NCBI RefSeq assembly: GCF_000959525.1 | Contig: NZ_CP009831.1 | Coordinates: forward strand, 620,001 to 684,000 | From: Burkholderia multivorans ATCC BAA-247 | Lineage (GTDB): Bacteria > Pseudomonadota > Gammaproteobacteria > Burkholderiales > Burkholderiaceae | DNA length: 64,000 bases | Direction of reading: 5' to 3' | Shown here: positions 1 through 64,000 of the stretch, one piece after another | How positions within the stretch are numbered: the stretch's first letter is position 1 | Layout: each line of letters begins with the position of its first letter | The notes under the pieces: generated by a model | The model's database searches: none | Told to the model about the DNA's origin: nothing | What the model saw: the letters and a program-made list of their open reading frames with translations, nothing else | Program-made: the position numbers and the translations under genes

Positions 1-1203
1 CTTCAGCCGCGACGGCGGCAGCGAGCCGAGCGCCATCGTCACGATCGGCGGCACGCTGAACTGCTGACCGATGCCGCGCAGCGCCTGCGGCAGCAGCAGT
101 TCCTGCCAGCCCCAGTCGTGCGTGATCGGCGTGTACAGATAGCAGCCGATGCCGAAACACACGAGTCCGAACACGAGCAGCGAGCGCAGGCTGAAGTAGC
201 GGGCCGCGAACGCGTATGCGCAGAGCGCGAGCAGCTGGAACGCGCCGACCGACAGCAGCGCGATGCCGATCTGCAGCGAGCTGAATGCGCGCACCTGGGC
301 GAGAAACAGCGGCGTCAGGAATACGGTCACGAAGATGCCGATGCCCGTGACGAACGAGAGCAGGCTGCCGATGCCGAAGTTGCGCACGGCAAGCGCACGC
401 AGGTCGACGACCGGATCCTCGGCGGTCAGCGCGTGCACGACGAACAGGAAGCCGCAGATGCCGGCGATCCATGCGCATGCAACGATGACGTGATCGCCGA
501 ACCAGTTCTTGCGCGGCCCTTCCTCGAGCACGTATTCGAGGCAGCCGAGAAAGCCCGACATCAGCACGATCCCGAGATAGTCGCCGCGCTTGACGAGACC
601 GGGATCGGGCTCGTCGATGCGCACGTAGCGCGGCACCAGCACCGCGACCAGGATCCCCGGCACGAGGTTCAGATAGAACAGCCAGTGCCACGACCATCGA
701 TCGGTGATCCAGCCGCCGATCACGGGGCCGATCGCCGGTGCGAGCGACGCGAGCGCGCCGATCGTCGTCGACGCGATCAGCCGCTGCCTGCCGGGAAACA
801 GCACGAACGCGGTCGTGAACACGGTCGGAATCATTGCGGCGCCGAGCGCGCCCTGCAGCCCGCGAAACAGGATCATCGAATTGATGTCCCACGCGAGCCC
901 GCACAGCATGCTCGTGATCGTGAAGCCGACGGCAGACGCGACGAACAGCCAGCGTGTCGACATCACCTTCGACAGCCAGCCCGACATCGGGATCACGATG
1001 ATTTCGGCGATCAGATAGGCCGTCTGCACCCACGACAGTTCGTCCTGGCTGGCCGACAGTCCGCCGCCGATGTCGCGCAGCGACGACGCGACGATCTGGA
1101 TGTCGAGCGTCGCCATGAAGAAGCCGACGCACATCAGCGCGAATGCGAACACGCGCTGCTTCGTCGGTTGCGACGCGGGGTCGCCGGAAAACGCGGTGGT
1201 CAT
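1..1203 (-). CDS. EmrB/QacA-type (DHA2) multidrug MFS transporter, C-terminus cut by window edge
   Basis: Inner-membrane proton-driven drug exporter of the 14-TM DHA2 branch. The 401 visible codons begin MTTAFSGDP at an ATG with a GGGAGA ribosome site. The first helix carries the family motif LDIQIVASSL (about residues 33-42), and the antiporter motif C region GALASLAPAIGPVIGG lies at about 149-164. DHA2 proteins are usually near 510 residues, so about 110 residues lie outside the window. It starts 13 bases after the stop of the membrane-fusion gene on the same strand, so the two form an EmrAB-like pair that would export compounds across both membranes with a TolC-type channel not present here. 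The substrate cannot be read from sequence. Confidence 0.93.
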   Translation of the reverse strand, partial: MTTAFSGDPASQPTKQRVFAFALMCVGFFMATLDIQIVASSLRDIGGGLSASQDELSWVQTAYLIAEIIVIPMSGWLSKVMSTRWLFVASAVGFTITSMLCGLAWDINSMILFRGLQGALGAAMIPTVFTTAFVLFPGRQRLIASTTIGALASLAPAIGPVIGGWITDRWSWHWLFYLNLVPGILVAVLVPRYVRIDEPDPGLVKRGDYLGIVLMSGFLGCLEYVLEEGPRKNWFGDHVIVACAWIAGICGFLFVVHALTAEDPVVDLRALAVRNFGIGSLLSFVTGIGIFVTVFLTPLFLAQVRAFSSLQIGIALLSVGAFQLLALCAYAFAARYFSLRSLLVFGLVCFGIGCYLYTPITHDWGWQELLLPQALRGIGQQFSVPPIVTMALGSLPPSRLK

Positions 1204-1216
1204 CGTCGTCTCCCGT

Positions 1217-2308
1217 TCAGTGCGCGTGGTCGGTGTGCACGGTCACGACCGCGGACAGCCCCGGACGCAGCACCTGCTCGAGCCCGGGCTGCGGATCGAG
1301 ATGGACGCGCACCGGCACGCGCTGCACGATCTTCGTGAAGTTGCCGGTCGCATTCTCGGGCGGCAGCACGCTGAACGTCGCGCCGGTCGCGGGCGCGACG
1401 CTGTCGACGCGCCCGTGCAGCCGCGCGCCCGACGCATCGAGCGACACGTCGACGCGATCGCCCGCGCGCATCTTGCGCAGCTGGTCCTCCTTGAAGTTCG
1501 CGTCGATCCACAAGCCGGACGCAGGGACGATCGTCAGCAGCGGCACGCCGACGTTCGCCAGCATTCCGACGCGGCCGGTGCGGTTGCCGACGTAGCCGTC
1601 GACCGGTGCACGGATCGTCGTGTATTCGACGTTCAATGCGGCAACGCGCTGCGCGGCGAGCGCCGTGTTCACGCGGGCGCGCGCATCGGCCAGCTGTGCG
1701 CCGAGCACGTCGAGCTCGCGCTTCGACGCGAGCAGCGCCGCATCGCTGCGTTCGACGGCCGCGTGCGCTTTCGCGTAATCGGCGTCGGCGCGCTCGACGA
1801 GCTGATTCGACACCGCGTCGGCCTTCACGAGTTCGCGATAGCGGACGCGATCGGCCGCGGCGCGCGTCAGCTCGGCCGAGGATGCGTTCTTGTCCGCCGC
1901 ATGCTGGACGATCACCGCGTCTTGCAGCTGCTGCTTCGCTTCGAGCTCGGCCACGGCCGAGCGCGCCGCGTCGACTTCGGCGCTCGCCTGCGCGAGCTTC
2001 GCCGCGTAGTCGCGCGCGTCGAGCTGCACGAGGACGTCGCCGGCTTTCACGCGCTGGTTGTCGGTCACGAGGATTCGGTCGACGAAGCCGGCGACCTTCG
2101 GCGCAAGCACCGTCACGTCGCCGCCGACATACGCGTCGTCGGTGCTTTCCTGGAAACGCAGCACGAACAGCCAGTCGAGTGCGGCCGCGCCGACCGCGAC
2201 GACGACGGCGATCAGGGCGATGCGCATCCAGCGTACGCGGCGGCGCTGCTTCGCGGGCGGTTCGGCCGTGGCCGCTTCGCGGGCGGCAGCGGTTTGAGTC
2301 GTGTCCAT
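1217..2308 (-). CDS. HlyD/EmrA-family membrane fusion protein
   Basis: Periplasmic adaptor subunit of a tripartite drug pump, 363 aa. A basic cytoplasmic N-terminus is followed by one membrane segment (about residues 28-48). Next comes the characteristic STDDAYVGGDVTVLAPKVAG biotinyl-lipoyl half, a long alpha-helical hairpin rich in Ala/Glu (about 100-220), and the second lipoyl half with TTIRAPVDGYVGNR. This is the standard EmrA architecture and length. It sits directly upstream of the DHA2 transporter and 89 bases downstream of a marR gene, all on one strand. The gap upstream of it holds a MarR-like box, so emrAB may have its own repressed promoter. EmrA/FarA-type assignment is firm; the drug exported is unknown. 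Confidence 0.93.
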   Translation of the reverse strand: MDTTQTAAAREAATAEPPAKQRRRVRWMRIALIAVVVAVGAAALDWLFVLRFQESTDDAYVGGDVTVLAPKVAGFVDRILVTDNQRVKAGDVLVQLDARDYAAKLAQASAEVDAARSAVAELEAKQQLQDAVIVQHAADKNASSAELTRAAADRVRYRELVKADAVSNQLVERADADYAKAHAAVERSDAALLASKRELDVLGAQLADARARVNTALAAQRVAALNVEYTTIRAPVDGYVGNRTGRVGMLANVGVPLLTIVPASGLWIDANFKEDQLRKMRAGDRVDVSLDASGARLHGRVDSVAPATGATFSVLPPENATGNFTKIVQRVPVRVHLDPQPGLEQVLRPGLSAVVTVHTDHAH

Positions 2309-2317
2309 CGATTCACC

Positions 2318-2333
2318 TATGTATATGCACTAA
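2318..2333. promoter_or_regulatory. Putative MarR operator upstream of emrA-like gene
   Basis: TATGTATATGCACTAA lies just upstream of the emrA-type start. Its first 13 bases match the box at 3932-3944 (TATGCATATGCAC) in 12 positions. The recurrence of this motif at the promoters of this efflux/MarR cluster suggests the cognate MarR operator. This is inference from sequence only. Confidence 0.45.
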
Positions 2334-2397
2334 TCAAGGCGACCGACGGCGGTGCGTCGATCGGGAAAACGCCTGCGCGCGACGGATATGCAGTACG

Positions 2398-2835
2398 TCA
2401 GCGCGCCGGCAGGTTGTGCGCGATCCGGAACAGCTCGCCGCGCAGGTGGGCGGCCTGCCGTGCCCCGAAACGCCGCTCGAATGCCTGCTGCGCGGCGAGC
2501 CAGTGCGCATGCGCTTCGGCGATCTTCGTTTCGCCGCACGCAGTGAGCGAGAAGGTCTGCCGGCGTCCGCCCGGTTCGGTATGCCCGGCGACGAGCGCGG
2601 CGCCGACGAGCGGCCTGAGCGCGCGCAGCAGCGCGGTACGCTCGATGACCAGCTCGGCCGACAGCGCCGCCATCGTCAGGCCCGGCCGTTCGCGCAGCAG
2701 CGCCAGAATGCTGTACTGCGACGGCGTAACGCCCGCATGCGCGAGATGGCGCTCGTAGAACTGCGAGATCCGGCGTGCGGCCTGCCGGATCGCGAAACAA
2801 TCGTCGTCGGTGAGCGTCGTCGTGTGCATGTGCAC
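2398..2835 (-). CDS. MarR-family transcriptional regulator (efflux operon)
   Basis: Dimeric winged-helix DNA-binding repressor, 145 aa, probably controlling the emrAB-like genes that follow it on the same strand. The core FYERHLAHAGVTPSQYSILALL and LVIERTALLRALRPLVGAALV matches MarR helices and the recognition helix. The longest form starts with GTG inside MHMHTTT; an ATG two codons later (ending at 2829) is equally possible. Neither has a clear ribosome site, so a leaderless message is conceivable. The start codon lies inside a perfect inverted repeat, so the protein may repress its own gene. It is clearly paralogous to the MarR at 3961-4389, with near-identical N-terminal motifs. Confidence 0.9.
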   Translation of the reverse strand: MHMHTTTLTDDDCFAIRQAARRISQFYERHLAHAGVTPSQYSILALLRERPGLTMAALSAELVIERTALLRALRPLVGAALVAGHTEPGGRRQTFSLTACGETKIAEAHAHWLAAQQAFERRFGARQAAHLRGELFRIAHNLPAR

Positions 2836-2837
2836 AC
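2822..2837. promoter_or_regulatory. Palindrome overlapping the marR start (possible autoregulatory operator)
   Basis: GTGTGCA and TGCACAC arms separated by two bases form a perfect inverted repeat covering the start codon of the marR gene. It resembles the boxes at 2318 and 3932. MarR proteins typically bind palindromes of 16-20 bp at their own promoter, so autoregulation is a reasonable inference. Confidence 0.45.
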
Positions 2838-2935
2838 TTTAAGCAGTCTGCGCGCGCGGAGCGATGACGGCCGCGCGATCAGATTGATGCGTCCTGCGTA
2901 CCAATCGGCGGGCGAGCGAAGTGCGCGAACCGGCG

Positions 2936-3856
2936 CTATGCCGCGACGGGCGCGATCCAGCCTTCGCGGTCGCACATCGCGCTCGCATAGTCGATGAACG
3001 CCTTGACCTTCGCCGGCAGCAGCGATCGGTTCGCGTACGCCAGCTTCAGCTCGACGCACCCATCGACGAGGTCGGCATCGTCGAGCAGCTGTACGAGCGC
3101 GCCCGACGCGAGCTCGGTTTCGACCAGCGTTCTCGGCACGATGCCGATGCCGAAACCGTGCATCACCATCTCGCGGTTGAACACGGGGCTGTTCGACGAA
3201 ATGTCGAAGCGCAGCGGAAGGGTCAGCACGTCGCCGTCGACGCGGAACGACAGCGCCGGGCGGCGCAGCGACGGCGACAGCGGCACGAACGGATGGTCGA
3301 CGAGATCGGCCGGCGTCGTGGGCCGCCCATGCGCGCTCAGGTACGCGGGCGTCGCGACGATCACGAACGGTATCCGCGCGATGAGCCGCACGATCGTCGT
3401 GTCGGAGCTCAGCATGTAGGGCGCGACGATGCCGATGTCGTAGCCCTCGCCGACCAGATCGACGGGCCGCTCGGTCAACGTGACGTCGATACGCACTTTC
3501 GGATGCGCAGCCTTGAAGCCCGCGATCAACGGCACGAACTGATTCAGCGCGGCGGTCGTGTGCGCGACGAGCCGCAGCAGGCCGTCGGGCTCGCGCGTCT
3601 GCGTCTGCGCCTCGGCTTCGAGCGCGTCCAGCTCGTCGAGCACGGCGGCGCAGCGCTCGTAGATGCGTTCGGCCGTTTCGGTCAGCGACACCTGGCGCGT
3701 GGTCCGGTGCAGCAAGCGGCCGCCGAACCGCGCTTCGAGTTCGGCGATCGCGCGCGACACGACCGGGCGCGCGAGGCCATGCATGTCGGCCGCGCGCGTG
3801 AAGCTGCGCAGCTCGACGACCGACCGGAAGATCCGCAGCTTGTCGATGTAGTCCAT
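2936..3856 (-). CDS. LysR-family transcriptional regulator
   Basis: 306 aa LysR-type activator/repressor. It has an N-terminal helix-turn-helix (MDYIDKLRIFRSVVELRSFTRAA, then ARPVVSRAIAELEARFGGRLLHRTTR) and a C-terminal periplasmic-binding-like effector domain. The subgroup with RLLHRTTRQVSLTETAERIYERC is often linked to efflux or oxidoreductase genes. The ATG at 3856 is chosen because a strong GAGGAG site precedes it; an in-frame extension upstream has no such site and runs through the divergent promoter. It is divergent from the marR at 3961. The target and effector are not evident. Confidence 0.9.
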   Translation of the reverse strand: MDYIDKLRIFRSVVELRSFTRAADMHGLARPVVSRAIAELEARFGGRLLHRTTRQVSLTETAERIYERCAAVLDELDALEAEAQTQTREPDGLLRLVAHTTAALNQFVPLIAGFKAAHPKVRIDVTLTERPVDLVGEGYDIGIVAPYMLSSDTTIVRLIARIPFVIVATPAYLSAHGRPTTPADLVDHPFVPLSPSLRRPALSFRVDGDVLTLPLRFDISSNSPVFNREMVMHGFGIGIVPRTLVETELASGALVQLLDDADLVDGCVELKLAYANRSLLPAKVKAFIDYASAMCDREGWIAPVAA

Positions 3857-3931
3857 GTCCGTCTCCTCGGGCGGTCGCGGGCGCCGGACGCGCGCGACCG
3901 GCGGGATGATCGGTCGAGTGTACATTGACTT

Positions 3932-3951
3932 TATGCATATGCACATATACA
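3932..3951. promoter_or_regulatory. MarR-like box between lysR and second marR
   Basis: TATGCATATGCACATATACA contains the perfect palindrome TGCATATGCA and lies 10 bases before the ATG of the downstream marR gene. It matches the box upstream of the emrA-like gene almost exactly, which supports a shared operator for the two MarR paralogues. Confidence 0.45.
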
Positions 3952-3960
3952 TTTGCCGGC

Positions 3961-4389
3961 ATGGACGACATCGAGACGATCGGTGCGTGCAACTGCTTCG
4001 CGCTTCGGCAGGCGACGCGATTTGTCACGCAAATTTATGAACGCCATCTGAGCGCGGCGGGCGTGACGCCCGCGCAGTTCTCGATCATCGCGATCCTGTC
4101 GCGGCGGCCCGACGTGCTGATGAGCGAGCTCGCCGATACGCTGGTGATGGACCGCACGACGCTGCTGCGCGCGCTGAAGCCGCTGCAGCGCGACGGGCTC
4201 GTCGCGTCGGCGCCGTCCGATCACGATCCGCGTGCGCACGTGCTGAATCTGACGAAGCAGGGCGTGCGTGCGTTCGGTCAGGCGAAGCGCGCGTGGCAGG
4301 CCGCGCAGCGCGAATTCGAATCCGCGTTTGGCGAGCAGCGGGCGCAGGCGCTGCGCGACGAACTGCTGCAGCTGACCGGCAAGCGCTGA
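3961..4389 (+). CDS. MarR-family transcriptional regulator (second paralogue)
   Basis: 142 aa winged-helix regulator starting MDDIETIGACNCFALRQA. The motifs IYERHLSAAGVTPAQFSIIAIL and LVMDRTTLLRALKPLQRDGLV align closely with the MarR at 2398-2835, so the two are paralogues, probably from local duplication. An upstream in-frame ATG (3925) would run through the palindromic box and has no ribosome site, so the ATG at 3961 is preferred. The wing motif SDHDPRAHVLNLT is intact. It is divergent from the lysR gene and may co-regulate the efflux cluster. Confidence 0.88.
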   Translation: MDDIETIGACNCFALRQATRFVTQIYERHLSAAGVTPAQFSIIAILSRRPDVLMSELADTLVMDRTTLLRALKPLQRDGLVASAPSDHDPRAHVLNLTKQGVRAFGQAKRAWQAAQREFESAFGEQRAQALRDELLQLTGKR

Positions 4390-4730
4390 GTTGCAGTCGT
4401 CCATTCCCGCACGGTGGCGGCGGCCGGCTGTCGCCGCCGCGATCCATTCCCCTTTCCTTGGCGATCGGCCCGCGATCCGCAGCGGTCCTGCGGAGCCCCG
4501 CGCGCGAAACCGGGTCGAGTACGAGCCACATCACGTCTAAGTGGTACGTAGTTGTATCCAATTGACGCGCGGAATTGGTTTTGTAGTGCCATCTCTGCAA
4601 GAAAAATGCGAAATTGGTTTCGGAATGACGGCATTCGTCGACTATCTGGACATATTTTATTTCCAGTTGTACAGTCGCTCCACGCACTTCACCGGCCGAT
4701 GGCGGCCGGGCGGGTCACGAGGAGCAACCC
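4390..4730. other. Intergenic region upstream of the AcnX operon
   Basis: 341 bases without a gene I can support. The first part is GC-rich; the part from about 4540 is distinctly AT-richer and is the likely promoter region of the AcnX genes. It holds two partial direct repeats beginning AATTGGTTT (near 4573 and 4613) and the inverted repeat listed separately at 4646-4674. Confidence 0.6.
4646..4674. promoter_or_regulatory. Inverted repeat upstream of the AcnX genes
   Basis: CTGGACA and TGTACAG arms, matching in six of seven positions, are separated by 15 bases of AT-rich sequence. They lie about 60 bases before the AcnX start and look like a dimeric regulator site. No regulator gene is adjacent, so the binding protein is unknown. 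Confidence 0.3.
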
Positions 4731-5978
4731 ATGTTGCAGTTGAGCGAGCGCGACGACGCGATGTTGCGCGGCGAATTCGGCGAAGGCGTCGCGCGCGCGA
4801 TGCGGATCGTCGCGCGTACCGCGCAGGTGATGTCCGCGCCGCACCTGATCGACATCACGTGCGCGCATATCGACGGCTGTCTGTATCACGGGCAGACGAG
4901 TCTCGACTTCGTCGACTATTTCGTCGCGACGGGTGCGCGCGTCGCGGTGCCGACCACGCTGAACGTCGGCTCGCTCGACCTGATCCATCCCGAGCTGTAC
5001 CACGGCGACCGTACGATCGAGCGCGACGCGCAGCGCCTGATGGACGCGCATCTGCAGCTCGGCTGCGAATCGAGCTTCACGTGCGCGCCGTATCAGCTGA
5101 AGCACCGCCCGGCGTTGGGCGAGCAGATTGCCTGGGCCGAATCGAACGCGATCGTGTTCGCGAACTCGGTGCTCGGCGCGCGCACGAGCCGCTACGGCGA
5201 CTTTCTCGATCTGGCGGCCGCGATCACCGGGCGCGCGCCGTATGCGGGGCTGCACGTCGAAGCGAACCGTGCCGGGCAGATCGTGTTCAACGCGCCCGAC
5301 TTCGGCCGTCTGCCGTCGCGGGACGTTCATTTTGCGGCGCTCGGCTTGCTGGTCGGCAAGGTCGCCGGTGCGACGGTGCCCGTGATCGTCGGATTGCCGG
5401 CCGATACGACCGAGGACGAACTGAAGGCGCTCGGTGCCGCCGCCGCGTCGAGCGGTGCGGTCGCGCTGTTCCATGCGGTCGGCGTGACGCCCGAGGCGCC
5501 GACACTCGACGCCGCGCTGCACGGCCGCGCGCCGCGGCAGACGATCGACGTGTCGATGGCCGATCTCGCCGAGATCCGGCGCACGCTGAATCATGGCGCG
5601 GAAGGCGACGCGCTCGTCGCGGTCGCGCTCGGCACGCCGCACTTTTCGCTCGCGGAATTCCGCACGCTCGACGCGCTGCTCGACCGCTTCGACGGCAAGC
5701 CGGCATGCGATATCTACGTGAACACGAGTCGCTTCATCCTGTGGGAGCTCGGCGAACTCGGCCTCGCCGACAAGTTCGCGGCGCGCGGCGTGCAGATCGT
5801 CGTCGACACGTGCACGTACATCACGCCCGTGATGAAGCAGCTGTCGGGGCTCGTGATGACGAATTCGGGGAAATGGGCATCGTATGCGCCGGCGAACATC
5901 GGCGTCACGGTCGCGTACGGCAGCATGAGCGAGTGCGTGCGATCGGCATTCGAAGGAAAGGTGCGATTCGATGACTGA
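4731..5978 (+). CDS. Aconitase X large subunit (AcnX, DUF521)
   Basis: 415 aa catalytic subunit of the two-gene bacterial aconitase X family. The protein has the family's hallmarks: HLIDITCAHIDGCLYHG near residues 36-52, PTTLNVGSLD near 75-84, the ESSFTCAPYQ segment, and the Cys-containing VDTCTYITP and TNSGKWASYAPAN segments toward the C-terminus. Known members include cis-3-hydroxy-L-proline dehydratase and, in archaea, phosphomevalonate dehydratase. The two-gene bacterial form is most often linked to hydroxyproline-type dehydration through an Fe-S cofactor. The ATG at 4731 follows a good GAGGAG site. The stop overlaps the next gene by 8 bases, so the two subunits are translationally coupled. 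The substrate is inferred only from family. Confidence 0.88.
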   Translation: MLQLSERDDAMLRGEFGEGVARAMRIVARTAQVMSAPHLIDITCAHIDGCLYHGQTSLDFVDYFVATGARVAVPTTLNVGSLDLIHPELYHGDRTIERDAQRLMDAHLQLGCESSFTCAPYQLKHRPALGEQIAWAESNAIVFANSVLGARTSRYGDFLDLAAAITGRAPYAGLHVEANRAGQIVFNAPDFGRLPSRDVHFAALGLLVGKVAGATVPVIVGLPADTTEDELKALGAAAASSGAVALFHAVGVTPEAPTLDAALHGRAPRQTIDVSMADLAEIRRTLNHGAEGDALVAVALGTPHFSLAEFRTLDALLDRFDGKPACDIYVNTSRFILWELGELGLADKFAARGVQIVVDTCTYITPVMKQLSGLVMTNSGKWASYAPANIGVTVAYGSMSECVRSAFEGKVRFDD

Positions 5979-6429
5979 GATCCATCACGCCGGCGCGGCC
6001 GGCACCGCGCTGACGGGCGACACGCTCGTGCCCGGCCGCGCGTATGCGGAGACGATCGTGCTGCCCAAGCCGCTGAGCTTCTGGGGCGGCTACGACTCGG
6101 TCGCGGGACGCATCGTCGATCGCGGGCATCCGCTCGTCGGCGCGAGCCTCGCCGGGCGGATCATGGTGATGGCGCATGCGAAAGGCTCGAGCTCGAGCAG
6201 CAGCGTGCTCGCCGAAGCGATCCGCAACGGCACGGGCCCCGTCGGCATCGTGCTGAGCGAGCGCGACCTGATCATCTCGATCGGCGCGATCGTCGCGGCG
6301 GAGCTGTATGCGATGGCCGTGCCGGTCGTCTGTGTCTCGGCGCCGGTGTACGACACGATCGCGCGTGCATCGGGACCGGTACGAATCGAAGCGAACGACG
6401 GCGACGGCGGCGCACGCATCCTGCTGTAG
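5971..6429 (+). CDS. Aconitase X small (swivel) subunit, DUF126
   Basis: 152 aa partner of the AcnX large subunit. It carries the swivel-domain signature LSFWGGYDSVAGRIVDRGHPLVGASLAGRIMVMAHAKGSSSSSSVLAE, in which the Ser-rich loop resembles the aconitase swivel domain that closes over the active site. In single-gene AcnX proteins this domain is fused. Here it is separate and begins 8 bases inside the large-subunit gene, which fits a stoichiometric heterodimer. It probably contributes substrate-binding residues to hydroxyproline or related dehydration. Confidence 0.87.
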   Translation: MTEIHHAGAAGTALTGDTLVPGRAYAETIVLPKPLSFWGGYDSVAGRIVDRGHPLVGASLAGRIMVMAHAKGSSSSSSVLAEAIRNGTGPVGIVLSERDLIISIGAIVAAELYAMAVPVVCVSAPVYDTIARASGPVRIEANDGDGGARILL

Positions 6430-6483
6430 CCGCGCGCGCTCGTCCCGGCGAGCGCATGGGCGACAGCGTCGCGTACGCGCCAA

Positions 6484-6512
6484 GTCTTAATTGCGTTCCT
6501 GATATTAAGGAC
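6484..6512. promoter_or_regulatory. Inverted repeat in the AcnX/binding-protein intergenic region
   Basis: GTCTTAAT and ATTAAGGAC arms flank a 12-base spacer, 130 bases upstream of the binding-protein start, in a locally AT-rich stretch. It could be an operator or promoter element for the transporter component. No regulator is adjacent. Confidence 0.3.
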
Positions 6513-6644
6513 AACGGATAGTGCGCCGAAGAAGAGCTGCACGTCCGCCCCGGTGTCCTTCACCCGCCGGCCGCCAGACGGTTGACACCGCCGCGCCCGG
6601 CTCATCCCGGCTCGCGTATCGCGAGCCATCGTCGAGGAGACTCC

Positions 6645-7760
6645 ATGAAGCTGAAATGCATGATTGCCGTGCTGGCGCTGGGCGGATTCACGATCGGCGC
6701 CGCACACGCGGAACGCGTCGTCACGATCGCTTTTTCCGGTCCGCTGACGGGCCCGCAAGCGGTGAGCGGGAAGGACGACGAGAACGGGCTGCGGCTCGCG
6801 GTCGAGACGCTGAACCGCACGCCGATTACGGTCGACGGACAGCCGGTCCGATTCCGGATCGTCGCCGAGGACGACCAGGCCGATCCGCGCACCGGTGTAC
6901 AGGTCGCGCAGCGTCTGCTGGATCGTCAGCCGGCCGCGTTCTTCGGCCCCGAGAATTCGGGCGTCGCGATTCCGGTCGCACGGCTGACGAACGCCGCGCG
7001 CGTGCCGATGCTGACGGTCGCGTCGAACCCGCAGCTGACCGCGCTCGGCTACGACAACGTGTTTCGCACGGGCGCGAGCGATTCGGTGCTCGGCGCGTCG
7101 ATGGCCGCGTTTGCGGCAGGGAAGCTCGGCGCGAAGACTGCCGCCGTGATCGACGACCGCACCGCCTACGGGCAGGGGCTCGCCGAGCAGTTCATCGCGA
7201 AGGCGAAGTCGCTCGGTCTGCAGGTCGTCGCGCGCGAGTTCACGCATTCGCAGGCGACCGATTTCCTCGCGATCCTCGCGACGATCAAGGGAAAGAACCC
7301 GGACGTGATCTTCTTCGGCGGCTATACCGCGCAGGCCGCGCCGATGGCCAAGCAGATGGTCCAGCGCGGCGTGCGCGCGCGGCTGCTCGGCGGCGACGGG
7401 ATCTGCTCGGCCAACATGGGCACCGTCGCGCAGACGGCATCGCGCAACGTGTTCTGCGCGATGAGCGGCGCGGGGCTCGACAGGACCGAGGCCGGCCGGG
7501 ACTACGTTGCGCGATACCGTGCGCGCTTCAAGAGCGAGCCGCAGACATACGGCATCACGTACTACGACGGCATGCTGCTGCTCGCGAAAACGATGGCATC
7601 CGCGCAGACGACCGATCCCGCGAAACTGATCGAAGCGCTGCGTTCGGCTTCGCATGAAGGCGTGGCCGGGACGTACGCGTTCACGGCGCGCGGCGAGCTG
7701 CTGAACGCGCCGACGACCGTGTTCACGTTCGAGGACGGGCAGATGGTGCCGGTGCGCTGA
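6645..7760 (+). CDS. ABC-transporter periplasmic branched-chain amino-acid-type binding protein
   Basis: 371 aa exported solute receptor. A signal peptide MKLKCMIAVLALGGFTIGAAHA ends at a clear AxA site. The mature part reads as a Leu/Ile/Val-binding-protein (type 1 periplasmic binding) fold: VVTIAFSGPLTGPQAVSGKDDENG, AFFGPENSGVAIPVA, and ITYYDGMLLLAKTM near the end. The ATG at 6645 follows GAGGAG. No permease or ATPase genes are nearby, so it must use a remote LIV-type transporter or act as an orphan receptor. Its position after the AcnX pair suggests the ligand is the AcnX substrate or a related amino acid; that is inference. Confidence 0.88.
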   Translation: MKLKCMIAVLALGGFTIGAAHAERVVTIAFSGPLTGPQAVSGKDDENGLRLAVETLNRTPITVDGQPVRFRIVAEDDQADPRTGVQVAQRLLDRQPAAFFGPENSGVAIPVARLTNAARVPMLTVASNPQLTALGYDNVFRTGASDSVLGASMAAFAAGKLGAKTAAVIDDRTAYGQGLAEQFIAKAKSLGLQVVAREFTHSQATDFLAILATIKGKNPDVIFFGGYTAQAAPMAKQMVQRGVRARLLGGDGICSANMGTVAQTASRNVFCAMSGAGLDRTEAGRDYVARYRARFKSEPQTYGITYYDGMLLLAKTMASAQTTDPAKLIEALRSASHEGVAGTYAFTARGELLNAPTTVFTFEDGQMVPVR

Positions 7761-7805
7761 CGCGTCAGAGGGAACGGATACGCGCTGCCTCTTCGGGCGC
7801 GAGTG

Positions 7806-8144
7806 TCAGCGTGGCATTTGCCGCGCGACCTCGCGCCTGCCGCCCGGCGGCTCGAGCCGGCGGATATCGGGCCACAGCGCGAACCCGAACAGCAAACGCA
7901 GGACTGTGCTGAGCCCATACAGGCCGATCGCGGCGGCTGCGCACCACGCAAACATGGCAAGCATGCCGTCGGTGCTGCGTTGTACGACCGACATGATGCC
8001 GATGACGAATGCGAACGCGATCGGCGCGCCGATCGTTACCGTGAGGTCGGTGCGCGCGCTCTGGATGCGCGCAGGGCGAACGAGATAGATGGAGCCGTCG
8101 GTCAGATTGCGCATGCGCGCATCTGCGCTGCGCATTCCGCACAT
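7806..8144 (-). CDS. Small two-TM membrane protein coupled to the AraC gene
   Basis: 112 aa protein of unknown function. Two hydrophobic segments are visible (LTVTIGAPIAFAFVIGIMSVV and FAWCAAAAIGLYGLSTVLRLLFGF), followed by a short basic tail ending REVARQMPR. Its ATG overlaps the AraC stop in a TGATG arrangement, so translation is likely coupled to the regulator. Starts at later Met codons (8135 or 8114) are possible because none has a strong ribosome site. Burkholderia genomes contain many such unclassified small membrane proteins. I recognise no domain, and a role in signalling to the AraC protein is only speculation. Confidence 0.6.
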   Translation of the reverse strand: MCGMRSADARMRNLTDGSIYLVRPARIQSARTDLTVTIGAPIAFAFVIGIMSVVQRSTDGMLAMFAWCAAAAIGLYGLSTVLRLLFGFALWPDIRRLEPPGGRREVARQMPR

Positions 8145-9199
8145 CACGCGCGCCGCACATCCGCTGCCGCTTGCCGATAGGCGCTCGGCGTCTGCCCGGC
8201 CCAACGCCGGAACGCGCGCGTGAAATTCGCGGGGTCGGTGAACTGCAGCCGCTCGGCGATCGTTTTCAGGTCGAGGTCCGAGGCCGCGAGCAGTTGCTTC
8301 GCGTCGCGAAAGCGCGCTTCGTCGAGCAGTTGCCGATAGCTCGAGCCGGCCTCCTCGAGCCGGCGGCGCAGCGTGCGCGGCGAGACGAGCAGCGTGTGCG
8401 CGAGCGCCTCCGGGTCCGGATAACCGCCTGTCGTGCGCGCCAGCTCGGCGCGCACGCGTTCGACGAAATTGCCTTCGTCGTGACGCACCTGCGCATATTC
8501 GCGTTCGACCTGTACCAGCGCCTGCCGATGGGCGACTTCGTCCGCGAACGGCAGCGGCCAGTCGAGCACGTCGCGCGCGACCCACAGCGCGTTGGCCGCG
8601 CATTCGAATTCGACCGGCGGCAGCCGGTCGCGGTAGCGCGCGAAATAATCGGGCTCCGGCCATGCGAAGCGCAGCGCGATCGCCGGCGACGTGCGGCCCG
8701 CCCATTGCGCGATGTTCTGCGCGAGCCCGGTCAGCACGAACTCGAACATCACATGATGCTGCAGCACGGGGTTCGCCTGTACGCCGTGCAGCTCGAGCGT
8801 CGCGCCGCGTTCGTCTTCCGCATAGCTCAGCCGATACTGGCGGTTGCGCATCCGGAAGTAGCGCTGCGTCACGTGCAGCGCCGTGCGGATGTCCGGCGCG
8901 GTCAGCGTCGCATAGCCGAGAAAGCCGTGCACGGTCGGTTTCAGCAGCAGCCCGAACGCGAGGCCGATGCCGCGATCGCCGCCGATGTCGATCGCGTTCA
9001 GCACGAGCCGCCCCCATTGCGCCGGCGCGACGCGCGCGTCCGGCTCGGCCAGTACCGCGTCGCGCAGACCGGTGCCCGCGCGCACGGCGGCCGCGTCGAT
9101 GCCGCGCGCGGCGAGCGCCTGCAGCAGCAGACGCGGATAGGCGACGGGAATCGTCGGGCGGCGCAGCCCGAGGCGATCCTTGCGGGACGGTGTGCTCAT
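8144..9199 (-). CDS. AraC-family regulator with arabinose-binding-like N-terminal domain
   Basis: 351 aa transcriptional regulator of the OruR/ArgR-like AraC class. The N-terminal ligand-sensing half begins TIPVAYPRLLLQALAARGID and contains HGFLGYATLTAPDIRTAL. The C-terminal third is a double helix-turn-helix (LAHTLLVSPRTLRRRLEEAGSSYRQLLDEARF and LKTIAERLQFTDPANFTRAFRRWAGQTPSAYR). The ATG at 9199 gives a family-typical length; an upstream in-frame ATG at 9253 is possible. It is divergent from the FadH-like oxidoreductase at 9302, the usual arrangement for an AraC protein and its target. The inducer is unknown. Confidence 0.9.
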   Translation of the reverse strand: MSTPSRKDRLGLRRPTIPVAYPRLLLQALAARGIDAAAVRAGTGLRDAVLAEPDARVAPAQWGRLVLNAIDIGGDRGIGLAFGLLLKPTVHGFLGYATLTAPDIRTALHVTQRYFRMRNRQYRLSYAEDERGATLELHGVQANPVLQHHVMFEFVLTGLAQNIAQWAGRTSPAIALRFAWPEPDYFARYRDRLPPVEFECAANALWVARDVLDWPLPFADEVAHRQALVQVEREYAQVRHDEGNFVERVRAELARTTGGYPDPEALAHTLLVSPRTLRRRLEEAGSSYRQLLDEARFRDAKQLLAASDLDLKTIAERLQFTDPANFTRAFRRWAGQTPSAYRQAAADVRRA

Positions 9200-9274
9200 T
9201 GGATATTGGCCGGAAATGACAAGCATTATGGCTGTTTGTCCCCTCACGTTCAACGCGGCGCGCGCCTACGATGA

Positions 9275-11335
<2,061 letters not shown>

Positions 11336-11357
11336 GGCCGGCTCGCGCTTCGCACGC

Positions 11358-11762
11358 TCACGCCGCTTCGGCCTGCTCCGCCGCTTCCGCTTCGAGCATC
11401 GCGCGGACGATCAGATAGACGGCCGGCAGATCGTCGTCGTCGCGGCGCCAGTCGACCGGCTCGTCGATGTCGGCCGGCACGAGCCGGCTGTCGCACAGCC
11501 GGATGAACGCGTCGACGATCGCCGGATCGTTGCGGCTCACGAACCCCGCGTTCGAGAACGCGAGCGCTTCGACGTCGAGCAGCGCACGCCAGCTCATCGT
11601 GCGCTCCGCAGCGGGATGGCTGCGCCGCCGCAGGCCGAGCGCGCGCTGCGCGGGGCCGGCCACCGCGCGCTGCAGATCGGCGACCGCGCGCTGCGCGGCG
11701 CGCTCGAACTGGACAGGATTGAAGCCGGGTTGCTCGGGATCGAATGCGGATGACTGGAACAT
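11358..11762 (-). CDS. Unknown protein preceded by a LexA (SOS) box
   Basis: 134 aa soluble protein that I do not recognise. It has an Ala/Gln-rich helical first half (FNPVQFERAAQRAVADLQRAVAG), a middle RTMSWRALLDVEALAFSNAGFVSRNDPAIVDAFIRLCDSR, and an acidic Ala/Glu tail. There is no signal peptide or membrane segment. The ATG at 11762 is supported by GAGGCGACC just upstream. A perfect CTGT-N8-ACAG LexA site lies about 64-79 bases upstream of the start, so the gene is probably induced by DNA damage. Neighbouring genes give no functional hint. Confidence 0.72.
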   Translation of the reverse strand: MFQSSAFDPEQPGFNPVQFERAAQRAVADLQRAVAGPAQRALGLRRRSHPAAERTMSWRALLDVEALAFSNAGFVSRNDPAIVDAFIRLCDSRLVPADIDEPVDWRRDDDDLPAVYLIVRAMLEAEAAEQAEAA

Positions 11763-11824
11763 GGTCGCCTCACAAAGGTCCGTCCGTCGCGGGATGACGG
11801 AATTCGGGTCAAATGGTGCAAAAG

Positions 11825-11844
11825 CACTGTAAATATATACAGTG
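11825..11844. promoter_or_regulatory. LexA-binding SOS box
   Basis: CACTGT, eight A/T bases, then ACAGTG: a 6-bp perfect inverted repeat that exactly satisfies the CTGT-N8-ACAG LexA consensus of beta- and gamma-proteobacteria. It stands in an AT-rich patch 63-82 bases upstream of the unknown gene ending at 11762 and can cover its promoter. The gene on the other side points away (it ends at 11883), so only the unknown gene is a candidate target. Confidence 0.8.
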
Positions 11845-11882
11845 TCTCGCGCCGTTTCAAGCCCCGGACGCGATCCTGTTCG

Positions 11883-12776
11883 CTAGACCGCGGCGGCGAT
11901 CGTTTCGCGCAGCCACCGATGCGCCGGATCGCGATGCACGCGCTCGTGCCACAGCATCGACATTTCGTAGCCGGGCACGTCGATCGGCGCGTCGACGACG
12001 CGCAGCGCAGGCGTATCGCGCACGAGCCGCTCGGGCAGCATCGCGACGAGATCGGTGCTCGCGAGCACCGACATCACGAACAGGAAATGCGGAACGGACA
12101 ACACGACGCGCCGCGTCGCGCCGACCTTCGCGAGCGCCTCGTCGGTCACGCCGAAGAAGCCGCCGCCGTCCGGCGACACGATCACATGCTCGAGCGCATT
12201 GAACTGCGCGAGCGTCGGGCGACGTTTCAGTTTCGGATGACCGGCGCGGCCGACGAGCACGTAGCGCTCGACGAACAGCGGCAGCCGGCGCATGCCGGGC
12301 GGCGATCCTTCGGTCGTATGGAAGGCGAGGTCGATGTCGTTGCGCGCGGCCGCCTGCTCGATGCGCGGCGGCACGAGCTCGACGATCGCGAGCCGCGTGC
12401 CGGGCGCGGCCGTGCGCAGCGCATGCAGCGCGGGCAGCACGATCGTCGATTCGCCGTAGTCGGTCGCGGCGACGCGCCACGTGTGCGTCGCGGTCGACGG
12501 ATCGAACGGCGTCGCGGGCAGCACCGCGCGTTCGACCGCCTCGAGCGCGTCGCGCAGCGGCTCGCGCAGCGCTTCCGCGCGCGCGGTCGGCCGCATGCCG
12601 CGCGGCCCCGGCAGCAGCAGCGGATCGCCGAACGTATCGCGCAGCTTCTGCAGATGCACGCTGACCGACGGCTGCGAGAGGTTGAGCTTCTCGGCCGCGC
12701 GCGTCACGTTGAGTTCGGCGAGCAGCACGTCGAGCGTCACGAGCAGGTTCAGGTCGAGTCGCTTCAAATTAGTCAT
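11883..12776 (-). CDS. LysR-family regulator (NodD/NahR-like), divergent from quinone reductase
   Basis: 297 aa LysR-type regulator. The N-terminus LKRLDLNLLVTLDVLLAELNVTRAAEKLNLSQPSVSVHLQKLRDTFGDPLL is the NodD/NahR-like DNA-binding domain, and the effector domain follows. It is divergent from the flavodoxin-like quinone reductase at 12864 across an 87-base gap containing a clear palindrome. The usual LysR logic predicts control of that gene in response to a quinone or aromatic compound. Confidence 0.9.
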   Translation of the reverse strand: MTNLKRLDLNLLVTLDVLLAELNVTRAAEKLNLSQPSVSVHLQKLRDTFGDPLLLPGPRGMRPTARAEALREPLRDALEAVERAVLPATPFDPSTATHTWRVAATDYGESTIVLPALHALRTAAPGTRLAIVELVPPRIEQAAARNDIDLAFHTTEGSPPGMRRLPLFVERYVLVGRAGHPKLKRRPTLAQFNALEHVIVSPDGGGFFGVTDEALAKVGATRRVVLSVPHFLFVMSVLASTDLVAMLPERLVRDTPALRVVDAPIDVPGYEMSMLWHERVHRDPAHRWLRETIAAAV

Positions 12777-12782
12777 GGCTAT

Positions 12783-12816
12783 ACCTGGAATATCGGAAAT
12801 TCATTTCCAATATACC
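12783..12816. promoter_or_regulatory. LysR-type palindrome in the divergent promoter
   Basis: GGAAAT-TC-ATTTCC (12795-12808) is a perfect inverted repeat. It is embedded in a longer dyad with AATAT and ACC flanks between the lysR and quinone-reductase starts, and is probably the regulator's binding site. Confidence 0.5.
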
Positions 12817-12863
12817 GGTGCGATCGGCATCCTGCAGCCAGTTCAACCGACGGAGGACCGAAC

Positions 12864-13643
12864 ATGAACGTGCTGATCGTCTATGCACACCCCGAGCCGC
12901 GTTCGCTGAACGGCGCATTGCGCGATTTTGCCGTGGCGCGTCTGGAAGCGGCCGGGCATACGGTGCAGGTGAGCGACCTGTATGCGATGAACTGGAAGCC
13001 CGCGCTCGACGCAAACGACATGATCGACCGCTCGCACGACGCGCGCTTCGATCCGGCGCTCGACTCGAAGCGCGCATACGAGACCGGCACGCAGCGCGAA
13101 GACATCGCGCGCGAGCAGGACAAGCTGAAATGGGCCGATACGGTGATCCTGCAGTTCCCGCTGTGGTGGTTCTCGATGCCGGCGATCATGAAAGGGTGGG
13201 TCGAGCGCGTGTATGCGTACGGCTTCGCATATGGCGTCGGCGAGCATTCCGACCGGCACTGGGGCGATCGCTACGGCGAAGGCTCGCTCGCCGGCAAGCG
13301 CGCGATGCTGATCGTCACGACCGGCGGATGGGAATCGCACTACAGCGCGCGCGGGATCAACGGGCCGATCGACGACGTGCTGTTTCCGATCCAGCACGGC
13401 ATCCTCTATTACCCGGGCTTCGACGTGTTGCCGCCGTTCGTCATCTATCAGACGCACCGGATGGACGACGCGCGTTTCGCGGAAACGCGCGCCGCGCTCG
13501 GCAAGCGTCTGGACGAACTCGCCACGACACCGCCGATTCCGTATCGCCGGCAAAACGCGGGCGACTACGAGATCCCGGCGCTGACGCTGAAGCCGGACAT
13601 CGCGCCCGGGAAGGTCGGCTTTGCCGCGCATCTGGCGGCGTAG
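12864..13643 (+). CDS. NAD(P)H:quinone oxidoreductase, flavodoxin-like fold (NQO1/MdaB type)
   Basis: 259 aa cytoplasmic flavoenzyme for two-electron reduction of quinones. Family motifs are MNVLIVYAHPEPRSLNGAL at the N-terminus, WADTVILQFPLWWFSMPAIMKGWVERV (about 93-119), and LIVTTGGWESHYSARGINGPIDDVLFPIQHGILYY. Its length fits the NQO1/MdaB group. The ATG at 12864 follows GGAGG. It is divergent from a LysR gene and next to the catechol genes. A role in detoxifying quinones arising from catechol oxidation is plausible but inferred. Confidence 0.9.
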   Translation: MNVLIVYAHPEPRSLNGALRDFAVARLEAAGHTVQVSDLYAMNWKPALDANDMIDRSHDARFDPALDSKRAYETGTQREDIAREQDKLKWADTVILQFPLWWFSMPAIMKGWVERVYAYGFAYGVGEHSDRHWGDRYGEGSLAGKRAMLIVTTGGWESHYSARGINGPIDDVLFPIQHGILYYPGFDVLPPFVIYQTHRMDDARFAETRAALGKRLDELATTPPIPYRRQNAGDYEIPALTLKPDIAPGKVGFAAHLAA

Positions 13644-13667
13644 CGCGTGCATCGCGCGCTGCACGCG
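13644..13667. other. GC-rich stem-loop after the quinone reductase
   Basis: CGCGTGCA and TGCACGCG form a perfect 8-bp stem with an 8-base loop immediately after the stop codon, in the gap before the convergent cat genes. No T-run follows, so at best it is a Rho-assisted or weak terminator. Confidence 0.3.
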
Positions 13668-13820
13668 TAGCGCGCCATGCGCGAGCGCGATACGCGCGCC
13701 GCACGACGCAAAAACGGCACGAACGACCCGCGCGTTTTCGCAGGCCGCCGTTGCCGTTCGCCCTTTGCCCTTTGCCGTGCCGCGTGCCGCCGTCAAACGA
13801 CGGCCGCGACACGCGCGCGC

Positions 13821-14111
13821 TTACCGATCGTCGTCGCGCACCGACGACGGATGGCGGCACAGCGCGCGTACCTCCATCTCCATATACGGAAACAGCGGCA
13901 GCTGACTCAGCACGTCGTGCAGCTGCTGCACGCTGTCGACGTCGAAGATGCTGACGTTCGCGTACTGTCCGGCGATCCGCCACAGATGCCGCCACACGCC
14001 TTCGTTCATCAGCCGCTGACACATCGCCTTTTCCTCGGCCTTCAGCGTCGCGGCTTTGACCGGGTCCATATCCGCCGGCAGGCGGACCTTCATTTCCACA
14101 TGAAACAGCAT
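13821..14111 (-). CDS. catC: Muconolactone delta-isomerase
   Basis: 96 aa enzyme converting muconolactone to beta-ketoadipate enol-lactone in the ortho-cleavage pathway. It begins MLFHVEMKVRLPADMDPVKAATLKAEEKA and contains WRIAGQYANVSIFDVDSVQQLHDVLSQLPLFPYMEMEV, both characteristic of CatC, at the usual length. It is the last gene of the catB-catA-catC series on this strand, 37 bases after catA. CatC proteins assemble as decamers. Identification is firm. Confidence 0.95.
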   Translation of the reverse strand: MLFHVEMKVRLPADMDPVKAATLKAEEKAMCQRLMNEGVWRHLWRIAGQYANVSIFDVDSVQQLHDVLSQLPLFPYMEMEVRALCRHPSSVRDDDR

Positions 14112-14148
14112 CCTGTGCTCCGTTTGTCGGTTCGCGGGACGACGCCGG

Positions 14149-15051
14149 TCACACGTGCGCGCGCACGCGTTCGACGTCGGTGGTCGGCACGTTGTCGCGC
14201 GCGCCGACCAGCGTGAAATCGAAGTCGATCAGCGCGAACGGGCCGTCGATCCCGTACGGCTTGCCTTCCGCGCCTTCTGCCTGGCGGATCTTCGGAATCA
14301 GGCCCTCGCGCGTCGCGAACGCGAAGTCGTCCCAGATGTGCGGATCGCCTTCGATGTTGATCTGCGTGGTCAGCTTACGGTATCCGTCCGCGGAAACGAA
14401 GAAGTGGATGTGCGCAGGACGGTGGCCGTGGCGGCCGAGCTGATCGAGCAGCTGCTCGGTCTTGCTGCCCGGCGGCACGCTGTAGCCGACCGGCAGCACG
14501 CTGCGGAAGCTGTAGCGGCCTTCCGCGTCGGTGCGGATCGAGCGACGCAGGTTGAACGGCGGCTGCGACTGATCGAAATACGAGTAGTTGCCGAGATGGT
14601 TCGCATGCCAGACCTCGACGAGCGCGTTCGCGATCGGCGCGCCGTCGCTGCCGAGCACGCGGCCGCGCATCACGAGCGTCTGGCCCGGATCGGTGCCGTC
14701 GTCGAGGCGCGCATGGCCGACCGACTCCGGCGCACCGGCGACGTACAGCGGCCCTTCGATCGTACGCGGCGTGCCGCCACGGATGCCGGCCTTCGCCTCG
14801 GCCTCGTCCATCCGCACGTCGAGGAAGCGCTCGAAGCCGAGGCCCGCGGCGATCAGGCCGAATTCGCGGCCGGCTTCGTTCAGATAGTTGAGCGCGGTCC
14901 AGAACTCGCTCGGCTGCACGTCGAAATCCTCGATCGTGTAGCACAGATCCTTGACGATGCGGTTCACGATCGCGCGCACGCGCGGATTGCCGGGCTTTTC
15001 CGCGGCGTCGTCGAAGGTCTTCAGCAGGGCGTCGATTTCTTGTCGGGTCAT
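14149..15051 (-). CDS. catA: Catechol 1,2-dioxygenase
   Basis: 300 aa intradiol dioxygenase that opens catechol to cis,cis-muconate using non-haem Fe(III). The Fe ligands are visible: Tyr in HLGNYSYFD, Tyr in LPVGYSVPPG, and the two His of GHRPAHIHFF. The N-terminal helical dimerisation domain runs from MTRQEIDALLKTFDDAA to about residue 90. It lies between catB (31-base gap) and catC and is presumably controlled by the divergent catR. It receives catechol from the anthranilate dioxygenase encoded at 18.5-21.8 kb. Confidence 0.95.
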   Translation of the reverse strand: MTRQEIDALLKTFDDAAEKPGNPRVRAIVNRIVKDLCYTIEDFDVQPSEFWTALNYLNEAGREFGLIAAGLGFERFLDVRMDEAEAKAGIRGGTPRTIEGPLYVAGAPESVGHARLDDGTDPGQTLVMRGRVLGSDGAPIANALVEVWHANHLGNYSYFDQSQPPFNLRRSIRTDAEGRYSFRSVLPVGYSVPPGSKTEQLLDQLGRHGHRPAHIHFFVSADGYRKLTTQINIEGDPHIWDDFAFATREGLIPKIRQAEGAEGKPYGIDGPFALIDFDFTLVGARDNVPTTDVERVRAHV

Positions 15052-15082
15052 CTCTGTCTCCGGTTTCGGTTGTCGTATGGAA

Positions 15083-16216
15083 TCAGCGGGCGGTGCGCCG
15101 CATCCGCTCGATGCGCGCCCAGTCGAACGCGATGCCGAGGCCCGGCGTCGCCGGCAGATGCAGCTTGAAGTCCTCGTAGCGCAGCGGTTCGACGAGGATT
15201 TCCTCGGTCAGCAGCAGCGGGCCGAACAGCTCGGTGCCCCATTTCAGCGAAGCGAACGTGCTGAACAGTTGCGCGGAGGCGATCGTGCCGGCCGCGCCTT
15301 CGAGCATCGTGCCGCCGTACAAATCGATGCCGGCGGCCGACGCGATCGCCGCGACCTGCGCGGCGCCTTGCAGCCCGCCCGACTGCGCGATCTTCACGGC
15401 GAACACGTCGGCCGCGCGTGTTTGCGCGAGCGCGAACGCGTCGATCGGGCCGTGCAGCGCCTCGTCGGCCATGATCGGCACGTGTGCGAGTTGCGCGAGC
15501 CGTTGCAGGCCCGTCCGGTTGCTCGCGGCGATCGGCTGTTCGACGAGGCTCACGCCTGCGTCCGCGAGCCGCGCGCAGGCGCGGATCGCATCGGTTTCCG
15601 TCCATGCCTGGTTCACGTCGACGCGCACGTCGCCGCGATCGCCGAGCGCGCGCTTGATCGCGATCACGTGCGCGACGTCGTCGTCGACCGCGTTCGACCC
15701 GATCTTGAGCTTGAACGCGCGGTGGCGACGCGCATCGAGCATCGCTTCGGCCTCCGCGATGTCGCGCTTCGTGTCGCCGCTCGCGAGCGTCCACGCGACG
15801 TCGACCGCATCGGTCACGCGGCCGCCGAACAACTCGGACAGCGGCACGCCGACGCGGCGTGCCTGCGCATCGAACAGCGCCGTCTCGAGCGCGCATTTCG
15901 CGAAGCGATTGCCCTGGAACAGCTTGCGGGCGCGCGCCATCGCGGCGCCCGGACGCGTCGCGTCCATCCCGCGCAGCAGCGGCGCGAAATACGTATCGAT
16001 GTTGATCTTGATGCTTTCCGGGCTCTCCTCACCGTACGCGAGCCCGCCGATCGTCGTCGCTTCGCCGACGCCTTCGATACCGTCCGTGCATCGTATGCGG
16101 ACCAGAACGAGCGTCTGGCAGTTCATCGTCGCGACCGAGAGTTTGTGGGGCCGGATCGTCGGTACGTCGACCAGCAGCGTCTCGACGCTTTCGATCGTGG
16201 CGGCTGTTGCTATCAT
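15083..16216 (-). CDS. catB: Muconate cycloisomerase
   Basis: 377 aa enolase-superfamily enzyme that lactonises cis,cis-muconate to muconolactone with Mn(II). The catalytic Lys motif HRAFKLKIGSN, the metal-ligand strand VRVDVNQAW, and the downstream VSLVEQPIAASNR and PIMADEALHG motifs are all present. The ATG at 16216 (MIATAATIESVETLLVDVPTIRPHKLS) has an excellent AGGAGGAATCGC site; a longer in-frame reading would run into the catR promoter. It is the first gene of catBAC, divergent from catR. Confidence 0.95.
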   Translation of the reverse strand: MIATAATIESVETLLVDVPTIRPHKLSVATMNCQTLVLVRIRCTDGIEGVGEATTIGGLAYGEESPESIKINIDTYFAPLLRGMDATRPGAAMARARKLFQGNRFAKCALETALFDAQARRVGVPLSELFGGRVTDAVDVAWTLASGDTKRDIAEAEAMLDARRHRAFKLKIGSNAVDDDVAHVIAIKRALGDRGDVRVDVNQAWTETDAIRACARLADAGVSLVEQPIAASNRTGLQRLAQLAHVPIMADEALHGPIDAFALAQTRAADVFAVKIAQSGGLQGAAQVAAIASAAGIDLYGGTMLEGAAGTIASAQLFSTFASLKWGTELFGPLLLTEEILVEPLRYEDFKLHLPATPGLGIAFDWARIERMRRTAR

Positions 16217-16240
16217 GCGATTCCTCCTGTCGGTGCACAT

Positions 16241-16294
16241 GGTAGGAATACGCGCCGGGCCGCGTCCAACACTCTTTCCGACTACTTCCATACC
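16241..16294. promoter_or_regulatory. catR-catB divergent promoter with inverted repeat
   Basis: The 91-base gap between catB and catR holds GGTAGGAA (16241-16248) and TTCCATACC (16286-16294), an interrupted inverted repeat. CatR-type LysR proteins bind such sites and activate catB when muconate is present. The assignment is inferred from position. Confidence 0.4.
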
Positions 16295-16307
16295 TTCGGA
16301 GCATGAA

Positions 16308-17204
16308 ATGGAATTGCGCCAGCTTCGGTACTTCATGGCCGTGGCCGAGGAAATGAACATCACGCGCGCGGCCGAGCGGCTGCACATCACGCAGCCGCCG
16401 CTCAGCCGCCAGTTGCAGGCGATCGAGGAGGAACTCGGGCTGCCGCTGTTCGTGCGCGGCGCACGGCCGCTGAAGCTGACCGACGCGGGGCGCGTGTTCT
16501 ACGCGCAGGCGCGACGCGTCGTCGAGCAGGCCGACGAGCTCGGGCCGCTGACGCGGCGGCTCGCGCAGCTGTCGGAACGGATCGTGATCGGCTTCGTGCC
16601 GTCGACGCTGTACGGCGCGCTGCCCGACGTGATCCGCGCGTTTCGCGAGGCGCAGCCGGACGTCGAGCTGTCGCTCGTCGAAATGTTCACGCTCGAGCAA
16701 CTGGGCGCGCTGAAGGGCGGGCGGATCGACGTCGGCTTCGGGCGGCTGCGCTTCGACGACGACCAGCTCGTGCGCGAAGCGCTGATCGAGGAAAAGCTGA
16801 TCGCGGCGGTGCCGGTCGGTCATCCGCTCGCCGATCCCGATCGGCCGCTGACGCTCGCGGACCTCGCGAACGAAACGCTGATCGTCTATCCGAGCACGCC
16901 GCGGCCGAGCTTCGCGGATCAGCAGTTGTCCGCGCTGCGCGACGGCGCGCTGGTGCCGGCCGCCGTGCACGAGGTGCGCGAACTGCAGACGGCGCTCGGG
17001 CTCGTCGCGGCGAAGGTCGGCGTGTCGCTGGTACCGGAGAGCGTGGAGGGCGTGCGCGTGAAGGGCGTGGTCTACCGGCGGCTGCCGGAACCGGTCGCGA
17101 CGTCGCCGATCATCATGAGCCGCCGGCTGCACGGCGAAAGCGCGGCGACCGCGAAGTTCTGCGCGATCGCGCGCGAGATGATCGTGCCGGCGGGGCACGC
17201 CTAG
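16308..17204 (+). CDS. catR: LysR-family regulator of the catechol genes (CatR/BenM-like)
   Basis: 298 aa LysR regulator. The start MELRQLRYFMAVAEEMNITRAAERLHITQPPLSRQLQAIEEELGLPLFVR is the signature of the CatR/CatM/BenM subgroup, which responds to cis,cis-muconate. The ATG at 16308 follows GGAG and gives the family length. It is divergent from catB, the conserved arrangement for activation of cat genes by the pathway intermediate. The effector is assigned by family, not seen. Confidence 0.9.
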   Translation: MELRQLRYFMAVAEEMNITRAAERLHITQPPLSRQLQAIEEELGLPLFVRGARPLKLTDAGRVFYAQARRVVEQADELGPLTRRLAQLSERIVIGFVPSTLYGALPDVIRAFREAQPDVELSLVEMFTLEQLGALKGGRIDVGFGRLRFDDDQLVREALIEEKLIAAVPVGHPLADPDRPLTLADLANETLIVYPSTPRPSFADQQLSALRDGALVPAAVHEVRELQTALGLVAAKVGVSLVPESVEGVRVKGVVYRRLPEPVATSPIIMSRRLHGESAATAKFCAIAREMIVPAGHA

Positions 17205-17350
17205 CGGCGGTCGGTCGCTCGATCGATTGGCTCGTAGGTTCGCAACTAACGGCCTATCCCCCGTGCGTCCGCAGGGCGGCGGCGCCTGAGCGCATGAGAT
17301 GCGTGAGCGCTTGAGCGCGGGCATCCCGGCGCCGGAGCGCGCACCTGCGC

Positions 17351-18310
17351 TTACGACCGCCCGGCAAGCGTTTCCGAAGGCGATTCGCCGAATCTTTCCC
17401 GATACGCGAGCGCGAACCGGCCGAGGTGCGTAAACCCGCAGTCGAGCGCGATGTCGGCGATCCGCCGCTCGGGCGTCGCGCCGAGCAGCAGCTCGCGCGC
17501 ATGCTCGAGGCGCTTCGCGCGCAGGTATTGCATCGGGCTCGTGCCGCGAAACTGCAGGAACGCGTCGCGCAGCGTGCGCTCCGGCACGTCGGCCGCGCGT
17601 ACGATGTCGGCGAGCTGCAGCGGCTGCGCGTAGTGCGCATCGACAAATTCCTGCGCGCGCCGCACGAAGCCGGGCACCGGATCGTGGCGCGCCGCCGGCA
17701 GCACGGACGGCGGGTGGCCTTCGATCAGCAGATCGATCAGCAGATGCTCGAGCTGCGACGCGACGCGCGGATTCGTCCGCGCGCGTTCGAGCAGGTCCGG
17801 CGAGCGCGCGACCAGCATCAGCTGATCGCGCCAGGCGGCGAGCGCCGCGTCGCTGACGTGCAGCACCGGATCGAGCGTCGCACGCGGATCGCCGGTCAGC
17901 GTGCGTACCGTCGCCGCGTCGATCCGCAGCACGAACTGCTCGCAATCCGCCGACAGCAGTGCATCGAAGCGTTCGCCCGGCGCGCAGAGCACGCCCGTCT
18001 GGGCATCGACGCCGAGCTGCCGCCCCATCGCACGCACGTCCGCGTGGCCGGACAGGCAGAACATCAGCAGGTAGTAGCCGTCGACCGCGTCGACCTGCAC
18101 GCGCATCGCGTCGCCGAACGCGATCGTGCCGATCCCGAGCCCGCCGAGCCGCACGAAATCCATATGCGACGCGCCGCACACACGGCCGCTCGGCAGCAGT
18201 GCATGCGGCTGCATCACACGCGAGATCCGCTCGCGCGTTTCGTCGAGATCGCGGGATTCGAACAGCCGATGCGCGCGCAGCGCAAGCGGCTCGAACGGCG
18301 TTGGGGACAT
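17351..18310 (-). CDS. andR: AraC/XylS-family activator of anthranilate dioxygenase genes
   Basis: 319 aa AraC-type regulator. The N-terminal sensing region includes [30 protein letters not shown], and the C-terminal helix-turn-helix pair reads [42 protein letters not shown] and [32 protein letters not shown]. It is divergent from andAc, exactly as described for AndR in B. cepacia DBO1, where the AraC-type protein activates the dioxygenase operon with anthranilate. The ATG at 18310 has GAAGG upstream; an extended start near 18385 is possible. Confidence 0.87.
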
Positions 18311-18405
18311 GGGCCGGGCCTTCGTGGGGACGTGCGCATCGGTCGGACGAATCGGTCGAGACCGCGCGCGGCATCGTGTGTGCGTCATGCTAGCGCAGAA
18401 ATCCG

Positions 18406-18445
18406 CCGAAAGTGGATACTGCGCCGCCGCAATCGCACTTTCCGG
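18406..18445. promoter_or_regulatory. Inverted repeat in the andR-andAc promoter region
   Basis: CCGAAAGTG (18406-18414) and CACTTTCCGG (18436-18445) form a near-perfect inverted repeat 21 bases apart, 75-115 bases upstream of andAc. GGATA follows or lies within both halves. Position and symmetry suggest the AndR binding region. Confidence 0.4.
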
Positions 18446-18518
18446 ATAGACGCCGAATATTAGCGTTTCAAAAATCCGCTCCATGGAGTCAACGACACGG
18501 ATCGACAAGGAGTCCGAC

Positions 18519-19790
18519 ATGGAGCACACAGAATCGCCCGTCCGGTTCGCCGCGCGCGACGACGCCGACGACGTGGTTTTCCCGCACGACGACGGCTCGC
18601 GCGTGCCGTACAAGGTGTTCAGCTCGCGCGCGGTGTACGACCGCGAACAGGAACGCATCTTCCGCGGGCCGACCTGGAACTTCGTCGCGCTGGAAGCGGA
18701 AATCCCGAATCCAGGCGACTTCAAGAGCACGTTCGTCGGCGACACGCCGGTCGTCGTCACGCGCACGGACGACGGCACGCTGGCCGCCTGGGTGAACCGC
18801 TGTGCGCATCGCGGCGCGCAGGTCTGCCGCAAAGCGCGCGGCAACGCGAGTTCGCATACGTGCGTCTATCACCAGTGGAGCTTTGACAACCGCGGCAACC
18901 TGCTCGGCGTGCCGTTCCGGCGCGGCCAGAAGGGCATGACCGGGATGCCGGCCGATTTCGATCCGAAGCAGCACGGCCTGCGCCAGCTGCGCGTCGACAG
19001 CTATCGCGGGCTCGTGTTCGCGACGTTCAGCGACGATGTCGCGCCGCTGCCCGACTATCTCGGGGAACAGATGCGTCCGTGGATCGACCGGATCTTCCAC
19101 AAGCCGATCGAGTATCTGGGCTGTACGCGCCAGTATTCGAAATCGAACTGGAAGCTCTATCTCGAGAACGTGAAGGACCCGTATCACGCGAGCATGCTGC
19201 ATCTGTTCCATACGACGTTCAACATCTTCCGCGTCGGGATGAAGGCGCGTTCGATTCCGGACGCGAATCACGGGCTGCACAGCATCATCACCGTGACGAA
19301 GACGGGCGACGACACGTCGGCCGCGTACAAGCAGCAGAACATCCGGTCGTTCGACGAGGGCTTTCATCTGGAAGACGAATCGATCCTCGATCTCGTGTCC
19401 GAATACGACGAGGACTGCACGAACCACATTCAGCCGATCTTTCCGCAGCTCGTGATCCAGCAGATCCACAACACGCTCGTCGCGCGGCAGATCCTGCCGA
19501 AGGGGCCCGACAACTTCGAGCTGATCTTCCACTTCTTCGGCTACACCGACGACACGCCCGAACTGCGCGCGCTGCGCATCAAGCAGGCGAACCTCGTCGG
19601 GCCGGCCGGCTACATCTCGATGGAGGACACCGAAGCGACCGAGCTCGTGCAGCGCGGCACCGTGCGCGACGGCGATGCGACGTCGGTGATCGAGATGTCG
19701 CGCGGCAATCCCGACCAGCAGGACACGGTGATCACCGAAAGCCTGATCCGCAAGTTCTGGGTCGGCTACCAGAAGCTGATGGGCTATTGA
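18519..19790 (+). CDS. andAc: Anthranilate 1,2-dioxygenase, large oxygenase (alpha) subunit
   Basis: 423 aa Rieske non-haem iron oxygenase alpha subunit, which with its partners converts anthranilate to catechol, CO2 and ammonia. The Rieske centre is C95-A-H97 and C115-x2-H118; the mononuclear Fe ligands lie in [16 protein letters not shown] (D220 bridging, H223 and H228). The ATG at 18519 ([10 protein letters not shown]) follows AAGGAG and is preferred over the Met 12 codons upstream. It is the first gene of andAcAdAbAa, with the order and sizes described for the three-component DBO1 enzyme. The product feeds catA in the neighbouring operon. Confidence 0.93.
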
Positions 19791-19804
19791 ATCGGGAGCG
19801 CGCA

Positions 19805-20293
19805 ATGATGGACAACCTGACCGAAGACATGAACACGTGGTTCGCGATCTACATGCTGCAGAACCGCTACATCGGCCACCTCGACAACAACCGCCTCGAA
19901 CAGTGGCCCGAGATGTTCACCGAGGACTGCACGTACGAGATCGTGCCGAAGGAGAACGCCGATCTCGGGCTGCCGGTCGGCATCGTGCACTGCACGAACC
20001 GGCGGATGCTGCGCGATCGCGTCGTGTCGCTGCGGCACGCGAACATTTACGAGGAGCATACGTACCGGCACATGACGTCCGGCCTCACGATCGTCGCGCA
20101 GCGCGACGGCGAGATCGACACCGAGAGCAATTACGTGGTCGTGCAGACGCGCAGCAACGGCGAATCGAACGTGTATCAGGCCGGTAAGTATTACGACACG
20201 GTCGTGCGCACGCCTGAAGGCTGGCGTTACCGCACGAAACGCGTGATCTACGACACGTCGCGCGTGCAGACGCTGCTCGCGACGCCGATCTGA
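19805..20293 (+). CDS. andAd: Anthranilate 1,2-dioxygenase, small (beta) subunit
   Basis: 162 aa structural beta subunit of the ring-hydroxylating oxygenase. It has the NTF2-like fold signature WFAIYMLQNRYIGHLDNNRLEQWPEMFTEDCTYEIVPKEN and the C-terminal TPEGWRYRTKRVIYDTSRVQTLLATPI typical of aromatic-ring hydroxylase beta chains. It starts 14 bases after andAc with a GGGAGCGCA site and forms the alpha3-beta3 oxygenase with it. Two consecutive Met codons allow either start. Confidence 0.93.
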   Translation: MMDNLTEDMNTWFAIYMLQNRYIGHLDNNRLEQWPEMFTEDCTYEIVPKENADLGLPVGIVHCTNRRMLRDRVVSLRHANIYEEHTYRHMTSGLTIVAQRDGEIDTESNYVVVQTRSNGESNVYQAGKYYDTVVRTPEGWRYRTKRVIYDTSRVQTLLATPI

Positions 20294-20310
20294 TCCAGCA
20301 AGGAGACGAC

Positions 20311-20637
20311 ATGACCGAAGCAACGCTCGCCGAGTGGCATCCGCTCGGCACGCTCGACGAATTTTCCGAAGACGAACCGGCCGCGCGCGTGGCGGGACAG
20401 AAGCCGATCGCGGTGTTCCGGATCGGCGACGAGCTGTTCGCGATGCACGACCTCTGCTCGCACGGCCACGCGCGGCTGTCCGAAGGCTATGTGGAGGACG
20501 GCTGCGTCGAATGCCCGCTGCATCAGGGGCTGATCGACATCCGCACCGGTGCGCCGAAGTGCGCGCCGATCACCGAGCCGGTGCGCACGTATCCGATCCG
20601 GATCGTCGACGGACAGGTGGAAGTCAATGTCGGCTGA
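20311..20637 (+). CDS. andAb: Rieske ferredoxin of anthranilate dioxygenase
   Basis: 108 aa electron carrier between the AndAa reductase and the oxygenase. The 2Fe-2S Rieske motif is CSHGHARLSEGYV followed by CPLHQG, i.e. C-x-H and C-x2-H, in a protein of normal length for biphenyl/naphthalene-type ferredoxins. It begins 17 bases after andAd with an AAGGAG site and overlaps andAa by 11 bases, so the operon is tightly coupled. Confidence 0.93.
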   Translation: MTEATLAEWHPLGTLDEFSEDEPAARVAGQKPIAVFRIGDELFAMHDLCSHGHARLSEGYVEDGCVECPLHQGLIDIRTGAPKCAPITEPVRTYPIRIVDGQVEVNVG

Positions 20638-21847
20638 CCCGTTCGTGATCGTCGGCGCCGGACATGCGGCGCGCCGCACGGCCGAAGCGCTGCGCGCGCG
20701 CGATCCCGACGTGCGCATCGTGATGATCGGCGCGGAGCGCGAACTGCCGTACGACCGTCCCGTGCTGTCGAAGGACGCGCTGCTCGGCGACGGCGGCGAA
20801 CAGCGTGCGTTCGTGCGCGATGCCGGCTGGTACGACGCACAGCGGATCGCGCTGCGGCTCGGCACGCGCGTCGACGCGATCGAGCGCGACGCGCAGCGTG
20901 TGCGGCTCGACGACGGTTCGAGCCTGCCGTACGCGCGGCTCGTGCTCGCGACCGGCTCGCGCGTCCGCCCGTTCGCGGGGCCCGTCGACGACGGCGTCGC
21001 GCTGCACTACGTGCGTACGGTCGCCGACGCGCGTGCGCTGCGCGCGCAGCTCGCGCCCGGCCGTCGCGTCGCGGTACTCGGCGGCGGCTTCATCGGCCTC
21101 GAGGTGGCGGCCGCCGCGCGGCAGCTTGGCTGCGACGTGACGGTCATCGATCCGGCTGCGCGGCTGCTGCAGCGCGCGCTGCCGGAAGTGGTCGGCACGT
21201 ATGCGCGGCAGCTGCACGACGGCCGCGGCGTCGCGTTCCGGCTTGCGACGACGCCGCGCGCCGTCCGCCGCGCAGCGGGCGGCGGCGCGATCGTCGACAC
21301 GGACGCCGGCGACGTGCAGTGCGATGTGGTGGTCGTCGGCATCGGCGTCGTGCCGAACGTCGAACTCGCGCATGCGGCCGGGCTCGACGTCGACAACGGC
21401 ATACGCGTCGACGCCGGCTGCCGCACGGCCGATCCCGCGATCTTCGCGGCCGGCGAGGTGACGATGCATTTCAATCCGCTGCTCGGCCGCCATGTGCGGA
21501 TCGAGTCGTGGCAGGTCGCGGAGAATCAGCCGGCGGTGGCGGCCGCGAATGCGCTCGGCGCCGACGACACGTACGCGGAGCTGCCGTGGCTGTGGTCCGA
21601 CCAGTACGAGTGCAACCTGCAGATGCTCGGGCTGTTCGGCAGCGAGCACGCGATGGTCGTACGCGGCGATCCGGCGAGCGGCGCATTCACCGCGTTCGGG
21701 CTCGCGCACGACGGCAGGATCGTCGCGGTGGCGGCCGCGAACGCGGGGCGCGACATCGGCGCTTCGCGCAGGCTGATCGCGGCCGGCGCGACGCCGGATC
21801 CGGCGCGGCTTGCCGATCCGGCCGTCAACCTGAAAGCGTTTCTGTAA
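20627..21847 (+). CDS. andAa: Ferredoxin reductase of anthranilate dioxygenase
   Basis: 406 aa FAD-dependent reductase passing electrons from NADH to AndAb. The N-terminal FAD motif is FVIVGAGHAARRTAEALRARD, with VGAGHA rather than the strict GxGxxG. The NAD-binding motif is VAVLGGGFIGLEVAAAARQLG, and the second FAD motif is IFAAGEVTMHFNP. The ATG at 20627 (MSADPFVIVGAG) sits inside the end of andAb. It completes the three-component enzyme; the operon appears to end here. Confidence 0.93.
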   Translation: MSADPFVIVGAGHAARRTAEALRARDPDVRIVMIGAERELPYDRPVLSKDALLGDGGEQRAFVRDAGWYDAQRIALRLGTRVDAIERDAQRVRLDDGSSLPYARLVLATGSRVRPFAGPVDDGVALHYVRTVADARALRAQLAPGRRVAVLGGGFIGLEVAAAARQLGCDVTVIDPAARLLQRALPEVVGTYARQLHDGRGVAFRLATTPRAVRRAAGGGAIVDTDAGDVQCDVVVVGIGVVPNVELAHAAGLDVDNGIRVDAGCRTADPAIFAAGEVTMHFNPLLGRHVRIESWQVAENQPAVAAANALGADDTYAELPWLWSDQYECNLQMLGLFGSEHAMVVRGDPASGAFTAFGLAHDGRIVAVAAANAGRDIGASRRLIAAGATPDPARLADPAVNLKAFL

Positions 21848-21961
21848 CGGGCGCACGGTCGCACGCGCGCATGCGTGGCGGCATGGGCGCGTGCGGTGCA
21901 TTTGGCGGCAACGGCCGACTCGGTGCATATTGGCGGCATCGCGTGCATCGCCCGTTTGCCC

Positions 21962-23248
21962 ATGACGTCAGACAAAGCCCTTGAACTGAAACGCAGCAAG
22001 CGCCGCGCGCTGTGGCTGCTGCTTGCCGCCGTCGCGGTGTTCGTCACGACGATCTTTCTGCCGCGCGGCCCGTGGATCGATGGCGTGAAGGCCGTCGCCG
22101 AAGCCGCGATGGTCGGCGCGCTCGCGGACTGGTTCGCGGTCGTCGCGCTGTTCCGGCGCGTGCCGATCCCGTTCGTGTCGCGCCACACCGAAATCATTCC
22201 GCAGAACAAGGACAAGATCGCCGACAATCTCGCGGTGTTCGTCCGCGAGAAGTTTCTCGGCCCAGACGCGCTCGCCGCGCAGATCCGCCAGCACGATCCC
22301 GCGCAACGGCTCGGCGCGTGGCTCGGCGAGCCGGCGAACACCGAGGCGCTCGGCGGCTACGCGACGAAGCTGATGAGCTTCGCGCTCGACATGACCGATG
22401 ACGCGCGCATCCAGTCGTTCGTGCACGACGCGTTCCGCGCGGCGATCGACCGGATCGACCTGTCGCAGTCGGCGGGCGCGATCCTCGATACGCTGACGAA
22501 GGACGGCCGCCACCAAGCGCTGCTCGACGACGCGATCGCGCAGATCGTCGCGGTGCTCGGCAAGGACGAGAACCGCGACGTGATCGCGGGCTTCATCGTC
22601 GAATGGCTGAAGACGCAATATCCGAAGGTCGAGAAGATCATGCCGACGCACTGGCTCGGCGAGAACGGCGCCGAGCTCGTCGCGAATGCGGTGAGCCGCG
22701 TGCTCGAAGCGGTCGCGGCCGACCCCGAGCATGAGCTGCGTCAGCGCTTCGACCGCATCGTGCACTCGCTGACGGAGCGTCTGAAGCACGATCGCGCGTT
22801 CATCGACAAGGGCGACGAAATCAAGCGCTACATCCGCGACGGCGATGCGTTCAACGCCTATCTGAAGGACCTGTGGGTGCAGTTGCGCGCATGGCTGAAG
22901 GCCGATCTCGCGCGCCCCGATTCGGCGCTGCATCGGCAGGCCGCGACGCTCGGCGGCTGGCTCGGCGCGCGGCTCGCGGAAAGCCCGGCGCTGCGCGCGT
23001 CGCTGAACGAGCACGTCGAGCGTGCCGTGCACGAGATGGCGCCCGATTTCGCGGATTTCCTGATGCGGCATATCCGCGATACGGTGCGCAACTGGGATGC
23101 GCGCGAGATGTCGCGGCAGATCGAACTGAATATCGGCAAGGATCTGCAGTACATCCGCATCAACGGCACGCTGGTCGGCGGGCTGATCGGGTTCGGCCTG
23201 TATCTGGTGTCGCTCGTGCCGCGCTGGGCCGGCGACTGGCTGCACTGA
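21962..23248 (+). CDS. DUF445 (YjiN-type) membrane protein
   Basis: 428 aa inner-membrane protein of unknown function. It has an N-terminal hydrophobic segment (RALWLLLAAVAVFVTTIFLP), the family motif AMVGALADWFAVVALFRRVPIPFVSRHTEIIPQNKDKIADNLAVFVREKFL, a long helical middle, and a C-terminal membrane segment (INGTLVGGLIGFGLYLVSLVP). Size and both hydrophobic ends match YjiN-like proteins. Its stop lies within a GC hairpin shared with the convergent antitoxin gene. No functional link to neighbours is visible. Confidence 0.88.
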   Translation: MTSDKALELKRSKRRALWLLLAAVAVFVTTIFLPRGPWIDGVKAVAEAAMVGALADWFAVVALFRRVPIPFVSRHTEIIPQNKDKIADNLAVFVREKFLGPDALAAQIRQHDPAQRLGAWLGEPANTEALGGYATKLMSFALDMTDDARIQSFVHDAFRAAIDRIDLSQSAGAILDTLTKDGRHQALLDDAIAQIVAVLGKDENRDVIAGFIVEWLKTQYPKVEKIMPTHWLGENGAELVANAVSRVLEAVAADPEHELRQRFDRIVHSLTERLKHDRAFIDKGDEIKRYIRDGDAFNAYLKDLWVQLRAWLKADLARPDSALHRQAATLGGWLGARLAESPALRASLNEHVERAVHEMAPDFADFLMRHIRDTVRNWDAREMSRQIELNIGKDLQYIRINGTLVGGLIGFGLYLVSLVPRWAGDWLH

Positions 23249-23284
23249 CGCGGCCGCGCGCCGCACCGTGCGGGCGCGCGTCAG
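23245..23284. terminator. Shared hairpin between convergent genes
   Basis: CTGACGCG and CGCGTCAG form an outer 8-bp stem containing the stop codons of both the DUF445 gene and the antitoxin gene, with further GC pairing inside. There is no T-run, so it may work in either direction only with help from Rho. Confidence 0.35.
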
Positions 23285-23580
23285 GCGTGCGCTTTCGCGC
23301 CGTGCAGTTGCAGGCCGAGCGCCTTGATCACTTTGAGGATCGTGCCGAAGCTCGGATTGCCGTCGTGCGACAGCGCCTTGTACAGCCCCTCGCGCGATAG
23401 CCCCGCATCGCGCGCGACTTGCGACATGCCGCGGGCGCGCGCGATCACGCCGAGCGCGTGCGCGATGAATGCCGGATCGTCGCCGCCTTCCTGGAGGCAA
23501 GCTTCGAAATACTCGGCCATGTCGTCGTCGGTCTTCAGGTGTTCGGCCGAATCCCACGGCCGCGTGCTGATCTTGCTCAT
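23281..23580 (-). CDS. HigA-like antitoxin (addiction module antidote protein)
   Basis: 99 aa DNA-binding antitoxin. The N-terminus WDSAEHLKTDDDMAEYFEACLQEGGDDPAFIAHALGVIARARGMSQVARDAGLSREGLYKALSHDGNPSFGTILKVIKALGL is diagnostic of the addiction-module antidote family, with the helix-turn-helix in its second half. It starts 3 bases after the toxin stop, the toxin-first order typical of these modules. It should neutralise the toxin and repress the pair. Complete and apparently functional. Confidence 0.9.
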   Translation of the reverse strand: MSKISTRPWDSAEHLKTDDDMAEYFEACLQEGGDDPAFIAHALGVIARARGMSQVARDAGLSREGLYKALSHDGNPSFGTILKVIKALGLQLHGAKAHA

Positions 23581-23583
23581 CGG

Positions 23584-23922
23584 TTACTCCAGGTCGAGAT
23601 GCTCGAGCATCGCATGGGCGGCGCGAATGTCGTCGCGCTGCGTGGATTTGTCGCCGCCGCACAGCAGGACGACCCATATCGTGCGCCGCCGCACGAAGTA
23701 CACGCGATAGCCGGGGCCGTGATCGATGCGCATCTCGTAGACGGGCGACCCGACGGACTTCCAGTTGCCCAGATTGCCCATCGACAGCCGATCGATGCGC
23801 GCCTGAATGCGGCGCTTCGCGGTGCGGTCCTGCAGGCCGGCAAACCACGCGTCGAACACGGCGGTCGTCCGGATGCTGAACGTTGGAGCAAGGTAAGGCA
23901 TTACAGGTAATTTGTCAACCAC
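23584..23922 (-). CDS. RelE/ParE-superfamily toxin (addiction module killer protein)
   Basis: 112 aa toxin of the HigB-like killer-protein family. Its core reads FDAWFAGLQDRTAKRRIQARIDRLSMGNLGNWKSVGSPVYEMRIDHGPGYRVYFVRRR, followed by VVLLCGGDKSTQRDDIRAA; the basic and Arg/Tyr residues are those expected of ribosome-dependent or related RelE-fold RNases. The GTG start at 23922 is preferred because GAGGA lies eight bases upstream; an ATG seven codons later lacks a site. It precedes its antitoxin by 3 bases. Confidence 0.88.
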   Translation of the reverse strand: MVDKLPVMPYLAPTFSIRTTAVFDAWFAGLQDRTAKRRIQARIDRLSMGNLGNWKSVGSPVYEMRIDHGPGYRVYFVRRRTIWVVLLCGGDKSTQRDDIRAAHAMLEHLDLE

Positions 23923-24263
23923 GGTTCACATCCTCATCGGAAGGTCGGAGCGTCACAGTACGGCCGTGCGCGCGGTCATGGCGCCGATTCGGCCGTCAGG
24001 CCGATGTGCGGGACGGTACCGCTCGCGTCGACGTCGTCGTTTCGAGATAGCGTCTACAATCGAAAACGGCTTTGCCGTCCGCGTGTCGCGCGCGGGCGGG
24101 TCCGTTCGCCTCCCATCGGGAGGCGCCGCCGCGCGCCGCGCGGCGGGCAGTGCCCGTGGTTCGTATCCGGTAGGTAATACGTTCGCGCGCCGTAGGCCGG
24201 CGCGCGCCGTCTCAAGCGTCGCGCGCCCGTAAGCCGTGCGCGCGGCATCAACCGAGAGTCCCC
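23923..24263. other. Upstream region and structured leader of the acetolactate-synthase-like gene
   Basis: 341 bases without a gene. A possible -10 element TACAAT stands at 24055-24060. Downstream are a perfect 8-bp hairpin CGCCTCCC-ATC-GGGAGGCG (24107-24125) and a GCGCGCCG/CGGCGCGC stem near 24185-24205. The likely transcript leader is therefore about 190 bases and heavily folded. No leader peptide is obvious. Confidence 0.4.
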
Positions 24264-25904
24264 ATGAAAGCATCGGATCTGTTCGTGAAGGCGCTGGAGG
24301 CCGAGGGCGTCGAGTACGTGTTCGGCATTCCCGGCGAAGAAAACCTCGATCTGCTCGAATCGCTGCGGCGCTCGAAGATCCGGCTCGTGCTGACGCGGCA
24401 CGAACAGGCGGCCGGCTTCATGGCCGCGACCTACGGCCGCCTGACGGGCCGCACCGGCGTGTGTCTCGCGACGCTCGGCCCCGGCGCGACGAACTTCGTG
24501 ACGGCCGCCGCGTATGCCCAGCTCGGCGGGATGCCGATGCTGATGATCACGGGCCAGAAGCCGATCAAGTCCAGCAAGCAGGGCCACTTCCAGATCGTCG
24601 ACGTCGTCGGCATGATGCAGCCGCTGACCAAATTCACGCGGCAGATCGTGTCGATCGGCAATATTCCGTCGGCGGTACGCGAGGCGTTCCGGCGCGCGGA
24701 GGAGGAGCGGCCGGGCGCCGCGCACCTCGAGCTGCCGGAAGACATCGCGCACGAGGAAGGCGACGGCAAGCCGATCCCGCGCAGCTTCAGCCGGCGGCCG
24801 ATCGCCGAGCAGAAGGCGGTCGCGCATGCCGTCGACGCGATCCAGGCCGCGCGCCATCCGCTGCTGATGATCGGCGCGGGCGGCAACCGCAAGACGACCT
24901 GCAAGATGCTGCTCGAATTCGTCGACAAGACGGGCATCCCGTTCTTTACGACGCAGATGGGCAAGGGCGTGATCGACGAGACGCATCCGCTGTGGCTCGG
25001 CAATGCGACATTGTCCGACGGCGATTTCGTGCATCGCGCGATCGAGCATGCGGACTGCATCATCAACGTCGGCCACGACGTGATCGAGAAGCCGCCGTTC
25101 TTCATGCGCGCGGACGACAAGACCGTGATTCACGTGAACTTCCTCGGCGCGCAGGTCGACCCCGTGTATTTTCCGCAGATCGAAGTCGTCGGCGACATCG
25201 CGAATGCCGTCTGGCAGATGAAGGAAGCGATCGCGCCGCAGCCGCACTGGGATTTCGAGCGCTTCGCGATGATCAAGGAACATTTCGACGCGCACCTGCA
25301 GAAGGGCCAGCACGATCCGCGCTTCCCGATGTATCCGGTGCGCATCGTCAACGATCTGTACAACGCGCTGCCGGTCGACGGTATCGTCTGTCTCGACAAC
25401 GGCATGTACAAGATCTGGTTCGCGCGCTACTGGCGCGCGCACGAGCCGAACTCGCTGCTGCTCGACAACGCGCTCGCATCGATGGGCGCCGGTCTGCCGT
25501 CCGCGATCGCGACGAAGATCGTCCATCCGCAGCGCAAGGTGATCGCCGTGTGCGGCGACGGCGGCTTCATGATGAACTCGCAGGAGCTCGAAACGGCGGT
25601 GCGCCTCGGGCTCGACATCGTCGTGATGATCCTGCGCGACGACGCGTTCGGCATGATCCGCTGGAAGCAGGAAAACATGAACTTCCCCGATTTCGCGATG
25701 ACGCTGAAGAATCCCGACTTCGTGTCGTATGCGCAGAGCTACGGCGCACACGGCCATCGCGTCGAATCGGCCGATGCGCTCGAGCCGCTGCTGCGCGAAT
25801 GCTTCGCATCGCCGGGCGTGCACGTGATCGACGTGCCGGTCGACTATTCCGACAACGAGCGCGTGCTGAACCGCGAGATCAAGCGGCTGTCGGCGCAGCT
25901 CTGA
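24264..25904 (+). CDS. Acetolactate-synthase-like thiamine-diphosphate enzyme
   Basis: 546 aa ThDP-dependent carboligase/decarboxylase of the acetohydroxyacid synthase large-subunit fold. It carries the catalytic Glu in VLTRHEQAAGFMAATYGR (about residue 50), the GPGATNFVTAAAYAQLGGMPMLMITGQ domain-1 motif, and the ThDP/Mg motif GDGGFMMNSQELETAVRLGLDIVVMILRDDAFG (about 433-465). No ilvN regulatory subunit follows; instead an aldehyde dehydrogenase gene starts 28 bases downstream. A catabolic or aldehyde-forming 2-oxo-acid role is therefore more likely than branched-chain synthesis. The precise substrate is not inferable. Confidence 0.85.
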   Translation: MKASDLFVKALEAEGVEYVFGIPGEENLDLLESLRRSKIRLVLTRHEQAAGFMAATYGRLTGRTGVCLATLGPGATNFVTAAAYAQLGGMPMLMITGQKPIKSSKQGHFQIVDVVGMMQPLTKFTRQIVSIGNIPSAVREAFRRAEEERPGAAHLELPEDIAHEEGDGKPIPRSFSRRPIAEQKAVAHAVDAIQAARHPLLMIGAGGNRKTTCKMLLEFVDKTGIPFFTTQMGKGVIDETHPLWLGNATLSDGDFVHRAIEHADCIINVGHDVIEKPPFFMRADDKTVIHVNFLGAQVDPVYFPQIEVVGDIANAVWQMKEAIAPQPHWDFERFAMIKEHFDAHLQKGQHDPRFPMYPVRIVNDLYNALPVDGIVCLDNGMYKIWFARYWRAHEPNSLLLDNALASMGAGLPSAIATKIVHPQRKVIAVCGDGGFMMNSQELETAVRLGLDIVVMILRDDAFGMIRWKQENMNFPDFAMTLKNPDFVSYAQSYGAHGHRVESADALEPLLRECFASPGVHVIDVPVDYSDNERVLNREIKRLSAQL

Positions 25905-25932
25905 ATCCCCGTTCACCGGAAGGAGCCGTTCC

Positions 25933-27366
25933 ATGCTGAAGGAAACCTATCCGTACTACCTGGCCAACGAGGCCGTCTACGCGAATACCGATCTCGAAGT
26001 CACCGACAAGTACAGCGGCAAGGTCGCGACGCGCGTCGCGCTCGCCGACGCGAAGGCGATCGACGCGGCGATCGGCGCGGCTGTCGACGCGACCAAGCCG
26101 ATGCGCGAACTGCCTGCGTACCAGCGGCAGGCCGTGCTCGACCACTGCGTCGCGCGCTTTCGCGAGCGCTTCGACGAACTGGCGGAAGCGCTCTGCATCG
26201 AGGCCGGCAAGCCGATCAACGACGCGAAAGGCGAAGTCACGCGACTGATCGACACGTTCCGCGTCGCGTCCGAGGAAGCGGTGCGCATCGACGGCGAAGT
26301 GCTGAACCTCGAGATCTCCGCGCGCGCGCAGGGCTATACGGGCTATACGCGGCGCGTGCCGATCGGTCCGTGCTCGTTCATCTCGCCGTTCAACTTTCCG
26401 CTGAACCTGGCCGCACACAAGGTCGCGCCCGCACTCGCGGCCGGCTGCCCGTTCGTGCTGAAGCCCGCGAGCCGCACGCCGGTCGGCGCGCTGATCATCG
26501 GCGAAGTGCTCGCGGAAACCGATCTGCCGAAGGGCGCGTTTTCGGTGCTGCCCGCGCATCGCGACGGCGCGGATCTGTTCACGACCGACGACCGTTTCCG
26601 GCTGTTGTCGTTTACGGGCTCGCCGGCCGTCGGCTGGGCGCTGAAGGAGAAGGCCGGCAAGAAAAAAGTGGTGCTCGAGCTCGGCGGCAACGCGGCCGCG
26701 ATCGTCGACGCGGACCAGCGCGACCGGCTCGACTATGTGGTCGAGCGTCTCGCGTTCGGCGCGTTCTATCAGTCCGGCCAGAGCTGCATCGGCGTGCAGC
26801 GGATCCTCGCGCATGCGGACATCTACGACGCGTTGCGCGACAAGCTGATCGCGAAGACGCGCGCGCTGAAGATGGGCGATCCGAAGGATCCGTCGACATT
26901 CGTCGGCCCGATGATTTCCGAGTCCGAATCGCGGCGGTTGTCCGGCTGGATGGACGCGGCCGTGGCGGCCGGCGCGAAGATCGTCGCGGGCGGCAAGGTC
27001 GACGGCGCGATGTTCGAGGCGACGCTGCTCGAAAACGTCGGCCGCGACCAGGACCTGTACCGGAAGGAGGCGTTCGGGCCGATCGCGATCCTCGAGAAGT
27101 TCGACCGCTTCGACGACGCGCTCGCGCGCGTCAACGACAGCGATTTCGGGCTGCAGGCCGGCGTGTTCACCGATTCGCTCGCGCATACGCAGCAGGCGTG
27201 GGACGAACTCGAAGTCGGCGGCGTCGTGATCAACGACGTGCCGTCGTTCCGCGTCGACAACATGCCGTACGGCGGCGTGAAGGATTCGGGGCTCGGCCGC
27301 GAAGGGATCCGCTACGCGATCGAGGACATGACCGAGCCGCGCCTGCTCGTCGTGCGGCGTCGCTGA
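25933..27366 (+). CDS. NAD(P)-dependent aldehyde dehydrogenase
   Basis: 477 aa member of the ALDH superfamily. Key elements are the ISPFNFPLNLAAHKVAPALAAGCPFVLKPAS cofactor-binding stretch, the general-base Glu in VVLELGGNAAAIV (about 251), and the nucleophile Cys in FYQSGQSCIGVQRI (about 285). It is related to glyceraldehyde-3-phosphate/phosphonoacetaldehyde-type dehydrogenases (PYGGVKDSGLGREGIRYAIEDMTEPRLLV). It follows the ThDP enzyme in a two-gene operon closed by a strong terminator, suggesting it oxidises the aldehyde that enzyme makes. GGAAGGAGCC precedes the start. Confidence 0.9.
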   Translation: MLKETYPYYLANEAVYANTDLEVTDKYSGKVATRVALADAKAIDAAIGAAVDATKPMRELPAYQRQAVLDHCVARFRERFDELAEALCIEAGKPINDAKGEVTRLIDTFRVASEEAVRIDGEVLNLEISARAQGYTGYTRRVPIGPCSFISPFNFPLNLAAHKVAPALAAGCPFVLKPASRTPVGALIIGEVLAETDLPKGAFSVLPAHRDGADLFTTDDRFRLLSFTGSPAVGWALKEKAGKKKVVLELGGNAAAIVDADQRDRLDYVVERLAFGAFYQSGQSCIGVQRILAHADIYDALRDKLIAKTRALKMGDPKDPSTFVGPMISESESRRLSGWMDAAVAAGAKIVAGGKVDGAMFEATLLENVGRDQDLYRKEAFGPIAILEKFDRFDDALARVNDSDFGLQAGVFTDSLAHTQQAWDELEVGGVVINDVPSFRVDNMPYGGVKDSGLGREGIRYAIEDMTEPRLLVVRRR

Positions 27367-27388
27367 CGCACGCTGCGCGCCTCGACGA

Positions 27389-27426
27389 CGGCACGCCGGC
27401 CGCGGGACGGGCCGCGTGCCGTTTTT
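27389..27426 (+). terminator. Rho-independent terminator of the ThDP enzyme/ALDH operon
   Basis: CGGCACGC pairs with GCGTGCCG, with an inner CGGCC/GGCC stem, followed directly by TTTTT. It lies 23 bases after the ALDH stop. Confidence 0.8.
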
Positions 27427-27566
27427 CCGTGCGCGGCCGCGCCCCGCGCCCGCGGCGGGGCGAACGACCTCGACTGCGCGCGGCGGTCATGTTGTAATCG
27501 CGCGCAACGACCGCCCGGGCCAAGACACCGGCGGTTCCGCCGGTTCCTTCCTCGAGAGGTCGATTC

Positions 27567-29150
27567 ATGTCCCCCGTGTCGGCATTCAAGCTGATTCTGT
27601 TGTCATTCCTTGCGATCGTTGCGCTCGAATACGCGGCGAAGCGGCTGCGGCTGCCGCCGGCGGCCGCGCTGCTGGTCGGCGGCATCGGCATCGCGTTCAT
27701 TCCGGGCCTGCCGCCGATCAACCTCGATCCCGACCTCGTGCTCGTCGTGTTCCTGCCGCCGCTGCTGATGGACGGCGCGTACTTCTCGGTATGGCAGGAG
27801 TTCAAGCGCAATGTCGGCGGGATTCTGCTGCTCGCGATCGGCGCGGTCGCGTTCACGACGTTCGCGGTCGGCGTTGCCGTCCACTGGGCCGTGCCGTCGC
27901 TGCCGTGGGCCGCGTGTTTCGCGCTCGGCGCGATCGTCTCGCCGCCCGACGCGGTGGCGGCGAAAGCGGTGCTCGAGCGCGTCGCGCTGCCGCGCCGGCT
28001 GATGGTGCTGCTCGAAGGCGAAAGCCTGCTGAACGACGCGGCGGGGCTCGTGCTGTTCCGCTTCGCGGTGGCCGCCGCGCTGACCGGCGCGTTCAGCCTG
28101 CAGCATGCGGTGGTCGGCTTCGCGGAGCTCGGGCTCGGCGGCGTCGTGGTCGGCTTCGTGATCGGCCGGCTCGTCGTGTGGTTCCTGAAGCTGCTCGACG
28201 ACGACTATCTCGTGATCACCGTCGCGGTGCTCGCCGGCTGGATCGCCTATATCGCGGGCGAAATGGTCGAGGTGTCGGGCGTGATCGCGACCGTCACGGC
28301 CGGCATGATCGTCGGCTGGCATCAGCACGAGGTGTTTTCCGCGGCGGTGCGCACGCGCGGCACGGCGTTCTGGCAGGTGATCGTGTTCCTGCTCGAGGCG
28401 CTCGTGTTCGTGCTGATCGGCCTGTCGCTGCGCGGCGCGATGCTGCGGCTCGGCGGCCTCGACCAGGTGCTCGCGACGATGCTGCCGCCGGTCGGCGCGG
28501 TACTGGCCGCGGTCGTGCTGTCGCGCTTCGTCTGGATCTATGCGGTCGAAGCGCTGAAATGGCCGGTGCGCGGCATCATGCGGCGCGGCGACGGGCCCGA
28601 CTGGAAAGCGGCGACCGTGATGAGCTGGGCCGGGATGCGTGGCGTCGTCACGCTCGCGATCGCGCTGTCGTTGCCGGACGCGATGCCGGGCCGCGACGTG
28701 ATTCTCGTCGCCGCCTTCGCGGTGATTCTCGTGACGGTACTGCTGCAGGGCACGACGATCGGGCCGCTGATCCGGCTGCTGCGGCTGCCGCAGCGCCACG
28801 AGCGCGCCGCGCACCACCTGAGCGAGCCGCAGGCGTGGGCACGCGTCGAGGCCGCGCAGCTCGCGGCGATCCAGCCGCTCGTGCGCGACGAGAACGGGGT
28901 CGTGATCCATCCGCGGCTGCTCGAACAGTACACGTACCGCGCGGCGCTGACCGAGCGGCTGAAGGACGAGCCCGAGTTCCCCGCCAGCGCACGCACCGCG
29001 CACTACGACGTCGTGCTGGCCGCGATCGCGGCCGGTCGCGCGGAACTGCTGCGCCTGCATCGCACGGACCGCATCCACGACGAGATGCTGCATGCGCTCG
29101 AACGCGATCTCGACCTGCAGGAAGTGGCCGCCTATCACGCGCGCGGCTGA
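27567..29150 (+). CDS. CPA1-family Na+/H+ antiporter
   Basis: 527 aa polytopic inner-membrane cation/proton antiporter. About twelve hydrophobic helices span residues 5-400, including the ion-path motif FALGAIVSPPDAVAAKAVLERVALPRRLMVLLEGESLLNDAAGLVLFRFA and WAGMRGVVTLAIALSLP. A roughly 120-residue cytoplasmic tail ends at YHARG, as in NhaP/YjcE-like bacterial antiporters. It stands alone between a strong upstream terminator and a 420-base gap. CTCGAGAGG provides a ribosome site. Likely Na+ or K+ extrusion and pH homeostasis. Confidence 0.9.
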   Translation: MSPVSAFKLILLSFLAIVALEYAAKRLRLPPAAALLVGGIGIAFIPGLPPINLDPDLVLVVFLPPLLMDGAYFSVWQEFKRNVGGILLLAIGAVAFTTFAVGVAVHWAVPSLPWAACFALGAIVSPPDAVAAKAVLERVALPRRLMVLLEGESLLNDAAGLVLFRFAVAAALTGAFSLQHAVVGFAELGLGGVVVGFVIGRLVVWFLKLLDDDYLVITVAVLAGWIAYIAGEMVEVSGVIATVTAGMIVGWHQHEVFSAAVRTRGTAFWQVIVFLLEALVFVLIGLSLRGAMLRLGGLDQVLATMLPPVGAVLAAVVLSRFVWIYAVEALKWPVRGIMRRGDGPDWKAATVMSWAGMRGVVTLAIALSLPDAMPGRDVILVAAFAVILVTVLLQGTTIGPLIRLLRLPQRHERAAHHLSEPQAWARVEAAQLAAIQPLVRDENGVVIHPRLLEQYTYRAALTERLKDEPEFPASARTAHYDVVLAAIAAGRAELLRLHRTDRIHDEMLHALERDLDLQEVAAYHARG

Positions 29151-29344
29151 TTTGCCCTCGGACGCACGCGCCGTTGCGGCTGGACCTCGGGGCGCCCGTG
29201 CGCCGCGCCCGCCGCGTGGCGTGCCGGGCGCTCGTCGGTCGCCCGCGACGGCGGCCCGTGCGCCCAGTCGCACCGCCCGCCGCACACGCGCGCCGGCGAT
29301 CCGGAAATGATCCGATTTATTCGATTCCGACTGCTTCCGCTCAT

Positions 29345-29374
29345 TTGACAAAGCTGAATCATTCCGAGATAGAT
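29345..29374 (+). promoter_or_regulatory. Putative sigma-70 promoter of the receiver-kinase gene
   Basis: A perfect TTGACA -35 and a moderate ATAGAT -10 with 18-base spacing stand about 225 bases upstream of the start, which would give a leader of about 190 bases. Inferred from consensus only. Confidence 0.4.
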
Positions 29375-29445
29375 GCTGTGCTCTAATTTCATTTAGAATC
29401 AGCCGGTTATGTTTATTGAGAGAAAGTGTGCGGAGGTAATACGGG

Positions 29446-29481
29446 CGTCGACGGGGAAAATCGACGACCGAAAGCCCCGTC
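29446..29481 (+). ncRNA. Candidate pseudoknot in the wsp leader
   Basis: CGTCGA (29446-29451) pairs with TCGACG (29461-29466). The enclosed loop CGGGG (29452-29456) can pair with CCCCG (29475-29479), giving an H-type pseudoknot with an AAAA linker. GC-rich GGCC repeats follow. It is unlike the published c-di-GMP-I consensus. A chance structure in GC-rich DNA is possible. Confidence 0.3.
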
Positions 29482-29570
29482 CACCAAGGCCGGCGGGCCA
29501 GGCTGGCGAAATCGGGCGGCATTTTCCGTCCGAAAAATAAGATAGCGTCCAGGTCGGATAAACAACGTAT

Positions 29571-30704
29571 ATGAAAGAATCGATTGGAGATTCGGCATTT
29601 GAAACGGTATTTATGAAAGAATCGAGCGGTGAAAGCGCGTCGGATTGTCTCCAATCCGGTTTATCGGTGCTGCTCGTCGACGATCAGCCGTTCGTCGGCG
29701 AGGTGATCCGTCGCGCGCTGCGCAGCGAACACGACATCGACCTGCATGTGTGCACCGACGCGCACCGGGCACTGACGGTCGCGCGCGACGTGAAACCCAC
29801 GGTGATCCTGCAGGATCTCGTGATGCCCGAGATCGACGGGCTCGATCTCGTGCGCGCGTGGCGCGCGGACGCCGACACGGCGCGCGTGCCGATCATCGTG
29901 CTGTCGGCGAAGGAGGAGCCGATCGTCAAGCGCGAAGCGTTCATCGCCGGCGCGAACGACTATCTGGTGAAGCTGCCGGACGCGATGGAGCTGACGGCGC
30001 GGATCCGCTATCACTCGAATTCATACCTGATGTCGCGGCAGCGCGACGAGGCGCTCGACTTTCTGTCGCACGACATGCGCTCGCCGCAGACCTCGATTCT
30101 GGCGCTGCTCGACGTCTATCGCGCCGAGCACGGCGACATGCCGGCGATCATGGAACGCATTGCCGGCCATGCGCGGCGTGCGCTCGCGCTCGCCGACGGC
30201 TTCATTCATCTGACGCGTGCGCAGTCGGAACGGCGCGCGCACGAACTCGTGAGCCTCAACGAGATCGTGCTCGATGCGGCCGACCAGTTGTGGGAGAAGG
30301 CGAACGGCTTCGGCAGCCGCGTCGTCGCGCACGTGCCCGACACGGATTGCGTGACGATGGGCGATCGCATGATGCTGACGCGCGCGGTCGCGAACCTGAT
30401 CGACAACGCGCTGAAATACGGTCCGGCCGGCACCGACGTGCACTGCACGCTCGCGGCCGACGACGGCGCGTGGCTGATCGGCGTCGAGGACGCCGGCCGC
30501 GGCATCGCGCCCGAGCAGCGCGCGGCCGCGACCGAGTCGTTCGTGCGGCTCGAATCTGCGCACGGCGCCGCGCGCAGCGGATTCGGGCTCGGGCTCGCGT
30601 TCGTGCGCGCGACCGCCGCGCGGCATCGCGGCCAGATCCTGATGCGCAATTCGGCGCGCGGCTTCATGGTCGCGCTGCGCCTGCCTGCGCAAGCGCAGCG
30701 GTGA
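29571..30704 (+). CDS. Soluble receiver-histidine kinase hybrid upstream of the wsp genes (WspHRR-like)
   Basis: 377 aa cytoplasmic signalling protein. The N-terminal receiver domain (about 32-150) has acidic residues VDD and phospho-acceptor D82 in ILQDLVMPEIDG. The linked kinase has its H-box FLSHDMRSPQTS with H167, the N-box NLIDNALKYG with N279, and GxG ATP-binding motifs (DAGRGIAP, GFGLGLAF). There are no membrane segments. It immediately precedes a full wsp operon and matches the hybrid kinase reported beside B. cenocepacia wsp genes, which lack wspR. The first 45 bases are partly duplicated, so starts at 29571 or 29613 are both possible. It could accept phosphate from the WspE-like kinase and relay it; that is inference. 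Confidence 0.85.
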   Translation: MKESIGDSAFETVFMKESSGESASDCLQSGLSVLLVDDQPFVGEVIRRALRSEHDIDLHVCTDAHRALTVARDVKPTVILQDLVMPEIDGLDLVRAWRADADTARVPIIVLSAKEEPIVKREAFIAGANDYLVKLPDAMELTARIRYHSNSYLMSRQRDEALDFLSHDMRSPQTSILALLDVYRAEHGDMPAIMERIAGHARRALALADGFIHLTRAQSERRAHELVSLNEIVLDAADQLWEKANGFGSRVVAHVPDTDCVTMGDRMMLTRAVANLIDNALKYGPAGTDVHCTLAADDGAWLIGVEDAGRGIAPEQRAAATESFVRLESAHGAARSGFGLGLAFVRATAARHRGQILMRNSARGFMVALRLPAQAQR

Positions 30705-30749
30705 TGGACGGGCGCGGCCTGCCGATGCCGTGCCGACCCCGATGCGTTC

Positions 30750-30790
30750 CCGGCGTGCCCAGCGGCGCGCCGGCGAGCGCGGATTTTTTT
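30750..30790 (+). terminator. Weak terminator-like hairpin between the receiver-kinase and wspA
   Basis: CCGGCGTGC pairs with GCGCGCCGG (one G-T pair) and a seven-T run follows ten bases later. The distance from stem to T-run makes it imperfect; it may reduce read-through into wspA. Confidence 0.35.
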
Positions 30791-30821
30791 CAACGCAGTT
30801 ATCAGAAAGCCCATAACCAAC

Positions 30822-32498
30822 ATGGCCACCGTGACGCCCCGCGCGACCAATGAAAGCCTGCCCCCGACGATCGGCGCCGTGCGGCTGACGCTCGGCAACC
30901 GCATCCTGCTCAGCTTCGGCGTGCTGTTCGTGCTGATGCTCGTGACTGCCGGCGTGTCTTACGAGCGCCTGCGCGCGATCAACACGGAAGCCGTCAGCAT
31001 CGAGCGCGACTCGCTGCCCGGCGTCTATCTCGCGGCGTCGCTGCGCGGCTCCGTCAACGAGACGTTCATGGCGCTGCAGCAGGCGACCTTCGTCGATACG
31101 GATAGCGAATCCGTGCATCGCGATCTCGCGCGCGTCGCCGACGCGACGAAGCAGATCGACACGCTGTCGGCCGACTATCAGGCCACGACGTTCCGCGACG
31201 ACGATCGCGCGCGCTTCGTCACCTTCCGCGCGGCGTACGACCGTTATCTGCCGCTGCTGAACGACGCCGCGCAGAAAAGCCGGCTGTCGCGCGACGATGC
31301 GGTCGCCGCCTACGCGAAGGTGCTGCCGGCATGGACGGAGACGGTCCGCTACGCCAATACGCTCGTGCAGGAGAACCGCAAGTTCGCGGACGAATCGGCC
31401 AAGCAGATCCGCAACTCGGTGCAGGACACCGAGATCGTGCTCGCGGCCGCGCTCGGGATCGTGCTGCTGTCCGCGCTCGCGCTCGGCTACGGCCTGTACC
31501 GGACGATCACCGTGCCGATGGCGCGGCTCGTCGAGGTGCACGACGTGATGCGCACCGGCAATCTGACGCAGCGCCTGAACCTGAAGCGGCGCGACGAGTT
31601 CGGCACGCTCGAGACCGGTTTCAACCGGATGGCGGACGAGCTGACGGAGCTCGTCGCGCGCGCGCAGCAGTCGTCGCTGCAGGTGACGACGTCGGTGGCC
31701 GAGATCGCCGCGACGTCGCGCGAGCAGCAGGCGACCGCGAACGAGACGGCAGCGACCACGACCGAGATCGGCGCGACGTCGCGCGAGATCTTCGCGACGT
31801 CGCGCGATCTGCTGCGCACGATGAACGAAGTGGCCGGCGTCGCCGAGCAGTCGGCGACGCTCGCGGGCGTGAGCCAGAGCGGGCTCACGCGGATGGGCGA
31901 GACGATGCGCAGCGTGATGGACGCGGCCGGCTCGGTGAACGCGAAGCTCGCGATCCTCAACGAGAAGGCGCTCAACATCAACCAGGTCGTCGCGACGATC
32001 ACCAAGGTCGCCGATCAGACGAACCTGCTGTCGCTGAACGCGGCGATCGAAGCGGAGAAGGCCGGCGAATACGGGCGCGGCTTCGCGGTCGTCGCGACCG
32101 AGATTCGGCGCCTGGCCGACCAGACCGCGGTCGCGACCTACGACATCGAGCAGACGGTGAAGGAAATCCAGTCGGCGGTGTCGGCCGGCGTGATGGGGAT
32201 GGACAAGTTCTCCGAAGAAGTGCGGCGCGGGATGCTCGACGTGCAGCAGGTCGGCGGACAGCTGTCGCAGATCATCGCCGAAGTGCAGACGCTCGCGCCG
32301 CGCTTCCAGATGGTCAACGAAGGCATGCAGACGCAGGCGAACGGCGCCGAGCAGATCACGCAGGCGCTGTCGCAGCTGTCGGAGGCCGCGCAGCAGACGG
32401 CCGAGTCGCTGCGTCAGTCGTCGCAGGCGATCGACGACCTGACGCTCGTCGCAAACCAGCTGCGCACGAGCGTGTCGCGCTTCAAGGTCGACGCGTGA
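30822..32498 (+). CDS. wspA: Methyl-accepting chemoreceptor of the Wsp system
   Basis: 558 aa membrane receptor. TM1 (about 27-46), a periplasmic four-helix-bundle sensor (about 47-202), TM2 (about 204-225), HAMP ([31 protein letters not shown]), then the signalling coiled coil with the conserved hairpin tip [37 protein letters not shown]. In Pseudomonas WspA clusters on surfaces and activates WspE. Its stop overlaps the next gene by 4 bases (GTGA). The start has only a weak ribosome site. Confidence 0.92.
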
Positions 32499-33007
32499 CG
32501 CGCGCGGAATCGCAGAGCGGCGCACACGCGCTGTTCCTGATGTTCGAGCTCGACGGCGAACGCTACGCGCTCGACGCGGCCGGCATCGACGCGGTGCTGC
32601 CGCTCGCGACCGCGAAGGCCGTACCGGGCGCGCCGGACTGGATCGCCGGGCTGCTGATCCACGACGGCGAGCCGGTGCCGGTGATCGACGTGCCGATGCT
32701 CGCGCTCGGGCGGCGCGCGCATGCGCTGCGCTCGACGCGGCTCGTGATGGTCCGCTATCGCGGCGCGGCGGCCGATGGCGGGCGCCGCGTCGGGCTGATC
32801 GTCGAGCGCGCGACGCAGACGATGCGGATCGACCGCGCGGCGTTTCGCGCCAGCGGCATGGCGACGCCGCGCACGCGCTGGCTCGGCAGCGTCGCGAGCA
32901 CGCGCGACGGCATCGTGCAGCTCGTGTCCGTCGCCGATCTGCTCGACGACGTCGCGCGCCTGCATCTGTTCGACGGCCTGTCGGGCCGCGAGGGGGACTC
33001 CGCATGA
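32495..33007 (+). CDS. wspB: CheW-like scaffold protein (WspB position)
   Basis: 170 aa CheW-domain adaptor coupling receptor to kinase. It reads as [60 protein letters not shown], a classic CheW fold. The start is GTG at 32495, overlapping the receptor stop by 4 bases; its own stop overlaps the next ATG by 4 bases. No further domains. First of two CheW genes in the operon, as in Pseudomonas wspB/wspD. Confidence 0.9.
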
Positions 33008-34443
33008 GAGATTTCGATTCGCGCTTTCGCGGCTGGCTGCTGCGCGAGACGGGCATCGACCCCGATTCGCTCGGCAACGACTTCCTGATCCGCGCCGTGA
33101 CCGAGCGCGTGCACGCATTGCTGGCGGCGGACGGCGAACGGCTGCCGTCGTCGGTGCGGCCGCCCGTGACGCCCGAGGCGCTTGACGCGTACTGGCAGCG
33201 GCTCAACGGCTGCGCCGACGAGCGGCGCGCGCTGATCGAGCTGTTCGTCGTGCCGGAGACGTGGTTCTTCCGCGATCGCGAGGCGTTCGCGACCGTCGCG
33301 CGGCTCGCGGTGCAGCGCGTCGCCGCGTCGCCGTCGCGCGTCGTGCGCGTGTTGAGCGCGCCGTGCTCGACCGGCGAGGAACCGTATTCGGTCGCGATGG
33401 CGCTGCTCGACGCTGGCCTCGAACCCGACGACTTCGCGATCGACGCGATCGATCTGAGCGCGCGTGCGATCGAGCATGCGCGCGCCGGCAGCTATGGCCG
33501 CAACGCGTTTCGCGGCACGTCGACCGACTTCCGTGCGCGCTATTTCACGCCGGCCGCGGACGGCTGGCTGCTCGACGAGCGCGTGCGCGCGTGCGTGCAG
33601 TTTCGTCAGGCCAATCTCGTCGAGCCGTTGACGGACACCGGCATCCGCTACGACTTCGTGTTCTGCCGCAACGTGCTGATCTATTTCGATCGCGAGGTGC
33701 AGGATCGGGTGATCCGTTCGCTCGACGCGTGCATGACCGAGGACGGGATGCTGTTCGTCGGGCCTGCCGAAACGGGCGTCGCGATGCGGCACGGCATGCG
33801 TTCCGCGCGGATTCCGCTCGCGTTCGCGTTTCATCGCGAACGTTCGGGCGCCGCCGCGGACGGCTGCGCAACGCGGCGCACAATGCCGATGCCGGCGGCC
33901 GCGCCGTATCGCCGCGCGGAGCGTTTTGCACCCGCGCCGTCCGCCTGGAGCGAGCCGGCGCCGCTCGCGTTCGCGGCGCCGGCCGTACCGATCGGCGGCT
34001 TGGCGGCCGTACATGCGGTCGATGTCGACACGGCGATGGCGGACGGGCCGGCCGTCGCCCGCCCGCGCGCGGCGGACTTGCCCGCGCCGGCGCGGCCGGT
34101 TGCGGCGATGCCCGTGACCGACACGCCGGCCGACGACGCGCACACGCCGACGCTCGAGGATGCGCAGGCGCTCGCGAATGCGGGCGCGTTCGACGAGGCC
34201 GAGCGCGTGCTCGCGCAGTTTTCCGCGCGCGTCGGCCCGCATGCGGACGCGTTCTACCTGCTCGGGCTGATCGCCGACGCGCGCGGCCGCGCGGCCGACG
34301 CGAGCGACTTCTACCGGAAGGCGCTGTATCTGAGGCCGACGCATCACGAGGCGCTGACGCATCTCGCGACGCTGCTCGACGCGGGCGGCGATCGCGCCGG
34401 CGCGCAATGGCTGCTCGAGCGCGCGCGGCGCTCGGCCGGCTAA
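33004..34443 (+). CDS. wspC: CheR-type receptor methyltransferase with C-terminal TPR region
   Basis: 479 aa SAM-dependent methyltransferase that methylates the receptor. The N-terminal CheR helical domain is followed by the SAM-binding motif VLSAPCSTGEEPYSVAMALLDAG (about 117-139) and YDFVFCRNVLIYFDREVQDRVIRSL. A Pro/Ala-rich linker (about 275-375) leads to TPR-like repeats (ANAGAFDEAERVLAQF, ADAFYLLGLIADARGRAADASDFYRKALYLRPTHHEALTHLATLLD), as in WspC. The opposing methylesterase is encoded at 37527. Confidence 0.92.
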   Translation: MRDFDSRFRGWLLRETGIDPDSLGNDFLIRAVTERVHALLAADGERLPSSVRPPVTPEALDAYWQRLNGCADERRALIELFVVPETWFFRDREAFATVARLAVQRVAASPSRVVRVLSAPCSTGEEPYSVAMALLDAGLEPDDFAIDAIDLSARAIEHARAGSYGRNAFRGTSTDFRARYFTPAADGWLLDERVRACVQFRQANLVEPLTDTGIRYDFVFCRNVLIYFDREVQDRVIRSLDACMTEDGMLFVGPAETGVAMRHGMRSARIPLAFAFHRERSGAAADGCATRRTMPMPAAAPYRRAERFAPAPSAWSEPAPLAFAAPAVPIGGLAAVHAVDVDTAMADGPAVARPRAADLPAPARPVAAMPVTDTPADDAHTPTLEDAQALANAGAFDEAERVLAQFSARVGPHADAFYLLGLIADARGRAADASDFYRKALYLRPTHHEALTHLATLLDAGGDRAGAQWLLERARRSAG

Positions 34444-34489
34444 AACGAATACGGGTTCGGAGACCGATACCCGATGACCAGGGGAAACA

Positions 34490-35233
34490 ATGAACCGCGA
34501 CGCCGCTGCCACTGACGACACGACGATCGACGTCGACGATTGCTGGAACCGGATCGGCACGCTCGGCGATCGCTCGTGCGAGCGGCTCGCCGACTGCCTG
34601 CGTTGCCTGAACTGTCCGGTCTACGCGTATCACGCGGCGAAACTGCTCGAGCGTCCGCTCGGCCGCGCGGAGATGGCCGAGGCCGCGCAGCGGATGCGCG
34701 CGTCCGACGTCGCGCATGCGCCGCGCGACGGCGCCGACACGCGCGACGCGGCGCTCGCGTTTCGCGTCGCCGACGAATGGCTCGCGCTGCCGATTCGCGT
34801 GCTGCGCGAGATCGCCGGCACGCGGCCGATCCATTCGCTGCCGCACCGCCGTCATCCGGCCGTGCGCGGCGTCGTGAACGTTCGCGGCACGCTGCGCATC
34901 GCGATCTCGATCGGCGCGCTGCTCGGCCTCGATGCCGGCGGCGCCGAGCGCAGCCGCGGCGACGGCCGTACCGATGGCCGCACCGACGGCCGCACCGATG
35001 GGCGCTTTACGCGGCTGCTCGTCGCCGCGCATCACGGCGAGCCGGTCGTATTCCCGGTCGACGAAGTCGAAGGCGTGCTGCGCTTCGGCGCATCGGACTG
35101 GGTGCCCGTACCGGCGACGGTCGGCCGCGCGAGCGCGGGCCTGTCGCGCGGCGTGCTGTCGTGGCGCGGCAAGTCCGTCGGCCTGCTCGACGACGATCGG
35201 CTGTTCGACGCCGTCACGCGGAGCATGCGATGA
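34490..35233 (+). CDS. wspD: CheW-like scaffold protein (WspD position) with a tandem-repeat linker
   Basis: 247 aa CheW-family adaptor. An N-terminal extension includes LADCLRCLNCPVYAYHAAKLLERPLGRAEM, with a CxxC motif seen in WspD-type proteins. The CheW domain then begins ALAFRVADEWLALPIRVLREIAGTRPIHSLPHRRHPAVRGVVNVRGTLRIAI. It is interrupted by a DGRT repeat (about 158-172) encoded by a 12-base tandem repeat, a probable slippage site in a surface loop. It overlaps the CheA gene by 4 bases. Confidence 0.9.
   Translation: MNRDAAATDDTTIDVDDCWNRIGTLGDRSCERLADCLRCLNCPVYAYHAAKLLERPLGRAEMAEAAQRMRASDVAHAPRDGADTRDAALAFRVADEWLALPIRVLREIAGTRPIHSLPHRRHPAVRGVVNVRGTLRIAISIGALLGLDAGGAERSRGDGRTDGRTDGRTDGRFTRLLVAAHHGEPVVFPVDEVEGVLRFGASDWVPVPATVGRASAGLSRGVLSWRGKSVGLLDDDRLFDAVTRSMR
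34961..35005 (+). repeat. 12-base tandem repeat inside wspD
   Basis: GAYGGCCGYACC is repeated three times in full and once in part, encoding DGRT-DGRT-DGRT-DGR. Twelve bases is four codons, so copy-number change would keep the frame and only vary loop length. Confidence 0.85.
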
Positions 35234-37530
35234 GCAACGACGACGATCTGAGCCACCTGTCGCTGCTCGAACTCTATCGCGAGGAAACGCGCACGCAGAC
35301 GCAGGCGCTGTCCGAACGCCTGCTCGCGCTCGAAGCCGGCGAGCCCGACGCGGCCGCGCTCGAGGCCTGCATGCGCGCCGCGCATTCGCTGAAGGGCGCC
35401 GCGCGTATCGTCGGCGTGCCGCTCGGCGTCGACATCGCGGGACGGATGGAAGAGTGCTTCGTCGCCGCGCAGGCCGGCACGATCACGCTGAGCGCCGCGC
35501 ACGTCGACGTGCTGCTGGCCGGCGTCGATCTGCTGGTGCGCGTCGGCGATCCGCATGCGGCGCCCGTGTCGCCCGCCGAGATCGACGCATTCGCGGCAGC
35601 GCTGACCGGCGCCGACGGCGCGCACACGATGCGGATGCCCGCCGCGGCGCCGACGCCGCCCGTCGTCGCGTCGCGCGAGCACGACGCGGCCGCGAACGAG
35701 CCGGCCGGCGCGTCGATCGCGGTGCCGCCGCCGGGCGTGCCGCGCGCGGCGGCCGAGCCCGCGCAGGCGAACCGCACGGCCGGCGCCGGTGCGATGCGCC
35801 GCGTTCGCGCCGATACGCTGGACCGGCTGCTGAGCCTGTCGGGCGAGTCGCTCGTCGAATCGCGTTGGCTCAAGCCGTTCGCCGAGTCGATGCTGCGCGT
35901 GAAGCGCGCGCAGCGCGATGCCGCGCGCGCGCTGGACCTCGTGTACGAGCAGTTCGCGGACGAGCTCGACGCGGGCGTGCTCGCGTCGATGAACGAAGTG
36001 CGGCACATGCTGAACGATCTGCAGCGTTCGTTCGCCGAGCGGATGGACGAGTTCGACCGCTTCGAGCGACGCAGCACGCACATCGCGGAGCAGCTGTACG
36101 ACGAGGCGCTGCAGTGCCGGATGCGGCCGTTCGGAGACGCGACGCGCGCGTATCCGCGCATCGTCCGCGATCTCGCACGCTCGCTCGGCAAGCAGGTGCG
36201 GTTCTCGATCGTCGGCGAAGCCACGCAGGTCGACCGCGACATCCTCGACCTGCTCGACGCGCCGCTCGGCCATCTGCTGCGCAATGCGATCGACCACGGC
36301 GTCGAGTCGCCCGAGGTGCGGCGCGCGCGCGGCAAGCCGGCCGAGGCGAGCGTCACGCTCGAGGCGCGCCATAGCGCGGGGTCGCTGCTCGTCAGCGTGA
36401 TCGACGACGGCCCGGGCGTCGACATGGACGCGCTGCGCGCGGCCATCGTGCGCCAGCATCTGACCGACGACGAGACGGCCGCGCGGCTGTCCGACCCCGA
36501 GCTGCTCGAATTTCTGCTGCTGCCCGGCTTTTCGATGCGCGACGCGGTGACCGACGTGTCGGGCCGCGGCGTCGGCCTCGACGCCGTGCAGGAAATGGTG
36601 CGCAGCGTGCGCGGTGCGGTGCGCATCTTCAACGAGCCGGGCGCGGGCATGCGCTTCGTGCTGCAGCTGCCGCTCACGCTGTCGGTGATCCGCAGCCTGC
36701 TGGTCGAGGTCGGCGGCGAACCGTACGCGTTCCCGCTCGCACACGTGCGGCGCACGCTCGAACTCGCGCACGAGGACATCGACGTGCTCGAAGGGCAGCC
36801 GCATTTCCCCTTCGACGGCCGGCGCGCAGGGCTCGTCGCCGCGCATCAGCTGCTCGATGCGGGCGAGCCGGACGCGTCGCGCGCGAGCACGGCGGTCGTC
36901 GTGATCGGCGGCGAGCCGGAGCTGTACGGCGTCGCGGTCGACCGCTTCCTCGGCGAGCGCATGCTGGTCGTGCAGCCGCTCGATAGCCGCCTGCACAAGA
37001 TCCAGAACATCGCGGCCGGCGCGCTGCTCGAGAACGGCGATCCGGTGCTGATCGTCGACGTCGAGGATCTGATTCGCTCGGTCGACAAGCTCGTGCGCGG
37101 CGGGCAGCTCGCGAAGCTCACGCGCGATCCGCAGCTCGCGTACGCGGATCGCCGCCGCCGCGTGCTGGTCGTCGACGATTCGCTGACCGTGCGCGAACTC
37201 GAGCGCAAGCTGCTCGAGAAGCGCGGCTACGACGTGACCGTCGCCGTCGACGGAATGGACGGCTGGAACGCGGTGCGCGGCGAAGCGTTCGATCTCGTCG
37301 TGACCGACGTCGACATGCCGCGGATGGACGGCATCGAGCTCGTCACGCTGATCAAGAACGATCCGCTGCTGCAGCGCGTGCCGGTCATGATCGTGTCGTA
37401 CAAGGACCGCGACGAGGATCGCCGTCGCGGGCTCGACGCCGGCGCCGACTACTACCTCGCGAAGAGCAGCTTCCACGACGAGGCGCTGCTCGACGCGGTG
37501 CACGACCTGATCGGGGATGCGCGCGGATGA
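35230..37530 (+). CDS. wspE: CheA-type hybrid histidine kinase with C-terminal receiver (WspE)
   Basis: 766 aa kinase. The HPt domain has phospho-His H52 in MRAAHSLKGAARIVG. After a Pro/Ala linker come the dimerisation helices and the ATPase domain (HLLRNAIDHGVESPEVRR, DDGPGVDMDAL, SGRGVGLDAVQEMV). A CheW-like regulatory domain follows (LTLSVIRSLLVEVGGEPYAFPLAHV), then a receiver domain from about 640 with phospho-acceptor D693 in LVVTDVDMPRMDG. In Pseudomonas, WspE phosphorylates WspR (diguanylate cyclase) and WspF. No WspR is in this window. It overlaps both neighbours by 4 bases. Confidence 0.93.
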   Translation: MSNDDDLSHLSLLELYREETRTQTQALSERLLALEAGEPDAAALEACMRAAHSLKGAARIVGVPLGVDIAGRMEECFVAAQAGTITLSAAHVDVLLAGVDLLVRVGDPHAAPVSPAEIDAFAAALTGADGAHTMRMPAAAPTPPVVASREHDAAANEPAGASIAVPPPGVPRAAAEPAQANRTAGAGAMRRVRADTLDRLLSLSGESLVESRWLKPFAESMLRVKRAQRDAARALDLVYEQFADELDAGVLASMNEVRHMLNDLQRSFAERMDEFDRFERRSTHIAEQLYDEALQCRMRPFGDATRAYPRIVRDLARSLGKQVRFSIVGEATQVDRDILDLLDAPLGHLLRNAIDHGVESPEVRRARGKPAEASVTLEARHSAGSLLVSVIDDGPGVDMDALRAAIVRQHLTDDETAARLSDPELLEFLLLPGFSMRDAVTDVSGRGVGLDAVQEMVRSVRGAVRIFNEPGAGMRFVLQLPLTLSVIRSLLVEVGGEPYAFPLAHVRRTLELAHEDIDVLEGQPHFPFDGRRAGLVAAHQLLDAGEPDASRASTAVVVIGGEPELYGVAVDRFLGERMLVVQPLDSRLHKIQNIAAGALLENGDPVLIVDVEDLIRSVDKLVRGGQLAKLTRDPQLAYADRRRRVLVVDDSLTVRELERKLLEKRGYDVTVAVDGMDGWNAVRGEAFDLVVTDVDMPRMDGIELVTLIKNDPLLQRVPVMIVSYKDRDEDRRRGLDAGADYYLAKSSFHDEALLDAVHDLIGDARG

Positions 37531-38552
37531 ACATCGGCATCGTCAACGATCTGCCGCTCGCGGTCGAGGCACTGCGCCGCGTGCTCGCGCAGCGGCCCGA
37601 TCATCGCGTGCTGTGGGTCGCGGCGGACGGCGACGAGGCCGTCGATTTCTGCGTCGCGCACCCGCCCGATCTCGTGCTGATGGATCTCGTGATGCCGCGG
37701 CTCGACGGCGTCGCCGCGACGCGCGCCATCATGGCGCGTGCGCCATGCGCGATCCTGATCGTCACCGCGAGCGTCAGCGCGAATACGTCGTCGGTCTACG
37801 AGGCGATGGGCGCGGGCGCGCTCGACGCCGTCGACACGCCGACGCTCGCGCTCGGGCTCTCGGCCGATGCGCCGCCGCAGCCGCTGCTCGCGAAGATCGA
37901 CCAGATCGGCCGGCTGCTCGATAGCCGCGCACCGGCGTTCGTGCCGCTCCGGCCGCCGGTGGGCGCGCAGCGTCAGCCGACGCTCGTCGCGATCGGCGCG
38001 TCGGCCGGCGGCCCGACCGCGCTCGCCACGCTGCTGCGGACGCTGCCCGCCGATTTCCCGGCCGCGATCGTGATCGTCCAGCACGTCGACCAGGCGTTCG
38101 CGCTCGGCATGGCCGAATGGCTCGACGGCCACACGCGGCTGCCGGTGCGCGTCGCGCGGCACGGCTGTACGCCGCGCGCCGGCGAGGTGCTGCTCGCGGC
38201 GACCAACGATCATCTGTGTCTGTCGTCGCGCGGCGTGCTCGGCTACACGCGCGAACCGGCCGAGACGCCGTATCGGCCGTCGATCGACGTGTTCTTCGAC
38301 AGCGTCGCCGAGCGCTGGCGCGGCGACGCGCTCGGCGTGCTGCTGACCGGCATGGGCCGCGACGGTGCGCTCGGGCTCAAGGCGATGCGCGCGAAGGGCT
38401 GCTATACGATCGCGCAGGACGAAGCGACGAGCGCCGTGTACGGGATGCCGAAGGCGGCCGCCGCGATCGGCGCGGCATCGGCGATCCTGCCGCTCGACCG
38501 GATTGCGCCGCAGTTGATCGCGCGCGTCGCGCGCCGCGCCGCGCGTCCGTGA
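37527..38552 (+). CDS. wspF: CheB-type receptor methylesterase (WspF)
   Basis: 341 aa response regulator methylesterase that resets the receptor. The receiver domain has D53 in LVLMDLVMPRLDG. The esterase triad is Ser159 in AIGASAGGPTAL, His186 in VIVQHVDQAF, and Asp279 in LLTGMGRDGALG. Loss-of-function mutations in wspF lock Wsp signalling on and raise c-di-GMP in Pseudomonas; B. cenocepacia evolution studies found adaptive wsp mutations too. It is the last gene of the overlapping series. The next open stretch is a riboswitch, not a GGDEF gene. Confidence 0.93.
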   Translation: MNIGIVNDLPLAVEALRRVLAQRPDHRVLWVAADGDEAVDFCVAHPPDLVLMDLVMPRLDGVAATRAIMARAPCAILIVTASVSANTSSVYEAMGAGALDAVDTPTLALGLSADAPPQPLLAKIDQIGRLLDSRAPAFVPLRPPVGAQRQPTLVAIGASAGGPTALATLLRTLPADFPAAIVIVQHVDQAFALGMAEWLDGHTRLPVRVARHGCTPRAGEVLLAATNDHLCLSSRGVLGYTREPAETPYRPSIDVFFDSVAERWRGDALGVLLTGMGRDGALGLKAMRAKGCYTIAQDEATSAVYGMPKAAAAIGAASAILPLDRIAPQLIARVARRAARP

Positions 38553-38590
38553 GGCGGGCCGCGCGGTGCGGTCGCAGCGCGCGCAGCGCG

Positions 38591-38620
38591 TTGCGTGCGC
38601 GGGACGGCGTCGCGTACAAT
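38591..38620 (+). promoter_or_regulatory. Promoter of the fluoride riboswitch/CLC-F transcript
   Basis: TTGCGT and TACAAT are separated by 18 bases and would start RNA just before the riboswitch aptamer. Confidence 0.6.
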
Positions 38621-38630
38621 GGCCGCCTTG

Positions 38631-38724
38631 CGGAGATGGCATGCCTCCGTGCGGCGGTTTTCCGCGCATCGTGCGCGCCGATCCGCTGCTCAACCGCCGG
38701 TTCGTCCGGCTGATGATGCCTGCG
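38631..38724 (+). ncRNA. Fluoride riboswitch (crcB motif)
   Basis: The conserved elements appear in order: GGAGATGGCATGCCTCC (38632-38648), a variable GC stem, CTCAACCGCC (38689-38698), and GGCTGATGATGCCTGCG (38708-38724). These are the hallmark of the crcB RNA, which binds fluoride and turns on fluoride-resistance genes. The downstream gene encodes a fluoride-specific CLC transporter, which independently supports the call. The inserted arm between the first hairpin and CTCAACC is somewhat longer than in minimal examples. The expression platform probably lies in 38725-38806, but I cannot tell whether it is transcriptional or translational. Confidence 0.9.
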
Positions 38725-38806
38725 TGTTCCTGGGTGTCAGGAGGTCGCAGGCCGTCCACGCGGTGTTCTGCCGCCCGGGTTTGATGTCCTGTCGAATCTG
38801 GAAACC

Positions 38807-40048
38807 ATGTTTTTCTCGACTTCTGCCGATTTTTTCGCGACGGTGCGCTACGTCTGCCGCTGGCTCGCGCTGTCGATCCTGCTCGGTGCGCTCGCCGGGT
38901 CGGCTTCCGCCCTGTTCCTGATCGCGCTCGACTGGGCGACCGGTACGCGCGTCGCGCATCCGTGGCTGCTCTGGGGATTGCCCGCGGCCGGCTTCGCGAC
39001 CGGCTGGGTCTACCATCGCTTCGGCCAGCCGGTGGCGCGTGGCAACAATCTGCTGATCGACGAGATTCACGATCCGAAGGCGCTCGTGCCGAAGCGGATG
39101 GCGCCGCTCGTGCTCGCCGCGACCGTCGTCACGCATCTGTTCGGCGGCTCCGCCGGCCGCGAGGGCACCGCCGTGCAGATGGGCGGCGCGCTGGCCGATC
39201 GCGTCACGCACGCGTTTCGGCTCGATCGCGAGCATCGGCGCGTGCTGCTGATGGGCGGGATCGCGGCCGGCTTTTCGTCGGTGTTCGGCACGCCGCTCGC
39301 GGGCGCGGTGTTCGGGCTCGAAGTGCTCGCGATCGGCCGGCTGCGCTACGACGCGCTGCTCGCCTGCGTCGCGTCGGCGATCGTCGCGGACGTCGTGTGC
39401 CGCGCGTGGGGCGTGCATCACACCGTCTATGCGGTGCCGTTCGTGCCGGCCGTCTCGGCGGCCGGGCTCGCTGCGACCGTCCTGGCCGGCATCGCGTTCG
39501 GCGCGGTCGGGCGGCTGTTCGCCCATGCGACGCATGCGCTCGCGGCCGGCTTCCGGCGCGCGATCCGCTATGCGCCGCTGCAGCCGGTGCTGGGCGGCGT
39601 GCTGGTGGCGGCCGCCGCGACCGCGCTGAACGTGCCGCAGTATCTGGGTCTCGGCATTCCGACGATCGAGGCCGCGTTTCGCGGCCCGCTGCCCGTGTAC
39701 GACTTCGCGGGCAAGTTCGCGTTTACCGTCGTCACGCTCGCGTCGGGCTTCAAGGGCGGCGAAGTGACGCCGCTGTTCTATATCGGCGCGACGCTCGGCA
39801 ACGCGCTCGGGCACGTGCTTGCGCTCCCGGTGCCGGTGCTCGCGGCGCTCGGCTTCGTCGCGGTGTTCGCGGGCGCGGCGAATACGCCGATCGCGTCGAC
39901 GATCATGGCGATCGAACTGTTCGGCGCGGATATCGGCGTGTATGCGATCGTCGCCTGTGTCGTCGCGTATCTGTTTTCCGGGCATGCGGGCATCTATCGC
40001 GCGCAGCGCGTCGCGGTCGGGAAGGGGGCGCAGGCGGGACAGGAGTGA
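38807..40048 (+). CDS. CLC-F fluoride/proton antiporter
   Basis: 413 aa chloride-channel-family membrane protein of the fluoride-exporting CLC-F branch. The diagnostic sequences are RGNNLLIDEIHDPK (about 78-91) and GGSAGREGTAVQMGG with GREGT at 117-121, in place of the GxFxP-type and GREGP sequences of chloride CLCs. The gating Glu is E119. About ten further helices follow, with GFKGGEVTPLFYIGATLG near 318. It expels toxic fluoride in exchange for protons. The riboswitch directly upstream makes its control by fluoride near certain. The ribosome site before the ATG is weak. Confidence 0.93.
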   Translation: MFFSTSADFFATVRYVCRWLALSILLGALAGSASALFLIALDWATGTRVAHPWLLWGLPAAGFATGWVYHRFGQPVARGNNLLIDEIHDPKALVPKRMAPLVLAATVVTHLFGGSAGREGTAVQMGGALADRVTHAFRLDREHRRVLLMGGIAAGFSSVFGTPLAGAVFGLEVLAIGRLRYDALLACVASAIVADVVCRAWGVHHTVYAVPFVPAVSAAGLAATVLAGIAFGAVGRLFAHATHALAAGFRRAIRYAPLQPVLGGVLVAAAATALNVPQYLGLGIPTIEAAFRGPLPVYDFAGKFAFTVVTLASGFKGGEVTPLFYIGATLGNALGHVLALPVPVLAALGFVAVFAGAANTPIASTIMAIELFGADIGVYAIVACVVAYLFSGHAGIYRAQRVAVGKGAQAGQE

Positions 40049-40056
40049 CGTGGCGC

Positions 40057-40075
40057 GGCGGGGCGCGGCCCCGCC
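40057..40075. terminator. GC hairpin between CLC-F and the convergent ABC exporter
   Basis: GGCGGGGC and GCCCCGCC form a perfect 8-bp stem with a 3-base loop, just after the CLC-F stop. There is no T-run, so termination would be weak. Confidence 0.35.
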
Positions 40076-40100
40076 TGCGGTCCGACGCGATGCAGCGCGT

Positions 40101-40140
40101 CGCGACACGACACGACGCGATGCGATGCGATGCGACACGG
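40101..40140. repeat. Simple-sequence stretch of GACAC and GCGAT units
   Basis: GACAC-type units followed by three or four GCGAT units fill the gap between two convergent genes. No coding or regulatory role is visible. Confidence 0.6.
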
Positions 40141-40167
40141 TTCCCCCGCGTCGCATCGCGCATTCCA

Positions 40168-42030
40168 TCACGCAGTCGCCCGTTGGCCGAGCGGTCCGGC
40201 TTTGTCGTCGGCGACGCGCCGCGGCGGATCGGCCAGCCCCTTCGCGAGCTCGAGCGCCTGCCGTTCGAACAGCCGACGGTAAACGCCGCCGTCGATGCGG
40301 ATCAGCGCGTCGTGGCTGCCTTCCTCGATCACCTTGCCGCGATCGAGTACGAGCAGCCGGTCGAGCGCGCGCACGGTCGATAGCCGGTGCGCGACGACGA
40401 GCGTCGTGCGGCCGACCATCAGCCGCTCCATCGCCTGCTGGATCAGCACTTCGCTTTCGCTGTCGAGGCTCGACGTCGCTTCGTCGAGAATCAGGATCGG
40501 CGCGTCGGCGAGGAACGCGCGCGCGATCGCGACGCGCTGACGCTCGCCGCCCGACAGCTTGATGCCGCGTTCGCCGACGAGCGTGTCGTAGCCGTCCGGC
40601 AGCGCGGCGATGAAATCGTGCGCGCTGGCCAGCCGCGCCGCGCGCTCGATATCGGCGCGGCTCGCGTCGGGACGCGCATACGCGATGTTCTCCGCGAGCG
40701 TGCGGTGAAACAGCACCGGCTCCTGCTGGACGATCGCGATCTGGCTGCGCAGCGAATCCTGGCGCACCTGCGCGATGTCCTGTCCGTCGATCACGATGCG
40801 TCCGCCCGACACGTCATAGAGCCGCTGGATCAGCTTGATGAACGTCGTCTTGCCCGATCCCGAATGGCCGACGAGGCCCACGCGCTCGCCCGGCGCGATG
40901 CGCATCGAGAAGTCGTCGTACAGCGGCTCCGGATGATTGTCGTAGCGGAACGTCACGTGCTCGAAGCGGATCTCGCCTTCGCCGATGCGGATCGCGGGCG
41001 CGTTCGGCCGATCCTCGATGCCGAGCGGCTGACGTTCGAGCGCGACGAGCTCTTCCATGTCGTTGACCGACCGCTGCAGGTTGCGGATATGCATGCCGAC
41101 ATCGCGCAGATAGCCCTGCAGCATGAAGAACATCGTCAGCGCGAACGCGATGTCGCCGACGCTCGCTTCGTCGTTCGCCCACAGCCGCAGCGCGACGCCG
41201 ATCATCGCGGCCTGCATCGCGACGAGCATCGCGCCCTGCAGCCCGCCGTTCAGCGTGCCGCGCACCCACGTGCGGCGCGTGCGCTGCCGCCACTTGCCGA
41301 TCACGCGCGCGAGCCGCGCTTCCTCGCGCGTTTCCGCGCCGAACGCCTTGACGACGGCGTTGCAGCTGACCGCATCGGCGAGCGCACCGCCCATCCGCGT
41401 GTCCCAGAGGTTGCCGAGCCGCGCGGCCGGCGCGACGATGCCGAGCGACACGGCGACCGTCACCGTGATGTACAGCAGCGAACCCGCGCCGACGACGAGC
41501 CCCATCACCGGCCAGTGCGTGCCGAGCAGCACGGTCGCGCCGACGAGCATCGTCACCGACGGCAGCAGCGCGATCAGCACGGTGTCGTTCAGCAGGTCGA
41601 GCGCCCAGATGCCGCGCGTGATCTTGCGCACGGTCGAGCCGGCGAAGCTGTTCGCGTGCCAGTCGGTCGAGAAGCGCTGCACGCGATGGAACGACGCGGC
41701 GGCGATCTCGCTCATCATCTTCAGCGTCAGCGTGATGATGTTCAGATAGACGCCCTGGCGCAGCAGCGTCGCGCCGATGCCGAGCGCGGCGAGCGTGCCG
41801 AACGCGACGAGCGCCGCATGCCAGGCGGCCGCGCGGTCGGCGAGGCCGGCCGACAGCGCGTCGACGAGCCGGCCGGCGAACAGCGGCGTGAGCACGTCGG
41901 CGAGCGCGGCGAGCAGCGCGAACGACGCGACGACGGCGATGCGCGCCGGCTGCCGGCGCCAATAGCGGAAAGTGAAGCCGAAGACGGCCCGGAATGCGTG
42001 GCCGCCCAGATGGGTGGTTTTTCTGGTCAT
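40168..42030 (-). CDS. ABC exporter with fused permease and ATPase domains
   Basis: 620 aa half-transporter of the MsbA/LmrA type, working as a homodimer or heterodimer in the inner membrane. A six-helix permease domain covers about residues 15-330. The ATPase follows with Walker A GHSGSGKTT, Q-loop IVQQEPVLF, signature LSGGERQRVAIARAFL, Walker B ILILDEATSSLD, and switch VVAHRLS. The ATG at 42030 (MTRKTTHLGGHAFRAVFGF) is used; a longer reading to 42111 is possible but looks like leader sequence. A tiny open frame with an excellent ribosome site sits 175 bases upstream on the same strand. The substrate is unknown. Confidence 0.9.
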   Translation of the reverse strand: MTRKTTHLGGHAFRAVFGFTFRYWRRQPARIAVVASFALLAALADVLTPLFAGRLVDALSAGLADRAAAWHAALVAFGTLAALGIGATLLRQGVYLNIITLTLKMMSEIAAASFHRVQRFSTDWHANSFAGSTVRKITRGIWALDLLNDTVLIALLPSVTMLVGATVLLGTHWPVMGLVVGAGSLLYITVTVAVSLGIVAPAARLGNLWDTRMGGALADAVSCNAVVKAFGAETREEARLARVIGKWRQRTRRTWVRGTLNGGLQGAMLVAMQAAMIGVALRLWANDEASVGDIAFALTMFFMLQGYLRDVGMHIRNLQRSVNDMEELVALERQPLGIEDRPNAPAIRIGEGEIRFEHVTFRYDNHPEPLYDDFSMRIAPGERVGLVGHSGSGKTTFIKLIQRLYDVSGGRIVIDGQDIAQVRQDSLRSQIAIVQQEPVLFHRTLAENIAYARPDASRADIERAARLASAHDFIAALPDGYDTLVGERGIKLSGGERQRVAIARAFLADAPILILDEATSSLDSESEVLIQQAMERLMVGRTTLVVAHRLSTVRALDRLLVLDRGKVIEEGSHDALIRIDGGVYRRLFERQALELAKGLADPPRRVADDKAGPLGQRATA

Positions 42031-42204
42031 GTATTGTTGCCCGGCGCATCGCGCGACGGGACTTTCCGGTTCGGAGAACGTCGAAAACGCAACAGCCGGA
42101 ACCGCGTGCATCGCGCGGCGAAACGGAAAACGGGGCTGTCGGGACAGTGCGCGGGCAGGCGGACTAGCGAAACATCCGGGAGCCGGCGCGGACGGCGCGC
42201 TGAA

Positions 42205-42255
42205 TCAGCGGTGCCGTGAGACCACGTTCGGGAAGGCGGCTGGCATTCGGAACAT
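42205..42255 (-). CDS. Possible 16-residue leader peptide upstream of the ABC exporter
   Basis: ATG at 42255 is preceded by AGGGAGG at ideal spacing, better than the site of the exporter itself. It encodes MFRMPAAFPNVVSRHR and a stop. No run of one amino acid is present, so classical attenuation is not indicated; it could be a regulatory upstream frame or a chance occurrence. Confidence 0.35.
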   Translation of the reverse strand: MFRMPAAFPNVVSRHR

Positions 42256-42307
42256 CTGCACCTCCCTGAAGTGAACGGTTGAAAGGACGCCGAAAAGACG
42301 TAACGCG

Positions 42308-42337
42308 ATTCTATCAGCGTTGTCCGATCCGTCGCAA
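42308..42337 (-). promoter_or_regulatory. Sigma-70-like promoter of the ABC exporter transcript
   Basis: On the minus strand TTGCGA and TAGAAT are separated by 18 bases. The -35 lies within one arm of the GTCGCAAC/GTTGCGAC inverted repeat (42331-42338 and 42355-42362), a likely regulator site. Confidence 0.5.
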
Positions 42338-42474
42338 CGTCCGACGAATCGGCTGTTGCGACGTCGATACGGTTAATATTCGGGGTTTTGTCCCTGCTTC
42401 AGCGGATCGCGCGGCGCGCTGCGCCAACGTGGCGCGCTCCGCCCGGATTCACCCCGATTCATTCCGAGGAAACG

Positions 42475-43356
42475 ATGAGCGACGTTCAGCACGGCATCCT
42501 GGCTCCGATCGATACGGCGGCCCGATACCTGACCTTCACGAATTCGAACGACGGCAACGTCGCGGCGGCGCTTGCCGCGCTGCGCGAATGCGTCGACGGA
42601 CGCGACACGGTGGTCGGGTTCGGGCACTCGCTCGCTGCGTACATCGGCCGTCCGATTCCGGGGCTGACCGACTATCCGGCGTTCGCGGTGAACGACCGCA
42701 CGCTGCCCGCGACGCCGGCCGACATCTGGGTATGGCTGCGCGGCGACGATCGCGGCGATCTCGTGCTGCGTTCGCGCGCGATCGAGCGTGCGCTCGCGCC
42801 CGCGTTCGTGCTGCAGGACGCGGTGGACGGATTCCGCTATTCGAACGACCGCGATCTGTCCGGCTACGAGGACGGCACGGAGAATCCGGTCGGCGACGCC
42901 GCACGTGCCGCCGCGATCGTGAGCGGGCAGGGCGCGGGGCTCGACGGCGGCAGCTTCGTCGCCGTTCAGCAGTGGCTGCACGACTTCGACCGGATGGAGC
43001 GCATCGCGCCGCACGACATGGACCACATTGTCGGCCGCCGCCGCTCGGACAACGAGGAACTCGACGACGCGCCCGCGTTCGCGCACGTGAAGCGCACCGC
43101 GCAGGAGAGCTTCGAGCCCGAGGCGTTCATGCTGCGCCGCTCGTCGCCGTGGTCGGACGCGCGCCGTGCCGGCCTGTACTTCGTCGCGTTCGGCCATTCG
43201 TTCCGGGCGTTCGACGTGCAGATGCGCCGGATGAGCGGCGCGGACGACGGCATCGTCGACGGGCTGTTCCGTTTCACGCGGCCGCTGACGGGCGCGTATT
43301 TCTGGTGTCCGCCGATGAAGGACGGCAAGCTCGATCTGTCGGCGTTCGGGCTGTGA
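42475..43356 (+). CDS. DyP-type haem peroxidase (YfeX-like)
   Basis: 293 aa dye-decolourising peroxidase of the short bacterial class. The GxxDG motif appears as LSGYEDGTENPVGD (about 137-150), with the catalytic Asp. A candidate proximal haem His lies in AFAHVKRTAQESFEPEAFMLRRSSPW, and the C-terminal FRFTRPLTGAYFWCPPMKDGKLDL is typical of the family. The ATG at 42475 follows GAGGAAACG. There is no signal peptide, so it is cytoplasmic. A bidirectional terminator separates it from the convergent OsmC gene. Likely peroxide-dependent oxidation, substrate unknown. Confidence 0.92.
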   Translation: MSDVQHGILAPIDTAARYLTFTNSNDGNVAAALAALRECVDGRDTVVGFGHSLAAYIGRPIPGLTDYPAFAVNDRTLPATPADIWVWLRGDDRGDLVLRSRAIERALAPAFVLQDAVDGFRYSNDRDLSGYEDGTENPVGDAARAAAIVSGQGAGLDGGSFVAVQQWLHDFDRMERIAPHDMDHIVGRRRSDNEELDDAPAFAHVKRTAQESFEPEAFMLRRSSPWSDARRAGLYFVAFGHSFRAFDVQMRRMSGADDGIVDGLFRFTRPLTGAYFWCPPMKDGKLDLSAFGL

Positions 43357-43377
43357 GCGCGCTGCGGCGCGCAAGCG

Positions 43378-43413
43378 AACGGGCGGGTGCGCACGACGTG
43401 CGACCCGCCCGTT
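43378..43413. terminator. Strong hairpin between convergent DyP and OsmC genes
   Basis: AACGGGCGGGT pairs with ACCCGCCCGTT, with a further GCA/TGC pairing inside. On the plus strand it is followed by TCGTTGT, so it likely terminates the peroxidase transcript and possibly both. Confidence 0.65.
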
Positions 43414-43449
43414 TCGTTGTGGACGCGCGATGCGCCGGACGACGCGGCT

Positions 43450-43851
43450 TCAGCGCAACGTCGTCTCGATCCGCGTACCGCGCTTGATGAACAGCGTGAC
43501 CGGCGTCTTCTCGCAGATTTCCGCGAGACGCTGGCGCTGCGCGTCGTCGAGCGTGCCGTCGAGCGCAACGGTGCGGCGCACGTACTGCAGGCCTTCGCGA
43601 TCGGCGTGCAGCTCGGTATGCACGTCGATCCGCACGGCCGGCCACTGCTTGCGCTGCATGTACATGCGCAGCGTTGCGGCCGTGCATTGCGCGAGGCCCG
43701 CGAGGACGAACTCGTACGGCGCGGGCCCGACGTTGCGGCCGCCTTCGCGTTCGCCTTCGTCGCCGGTCAGCGCATGCGAACCGGCCTGCACGCGAACGAC
43801 ATAGTCGGGCGCGTCGGCATCGAGCGTGGCGGCGGCGTGGATCAGCGACAT
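43450..43851 (-). CDS. OsmC-family protein
   Basis: 133 aa OsmC/Ohr-superfamily protein. It contains the family motif GGRNVGPAPYEFVLAGLAQCTAATLRMYMQRKQWP with the first redox Cys, and VRRTVALDGTLDDAQRQRLAEICEKTPVTLFIKRGTRIETTL with the second Cys before TPV. These are the peroxidatic and resolving cysteines of organic-hydroperoxide-reducing OsmC proteins. The ATG at 43851 follows GGAG. It is convergent with a DyP peroxidase, so the locus has an oxidative-stress theme. Confidence 0.9.
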   Translation of the reverse strand: MSLIHAAATLDADAPDYVVRVQAGSHALTGDEGEREGGRNVGPAPYEFVLAGLAQCTAATLRMYMQRKQWPAVRIDVHTELHADREGLQYVRRTVALDGTLDDAQRQRLAEICEKTPVTLFIKRGTRIETTLR

Positions 43852-44203
43852 GATGAATCTCCGGTAGCGATGGCGCGCGCCGCGGCGCGGCGTGCGAGCC
43901 GCCAGCATACCGCCGCTGCGGCGATCGTGCGCGTAGCGCGCGGCGCACCCCGTGCGAGACACGTGCAGGCGACGCGCCGTACACGATTCAGCAGCGGCAT
44001 ACCGGCCGCGTGCCGTGCCCTGTAGTAATCCGCCATCATGCTGTCCGTGTCGGCCAACTCGCGCGCAAGCGGCGACGCGTTCGGCTAAGATGCCGTCGCT
44101 TCATAAATTGAGATAACCGTCCTGTCGCCAGCATTCAAAACCACTATAAGCCGGACAGTTCGACGGGATTACAAGAAGTCGGAACGAGTCGGGGGCTTGG
44201 CAC
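43852..44203. other. Divergent region between osmC and the AraC gene
   Basis: 352 bases without a gene I can support. A TATAAG -10 (44145-44150) with a poor -35 is the likely promoter of the AraC gene. Around it an imperfect inverted repeat relates CCGTCCTGTCG near 44118 to CGGACAGTTCGACGG near 44152. The osmC-side half is GC-rich and shows nothing clear. Confidence 0.4.
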
Positions 44204-45328
44204 GTGGACGCAGCAGATGCAGCAGATCAGCGGTGGGTCGTTATCTATTTGAGCGCGGGATTTTCGTTGGCGCAGGCCGCGCGGCTCGGCGAGGCGTTCA
44301 ATCTGGCCAATCGCCTGCATGCGTTCGGTGCGGATTATCAGCCGAAGTACGTATCGGAAAGCGGCGGGCTCGTGACGTCGTCGTCGGGCGTGCGGATCGC
44401 CGTCGATCCGCTCGGCGACGAGCATGCCCGTCGGGCGATCGCGTTCTTTCATCTGCACGGCGAGCGGGCGAGCGTGCGTCGCGATGAGGCATTGCACCGG
44501 CGCCTGAGCGAGATCCGTCGGCACGCGCGATGGATCGTCGATGCGATGGACCTGCCCGCACTCGCGGCGGCGTCCGTGCCGACGCGGCGCAATGGGTCGG
44601 CTTCGCATGCGCAGGAGGCGCCGCATGCGGTATCGGGTGCGGCCGAGCTGCAGCAAGCGGACACCGCCGTGTTCACGGCCGCGCTCGACATGTTTCGCGC
44701 CGACCTGGGCGATAGCGTAGCCGAGGAAATCGCGTCGAACCTGCTGCGCCCCGTCGAGCAGCGCTATGTGCAGTCGATGTGGGCGTTTCGCGAACTGAGC
44801 GCGAGCCCGCCGATCCGGATGTCGGCGCAGCGGCTGCGCGTGCAGAGCGTCGAGCGCGTGTCGATTGCGCAGATCGCGCGCGCGGCCGCGATGAGCGAGC
44901 GCAATTTCCTGCGGCGCTTCAAGAAGGAGATCGGCGTGACGCCGACCGAGTTCGTGCAGCACGTGCGCCTCGAGCGGGCGTGTCACATGCTCGTTCATAC
45001 GATGCTGCCGGCCGACAAGGTCGCGCGCCGCACGGGCTTCGGCAGCGGCGAGCGTCTCGCGAAGCTGTTTCGTCAGCGCATGCTGATGTCGCCGACGGAA
45101 TTTCGCGTCGCCGAACGCGAACGGATGCTCGCGAACGGCGCCGCCTTGCCGGCGCCCGAGATCGCGCGCGTGAACGGCGTGCCGCCGCCGCATCGGATCG
45201 TGCGCGACGACGCGCACGAAAAAACGGGCCGGATATCCGTAAAATCGCCGTATCGCGATTTCGAGCCCCGGTTTCCATGCGCTTCCTCCCCACCACCGCT
45301 ACTGCGCCGTTCTGCCCGTCGGAAGTAA
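44204..45328 (+). CDS. GlxA-like AraC-family transcriptional regulator
   Basis: 374 aa regulator. The N-terminal half resembles the DJ-1/PfpI-type sensing domain of GlxA proteins in degenerate form (WVVIYLSAGFSLAQAARLGEAFNLANRL). The C-terminal half has a typical double helix-turn-helix (VSIAQIARAAAMSERNFLRRFKKEIGVTPTEFVQHVRLERACHMLVHT, ARRTGFGSGERLAKLFRQRM). The GTG start encodes MDAADAADQ from a short GCAGCAGAT repeat. Its end overlaps the mntH start by 52 bases, unusual for a regulator and a manganese transporter. The last 40 residues are low-complexity and may be non-essential. Confidence 0.83.
   Translation: MDAADAADQRWVVIYLSAGFSLAQAARLGEAFNLANRLHAFGADYQPKYVSESGGLVTSSSGVRIAVDPLGDEHARRAIAFFHLHGERASVRRDEALHRRLSEIRRHARWIVDAMDLPALAAASVPTRRNGSASHAQEAPHAVSGAAELQQADTAVFTAALDMFRADLGDSVAEEIASNLLRPVEQRYVQSMWAFRELSASPPIRMSAQRLRVQSVERVSIAQIARAAAMSERNFLRRFKKEIGVTPTEFVQHVRLERACHMLVHTMLPADKVARRTGFGSGERLAKLFRQRMLMSPTEFRVAERERMLANGAALPAPEIARVNGVPPPHRIVRDDAHEKTGRISVKSPYRDFEPRFPCASSPPPLLRRSARRK
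45230..45261 (+). promoter_or_regulatory. Palindromes in the mntH upstream region
   Basis: CGGATATCCG (45230-45239), TAAAAT (45240-45245) and a 7-bp inverted repeat AAATCGC/GCGATTT (45242-45261) cluster just before mntH, inside the AraC reading frame. They may be an operator for a metal regulator; none is encoded adjacent. Confidence 0.35.
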
Positions 45329-46593
45329 AGGGCAGCATCACGATCGAGGCCGGCGCGTCGCGCTGGCTGAAGCTCAAGCGTTTCTTCGGACCGGGCCTGC
45401 TCGTCGCGATCGGCTACATGGACCCCGGCAACTGGGCGACCGACATCCAGGCCGGCTCGCAGTTCGGCTATGCGCTGCTGTGGGTCGTCGCGCTGTCGAG
45501 CGTCTCCGCGATCTTCCTGCAGATGCTCGCCGCGCGGCTCGGCCTCGTCGCCGGCCGCGATCTCGCGCAGGCGAGCTACGACCGTTACGGACCGTTCGGA
45601 CGCGTCGTGCAGTGGCTGACGGCCGAGGTCTCGATCATCGCCTGCGACATCGCCGAAGTGCTGGGCTGCGCGCTCGCGTTCAAGCTGCTGCTCGGCGTGC
45701 CGCTCGCGTGGGGCATCGTGCTGACCGCGCTCGACACGGTGATCGTGCTCGGTCTGCAGGGCAAGGGCGTTCGCCAGATCGAGGCGATCGTGCTGGCGCT
45801 GATCGCGACGATGGCGTTCTGCTTCGTCGCGCAGGTCGCGATCACGCCGCCCGACTGGCGCGCCGTCGCCGCCGGCCTCGTACCGGGCGCGCCGGGCCAC
45901 GACCGCCACGACGCGGTCGTGCTCGCGCTCGGCATCGTCGGCGCGACGATCATGCCGCACAACCTCTATCTGCATTCGTCGGTCGTGCAGACGCGGCGCG
46001 TGATCGGCGGCGCGCGCGGCACGATCCGCGACACGCTCGCGCTGGTGCGCATCGACACCTGCGTGTCGCTGTTCGTCGCGATGCTCGTGAACGCGGCGAT
46101 CCTGATCGTCGCGGCCGCCGCGTTCCATGCGACGGGTCAGACGCACGTGACCGACATCGAGCAGGCGTACAGCCTGATTACGCCGATCGCGGGCGGCGCG
46201 GCCGCGCTGCTGTTCGGCATCGCGCTGCTCGCATCGGGCCAGAGCTCGACGCTGACGGGCACGATCGCCGGCCAGGTCATCATGGACGGCTTCCTGCACA
46301 TGAAGATTCCGTGCTACCAGCGCCGGCTGATCACTCGCGGGCTCGCGCTGGTGCCCGCGCTGATCGGCGTATTGTGGCTTGGCGAACATTCGGTCGGCCG
46401 ACTGCTCGTATGGAGCCAGGTGCTGCTGAGCCTGCAGCTGCCGTTCGCGATGTGGCCGCTGATCCGTTCGGTCAGCGATCGCGCGACAATGGGCGAGCAC
46501 ACGATCGGCCGCGGCATGCAGGCGCTCGCATGGGTGCTGTTCGCGGCGATCACCGGAACGAATCTGCTGCTGATCAGCGGTGTCGCGGGCTGA
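45277..46593 (+). CDS. mntH: NRAMP-family Mn2+/H+ transporter (MntH)
   Basis: 438 aa proton-coupled divalent-metal importer. Diagnostic NRAMP motifs are YMDPGNWATDIQAG with DPGN at 49-52 and GATIMPHNLYLHSSVVQTR (about 226-244). Eleven membrane helices are visible. The ATG at 45277 (MRFLPTTATAPFCPSEVKG) gives the family N-terminus. Upstream, inside the AraC gene, lie CGGATATCCG and an AAATCGC/GCGATTT hairpin near a TAAAAT -10-like element, a possible metal-regulated promoter. Mn import would support the peroxide-defence genes nearby. Confidence 0.93.
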   Translation: MRFLPTTATAPFCPSEVKGSITIEAGASRWLKLKRFFGPGLLVAIGYMDPGNWATDIQAGSQFGYALLWVVALSSVSAIFLQMLAARLGLVAGRDLAQASYDRYGPFGRVVQWLTAEVSIIACDIAEVLGCALAFKLLLGVPLAWGIVLTALDTVIVLGLQGKGVRQIEAIVLALIATMAFCFVAQVAITPPDWRAVAAGLVPGAPGHDRHDAVVLALGIVGATIMPHNLYLHSSVVQTRRVIGGARGTIRDTLALVRIDTCVSLFVAMLVNAAILIVAAAAFHATGQTHVTDIEQAYSLITPIAGGAAALLFGIALLASGQSSTLTGTIAGQVIMDGFLHMKIPCYQRRLITRGLALVPALIGVLWLGEHSVGRLLVWSQVLLSLQLPFAMWPLIRSVSDRATMGEHTIGRGMQALAWVLFAAITGTNLLLISGVAG

Positions 46594-46673
46594 TACAGCC
46601 TGACACACGCTGACACAGACGCCCCGCGCGCATGCGTTAAACTGCGCGCTTTCAGCCGTCGTGCGAATGCAAT

Positions 46674-47264
46674 ATGTGGAGTCAAATCAGCAACATAGGC
46701 GATGCCGCGTTGACCTTGCCGATCGCGCTCACGTGCGCGGGGTGGCTCGCCGTGTCGAACTGGCGGCTCGCGGTGCGCTGGATCGCGCTGCTCGCGGCCG
46801 GCATGGCGCTCGTCGGTGCGACGAAGATCCTCTATGCGGGCTGCGGCGTCGCGCTGCCGGCGTTCGATTTCCGGATGATCAGCGGCCATACGATGCTGTC
46901 GACGTCGGTCTGGACCGTGGCCCTCGCCATGCTGTGGCACGCGTTCCGGCCCGGCAGCGCGCCGGGCGTCGCGGCGGGCCTCGCGATCGGCGCGGTCACG
47001 GCCGTCGCACGCGTGTTCGACGATTCGCATACCGTTCCCGAAGTGATCGCCGGCTGGCTGCTCGGTGCGCTCGTCGCGATCGTGTTCGTGCGCGCCTACG
47101 TGCGCGCGCCGAAGCGGTCGTTCTCGCCGGGCGCTGCGGCCGTGTGTCTGCTGCTGGTGTCCGGTATCGCCTACGGCCATCGCGTGCCGTTCCAGCAGAT
47201 GATCGATACGCACTCGCCGCAACTCTGCGCGTTCGTGCATCCGGCGCAGGCCGGCCGGTCCTGA
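46674..47264 (+). CDS. PAP2-superfamily membrane phosphatase
   Basis: 196 aa inner-membrane phosphatase of the PAP2 (lipid phosphatase/undecaprenyl-diphosphatase-like) group. Residues [14 protein letters not shown] match the SGH catalytic motif, and [24 protein letters not shown] supplies the second His-containing motif. Five or six hydrophobic helices surround them. Dephosphorylation of a membrane phospholipid or isoprenoid diphosphate is the family activity; the substrate is unknown. TAAACT upstream may be its -10. Confidence 0.85.
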
Positions 47265-47376
47265 CCATCCACTCGCGTGGCGCGCCGGGCGGCGATCCGC
47301 GGCCCGGCCGCCACGACACGCTGCGCGTCGCGGCATCGATTCGCGACGACACTTCACGACAGGAGCCGTTCCCATC

Positions 47377-48165
47377 ATGACAGCCGTTGCGCCGCGTCTC
47401 GCCGGCAAGTGTGCGTACATCACCGGTGCCGCGGGCGGCCTCGGCCGCGCGATCGCGCGCCGGATGGTCGAGCAGGGCGCGCGTGTATTCCTGACCGACG
47501 TCGCCGACCGCGCGGCGCTCGACGCGTTCGCAGCGGAACTGAATGCGGGCCATGCGACGCCGGTCGCGTTCGCCGCCGAGCAGGACGTGCGCGACGAAGC
47601 GCGCTGGCAGACACTGCTGGCGCAGGCCAACGACGCGATGGGCGCGCTGTCGGTGCTCGTCAACAACGCGGGCGTCGGCTCGATCGCCGCGCCCGCGCAG
47701 ATCGAACTCGACGAATGGCGGCGCGTGATGGCCGTAAACGTCGAAAGCATCGTGCTCGGCTGCAAGCATGCGCTGCCGTATCTGAGCGCGAGCCGCCCGG
47801 CGTCGATCGTCAACATCTCGTCGGTCGCCGCGTTCAAGGTCGAACCGGATTTCACCGCGTACAACGCGTCGAAGGCGGCGGTCGCGTCGCTGACGAAGTC
47901 GATCGCGATCGACTGCGCGCGGCGCGAACTCGACGTGCGCTGCAATTCGATTCATCCGGCGTTCATCCGCACAGGCATCATGGAGCCGCTGTTCCGCACG
48001 CTCGGCGAGCGCGATGCGACGCGCCGGCTCGCGCGCGGCATTCCGTTGCGCCGGCTCGGCGAACCGGACGACGTCGCGCATGCGGCCGTCTATCTCGCAT
48101 CCGACGAGAGCCGTTTCATGACGGCCGCCGAACTCGTGCTCGACGGCGGGATGTGCGCGGTCTGA
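47377..48165 (+). CDS. Short-chain dehydrogenase/reductase
   Basis: 262 aa classical SDR. The NAD(P)-binding motif is [18 protein letters not shown] (GxxxGxG), then [14 protein letters not shown], the catalytic Ser in [11 protein letters not shown], and YNASK with Tyr and Lys. An acidic residue after the second strand (LTDVADRA) favours NAD(H). It is related to 3-hydroxysteroid/cyclic-alcohol dehydrogenases. AGGAG precedes the ATG by ten bases. Neighbours give no pathway, so the substrate is open. Confidence 0.9.
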
Positions 48166-48221
48166 CGCGCCCGGTACTGCGCGGCGGAATGGGCAAAAGT
48201 CCCGCTAAGCGCGCATCGATT

Positions 48222-48264
48222 TAGGAATCGTCCTATATCTCTTTCGGGTTCGCCTGTCTAAAGT
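48222..48264 (+). promoter_or_regulatory. TAGGA-N4-TCCTA box and promoter upstream of the small exported protein
   Basis: TAGGA (48222-48226) and TCCTA (48231-48235) form a perfect inverted repeat resembling sites bound by NarL/FixJ-type response regulators such as RcsB and BvgA. A TCTAAA-type -10 follows about 20 bases downstream, so the box would overlap or abut the -35. Inferred from sequence alone. Confidence 0.45.
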
Positions 48265-48282
48265 GATGACCGGAAAACGACG

Positions 48283-48312
48283 CGGCGTGACGCATTCGTC
48301 ACGCCGTTTTTA
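48283..48312 (+). terminator. Rho-independent terminator in the leader of the exported protein gene
   Basis: CGGCGTGACG and CGTCACGCCG form a perfect 10-bp stem with a CATT loop, followed by TTTTTATTT. It stands only about 30 bases before a strongly signalled start codon and downstream of the putative promoter, so it could act as an attenuator as well as ending SDR transcription. Confidence 0.75.
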
Positions 48313-48341
48313 TTTCGGCGCACGGCAGAAGGAGGGACGAC

Positions 48342-48842
48342 ATGCGGACGAACGGCAGGTGGCATGCGCGCGCGGCGAGGGGCCGATTGACGAGGTGCGG
48401 CGGCGCCTCAGTGTGGCAGGCGGCATTCGCTGCGTTGGGCGCCGTGCTGACGATCGCGAATGCCGCGGCCGCCCCGGCAACGGCGCCGGGCGGCATCGTG
48501 CGCTTCACCGGCGCGCTGGTCGACCGCTACGACGTGACGCTGGATCGCGCGCCGGTGGCGACGGTCGACAGCCAGCGCACCGCGGCCACGCTGCGTGTCG
48601 ATGCGCAGGGCCGGCGGCTGCCCGGCGCGCAGCTGACGCTGATCGGCGCGGACGGCGCGCCGCTTGGCGAGCCCGCGCGTTCGCGCGTGCATGCGGTGTG
48701 GCGCGAGGCGGGCGGCAGTCGCGCGGTGCCCGTCGAGCGCGGCATGCAGCGTGTCGGCCCGCACGGCGGGACGTTGACGATCGCGGTGCCGGACGATGCT
48801 GGCAGGCCCGTGCCGGTGATCGTCCGGATCGCGCATCCGTGA
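48342..48842 (+). CDS. Exported protein of unknown function
   Basis: 166 aa protein with a signal peptide-like segment (VWQAAFAALGAVLTIANAAAA). The mature part starts with TAPGGIVRFTGALVDRYDVTLDRAPV, faintly like the first strand of fimbrial subunits but without the disulphide cysteines. The remaining sequence looks like short beta strands (GRRLPGAQLTLIGADGAPLG, GTLTIAVPDDAGRPVPVIVRIAHP). AGGAGG at 48331-48336 before the ATG is one of the best ribosome sites in the window. A pilus or surface role is a guess; call it unknown. Confidence 0.68.
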   Translation: MRTNGRWHARAARGRLTRCGGASVWQAAFAALGAVLTIANAAAAPATAPGGIVRFTGALVDRYDVTLDRAPVATVDSQRTAATLRVDAQGRRLPGAQLTLIGADGAPLGEPARSRVHAVWREAGGSRAVPVERGMQRVGPHGGTLTIAVPDDAGRPVPVIVRIAHP

Positions 48843-48863
48843 CGCGCGGCCTGCCTGCACCCG

Positions 48864-49925
48864 TCACGCTTCCTGTTCGGCGCGCGCGTAGATGTCCCAG
48901 CTCGCCATGAACAGCGCGGCGACGAGCGGCCCGATCACGAAGCCGTTGATGCCGAACAGCGCCATCCCGCCAAGCGTCGAGATCAGCACGACCCAGTCGG
49001 GCATTTTCGTGTCCTTGCCGACGAGGATCGGGCGCAGCAGGTTGTCGACGAGGCCGATCACGCCGACGCAGAACGCGACGAGGATCACGCACTTCCAGAC
49101 CGCGCCGGTCGCGAGGAAGTAGAGCGCGGCCGGCACCCACACGAGGCTCGCGCCGATCGCGGGCAGCAGCGACAGGAACGCCATCAGCGCGCCCCACAGC
49201 ACGACGCCCTGAATCCCGAGGATCCAGAAGATCAATCCGCCGAGAATGCCCTGCACGAGCGCGACCGCGATGTTGCCCTTGACGGTTGCGCGCACCACGG
49301 TCGTGAACTTCGCGAGCAGCAGGTTCTTGTGTTCTTCGTCGAGCGGCAGCGCGCGGCGCACGCGACGCCCGATCTCGCCGCCGTCGCGCAGCAGGAAGAA
49401 CACCATGTAGAGCATCACGCCGAAGCTGACGATGAACTGGAACGTGTTCTGCCCGATGCTCAGCGCCTGGGCCGCCGCGAACTGGCTGATCGCCGCGGCG
49501 CCGTCGGTCAGCTTCTTCTGGATGCCGGGGATGTTGGTGAGCCCGTATTTCGCGAGCAGATGCTGGATCGACGTCGGCAGCGCGTGGATGACGTCCTGGA
49601 AGTACTTCGAATAATTCGGCTGCGCGTCCTTCAGCTCCTGGTACACGTAGGCGATTTCCTGCACGAGCGTCGCGGTGACGAACACGAGCGGCAGGATCAC
49701 GATCAGGATGATCAGCGTCAGCGTCAGCAGCGCGGCCAGATTGCGGCGCTTGCCGAAGCGCGCCGCGAGCCAGCGCTGCACGGGCTGGAACAGGATCGCG
49801 AGAATGGTGCCCCAGAACACCGCGCCGAAGAACGGCGCGAGGACCCAGCATAGTCCGACGGTGACGGCGAACAGCAGGAAATAGAAGAATTTTTGATGAT
49901 CGTGTCCGCTATCCATGGGTGACAT
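48864..49925 (-). CDS. AI-2E-family (PerM/YdiK-like) inner-membrane permease
   Basis: 353 aa polytopic protein with eight expected helices. Family features include FYFLLFAVTVGLCWVLAPFFGAVFWGTILAILFQPVQRWLAARFG near the N-terminus, QGILGGLIFWILGIQGVVLWGALMAFLSLLPAIGASLVWVPAALY and LVDNLLRPILVGKDTKMPDWVVLISTLGGMALFGINGFVIGPLVAALF. Members export diverse small molecules or ions; AI-2 export applies to only a few. It stands alone. No function-defining neighbour. Confidence 0.9.
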   Translation of the reverse strand: MSPMDSGHDHQKFFYFLLFAVTVGLCWVLAPFFGAVFWGTILAILFQPVQRWLAARFGKRRNLAALLTLTLIILIVILPLVFVTATLVQEIAYVYQELKDAQPNYSKYFQDVIHALPTSIQHLLAKYGLTNIPGIQKKLTDGAAAISQFAAAQALSIGQNTFQFIVSFGVMLYMVFFLLRDGGEIGRRVRRALPLDEEHKNLLLAKFTTVVRATVKGNIAVALVQGILGGLIFWILGIQGVVLWGALMAFLSLLPAIGASLVWVPAALYFLATGAVWKCVILVAFCVGVIGLVDNLLRPILVGKDTKMPDWVVLISTLGGMALFGINGFVIGPLVAALFMASWDIYARAEQEA

Positions 49926-50078
49926 GTGCAGATTGATGCTTCGTTGTAGTGAATCGCGTGACCCGGCGTGCGATCGGCTCGCGAACGTCGTGGATTCGCG
50001 GACGAGCGCGCAGGGCGGCCCGTTCGGGAGTATCCCGTAAAAAGTGCCGCCATCATAGCCGCTGTCGCGGCCGACACG

Positions 50079-50106
50079 AAAACGCCGCGGCCGAGGCCGC
50101 GGCGTT
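50079..50106 (-). terminator. Terminator of the Ysc84 lipoprotein gene
   Basis: AACGCCGCGGC pairs with GCCGCGGCGTT around a small loop. On the minus strand, the direction of the upstream lipoprotein gene, it continues into TTTTCG. It lies 45 bases past that gene's stop. Confidence 0.75.
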
Positions 50107-50151
50107 GCGGTGGTAGGAGCGCGGCGCGGCGCGAGCCGCGCCGTGCGCAGC

Positions 50152-50736
50152 TTAGATGTGCAGGCGCGTGACCTTCGTGCCGTTGACCGACACGTCGCCC
50201 ATCAGGCCGGCGTTGGTCAGCACGATGACCTGAACCGGCGCGGTGGCCGTGTTCGTGTCGACGGCGCCGTTCGCCCCCGTCTTCACGAGCGCGACCGATG
50301 CGCCGGCGCCGGCCGACCAGCCGTCCGAGTTGCGGAACTCGTCGAGCGCCTGCTGCGTCATGAACAGGAACACGATCGCCTTCGACTGCGCGCCGGCCTG
50401 CAGGCCGACCGACAGCGACGACGTGTTGTAGTAGCCGACGGTGCTGCCGCCGACGCGCAGTGCGCCGTTGCCGGACTGGCCGCCGACGATGAAGCCGGCC
50501 TGCAGCACGTTCGGGAACACGAGCACGCCGCGCGCCTTGGCGACCAGGTCGCGCGAACCCGGTACGGTCGAATACAGGCGCGACAGCGTCGCGTTGACGC
50601 TCGCGTCGATCGATTCGCGCTTCGATGCGCTCGTCGAGGCGGTGTCGGACTTGTTCGGCGTGGTCGTGCAGCCGGCGAGTGCGAGACTGCCGAGCATCAC
50701 GGCGGCGGCGGCTTTCATGGCGAGGGATTTCTGCAT
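50152..50736 (-). CDS. Ysc84-domain lipoprotein
   Basis: 194 aa secreted lipoprotein. The signal MQKSLAMKAAAAVMLGSLALAGC has a clear lipobox with Cys23. The mature protein carries the Ysc84/SYLF lipid-binding motif ARGVLVFPNVLQAGFIVGGQSGNGALRVGG...GYYNTSSLSVGLQAGAQSKAIVFLFMTQQALDEFRNSDGWSAGAGASVAL. SYLF domains bind phosphoinositides or membranes in eukaryotes; the bacterial role is undefined. The ATG at 50736 follows GAAGGAGAACC. A DUF883 stress-type gene lies 52 bases upstream on the same strand. Confidence 0.9.
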   Translation of the reverse strand: MQKSLAMKAAAAVMLGSLALAGCTTTPNKSDTASTSASKRESIDASVNATLSRLYSTVPGSRDLVAKARGVLVFPNVLQAGFIVGGQSGNGALRVGGSTVGYYNTSSLSVGLQAGAQSKAIVFLFMTQQALDEFRNSDGWSAGAGASVALVKTGANGAVDTNTATAPVQVIVLTNAGLMGDVSVNGTKVTRLHI

Positions 50737-50788
50737 GGCGGTTCTCCTTCGTTGTCTGGTTGAGGACGGGCGGGGCGGCCGGCCCCGT

Positions 50789-51175
50789 TCAACGGCGGGC
50801 AAGGAGCAGGCCCGCAACGAACGCGAGGCCGGCGACGACGCCCGCGGTCTGCCACGGGTTCTCGTGCACGACCTGCGACACGCGTTCGGCCGAATCGCGC
50901 AGTCGCGCGGCTGCGGTGCCCGACGCGTAGTCGAGCGTGCTGCGCGCTTCGTCGAGGCGTGCCTGCACGCGCTTGCGCAGCGCGGCGATATCGCCGTCGC
51001 CGTCGTTCTTCAGCAGATCTTCGAGTTCGTCGACCAGCCCGCGCAGATCGTCCTGCACGTCCGCCTGCAGATCGCGGGCGGCGGAACGCGTCGTGCGGCC
51101 CACGCGCCGGCCCGTGCGCCGGACTTCGGACAAGCCGCGGTCGAGCTTGTGTTCGATCGAGTCGGTGAGCGCCAT
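50789..51175 (-). CDS. DUF883 (ElaB/YqjD-type) membrane-anchored protein
   Basis: 128 aa protein. A long charged helical region (LSEVRRTGRRVGRTTRSAARDLQADVQDDLRGLVDELEDLLKNDGDGDIAALRKRVQARLDEARSTLDYA) is followed by VHENPWQTAGVVAGLAFVAGLLLARR, the C-terminal tail anchor diagnostic of DUF883. E. coli relatives bind ribosomes at the membrane in stationary phase. A strong AAGGAGG site precedes the ATG. It probably shares stress control with the Ysc84 gene. Confidence 0.9.
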   Translation of the reverse strand: MALTDSIEHKLDRGLSEVRRTGRRVGRTTRSAARDLQADVQDDLRGLVDELEDLLKNDGDGDIAALRKRVQARLDEARSTLDYASGTAAARLRDSAERVSQVVHENPWQTAGVVAGLAFVAGLLLARR

Positions 51176-51777
51176 GGTGTTTATCCTCCTTTGGTCCACG
51201 CAAAAAGTTTGACGATAAGGCGAATCGCAACAACGAATGTGATTCCGATAACCGAATCAAGTTTCGAAACCCGTTTCGATTCGTTCGCCCGACGGCCCGG
51301 TCGCCCGCCGCACGCGGCCGCGCGGCCGACAAAAAATGCGCGGTTCGAACCGGGCAACGTGTGAGACGACCGTGCGAACGAAAGTGCGGTAAATATCGCG
51401 TCGGCGACGTGTCCGGTAAATAGTGCCGTTGCATGGCTTATGTTGATGCAATTGCACCATGCGCCTCTTGAGCTGGAGCAGCATCCGTGCCCGCTCGCGC
51501 CCGCCTGCGCGCGAGCCGCACGGGACGGTGCGCGGCGGGCGGTATGCCGCGGCGCACGGTGGTCGCCCGGCAGGCGCGGAATGCGCGCGACGCGCATGGT
51601 GTTGTAATCGAGCACCGATTGCGTGCGCAATCGGATGCCGGCGCGTTCTTGCGCGCGTGACAGCGGCGGCCGTCGGTACGACAATCCGGAATCCCGCCCG
51701 CGCGCCGGCCCGCATCGGCCGCATCGCCGCGCGGCGGCGCGCCGCGATGCAGCGCATTTGCACAAGGAGACACACTC
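51176..51777. other. Divergent intergenic region upstream of DUF883 and the DGPF genes
   Basis: 602 bases without a supported gene. The DUF883-proximal half is AT-richer and contains a minus-strand TTTGACG element. CGGTAAATA occurs twice (51387-51395 and 51414-51422) as a 27-base-spaced direct repeat. The DGPF-proximal half is GC-rich with no obvious promoter. Confidence 0.45.
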
Positions 51778-52131
51778 ATGTCGTACATGCTGTTGATCGT
51801 CGAACCGACCGATCAGCGTGCCGAGCGTACGCTCGAGGAAGGGCAGGCGCTTTACGCGCGGATGGTCGATTTCGCCGAATCGCTGAAAGCGCGCGGCGTG
51901 CTGCGCGCGGTCGAATCGCTCGAGCGCTCGGAGCGCGGCACGCGCGTGCAGGTACGCGACGGCGAGACGCGCATCGTCGACGGCCCGTTCGCCGAGGCGA
52001 AGGAGATGGTCGGCGGCTTTTTCCTCGTCGACGTCGAGACGCGCGACGAAGCGCTCGACATCGCTCGCGCGTGCCCGGCCGCGCAATGGTGCACGGTCGA
52101 GGTCCGCGCGGTCGGTCCGTGTTTTCTGTGA
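51778..52131 (+). CDS. DGPF/YCII-family protein (first)
   Basis: 117 aa small protein of the YCII-related DGPF family. It starts MSYMLLIVEPTDQRAERT and contains the eponymous motif IVDGPFAEAKEMVGGFFLVDVETRDEALDIA. DGPF proteins are strongly associated with ECF42 sigma factors, one of which is encoded 1.0 kb downstream on the same strand. The fold is ferredoxin-like; the biochemical activity is not established. AAGGAG precedes the ATG. Confidence 0.9.
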   Translation: MSYMLLIVEPTDQRAERTLEEGQALYARMVDFAESLKARGVLRAVESLERSERGTRVQVRDGETRIVDGPFAEAKEMVGGFFLVDVETRDEALDIARACPAAQWCTVEVRAVGPCFL

Positions 52132-52281
52132 GGCCGCGCCGCGTCGGCGCCTGTCCGTCGTTTGACTAGGTATTTACCCTGATGCGATGCGCCGCGCGTC
52201 GATCCGGCCGCGGGCCGTTCGTCGTTCGGACAAGGCGTCGATGAATCGATGCCGTTTTCCACCGACGACAAGGAGCGAGCG

Positions 52282-52704
52282 ATGCGATTCATGATCATGG
52301 TGCGGGCGAATGCGGTCAGCGAGTCCGGTGCGTTGCCGGACGACCGGCTGGTCGAGGCGATGACGGTCTATCACGAGGAACTCGCGAAAGCGGGCGTGCT
52401 GCTCGACGCGACGGGCCTGCAGCCCAGCGCCCAGGGCTGGCGCGTGCGCTACACGCGCGGCAAGGGCACGGTGATCGACGGGCCGTTCGCGGAAACGAAG
52501 GAACTGATCGCCGGCTACACGCTGATCCAGGTGCGCTCGCGCGAAGAAGCGCTCGAATGGACGCGCCGCTTCCCGGCACCGTTCGGCGCCGAGATGGATG
52601 CGGAGATCGAGGTGCGTCCGCTCCTGGAACTCGACGACCTGACGCCGAGCGACGCGGTCGAGCGGTTCCGCGACATCCAGACCGGCCTCGGCCACGCAGT
52701 CTGA
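52282..52704 (+). CDS. DGPF/YCII-family protein (second)
   Basis: 140 aa paralogue of the previous protein: MRFMIMVRANAVSESGALPDDRLVEAMTVYHEELAKAGVLLDATGLQPSAQGW, then TVIDGPFAETKELIAGYTLIQVRSREEALEWTRRFP. The ATG at 52282 follows AAGGAGCGAGCG. A 150-base gap upstream holds CGTCGA, 17 bases, CGTC (52198 on), which resembles the -35/-10 pattern proposed for ECF42 targets (TGTCGA and CGTC) but is unproven. It is 24 bases before the VOC gene. Confidence 0.9.
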   Translation: MRFMIMVRANAVSESGALPDDRLVEAMTVYHEELAKAGVLLDATGLQPSAQGWRVRYTRGKGTVIDGPFAETKELIAGYTLIQVRSREEALEWTRRFPAPFGAEMDAEIEVRPLLELDDLTPSDAVERFRDIQTGLGHAV

Positions 52705-52728
52705 CGCTATCGTCACCGGAGCGACGCC

Positions 52729-53145
52729 ATGCACAACGCGATCTTCGTGAATCTGCCCGTGACCGACCTGCCGCGCGCGCAGACCTTCTATCAGGCGCTC
52801 GGCTTCGCGATCGAGCCGGCCTACACGACCGAGCAGGCCGCCTGCCTGCGGATCGGCGACGCGATCTTCGCGATGCTGCTCGTGCGGCCGTTCTTCCAGA
52901 CCTTCACCGACAAGACGATCGTCGAACCGGCGACGCACGTGCAGATCCTGCCGTGCCTGTCGTGCGAGAGCCGCGACGAGGTCGATCGCGTGGTGGCCGC
53001 CGCGCGCGCGGCCGGCGGCACCGTGCCGGACGCGCCGGACGAGTATCCCGGCATGTATGGCCATGCGTTCACCGATCCGGACGGCCACGCGTGGGGGCTG
53101 ATCCATGTCGAACCGGGCGCGCATGCCGCGGCGGAGGCATCGTGA
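52729..53145 (+). CDS. VOC-superfamily (glyoxalase-like) protein
   Basis: 138 aa vicinal-oxygen-chelate fold protein. It begins HNAIFVNLPVTDLPRAQTFYQALGFAIEPAYTTEQAACLRIGDAIFAMLL and ends GMYGHAFTDPDGHAWGLIHVEPG, the usual beta-alpha-beta-beta-beta modules. This subgroup is frequently encoded with DGPF proteins and ECF sigma factors. Metal ligands seem incomplete, so enzymatic activity is uncertain. Its stop overlaps the sigma-factor start by 4 bases. Confidence 0.9.
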   Translation: MHNAIFVNLPVTDLPRAQTFYQALGFAIEPAYTTEQAACLRIGDAIFAMLLVRPFFQTFTDKTIVEPATHVQILPCLSCESRDEVDRVVAAARAAGGTVPDAPDEYPGMYGHAFTDPDGHAWGLIHVEPGAHAAAEAS

Positions 53146-54410
53146 CGCATGACGCGACGCATCGTGCCATCGAAGCCGTGTGGCGCATCGAGGCGCCGAA
53201 GATCATCGCGCGGGCCGCGCGCGTGGTACGCGACGTCGGCGTGGCCGAGGAGCTTGCGCAGGACACGCTCGTCGCCGCGCTCGAGCACTGGCCGGTCGAC
53301 GGCGTGCCCGACAATCCGGCCGCGTGGCTGATGACGGCCGTGAAGCGGCGCGCGCTCGATCGGGTCCGGCAGGAAGCGCTGCATGCGGCGAAGCGGAGCC
53401 AGCTCGGCCACGAGCTCGACGCGCTCGAAGCGCACGTGGTGCCGGACATCGCCGATGCGCTCGCCGACGCGCGCGACGACGACATCGGCGACGATCTGCT
53501 GCGACTGATCTTCACGGCGTGCCATCCGGTGCTGTCGACCGATGCGCGCGTCGCGCTGACGCTGCGGCTGCTCGGCGGCCTGACGACGGGCGAGATCGCG
53601 CGCGCATTCCTGACGCCGGAGCCGACCATCGCACAGCGGATCGTGCGGGCGAAGCGCACGCTCGCGGCCGCGCGCGTGCCCTTCGAGGTGCCGGCCGCCG
53701 ACGCGCGACCTGCGCGGCTCGCGTCGGTGCTCGAAGTGATCTATCTGATCTTCAACGAAGGCTATGCGGCGACGGCCGGCGACGACTGGATGCGCCCGGC
53801 GCTCTGCGACGAGGCGCTGCGGCTCGGCCGCGTGCTGGCCGGGCTCGCGCCGAACGAAAGCGAAGTGCTCGGGCTCGTCGCGCTGATGGAACTGCAGGCG
53901 TCGCGGATGCATGCGCGCACCGATGCGCAGGGCAGGCCCGTGCTGCTGCTCGATCAGGATCGCAGCCGCTGGGATCCGCTCTTGATCCGGCGCGGGCTCG
54001 CGGCGCTCGAGCGCGCGACGAAGCTCGGCGGCGTGCGCGGGCCTTACGCCCTGCAGGCGGCGCTGGCCGCGTGCCACGCGCGCGCACGCCGTGCGGCCGA
54101 CACCGACTGGGCGCAGATCGTCGCGCTGTACGATGCGCTCGCCGAAGTCGCACCGTCGCCCGTCGTCGAATTGAATCGCGCGGTCGCGGTCGGCATGGCG
54201 TTCGGGCCGGCCGCCGCGCTCGAACTCGTCGACGCGCTGCGCGACGATCCGGCGCTCGCGCGCTATCACTGGCTGCCGAGCGTGCGCGGCGACCTGCTCG
54301 CGAAGCTCGGCCGCGCCGACGAAGCGAAGGCCGAGTTTCGCCGCGCGGCGGAGCTCACGCGCAACGAACGCGAAAGGGAGCTGCTGCTCAAGCGCGCGAC
54401 CGACGCGTGA
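53142..54410 (+). CDS. ECF42-type RNA polymerase sigma factor with long C-terminal extension
   Basis: 422 aa, far longer than ordinary ECF sigmas (about 180). The sigma-2 region is IIARAARVVRDVGVAEELAQDTLVAALEHWPVDGVPDNPAAWLMTAVKRRALDRVR; the sigma-4 region is TLRLLGGLTTGEIARAFLTPEPTIAQRIVRAKRTLA. From about 190 a helical, TPR-like extension begins SVLEVIYLIFNEGYAATAGDDWMRPALCDEALRLGRVLAGL and ends in RADEAKAEFRRAAELTRNERERELLLKRA. This layout plus adjacent DGPF genes defines the ECF42 group, which lacks a classical anti-sigma factor. GTG start, coupled to the VOC gene. Confidence 0.92.
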   Translation: MTHDATHRAIEAVWRIEAPKIIARAARVVRDVGVAEELAQDTLVAALEHWPVDGVPDNPAAWLMTAVKRRALDRVRQEALHAAKRSQLGHELDALEAHVVPDIADALADARDDDIGDDLLRLIFTACHPVLSTDARVALTLRLLGGLTTGEIARAFLTPEPTIAQRIVRAKRTLAAARVPFEVPAADARPARLASVLEVIYLIFNEGYAATAGDDWMRPALCDEALRLGRVLAGLAPNESEVLGLVALMELQASRMHARTDAQGRPVLLLDQDRSRWDPLLIRRGLAALERATKLGGVRGPYALQAALAACHARARRAADTDWAQIVALYDALAEVAPSPVVELNRAVAVGMAFGPAAALELVDALRDDPALARYHWLPSVRGDLLAKLGRADEAKAEFRRAAELTRNERERELLLKRATDA

Positions 54411-54597
54411 TTCAGCCGGCGCGCTTTCGCCTGCCGCCCGCGCGCTATCGGCCGGATTGAAAAAGCCTATTGGGGGAAGCGCGCGCGAACACCTAGATTA
54501 AAGAGCACGATACGTGCCGCGCACGCATGCATCGCTCCCCACATACTTCATCGGCCCGGTCTTTCACGCGGCCGCGCCGACTCGAACGGAGGCGCAA

Positions 54598-55020
54598 ATG
54601 GCTGAACTCAAGGGCAGCAAAACCGAAGAGAACCTGAAGGCCGCGTTTGCCGGCGAATCGCAGGCGAACCGGCGCTATCTGTATTTCGCGTCGAAGGCCG
54701 ACGTCGAAGGCCAGAACGACATCGCCGCGCTGTTTCGCTCGACCGCCGAAGGCGAGACCGGTCACGCGCACGGCCACCTGGAATATCTGGAGACCGTCGG
54801 CGATCCGGCGACCGGCCTGCCGTTCGGATCGTCGCGGCTGAACCTCGAATCGGCGATCGCCGGCGAGACGCACGAATACACCGACATGTATCCGGGCATG
54901 GCGAAGACCGCGCGCGAAGAAGGCTTCGACGAGATCGCGAACTGGTTCGAGACGCTCGCGAAGGCCGAGCGCAGTCACGCGAACCGCTACACGAAGGCAC
55001 TGGAAGGCCTCGTCGACTGA
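54598..55020 (+). CDS. Rubrerythrin-family ferritin-like protein without rubredoxin domain
   Basis: 140 aa di-iron four-helix bundle. Conserved iron ligands are visible in [33 protein letters not shown] (E-x2-H), [12 protein letters not shown] and [18 protein letters not shown] (E-x2-H). The C-terminal CxxC rubredoxin module of classical rubrerythrins is absent, so another electron donor is needed. The next two genes (a cluster-bearing CCG protein and DUF3501) follow in one orientation. The ATG at 54598 has GGAGG upstream. Likely peroxide reduction. Confidence 0.92.
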
Positions 55021-55109
55021 CGCGGCCGCTCGCGCGCCACCGTTCGTCCGTCGCTGCCCGCCTCGCGCGGGCCGCGCTGGCGCGCCTGCGCGCGCCGCTG
55101 GAGCATCCC

Positions 55110-56447
55110 ATGCCTCACAAGGAAGGCAGTCTCGAAGCGCCGACGCGGCATCCGCTCGACTGGCAGTCCGACGCGTTCTACGACCAGGCCGCCATCGATG
55201 CGGAGATGACGCGCGTGTTCGACATCTGCGCCGGATGCCGTCGCTGCGTGTCGCTGTGCGGCGCGTTTCCATCGCTGTTCGACCTCGTCGACGACACGCC
55301 GTCCGGCGACATCGACGAAGTGCCGAAGCAGGCGTTCGGCAACGTCGTCGATCAGTGCTATCTGTGCGATCTCTGCTACATGACGAAGTGTCCCTACGTG
55401 CCGCCGCACGCATGGAACGTCGACTTTCCGCATCTGATGCTGCGCGCGAAGGCCGCACGCTACAAGCGCGGCGAGGTCGCGCTGCGCGACAAGGTGCTGT
55501 CGAACACCGACGCGCTCGGCCATCTCGCCGGCATCCCGGTCGTCACGCAGACGGTGAACGCGGTGAACCGCACGCCGCCCGCGCGCCACGCGCTCGAGGC
55601 GGTGCTCGGCGTCGACCGCCGCGCCTGGCTGCCCGAGTTCGCGCCGCGCACGTTCCGGCGCGGGGCCGCGCGCTCGTCCGCACCGCCGGTGCGCGACGGC
55701 GAACGCACGCCGGGCAAGGTCGCCGTCTACGCGACCTGCTACGTGAACTTCAACGAACCGGGCATCGGCCACGACCTGCTCGCGATCCTCGCGCACAACG
55801 ACATCCCGTACGAACTCGTGACGCGCGAAGCGTGCTGCGGCATGCCGATGCTCGAACAGGGCAATCTCGCCGGCGTCGCCGCGAAGAAGGCAGCGAACGT
55901 GCCGGTGCTCGAACGCTACGCGCGCGACGGCTACGCGCTGCTCGGCGCGATTCCGAGCTGCGTGCTGATGTACAAGAGCGAGCTGCCGCTGATGTTTCCC
56001 GACGACGCGGCAGTGCGCGCCGTCGCCGACGCGTTCTGGGATCCGTTCGAATACCTGATCGCGCGGCATCGCGACGGTCTGCTGAAGACCGATTTCACGC
56101 AGGCGCTCGGCACCGTGTCGTATCACGTGCCGTGCCACGCGCGCGTGCAGAACATCGGGCGCAAGACGGCCGACGCGTTGTCGCTCGTGCCCGATACGCG
56201 CGTGAAGGTGGTCGAGCGCTGCTCGGGACACGCGGGCACGTTCGGCGTGAAAAAGGCGTTCCATGCGGACGCGATGCGGATCGGCGGCCCGGTGTTTGCG
56301 GCGATGGCCGAACCGCAGCCGGACGTGATCGCGTCCGACTGCGCGCTGGCCGGCCATCACATCGCGCAGGGCATCGACGAAAAGGGGCTGCCGGCGGCGC
56401 CGCTCGCGCATCCGCTGACGCTGCTGCGACGCGCATACGGCATCTGA
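55110..56447 (+). CDS. Fe-S/CCG-domain oxidoreductase subunit (GlpC/HdrB-like)
   Basis: 445 aa protein. Two 4Fe-4S motifs appear as CAGCRRCVSLC (about 38-48) and CYLCDLCYMTKCP (about 84-96). Two cysteine-rich CCG-type domains follow, around TREACCGMPMLEQGN (about 246-260) and VSYHVPCHARVQNIGRKTAD with VVERCSGHAGTFG. This is the architecture of GlpC and heterodisulfide-reductase-like subunits, soluble or peripheral. It lies between a rubrerythrin and a DUF3501 gene; that trio recurs in proteobacteria. It may supply electrons to the rubrerythrin. The electron source is not encoded here. Confidence 0.9.
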   Translation: MPHKEGSLEAPTRHPLDWQSDAFYDQAAIDAEMTRVFDICAGCRRCVSLCGAFPSLFDLVDDTPSGDIDEVPKQAFGNVVDQCYLCDLCYMTKCPYVPPHAWNVDFPHLMLRAKAARYKRGEVALRDKVLSNTDALGHLAGIPVVTQTVNAVNRTPPARHALEAVLGVDRRAWLPEFAPRTFRRGAARSSAPPVRDGERTPGKVAVYATCYVNFNEPGIGHDLLAILAHNDIPYELVTREACCGMPMLEQGNLAGVAAKKAANVPVLERYARDGYALLGAIPSCVLMYKSELPLMFPDDAAVRAVADAFWDPFEYLIARHRDGLLKTDFTQALGTVSYHVPCHARVQNIGRKTADALSLVPDTRVKVVERCSGHAGTFGVKKAFHADAMRIGGPVFAAMAEPQPDVIASDCALAGHHIAQGIDEKGLPAAPLAHPLTLLRRAYGI

Positions 56448-56465
56448 CCGACGACGAACGAGGAC

Positions 56466-57053
56466 ATGGCGATGACGCTGACCCGCGATTCCCTGCTGAC
56501 GCTCGAAGCGTACGCGAAGATCCGCAAGGCCGAACACGCACGGCTCGTCGCCTACAAGCGTCGTCGTGCGGTGTCGCTCGGCAACCATCTGCGCTTCCTG
56601 TTCGAGGACGAGACGACGATCCGCTATCAGATCCAGGAGATGCTGCACATCGAGAAGATCTTCGACCAAGCGGGCATCGAAGGCGAACTCGAAGCGTATC
56701 TGCCGCTCGTGCCGGACGGCACGAACCTGAAGGCCACGATGCAGATCGAGTACGAGCACGAGGCCGAACGGCGCGCGGCGCTCGCGCGGCTGATCGGGAT
56801 CGAGGATCGCGTCTACGTGCAGGTCGACGGGCACGAGCCGGTGTATGCGATCGCCGACGAGGATCTCGAACGCGACAACGCGCAGAAGACCTCGGCCGTG
56901 CATTTCGTGCGCTTCGAACTGAGCGCGCCGATGCGTGCCGCGCTGAAGGACGGCGCGGCGCTGTCGATCGGCTGCGACCATCCCGCCTACACGTTGCCCG
57001 CGCAACCGATCGATCGCGACGTGACGACGTCGCTGGTCGGCGATCTGCGCTGA
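56466..57053 (+). CDS. DUF3501 family protein
   Basis: 195 aa cytoplasmic protein of the uncharacterised DUF3501 family: MTLTRDSLLTLEAYAKIRKAEHARLVAYKRRRAVSLGNHLRFLFEDETTIRYQIQEMLHIEKIFDQAGIEGELEAYLPLVPDG, then EDRVYVQVDGHEPVYAIADED. No metal motif is clear. A start two codons later (56472) has better spacing to GAGG and may be the real one. It is third gene of the rubrerythrin-FeS-DUF3501 set, 18 bases after the Fe-S gene, so it probably acts with that redox module. Confidence 0.9.
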   Translation: MAMTLTRDSLLTLEAYAKIRKAEHARLVAYKRRRAVSLGNHLRFLFEDETTIRYQIQEMLHIEKIFDQAGIEGELEAYLPLVPDGTNLKATMQIEYEHEAERRAALARLIGIEDRVYVQVDGHEPVYAIADEDLERDNAQKTSAVHFVRFELSAPMRAALKDGAALSIGCDHPAYTLPAQPIDRDVTTSLVGDLR

Positions 57054-57665
57054 TCTCGCGCACTCGCACGCTTGCATGCAGGGAAACACCGTGCGTGCCG
57101 CGTCACGTCGCTTTCATTGCTCGCAGAGAAACAATTAAAAGATTGTGCATCGGGATAATCGACGCGCGGGCGATTCGAATGATTTACCGATTCGCGTGCG
57201 TTTTGTTACGTATTTATCCAGGATTTACCGATTTCAACGGAAACGCAGCCATTTTGTTACCGGATAGGGTCGGATCACGTGCCGAGCGCTGTCGCGGCGT
57301 GCGCTTCGGCAGCCCGCAGAGCCCCGTCCGGCGGGCCTTTGCGGCCGCGCCGATAAACATCGCTTAAAAAAATCGATCGATAAACGGAATCGGCATGTTT
57401 GGCAGGTTGTTTCAGTACGTAACATTAAGTCATTGTCATATTGAGACAAACCCTAGCGGTGGTATGCTTCGTGCACAAAAATTCCCACATTGGAGTGAGA
57501 CCGCGATCTGTGCGCCATTGCCGGGAATCGCGGCACCGTCGCTGTGCGGTGTCGAGCCGGCATGCACAACCGGATAACCATAATGTGCAACCTGGCCGCC
57601 GCCGCGACCTGTCGCAGCGGCGCCGCCGATCGCAGCCCCGGCCTGGCTGCGTGGAGAGATCTACT
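57054..57665. other. Long AT-rich upstream region of the transposase-derived gene
   Basis: 612 bases, much AT-richer than the surroundings between 57120 and 57470. It has a weak stem GCCCGC/GCGGGC (57312-57336) that may end the DUF3501 operon, then a good promoter (57441-57468) and a leader of about 190 bases rich in short inverted GC segments. No gene is supported. Base composition suggests acquired or heavily regulated DNA. Confidence 0.5.
57441..57468 (+). promoter_or_regulatory. Promoter of the transposase-derived gene
   Basis: TTGAGA and TATGCT separated by 16 bases, in an AT-rich stretch, about 200 bases before the start. Confidence 0.5.
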
Positions 57666-58598
57666 ATGTTCTTCGATGAGCTTAACGATGAAGAGTGGTT
57701 TCGTCTTTCACCGCTGATCGCCGATGAACCCATCCGGCTGAACCGCCGGGGCCGGCCGCGCGCTGAGCCGCGCGTCGTCGCCAATGCGGTGCTCTGGATC
57801 CTGACCACGGGCGAGGCCTGGTCGAAATTGCCGGGACGCTATCCGTCGGGCCCTACGTGTCGTCGCCGCTATGAGGAATGGCTCGCGAACGGCACGCTGT
57901 TGCAGATGATCGACGTGCTCACGCAGTTCAGCGGCCGCACGTTCGCCTACGTGCCGCCGCCGCCCGCACCGGCCGCGCCCGCGTGCCCCGCGGAACCGGC
58001 GCCGGAAGCCGCGCGCCTGCGCGGCGTGTTCTGGCAGAACCCGGAGTCGTGGCAACTGCCGGTCGCGCAATCGCCCGCGTGGAACGGAGAAGGCGCGTCG
58101 CACGTCGCCCCGCACGACGAAGAGGAGGCGCCGCGCCGCACGTCGTTCGCGGTGCCCGGCTCGCCGCTGCGTCATGCGCGCGTGTCGTCCGCGAGCTTCG
58201 GCTCCGCCGAGCCGCAGATCGACGAGTATCGCGGCTATACGATCTACGGCATCGCGCAGCCGGTGCAGAACCTGATGTATCGCGCCTGGGCCGAGATCGT
58301 GCAGGACGACCGGCGCGTCGAACGCTCGGGGCTGATCGGCCCGCGCTTCACCGATCCGGAGGAAGCCGAGCAGTATGCGCTCGACTGGGCGCGTCAGTGG
58401 GTCGACCGACACGGTGCAAGCGACACGCCGCTGCGTGCGCCGCAAAGCGAAGTGATCGCCGGGCTGTCCGCGCTCGCGCGTGCGGAGTCGGACATCAAGC
58501 GCTTCATCGCCGAGCGTCGTTCTTCGGGCGCGCTGGCAGAGAGCCGCAACGATCCGGGGCAGGGCGATCGCCACGAATACGCGTATCGCGTCGGTTGA
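57666..58598 (+). CDS. Protein with IS5-type transposase DNA-binding domain fused to a non-transposase tail
   Basis: 310 aa. Residues 1-95 (MFFDELNDEEWFRLSPLIADEPIRLNRRGRPRAEPRVVANAVLWILTTGEAWSKLPGRYPSGPTCRRRYEEWLANGTLLQMIDVL) are the N-terminal DUF4096 region of IS4/IS5-family transposases. The DDE catalytic core is absent. After a Pro/Ala linker (about 97-117) there is an unrelated region, with IDEYRGYTIYGIAQPVQNLMYRAWAEIVQDDRRVERSGLIGPRFTDPEEAEQYALDWARQWVDRHG near 185-250. It has its own promoter, a ribosome site (GGAGAG) and a strong terminator, so it is a maintained gene rather than IS debris. A DNA-binding regulator is the best guess. Confidence 0.75.
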   Translation: MFFDELNDEEWFRLSPLIADEPIRLNRRGRPRAEPRVVANAVLWILTTGEAWSKLPGRYPSGPTCRRRYEEWLANGTLLQMIDVLTQFSGRTFAYVPPPPAPAAPACPAEPAPEAARLRGVFWQNPESWQLPVAQSPAWNGEGASHVAPHDEEEAPRRTSFAVPGSPLRHARVSSASFGSAEPQIDEYRGYTIYGIAQPVQNLMYRAWAEIVQDDRRVERSGLIGPRFTDPEEAEQYALDWARQWVDRHGASDTPLRAPQSEVIAGLSALARAESDIKRFIAERRSSGALAESRNDPGQGDRHEYAYRVG

Positions 58599-58661
58599 AC
58601 GGCGCGTACGCGACACGCGCGGGCCTTGCCCGCGCGCGTTCGACGATCAGCCGTTCGATGC

Positions 58662-58694
58662 CGGGGTGCCGCGATGCGGCGCCCCGTTTCTTTT
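58662..58694 (+). terminator. Terminator of the transposase-derived gene
   Basis: CGGGG-T-GCCGC and GCGGC-G-CCCCG form an 11-bp stem with one G-T pair and a GAT loop, followed by TTTCTTTT. A second GC hairpin (GCGCGGGC/GCCCGCGC, 58617-58635) precedes it. Confidence 0.8.
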
Positions 58695-58698
58695 CGCG

Positions 58699-59427
58699 TT
58701 ACTGACGGCCGTACGTATCGTCGAAGCGCACGATGTCGTCTTCGCCGAGATACGCGCCCGACTGCACCTCGATCAGCTCGAGCGGCATCTTGCCGGGATT
58801 CTCGAGGCGATGCGAGACGCCGAGCGGGATATAGGTCGATTCGTTCTCCGACAGCAGGAAGGTCTCGTCGCCGCGCGTGATGCGCGCGGTGCCGCGCACG
58901 ACGATCCAGTGCTCGGCGCGATGATGATGCATCTGCAGCGACAGCCGCGCGCCGGGCTTCACGACGATGCGCTTGACCTGGAAGCGCTCGCCCATGTCGA
59001 CCGAATCGTAATGGCCCCACGGACGATGCACCTTGCGGTGGTCGGTCGCTTCCGCGCCGTGTTCGGCCTTGATGCGCCCGACGATTTTCTTCACGTCCTG
59101 CACGCGCGACTTGTCGGCGACGAGCACGGCGTCCGGCGTTTCGACGACGACGAGATTATGCGTGCCGACGCACGCGACGAGCCGGCTTTCCGCATGCGCG
59201 AACGTCGAGTCGGCATTCTCGAACAGCACGTGGCCGCGGCCGACGTTGTCCGCATCGTCCTTCGGCAGGATCTGCCAGATCGCGTCCCACGACCCGACGT
59301 CGGACCAGCCCGCATCGAGCGGCACGACGACGCTTTCGCAGAGCGACGGCCGGTTCGCGAGCGGCTCCATCACGGCGTAGTCGATCGAGTTCGACGGCGA
59401 CGCGGCGAACGCGTCGCGATCGACGCG
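58699..59427 (-). pseudogene. Mannose-1-phosphate guanylyltransferase/mannose-6-phosphate isomerase, 5' half missing
   Basis: The last 242 residues of a ManC/BceA-type bifunctional enzyme. It starts mid-protein at [22 protein letters not shown] and continues [21 protein letters not shown]. The whole type II phosphomannose isomerase cupin remains ([50 protein letters not shown]...[28 protein letters not shown]). The nucleotidyltransferase N-terminus with its GTP-binding motif is absent and is not found beyond the IS. The fragment is joined in frame to a transposase. The intact enzyme makes GDP-mannose for exopolysaccharide. Confidence 0.85.
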
Positions 59428-60609
59428 GAAGAAGTATTCGTCGTCGCGGTACCCGTAAGCTCGACACTTGATGACCTTGATGGTGTTGTTGATGCCTTCA
59501 ACGATGCTGGTATTGAGCGGATGGCGGCAGCGAGTCACGATGCCGTGCCAGTAGCCCTGCAGACGCTCGGCGAACTTTTGCAGGGCCGCGATCCCACTTT
59601 GCTGAGCCTGCTCGAACCATTGTTCCCAAGCCTTTTGCGCCCAGGCCGGCTTTCGGTAGAACCAGAGCCGCTTGAGCTCGTCGCGTAACACGTAGACGCA
59701 TAACAGCGCCTGATTGGCCGCCAGCAATTCCTTCAGGTGCACGGCCTGATCCGGCTTGAGGTTGTGGCGGTTGCGCAGCAACAGCCAGCGGCTGGACTTC
59801 AGAACCTTGCGGGCTGGCTTGTCATGTCGGAGTTGATTGGCCTGATCGACCCGCACCCGATCGATCACTTCGCGGCCGTACTTGGCCACGACGTGGTACA
59901 GGTCGAAGACGATTTCCGCCTGCGGACACTGTTCCCTGATTTCGAGTTCATAGGCCGTGGTCATGTCGATCGCGACCGCTTCGATACGCTTGGCCGCGCC
60001 TTCGGGAAGCTGTTCGAAGAAGGCCCGGGCCGTCTCACGCGAGCGTCCCGGTCCGATCCAGAGTACTTGCCGGCTGATCGGGTCGACCACCACCGTGGCG
60101 TAGCGATGACCTTTATGCAGCGCGAACTCGTCCATCGCCAGATAGCGGATCGTTGACCAATCGGGCTCACTCACGCGCGCCCGCAGGCGCATCTTGTCGA
60201 TCGATTTGACCGTGTGCCAGCCCAGATCGTAGAAGGCCGCCACCGCCTGCACGCTGGCCGCTTGCAGCAGTTTCTCGCAAGCCTTGGCGAAGCGCTCCGT
60301 CACTCTCTGGTAACGGCCCAGCCACGCCAGCTTCTCCAGTCGCGGGCCGCCGCAGCGTTCGCACCAGACCCGGCGACGAGGCACATGCAACACCACTCGG
60401 TATTCGAATAGCGGCAAGTCACGCACCCGACGAACCGTCGTCTCGTGGATCCGCTGGCAGCGTGCCCCACATTGCTCGCAGTACATGATCTTGCCGACCG
60501 GCTTTAAATACAGCGACAGCGTACGGCCTTCGCCTTCCGGCCATTCCACACGCTCCAGCCGGTAACCCGTCCAGCAGCCCAGTGCCTCAAGTGCCTTGCG
60601 ATCGAGCAA
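58699..60609 (-). CDS. In-frame chimera: ISL3-family transposase fused to ManC C-terminal half
   Basis: A single 636-codon reading frame. Residues 1-394 are an ISL3 transposase: a zinc-binding N-terminus ([23 protein letters not shown] and CERCGGPRL), DDE residues in [34 protein letters not shown] and [29 protein letters not shown]. The usual last 10-15 residues of the transposase are replaced from about residue 395 by the ManC fragment. The start is TTG at 60609 with AGGAGAGG before it. Whether the fusion protein is stable is unknown; the complete isomerase cupin could in principle still fold. Confidence 0.82.
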
Positions 60610-60690
60610 TTGCCTCTCCTGACGTCCTTAAAGTCAGGCGTCAGGTTACGCAATCGCTCTTAAACCCTCCACGGTTTCCTGCGATGAACC
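59428..60690 (-). mobile_element. ISL3-family insertion sequence, 3' end deleted
   Basis: The element has one probable outer end at about 60690, reading GGTTCATCGCAGGAAACC inward on the minus strand and abutting eight T residues (60691-60698). ISL3 elements make 8-bp AT-rich target duplications, so this is a plausible left end and target. The opposite end is missing: the transposase frame runs directly into the manC fragment at about 59421-59445. The G+C content of the IS segment is lower than that of the flanks. The exact boundary is uncertain by about 15 bases. Confidence 0.75.
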
Positions 60691-60721
60691 TTTTTTTTGT
60701 CGTCCGGCAGCGCGACGCGTG

Positions 60722-61951
60722 CTACGCCGGTGCCCGCTTGCGCTCGAGCGTCGCCGCCCACACGACGAGCGCCGCCGCGCTGACGGTCGCGCCGAGCACG
60801 CATACGCCGCTCCATCCCGCGTACGCATACATCGACGTCGAGGCGATCGCGCCGAGCCCGCTGCCGGCCGAATAGAACAGCATGTAGCAGCCGACGACAC
60901 GCGCATGCGCATCGGGGCGTACGCCGAGAATCATGCTCTGATTGACGACGTGAACGGCCTGTCCGCCGACGTCGAGCAGCACGATCCCGACGATCAGCAG
61001 CGCGATCGACGTTTCGCCGAACGCGAGCGGCAGCCATGACGACACGAGCAGCGCGAGTGCGGCGCCGGTCGTCGCCTGACCGTATCCGCGATCGGCGAGC
61101 CGGCCCGCGCGGGCGGCCGCGGCCGCGCCGAGCGCGCCGACGAGGCCGAACGCGCCGATCTGCGTATGCGACATCGCATGCGGCGGCGCGCTGAGCGGCA
61201 GCACGAGCGCGCTCCAGAAAATGCTGAACGCCGCGAACATCAGCAGCGCGATCGCACCGCGCACGCGCAGCGTGCGTTCGTCGCGCAGCAGCGACGCCAT
61301 CGAGCGCAGCAGCGCCGCATAGCCGATCCGTTCGCGCGGTGCGTCCGTGTCCGGCAGGAGCCGCGACAGCCCGACGAGCATCGCGATCGCGAGCGCCCCC
61401 GACACGAGATAGACGGCACGCCAGCCGGCGACGTCGGTCACCGCGCCCGCGACCGAACGCGCGGCCAGCAGCCCGATCACGACGCCGCCCTGCGCGGCGC
61501 CGACCACGCGGCCGCGTTCGCCGGCGCCCGCGAGTGCGGCCGAACAGGCGATCAATCCCTGCGTCATCGCGGTGCCGAGCAGGCCGACCGCGACCATGCC
61601 GACGAGCAGCGCGATGCGTGTCGACGCGGCGGCGACGCCGACGCAGGCCGCCGCGAGCAGCACGAGCTGGACGGCGAGCAGCCGCTTGCGATTCAGGCGA
61701 TCGCCGAGCGGCACGACGAACAGCAGCGCGAGCGCACAGCCGAGCTGCGTGGCTGTGACGACCGCACCGATCGCGGCCGCCGGCACCGCGAAATCGCGTG
61801 CGATCGCGTCGAGAAGCGGCTGCGCGTAGTAGACGTTCGCCACGCTTGCCGCACAACATGTCGCCAGCAGCGCGACGCGCGCGGTAGAGAGGCGATCCGC
61901 GCACGGACCGGCGCCGTGCGCCGCGGCGCCGGAAGAACAGGAAGAAGTCAT
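60722..61951 (-). CDS. MFS transporter (DHA1/YnfM-like)
   Basis: 409 aa twelve-helix major-facilitator exporter. It begins LSTARVALLATCCAASVANVYYAQPLLDAIARDFAVPAAAIGAVVTATQLGCALALLFVVPLGDRLNRKRLL, with the VVPLGDRLNRKR motif A between helices 2 and 3 and a typical 4-5 region. It is divergent from an HxlR regulator across 154 bases containing two inverted copies of a 17-base site, so it is probably the regulator's target. The ATG at 61951 is chosen for length. Substrate unknown. The IS boundary lies about 30 bases beyond its stop. Confidence 0.88.
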   Translation of the reverse strand: MTSSCSSGAAAHGAGPCADRLSTARVALLATCCAASVANVYYAQPLLDAIARDFAVPAAAIGAVVTATQLGCALALLFVVPLGDRLNRKRLLAVQLVLLAAACVGVAAASTRIALLVGMVAVGLLGTAMTQGLIACSAALAGAGERGRVVGAAQGGVVIGLLAARSVAGAVTDVAGWRAVYLVSGALAIAMLVGLSRLLPDTDAPRERIGYAALLRSMASLLRDERTLRVRGAIALLMFAAFSIFWSALVLPLSAPPHAMSHTQIGAFGLVGALGAAAAARAGRLADRGYGQATTGAALALLVSSWLPLAFGETSIALLIVGIVLLDVGGQAVHVVNQSMILGVRPDAHARVVGCYMLFYSAGSGLGAIASTSMYAYAGWSGVCVLGATVSAAALVVWAATLERKRAPA

Positions 61952-61972
61952 CGGTTTTGTCGTGCCTGATGT

Positions 61973-62026
61973 AGTTGCAAATTGAAACTGGCTGGAGTGT
62001 AGGAAAAGTAGTTTTAAAATGCAACT
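61973..62026. promoter_or_regulatory. Inverted pair of 17-base sites between MFS and hxlR genes
   Basis: AGTTGCAAATTGAAACT (61973-61989) and, on the opposite strand, AGTTGCATTTTAAAACT (62010-62026) agree in 14 of 17 positions. This is a convincing operator for a dimeric HxlR-type regulator acting on both genes. Confidence 0.65.
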
Positions 62027-62105
62027 CGTTGTGCGATGGGCATGGGGCCCGGGCACGGATCGCCGGTGTCGCCGTGCAGGCGCCGGCAGGCCAGTGGAGG
62101 AGAGG

Positions 62106-62576
62106 ATGGCGAGGCAGAAAAGTCTGGCGGATTCGCATTGCCCGGTCGCGCGCGCGACCGACATCGTCGGCGATCGCTGGGCGCTGCTGATCGTGCGCGA
62201 CGCGTTCGACGGCGTGCGCCGGTTCGGCGATTTCCGCACGAGCCTCGGCGTCGCGAGCAACATTCTGTCGGACCGGTTGAGGATGCTCGTGGAGGCCGGC
62301 GTATTCGACGTCGTGCCGGCCTCGGACGGCAGCGCGTATCAGGAATACGTCCTGACGAAGAAGGGCGAGGGACTGTTTCCGGTCATCGTGATGCTGCGCC
62401 AGTGGGGCGAAGCGAACCTGTTCGCGCGCGGCGAGCCGCATTCGGTGCTGGTCGATCGCAAGACCGGCCGCGCGCTGCGCAAGCTCGCACTGCGGCAGGA
62501 CGACGGTCGGCCGCTGAAGCCCGCGGACACGTTCGTGAAAAAGGTCGGTGAAGCCGGCGACGCGACGCCGCGCTGA
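62106..62576 (+). CDS. HxlR-family transcriptional regulator
   Basis: 156 aa winged-helix regulator of the HxlR/YodB group. The core CPVARATDIVGDRWALLIVRDAFDGVRRFGDFRTSLGVASNILSDRLRMLVEAGVFDVVPASDGSAYQEYVLTKKGEGLFPVIVMLRQWGE contains the Cys near the N-terminus that in YodB/HypR-type relatives senses quinones or hypochlorite. The ATG at 62106 follows GGAGGAGAGG. It is divergent from an MFS exporter that is its likely target. Confidence 0.92.
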   Translation: MARQKSLADSHCPVARATDIVGDRWALLIVRDAFDGVRRFGDFRTSLGVASNILSDRLRMLVEAGVFDVVPASDGSAYQEYVLTKKGEGLFPVIVMLRQWGEANLFARGEPHSVLVDRKTGRALRKLALRQDDGRPLKPADTFVKKVGEAGDATPR

Positions 62577-62633
62577 GCGATCGGCCGCTCGTGTGCGTGC
62601 CGATCCGTATGCCCGTTGCGGCGGCCGCGCCGA

Positions 62634-64000
62634 TCAGTCCGTCGTCTGCAACGGACGGCGGCCGCCATGCGCGTCGCGATGCGCATCGGGCCGCACGCGC
62701 GTGGCGAGCAGCGCGGCCGCGATCAGCAGCGCGACCGACACGCCGGTATCGATGCGCAGCCCGTCGACCACCGGCACCGCGCCACCGCTGCCGGCCACCG
62801 CGCCGAACGCTGCAACGCCGATGGCCCCGCCGGCCTGTCGCGCGGTATTGAGCACGGCCGACGCGATACCGGCGCGCGCCGGTTCGACCGAGGCGAGTAC
62901 GGCGGTCGTCATCGCCGGCACCGCGAAACCCATCCCCGACGGAATCAGCAGGAACGGCACGAGCAGCGCGGGCAACGGCGTCGAGCCGTCGACGAAGTGC
63001 AGCGACCCGTAGCCGAACGCGGCGACGAGCGCGCCGGCGAGCATCGGCGCACGCGGCCCGTAGCGCGCGACGGCGCGGCCGCTCGCGAGATTCGCGAGCA
63101 GGAAGCCGCCGGTCAGCGGCAGGAACGCGAGTCCCGCCTGCAGCGCCGATTCGCCGCGTACGCGCTGCAGATACAGCGCGATCACGAACACGGTGCCGTA
63201 ATACGTGAGGTTGACGCAGATCCCGAACAGCACGGCCGCGTTGAACGTGCGGCGGCGGAACAGCGCGAGCGGCAGCATCGGCGTCGCCGCGCGCGATTCG
63301 ATCGCGATGAACGCGGCGGCGGCGAGCACCGCGAGCACGCAGCCGCCGGCGACGACCGGATGCGCGAGGCCGAGCGGCCGCCATTCGATTACCGCGCCGG
63401 TGAGCGCGGTCAGCATCGCGATCGCGACGAGCTGGCCGTGCACGTCGAGCGTACGCGCCTGCGGCGCGGGCGATGCCGCCGCACGATCGGCCGGCATCCA
63501 GGCGAACGCGGCCGCGAGCCCGGCCGCACAGAGCGGCAGATTGACGAGGAAGATGCTGCGCCAGCCGAACGCGGCGATCAGCGCGCCGCCGAGCACGGGG
63601 CCGGCCGCGATCGACACCGAACCGGCCGCCGTCCACGCGCCGACCGCTCGCGCACGCAGCGCCGGATCGTGCCGGCACGCATCGTTCAGCAGCGCGAGCG
63701 AGTTGGGCAGCATGGCGGCCGCGCCGACGCCTTGTACGGCACGCGCCGCGATCAGCATCGCGGGCGCCACGGCGGCGCCGCATGCGAGCGACGCGAGCGC
63801 GAACAGCGCGAGGCCCGCGACATAGACGCGACGCGCGCCGAAGCGGTCGCCGAGCGCGCCGGCAGACAGCATCAGGACCGCGAACGCGAGCGTGTACGCA
63901 TCGACGACCCATTGCAAACCGGCGACCGACAGATGCAGCGCGGCGGCCATGTGCGCGAGCGCGATATTGACGATCGTCACGTCGAGCTGCGTGACGACGA
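62634..64000 (-). CDS. DHA2-family MFS transporter, N-terminus cut by window edge
   Basis: At least 455 residues of a 14-helix EmrB/QacA-type exporter. The visible N-terminal part reads VVTQLDVTIVNIALAHMAAALHLSVAGLQWVVDAYTLAFAVLMLSAGALGDRFGARRVYVAG, including the LDVTIVNIAL motif, so about 10-20 residues and the start codon lie past base 64000. The 14-helix motif GAWTAAGSVSIAAGPVLGG and the C-terminal half are complete, ending RRPLQTTD. It lies 57 bases after the convergent hxlR gene. A different branch from the emrB-like gene at the window start. Confidence 0.9.
   Translation of the reverse strand, partial: VVTQLDVTIVNIALAHMAAALHLSVAGLQWVVDAYTLAFAVLMLSAGALGDRFGARRVYVAGLALFALASLACGAAVAPAMLIAARAVQGVGAAAMLPNSLALLNDACRHDPALRARAVGAWTAAGSVSIAAGPVLGGALIAAFGWRSIFLVNLPLCAAGLAAAFAWMPADRAAASPAPQARTLDVHGQLVAIAMLTALTGAVIEWRPLGLAHPVVAGGCVLAVLAAAAFIAIESRAATPMLPLALFRRRTFNAAVLFGICVNLTYYGTVFVIALYLQRVRGESALQAGLAFLPLTGGFLLANLASGRAVARYGPRAPMLAGALVAAFGYGSLHFVDGSTPLPALLVPFLLIPSGMGFAVPAMTTAVLASVEPARAGIASAVLNTARQAGGAIGVAAFGAVAGSGGAVPVVDGLRIDTGVSVALLIAAALLATRVRPDAHRDAHGGRRPLQTTD

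What the first reader, a model, noticed from the sequence alone, without database searches (positions are those of the whole stretch)
29571..38552. Complete Wsp surface-sensing operon with no WspR cyclase; a soluble receiver-kinase hybrid sits in its place
Seen: receptor, two CheW, CheR-TPR, CheA-receiver and CheB are encoded in order with 4-base overlaps at all but the CheR/second-CheW junction. Upstream is a cytoplasmic receiver-kinase (D82, H167, N279 intact). No GGDEF, EAL or HD-GYP domain is encoded from 29.5 to 40 kb. Known: in Pseudomonas the output is the diguanylate cyclase WspR; in B. cenocepacia a hybrid kinase of this kind has been described beside wsp. Inference: the phosphate goes from WspE to the receiver-kinase and then to a distant regulator, so the Wsp input may drive a different output here.
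Basis: partly seen in the sequence, partly recalled or inferred. Interest (0 to 1): 0.7.

Follow-up and report, generated by a model that had tools for sequence, protein, structure and literature searches.

The report
Wsp system with a hidden cyclase
A Burkholderia surface-sensing operon thought to have swapped its usual signal-making enzyme for a relay kinase turns out to keep that enzyme, plus a spare brake, at a second site on the same replicon, and most genomes of the genus that were searched keep the enzyme too.

Summary
This is the published Burkholderia "H-system" (PMC8552884). The "no WspR" reading fails at genome level: an intact wspF2-wspR pair (CheB + REC-GGEEF) lies 0.35 Mb away on the same contig, and the genome has one wspE. 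In 65 genus genomes WspR occurs in 57, WspH in 64, both in 57; six hold both kinds of core, against the printed claim that no genome has both systems. In 44 of 58 WspR loci wspA-E is gone and only wspF2-wspR remains, in the loci compared behind the old wspA promoter region; two genomes show the mirror case (R-core kept, wspH orphaned). The pair is under purifying selection, but the cyclase's RxxD site is broken in 44 of 44. WspH's kinase is closest in the genome to RowS, partner of RowR, the published suppressor target. Best reading: one Wsp core feeds WspH->RowR, two redundant WspF brakes, and perhaps WspR. The spare WspF may explain why wspF mutations were never reported in H-systems. Against WspR coupling: published wspA/wspE mutants did not raise c-di-GMP, and no wspR suppressor appeared.

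The parts
29571..30704 (+). WspH (WspHRR): soluble REC-histidine kinase; D82, H167, N279; likely start M15 (29613)
30822..32498 (+). WspA, membrane receptor (4HB_MCP-HAMP-MCPsignal) of the operon that holds the genome's only WspE; other WspA copies were not searched for genome-wide
32495..33007 (+). WspB (CheW)
33004..34443 (+). WspC (CheR methyltransferase with TPR)
34490..35233 (+). WspD (CheW)
35230..37530 (+). WspE (Hpt-HATPase-CheW-REC), single copy in the genome (next best match is a 35% CheA). Its HPT stretch reads AGRMEEC (by eye the H-type GR of PMC8552884 Table 1); the 9 R-type wspE read have AHAMEEC
37527..38552 (+). WspF (REC-CheB), brake; 69% identical to the distant WspF2
27567..29150 (+). 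Na+/H+ exchanger, upstream neighbour; keeps its place in G047 where wspA-F is gone
38807..40048 (+). CLC chloride channel, downstream neighbour; the next gene after wspH (and a wspA stub) in G047 and after wspH in G040

Best explanation
The window holds the known Wsp H-system, but the working system is larger and split over sites. One receptor-kinase core (WspA-E) faces four separate receiver proteins: WspH and WspF in the window, and WspF2 and WspR at C2:1000309-1002402 (minus strand), the last two genes of an old R-type wsp operon from which wspA-E was deleted in an ancestor. (1) WspE phosphorylates WspH; the WspH kinase domain, of the RowS kind, then phosphorylates RowR, which switches on biofilm polysaccharide genes (genetics published for B. 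cenocepacia; both phosphotransfers inferred). (2) WspF and WspF2 both demethylate WspA, so either can hold the system off (inferred from conserved catalytic residues and selection). (3) WspR also receives phosphate from WspE and makes c-di-GMP without the usual RxxD product inhibition (inferred, least certain). Shown here: gene content, intactness, synteny, single WspE, selection.
For: REC-GGDEF and CheB genes adjacent at C2 with one WspE in the genome. Genus survey, 65 genomes, E<=1e-60: WspR 57, WspH 64, both 57, neither 1. WspE in 62 of 65 at E<=1e-100; of the three misses one is cut by a contig end, one genome is 82% complete, and one has no WspH or WspR either. Family survey, 259 genomes, E<=1e-100: WspR 136, WspE 138, both 135; the one WspR without WspE is a truncated copy with a stop. 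The flank upstream of wspA in 4 of 5 full R-operons matches the flank of 5 of 5 orphan loci tested (4 pairs, 1 lone WspR); the block close to wspA is found in the 4 pairs. WspR tree: the pairs form one clade, 100/100. Omega in 38 genomes: WspF2 0.132, WspF 0.172, WspR REC 0.131, GGDEF 0.155, WspH 0.11. GGEEF and REC residues kept in 58 of 58 WspR. Mirror case: G047 and G040 keep wspH with its core gone and only an R-type WspE. WspH kinase part: best own-genome matches RowS 156.8 bits and its paralogue 120.7, next 76.3. Six of 20 published suppressors of wsp-driven wrinkling hit RowR.
Against: PMC8552884 (sections and passages read) found no rise of c-di-GMP in B. cenocepacia HI2424 wspA and wspE mutants; a WspR without inhibition site driven by WspE should have raised it unless buffered. 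None of the 20 suppressors in PMC4324302 was in a wspR gene. HI2424 itself was not examined here; the B. cenocepacia record I read carries WspR but its wspF2 hit lies in two frames. An insertion in BCAM1161, the likely orthologue, reduced swimming (PMC5835511), opposite to simple loss of a cyclase. Another Hpt-type kinase with its own CheX and CheY-like genes lies 29 kb from the pair (C2:1031714-1034131) and could serve WspR. In G040 the orphan WspH has lost two REC pocket residues (D37S, K134T), so that copy is probably uncoupled. WspR N-terminal tail evolves faster (omega 0.393). Shared ancestry makes the genus counts far fewer than 57 independent events. My surveys found loci by their output gene, so deletions that took the outputs too would be missed.
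Confidence: 0.6

Rival explanations
1. The H-core signals only to WspH and WspF; the wspF2-wspR pair was taken over by another kinase or acts constitutively.
For: No c-di-GMP change in HI2424 wspA/wspE mutants and no wspR among 20 suppressors (PMC8552884, PMC4324302). A 4HB_MCP-HAMP-PAS-Hpt-HATPase kinase lies 29 kb away. The pair has its own promoter region, with a box that has one exact match in the genome.
Against: The genome has one WspE. The nearby Hpt kinase is followed by its own receiver and CheX genes. Among the ORFs right beside the pair I saw no kinase by eye, though only the convergent gene was domain-scanned. The WspR REC kept its conserved residues and changed at few positions after the deletion. 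WspR comes with a WspE in 135 of 136 family genomes, although outside Burkholderia the two are usually neighbours.
Confidence: 0.33
2. One reading: WspR is absent and WspH is the sole output.
For: True of the window, and on gene content of 7 of 65 genus genomes that have WspH but no WspR match at E<=1e-60.
Against: WspR is present and intact in this genome and found in 57 of 65.
Confidence: 0.08
3. The wspF2-wspR pair is a decaying remnant without function.
For: RxxD site lost in 44 of 44 pairs; a frameshift-like break of wspF2 in one B. cenocepacia record; wspF2 missing in G064, which lies inside the orphan clade.
Against: Omega 0.13-0.20, catalytic and receiver residues kept, wspF2 no less constrained than wspF.
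Confidence: 0.05
4. WspH mainly drains phosphate from WspE (a sink) and RowR is activated by RowS alone.
For: RowS is present with or without Wsp: 118 of 259 family genomes, including G016, which has no WspH, WspR or WspE match.
Against: Loss of wspH suppresses the wrinkled state (PMC4324302), opposite to a sink; the kinase residues of WspH that I checked are kept in 59 of 59.
Confidence: 0.07

Closest known systems
Wsp H-system (WspHRR) of Burkholderia cenocepacia HI2424 (PMC8552884, PMC4324302)
   Same: Gene order wspH-A-B-C-D-E-F, REC-kinase without GGDEF, H-type GR in the WspE HPT domain (by eye)
   Different: The genome also keeps wspF2-wspR; [quoted passage not shown]
Wsp R-system of Pseudomonas (WspA-F + WspR)
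   Same: WspR here is REC-GGEEF, next to a WspF, related over nearly its whole length to R-system WspR (64% to a Pseudomonas copy)
   Different: wspA-E missing beside it; RxxD inhibition site broken; separate output WspH present
RowS/RowR two-component pair (Bcen2424_1438/1436 of PMC4324302; here C3:1615724-1618141 and C3:1613681-1614385)
   Same: RowS kinase domain is the closest in the genome to that of WspH (40-41%); both carry LSHDMRSPQ
   Different: RowS is a membrane CHASE2-PAS kinase; WspH is soluble with a REC input

Membership tests
Wsp H-system | wspA-F in order with a 5' REC-kinase gene lacking GGDEF | tested here: met
Wsp H-system | No WspR / R-system in the same genome (stated in PMC8552884) | tested here: not met
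   the feature itself does not hold across the genus, so it should not bar membership
Wsp H-system | Output through WspH to RowR | not testable with these tools
   published suppressors only
WspR (orphan copy) | REC-GGDEF with GG(D/E)EF and phospho-Asp | tested here: met
WspR (orphan copy) | RxxD inhibition site (motif position recalled, not from a call) | tested here: not met
   broken in 44 of 44 pairs, kept in 7 of 8 full operons, 5 of 6 lone copies and 6 of 7 outside Burkholderia
WspR (orphan copy) | Last gene of a complete wspABCDEFR operon | tested here: not met
WspR (orphan copy) | Phosphorylated by WspE | not testable with these tools
   no bench data
RowS-type kinase (for the WspH kinase domain) | Groups with RowS apart from other kinases of the genome | tested here: inconclusive
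   WspH+RowS+paralogue 100/99 against 5 other own kinases; WspH with RowS alone only 81/57; long branches flagged

The most novel reading that the evidence does not exclude
In Burkholderia the Wsp core is an interchangeable module: after two paralogous Wsp systems coexisted, one core was deleted several times at either locus while its output gene was kept, so a single surface sensor now drives two outputs of different chemistry (RowR transcription through WspH, feedback-free c-di-GMP through WspR) with two redundant brakes.
Probability: 0.38. Interest if true: 0.75.

Novelty: new variant of a known kind. Interest (0 to 1): 0.58.

Why it matters
The Wsp system is a model for surface sensing and for evolution of biofilm variants. 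The printed view says Burkholderia replaced WspR and that H- and R-systems exclude each other. On gene content that does not hold for most of the genus genomes searched. A second WspF gives a concrete, testable reason for the puzzle that wspF mutations have never been reported in H-systems (PMC8552884 instead proposed that WspA methylation matters less). It also names a candidate for the cyclase that the field called unknown, and the genomes with two complete systems or reciprocal losses are a natural experiment on how kinase specificity is kept or lost after duplication.

Tried and rejected
Considered and rejected: that WspR-like hits are generic REC-GGDEF proteins (best matches are 76-89% identical over most of their length in the genus genomes other than the window's own, except 66-67% in four; 52 of 58 loci sit beside wspF). 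That WspH 'stops' mean pseudogenes (the two examined lie at residues 2-3, before M15). That G013 has no WspE (its wspE runs into a contig end). That loss of the RxxD site followed orphaning (G010, with a full operon, shares it; the loss came first). That the WspR receiver converged on WspH after the deletion (few changes, not towards WspH). The palindromic box was searched in the genome (1 exact match; all matches with up to 2 mismatches 9, against 10 for the reversed control) and in the window (none above chance). Remnants of wspA, D or E upstream in five orphan loci: none significant. NCBIfam gave no Wsp-specific family name.

Dropped rows: G057 (82% complete, wspF2 cut) from the omega counts and the tree; its WspR tetrapeptide is counted in the 44. 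The 38-genome omega set leaves out 5 of 43 pairs whose H locus or WspF was not fully read (G001, G013, G019, G020, G028). Pairs of sequences with dS outside 0.1-1 were left out of the omegas. G031 lists WspR twice on one contig with identical score; counted once. WspH DNA was not fetched for G042 and only as a short, unused stretch for G057; G001 was fetched on the contig of its wspC-F. The promoter alignment shows 8 of 43 pairs and 7 of 8 full operons.

Full report
WHAT IS IN THE WINDOW. [quoted passage not shown] Neighbours are a Na+/H+ exchanger and a CLC channel. The closest named record is B. multivorans strain 2023CK-01339, with 98.7% identical WspH, 98.6% WspR and 99-100% for the other Wsp proteins, so the window is B. 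multivorans or a very close relative; it lies on contig C2 (2.34 Mb) of a three-contig, 6.32 Mb genome.

WHAT IS KNOWN. This operon is the H-system of PMC8552884 (abstract, sections 6, 7, 9, 10, 14 and passages read), first seen in B. cenocepacia HI2424 as wspHRR. That paper reports 206 H-systems and 588 R-systems, states that no genome contains both and that outputs are exclusive, finds no c-di-GMP change in HI2424 wspA and wspE mutants, and calls the lack of any wspC or wspF mutation in H-systems surprising. PMC4324302 (passages read) reports 20 suppressors of wsp-driven wrinkling: 11 in wsp, 6 in the OmpR-type regulator Bcen2424_1436 (RowR), 3 in polysaccharide genes. So the window itself is already explained in print.

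THE MISSING CYCLASE IS PRESENT. One of the 14 GGDEF places in the genome is a 344-residue REC-GGDEF protein (C2:1000309-1001343, minus strand) that is 58% identical to WspH over residues 32-189. The gene before it is a 334-residue REC-CheB protein (C2:1001398-1002402), a WspF paralogue, 69% identical to the window's WspF. No wspA-E was found in the 13.6 kb upstream, and the genome has one WspE. The convergent gene encodes GAF-PAS-GGDEF-EAL; a like match stands at that place in 44 of 44 pair loci.

THE GENUS. In the 65 genus genomes searched (E<=1e-60), WspR is found in 57, WspH in 64, both in 57; 7 have WspH only and 1 (G016) neither. WspE at E<=1e-100 is in 62; the misses are G013 (wspE cut by a contig end), G057 (82% complete) and G016. 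I fetched the surroundings of all 58 distinct WspR loci and typed them by tblastn: 44 wspF2-wspR pairs without wspA-E (41 with over 7 kb upstream read, 3 near contig ends), 8 full R-operons (one, G040, cut by a contig start), and 6 WspR without wspF. Six genomes have WspE of both kinds (G010, G022, G044, G048, G059, G062). In G022, G059, G062 and the named B. stagnalis YJ-2 I saw no frame break in either operon; G010 has its H-type wspE in two frames, G044 its H-type wspF broken, and G048 its R-type wspE in two frames and an altered R-type wspF at the catalytic Ser. Two genomes, G047 and G040, are the mirror image: wspH stays, the core is gone, and their only WspE is the R-type. In G047 the flanking exchanger and channel and a 26-codon wspA stub mark the native place; in G040 I saw the channel on the downstream side.

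In the family sample of 259 genomes (E<=1e-100), WspR is in 136, WspE in 138 and both in 135, by comparison of the two listings. WspR without WspE: only G190, a truncated copy with a stop. WspE without WspR: three Burkholderia (G021, G038, G042), which have WspH.

Named records: B. cenocepacia CMCC(B)23006 has a full H-operon and WspR, with wspF2 in two frames; B. multivorans has both loci intact; B. arboris has both output proteins; B. lata, B. anthina and B. dolosa have the wspF2-wspR pair.

HOW IT AROSE. The orphan clade (43 pairs, lone WspR of G064, and the B. cenocepacia record; 45 rows) joins at 100/100, sister to the full operon of G010. The DNA upstream of wspA in 4 of 5 full operons tested (G010, G022, G048, B. 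stagnalis) matches the DNA upstream of five orphan loci in blocks of 77-93% identity; in the four pairs this includes a stretch within about 30-190 nt of the start codon. The fifth full operon, that of G044, did not match and lacks the GGDEF-EAL neighbour, so it sits elsewhere. The stretch holds a conserved TTCGATTGC and a CATGACAGCAT core, in this genome a palindrome CCGCATGACAGCATGCGG (8 pairs and 7 full operons aligned). So wspA-E was removed in place and wspF2-wspR now follow the old wspA promoter region. Separate losses left WspR alone in G063 and in the G014/G015/G027/G050 clade.

IS IT FUNCTIONAL? All 58 WspR keep the REC residues and GGEEF; of 52 WspF2 (pairs and full operons) the phospho-Asp is kept in 51, the catalytic Ser in 50, His in 51 and Asp in 52; one sequence is cut (G057) and the other Ser miss is the full operon of G048. 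Median omega over 38 genomes: WspF2 0.132, WspF 0.172, WspR REC 0.131, WspR GGDEF 0.155, WspR N-terminal tail 0.393, WspH 0.110, WspH REC 0.034. The RxxD motif before GGEEF (recalled as the product-inhibition site) is broken in 44 of 44 pairs, but intact in 7 of 8 full operons, 5 of 6 lone WspR and 6 of 7 non-Burkholderia WspR. G010 shares the loss, so it came before the deletion and is one event or very few.

WHERE WSPH SENDS ITS SIGNAL. In this genome the two best matches to the WspH kinase part are CHASE2-PAS kinases: RowS (C3:1615724-1618141, 41%, 156.8 bits) beside the OmpR-type regulator RowR (C3:1613681-1614385), and a paralogous pair on C2 (40%, 120.7 bits); the next kinase scores 76.3 bits. 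A tree groups WspH, RowS and the paralogue (100/99) apart from five other kinases of the genome, but WspH with RowS alone is weak (81/57). RowS is in 118 of 259 family genomes, including all 34 Burkholderia in that sample and G016, so it is likely older than WspH. That RowR here is the orthologue of Bcen2424_1436 rests on architecture and on the neighbouring CHASE2-PAS kinase, not on a sequence comparison with HI2424. This agrees with the suppressor genetics and suggests that WspH arose by joining a WspR-type receiver to a RowS-type kinase (inference).

WHAT FOLLOWS. The single core meets two brakes. In Pseudomonas, wspF mutations switch the system on (PMC8552884); with a second WspF, loss of one would be masked, which would explain why no wspF mutation was reported in H-systems. 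This is inference. The printed statement that wspC mutations are absent too does not fit PMC4324302, whose Table 1 lists an 8-bp deletion in wspC as a suppressor. The cyclase branch is the weakest step: published c-di-GMP data and the lack of wspR suppressors speak against a strong WspE-WspR link, at least in HI2424 under those conditions, and a 4HB_MCP-HAMP-PAS-Hpt-HATPase kinase with its own CheX and receiver genes lies 29 kb from the pair as a possible other donor. The likely orthologue BCAM1161 (inferred from its number next to the GGDEF-EAL gene BCAM1160 and from the single REC-GGDEF gene counted in K56-2; not checked by sequence) gave reduced swimming when disrupted (PMC5835511, section 20 and passages). 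A deletion exists in H111 (PMC6335245, passages and section 14), a paper in which a search for 'wsp' found nothing; PMC9684580 lists the strain (passage).

IN PRINT? Searches of the held library listed no paper that, from listings, abstract starts and the passages read, reports WspR or a second WspF beside an H-system in Burkholderia. Most subscription papers are not held, and the 2014 paper cited as the source of wspHRR was not seen.

Noticed in passing
L178 (G010), L179 (G044), L166 (G048), L203 (B. cenocepacia CMCC(B)23006): Apparent frame breaks in one Wsp gene each (H-type wspE; H-type wspF; R-type wspE; wspF2), and in G048 an altered catalytic stretch of the R-type wspF. Could be real decay of redundant copies or sequencing errors in GC-rich DNA.
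   Followed up: partly
L200 / G040:C53: The orphan WspH of G040 has lost two conserved receiver residues (D37 to S, K134 to T) while its kinase boxes remain, as if uncoupled from phosphorylation.
   Followed up: partly
C2:1002530-1002545 (L279) and upstream of wspA in 7 full R-operons read: A conserved CATGACAGCAT core (palindromic in this genome) with TTCGATTGC before it, kept after the core deletion; one exact match in the genome. Possible operator; its binding protein is unknown.
   Followed up: partly
L039 6275-9451 (C2:2112274-2115450): A second CHASE2-PAS kinase with OmpR-type regulator, paralogous to RowS/RowR; an alternative target or partner for WspH-type kinases.
   Followed up: partly
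L015 12776-15289: A GAF-PAS-GGDEF-EAL gene convergent with wspR; a GGDEF match stands at the same place in 44 of 44 pair loci. A candidate local c-di-GMP partner.
   Followed up: partly
L287 7715-12878 (C2:1031714-1036877): A membrane 4HB_MCP-HAMP-PAS-Hpt-HATPase kinase followed by CheX-like and CheY-like genes, 29 kb from the wspF2-wspR pair.
   Followed up: partly
G044:C15 (L162) and G044:C1 (L155): G044 carries a wspF2-wspR pair and a full R-operon at another place without the GGDEF-EAL neighbour or the usual upstream flank, so the full operon was probably gained by transfer.
   Followed up: partly
window 29571-29615: WspH starts MKES...MKES; two relatives have a stop before the second Met, so M15 is the likelier start.
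   Followed up: yes
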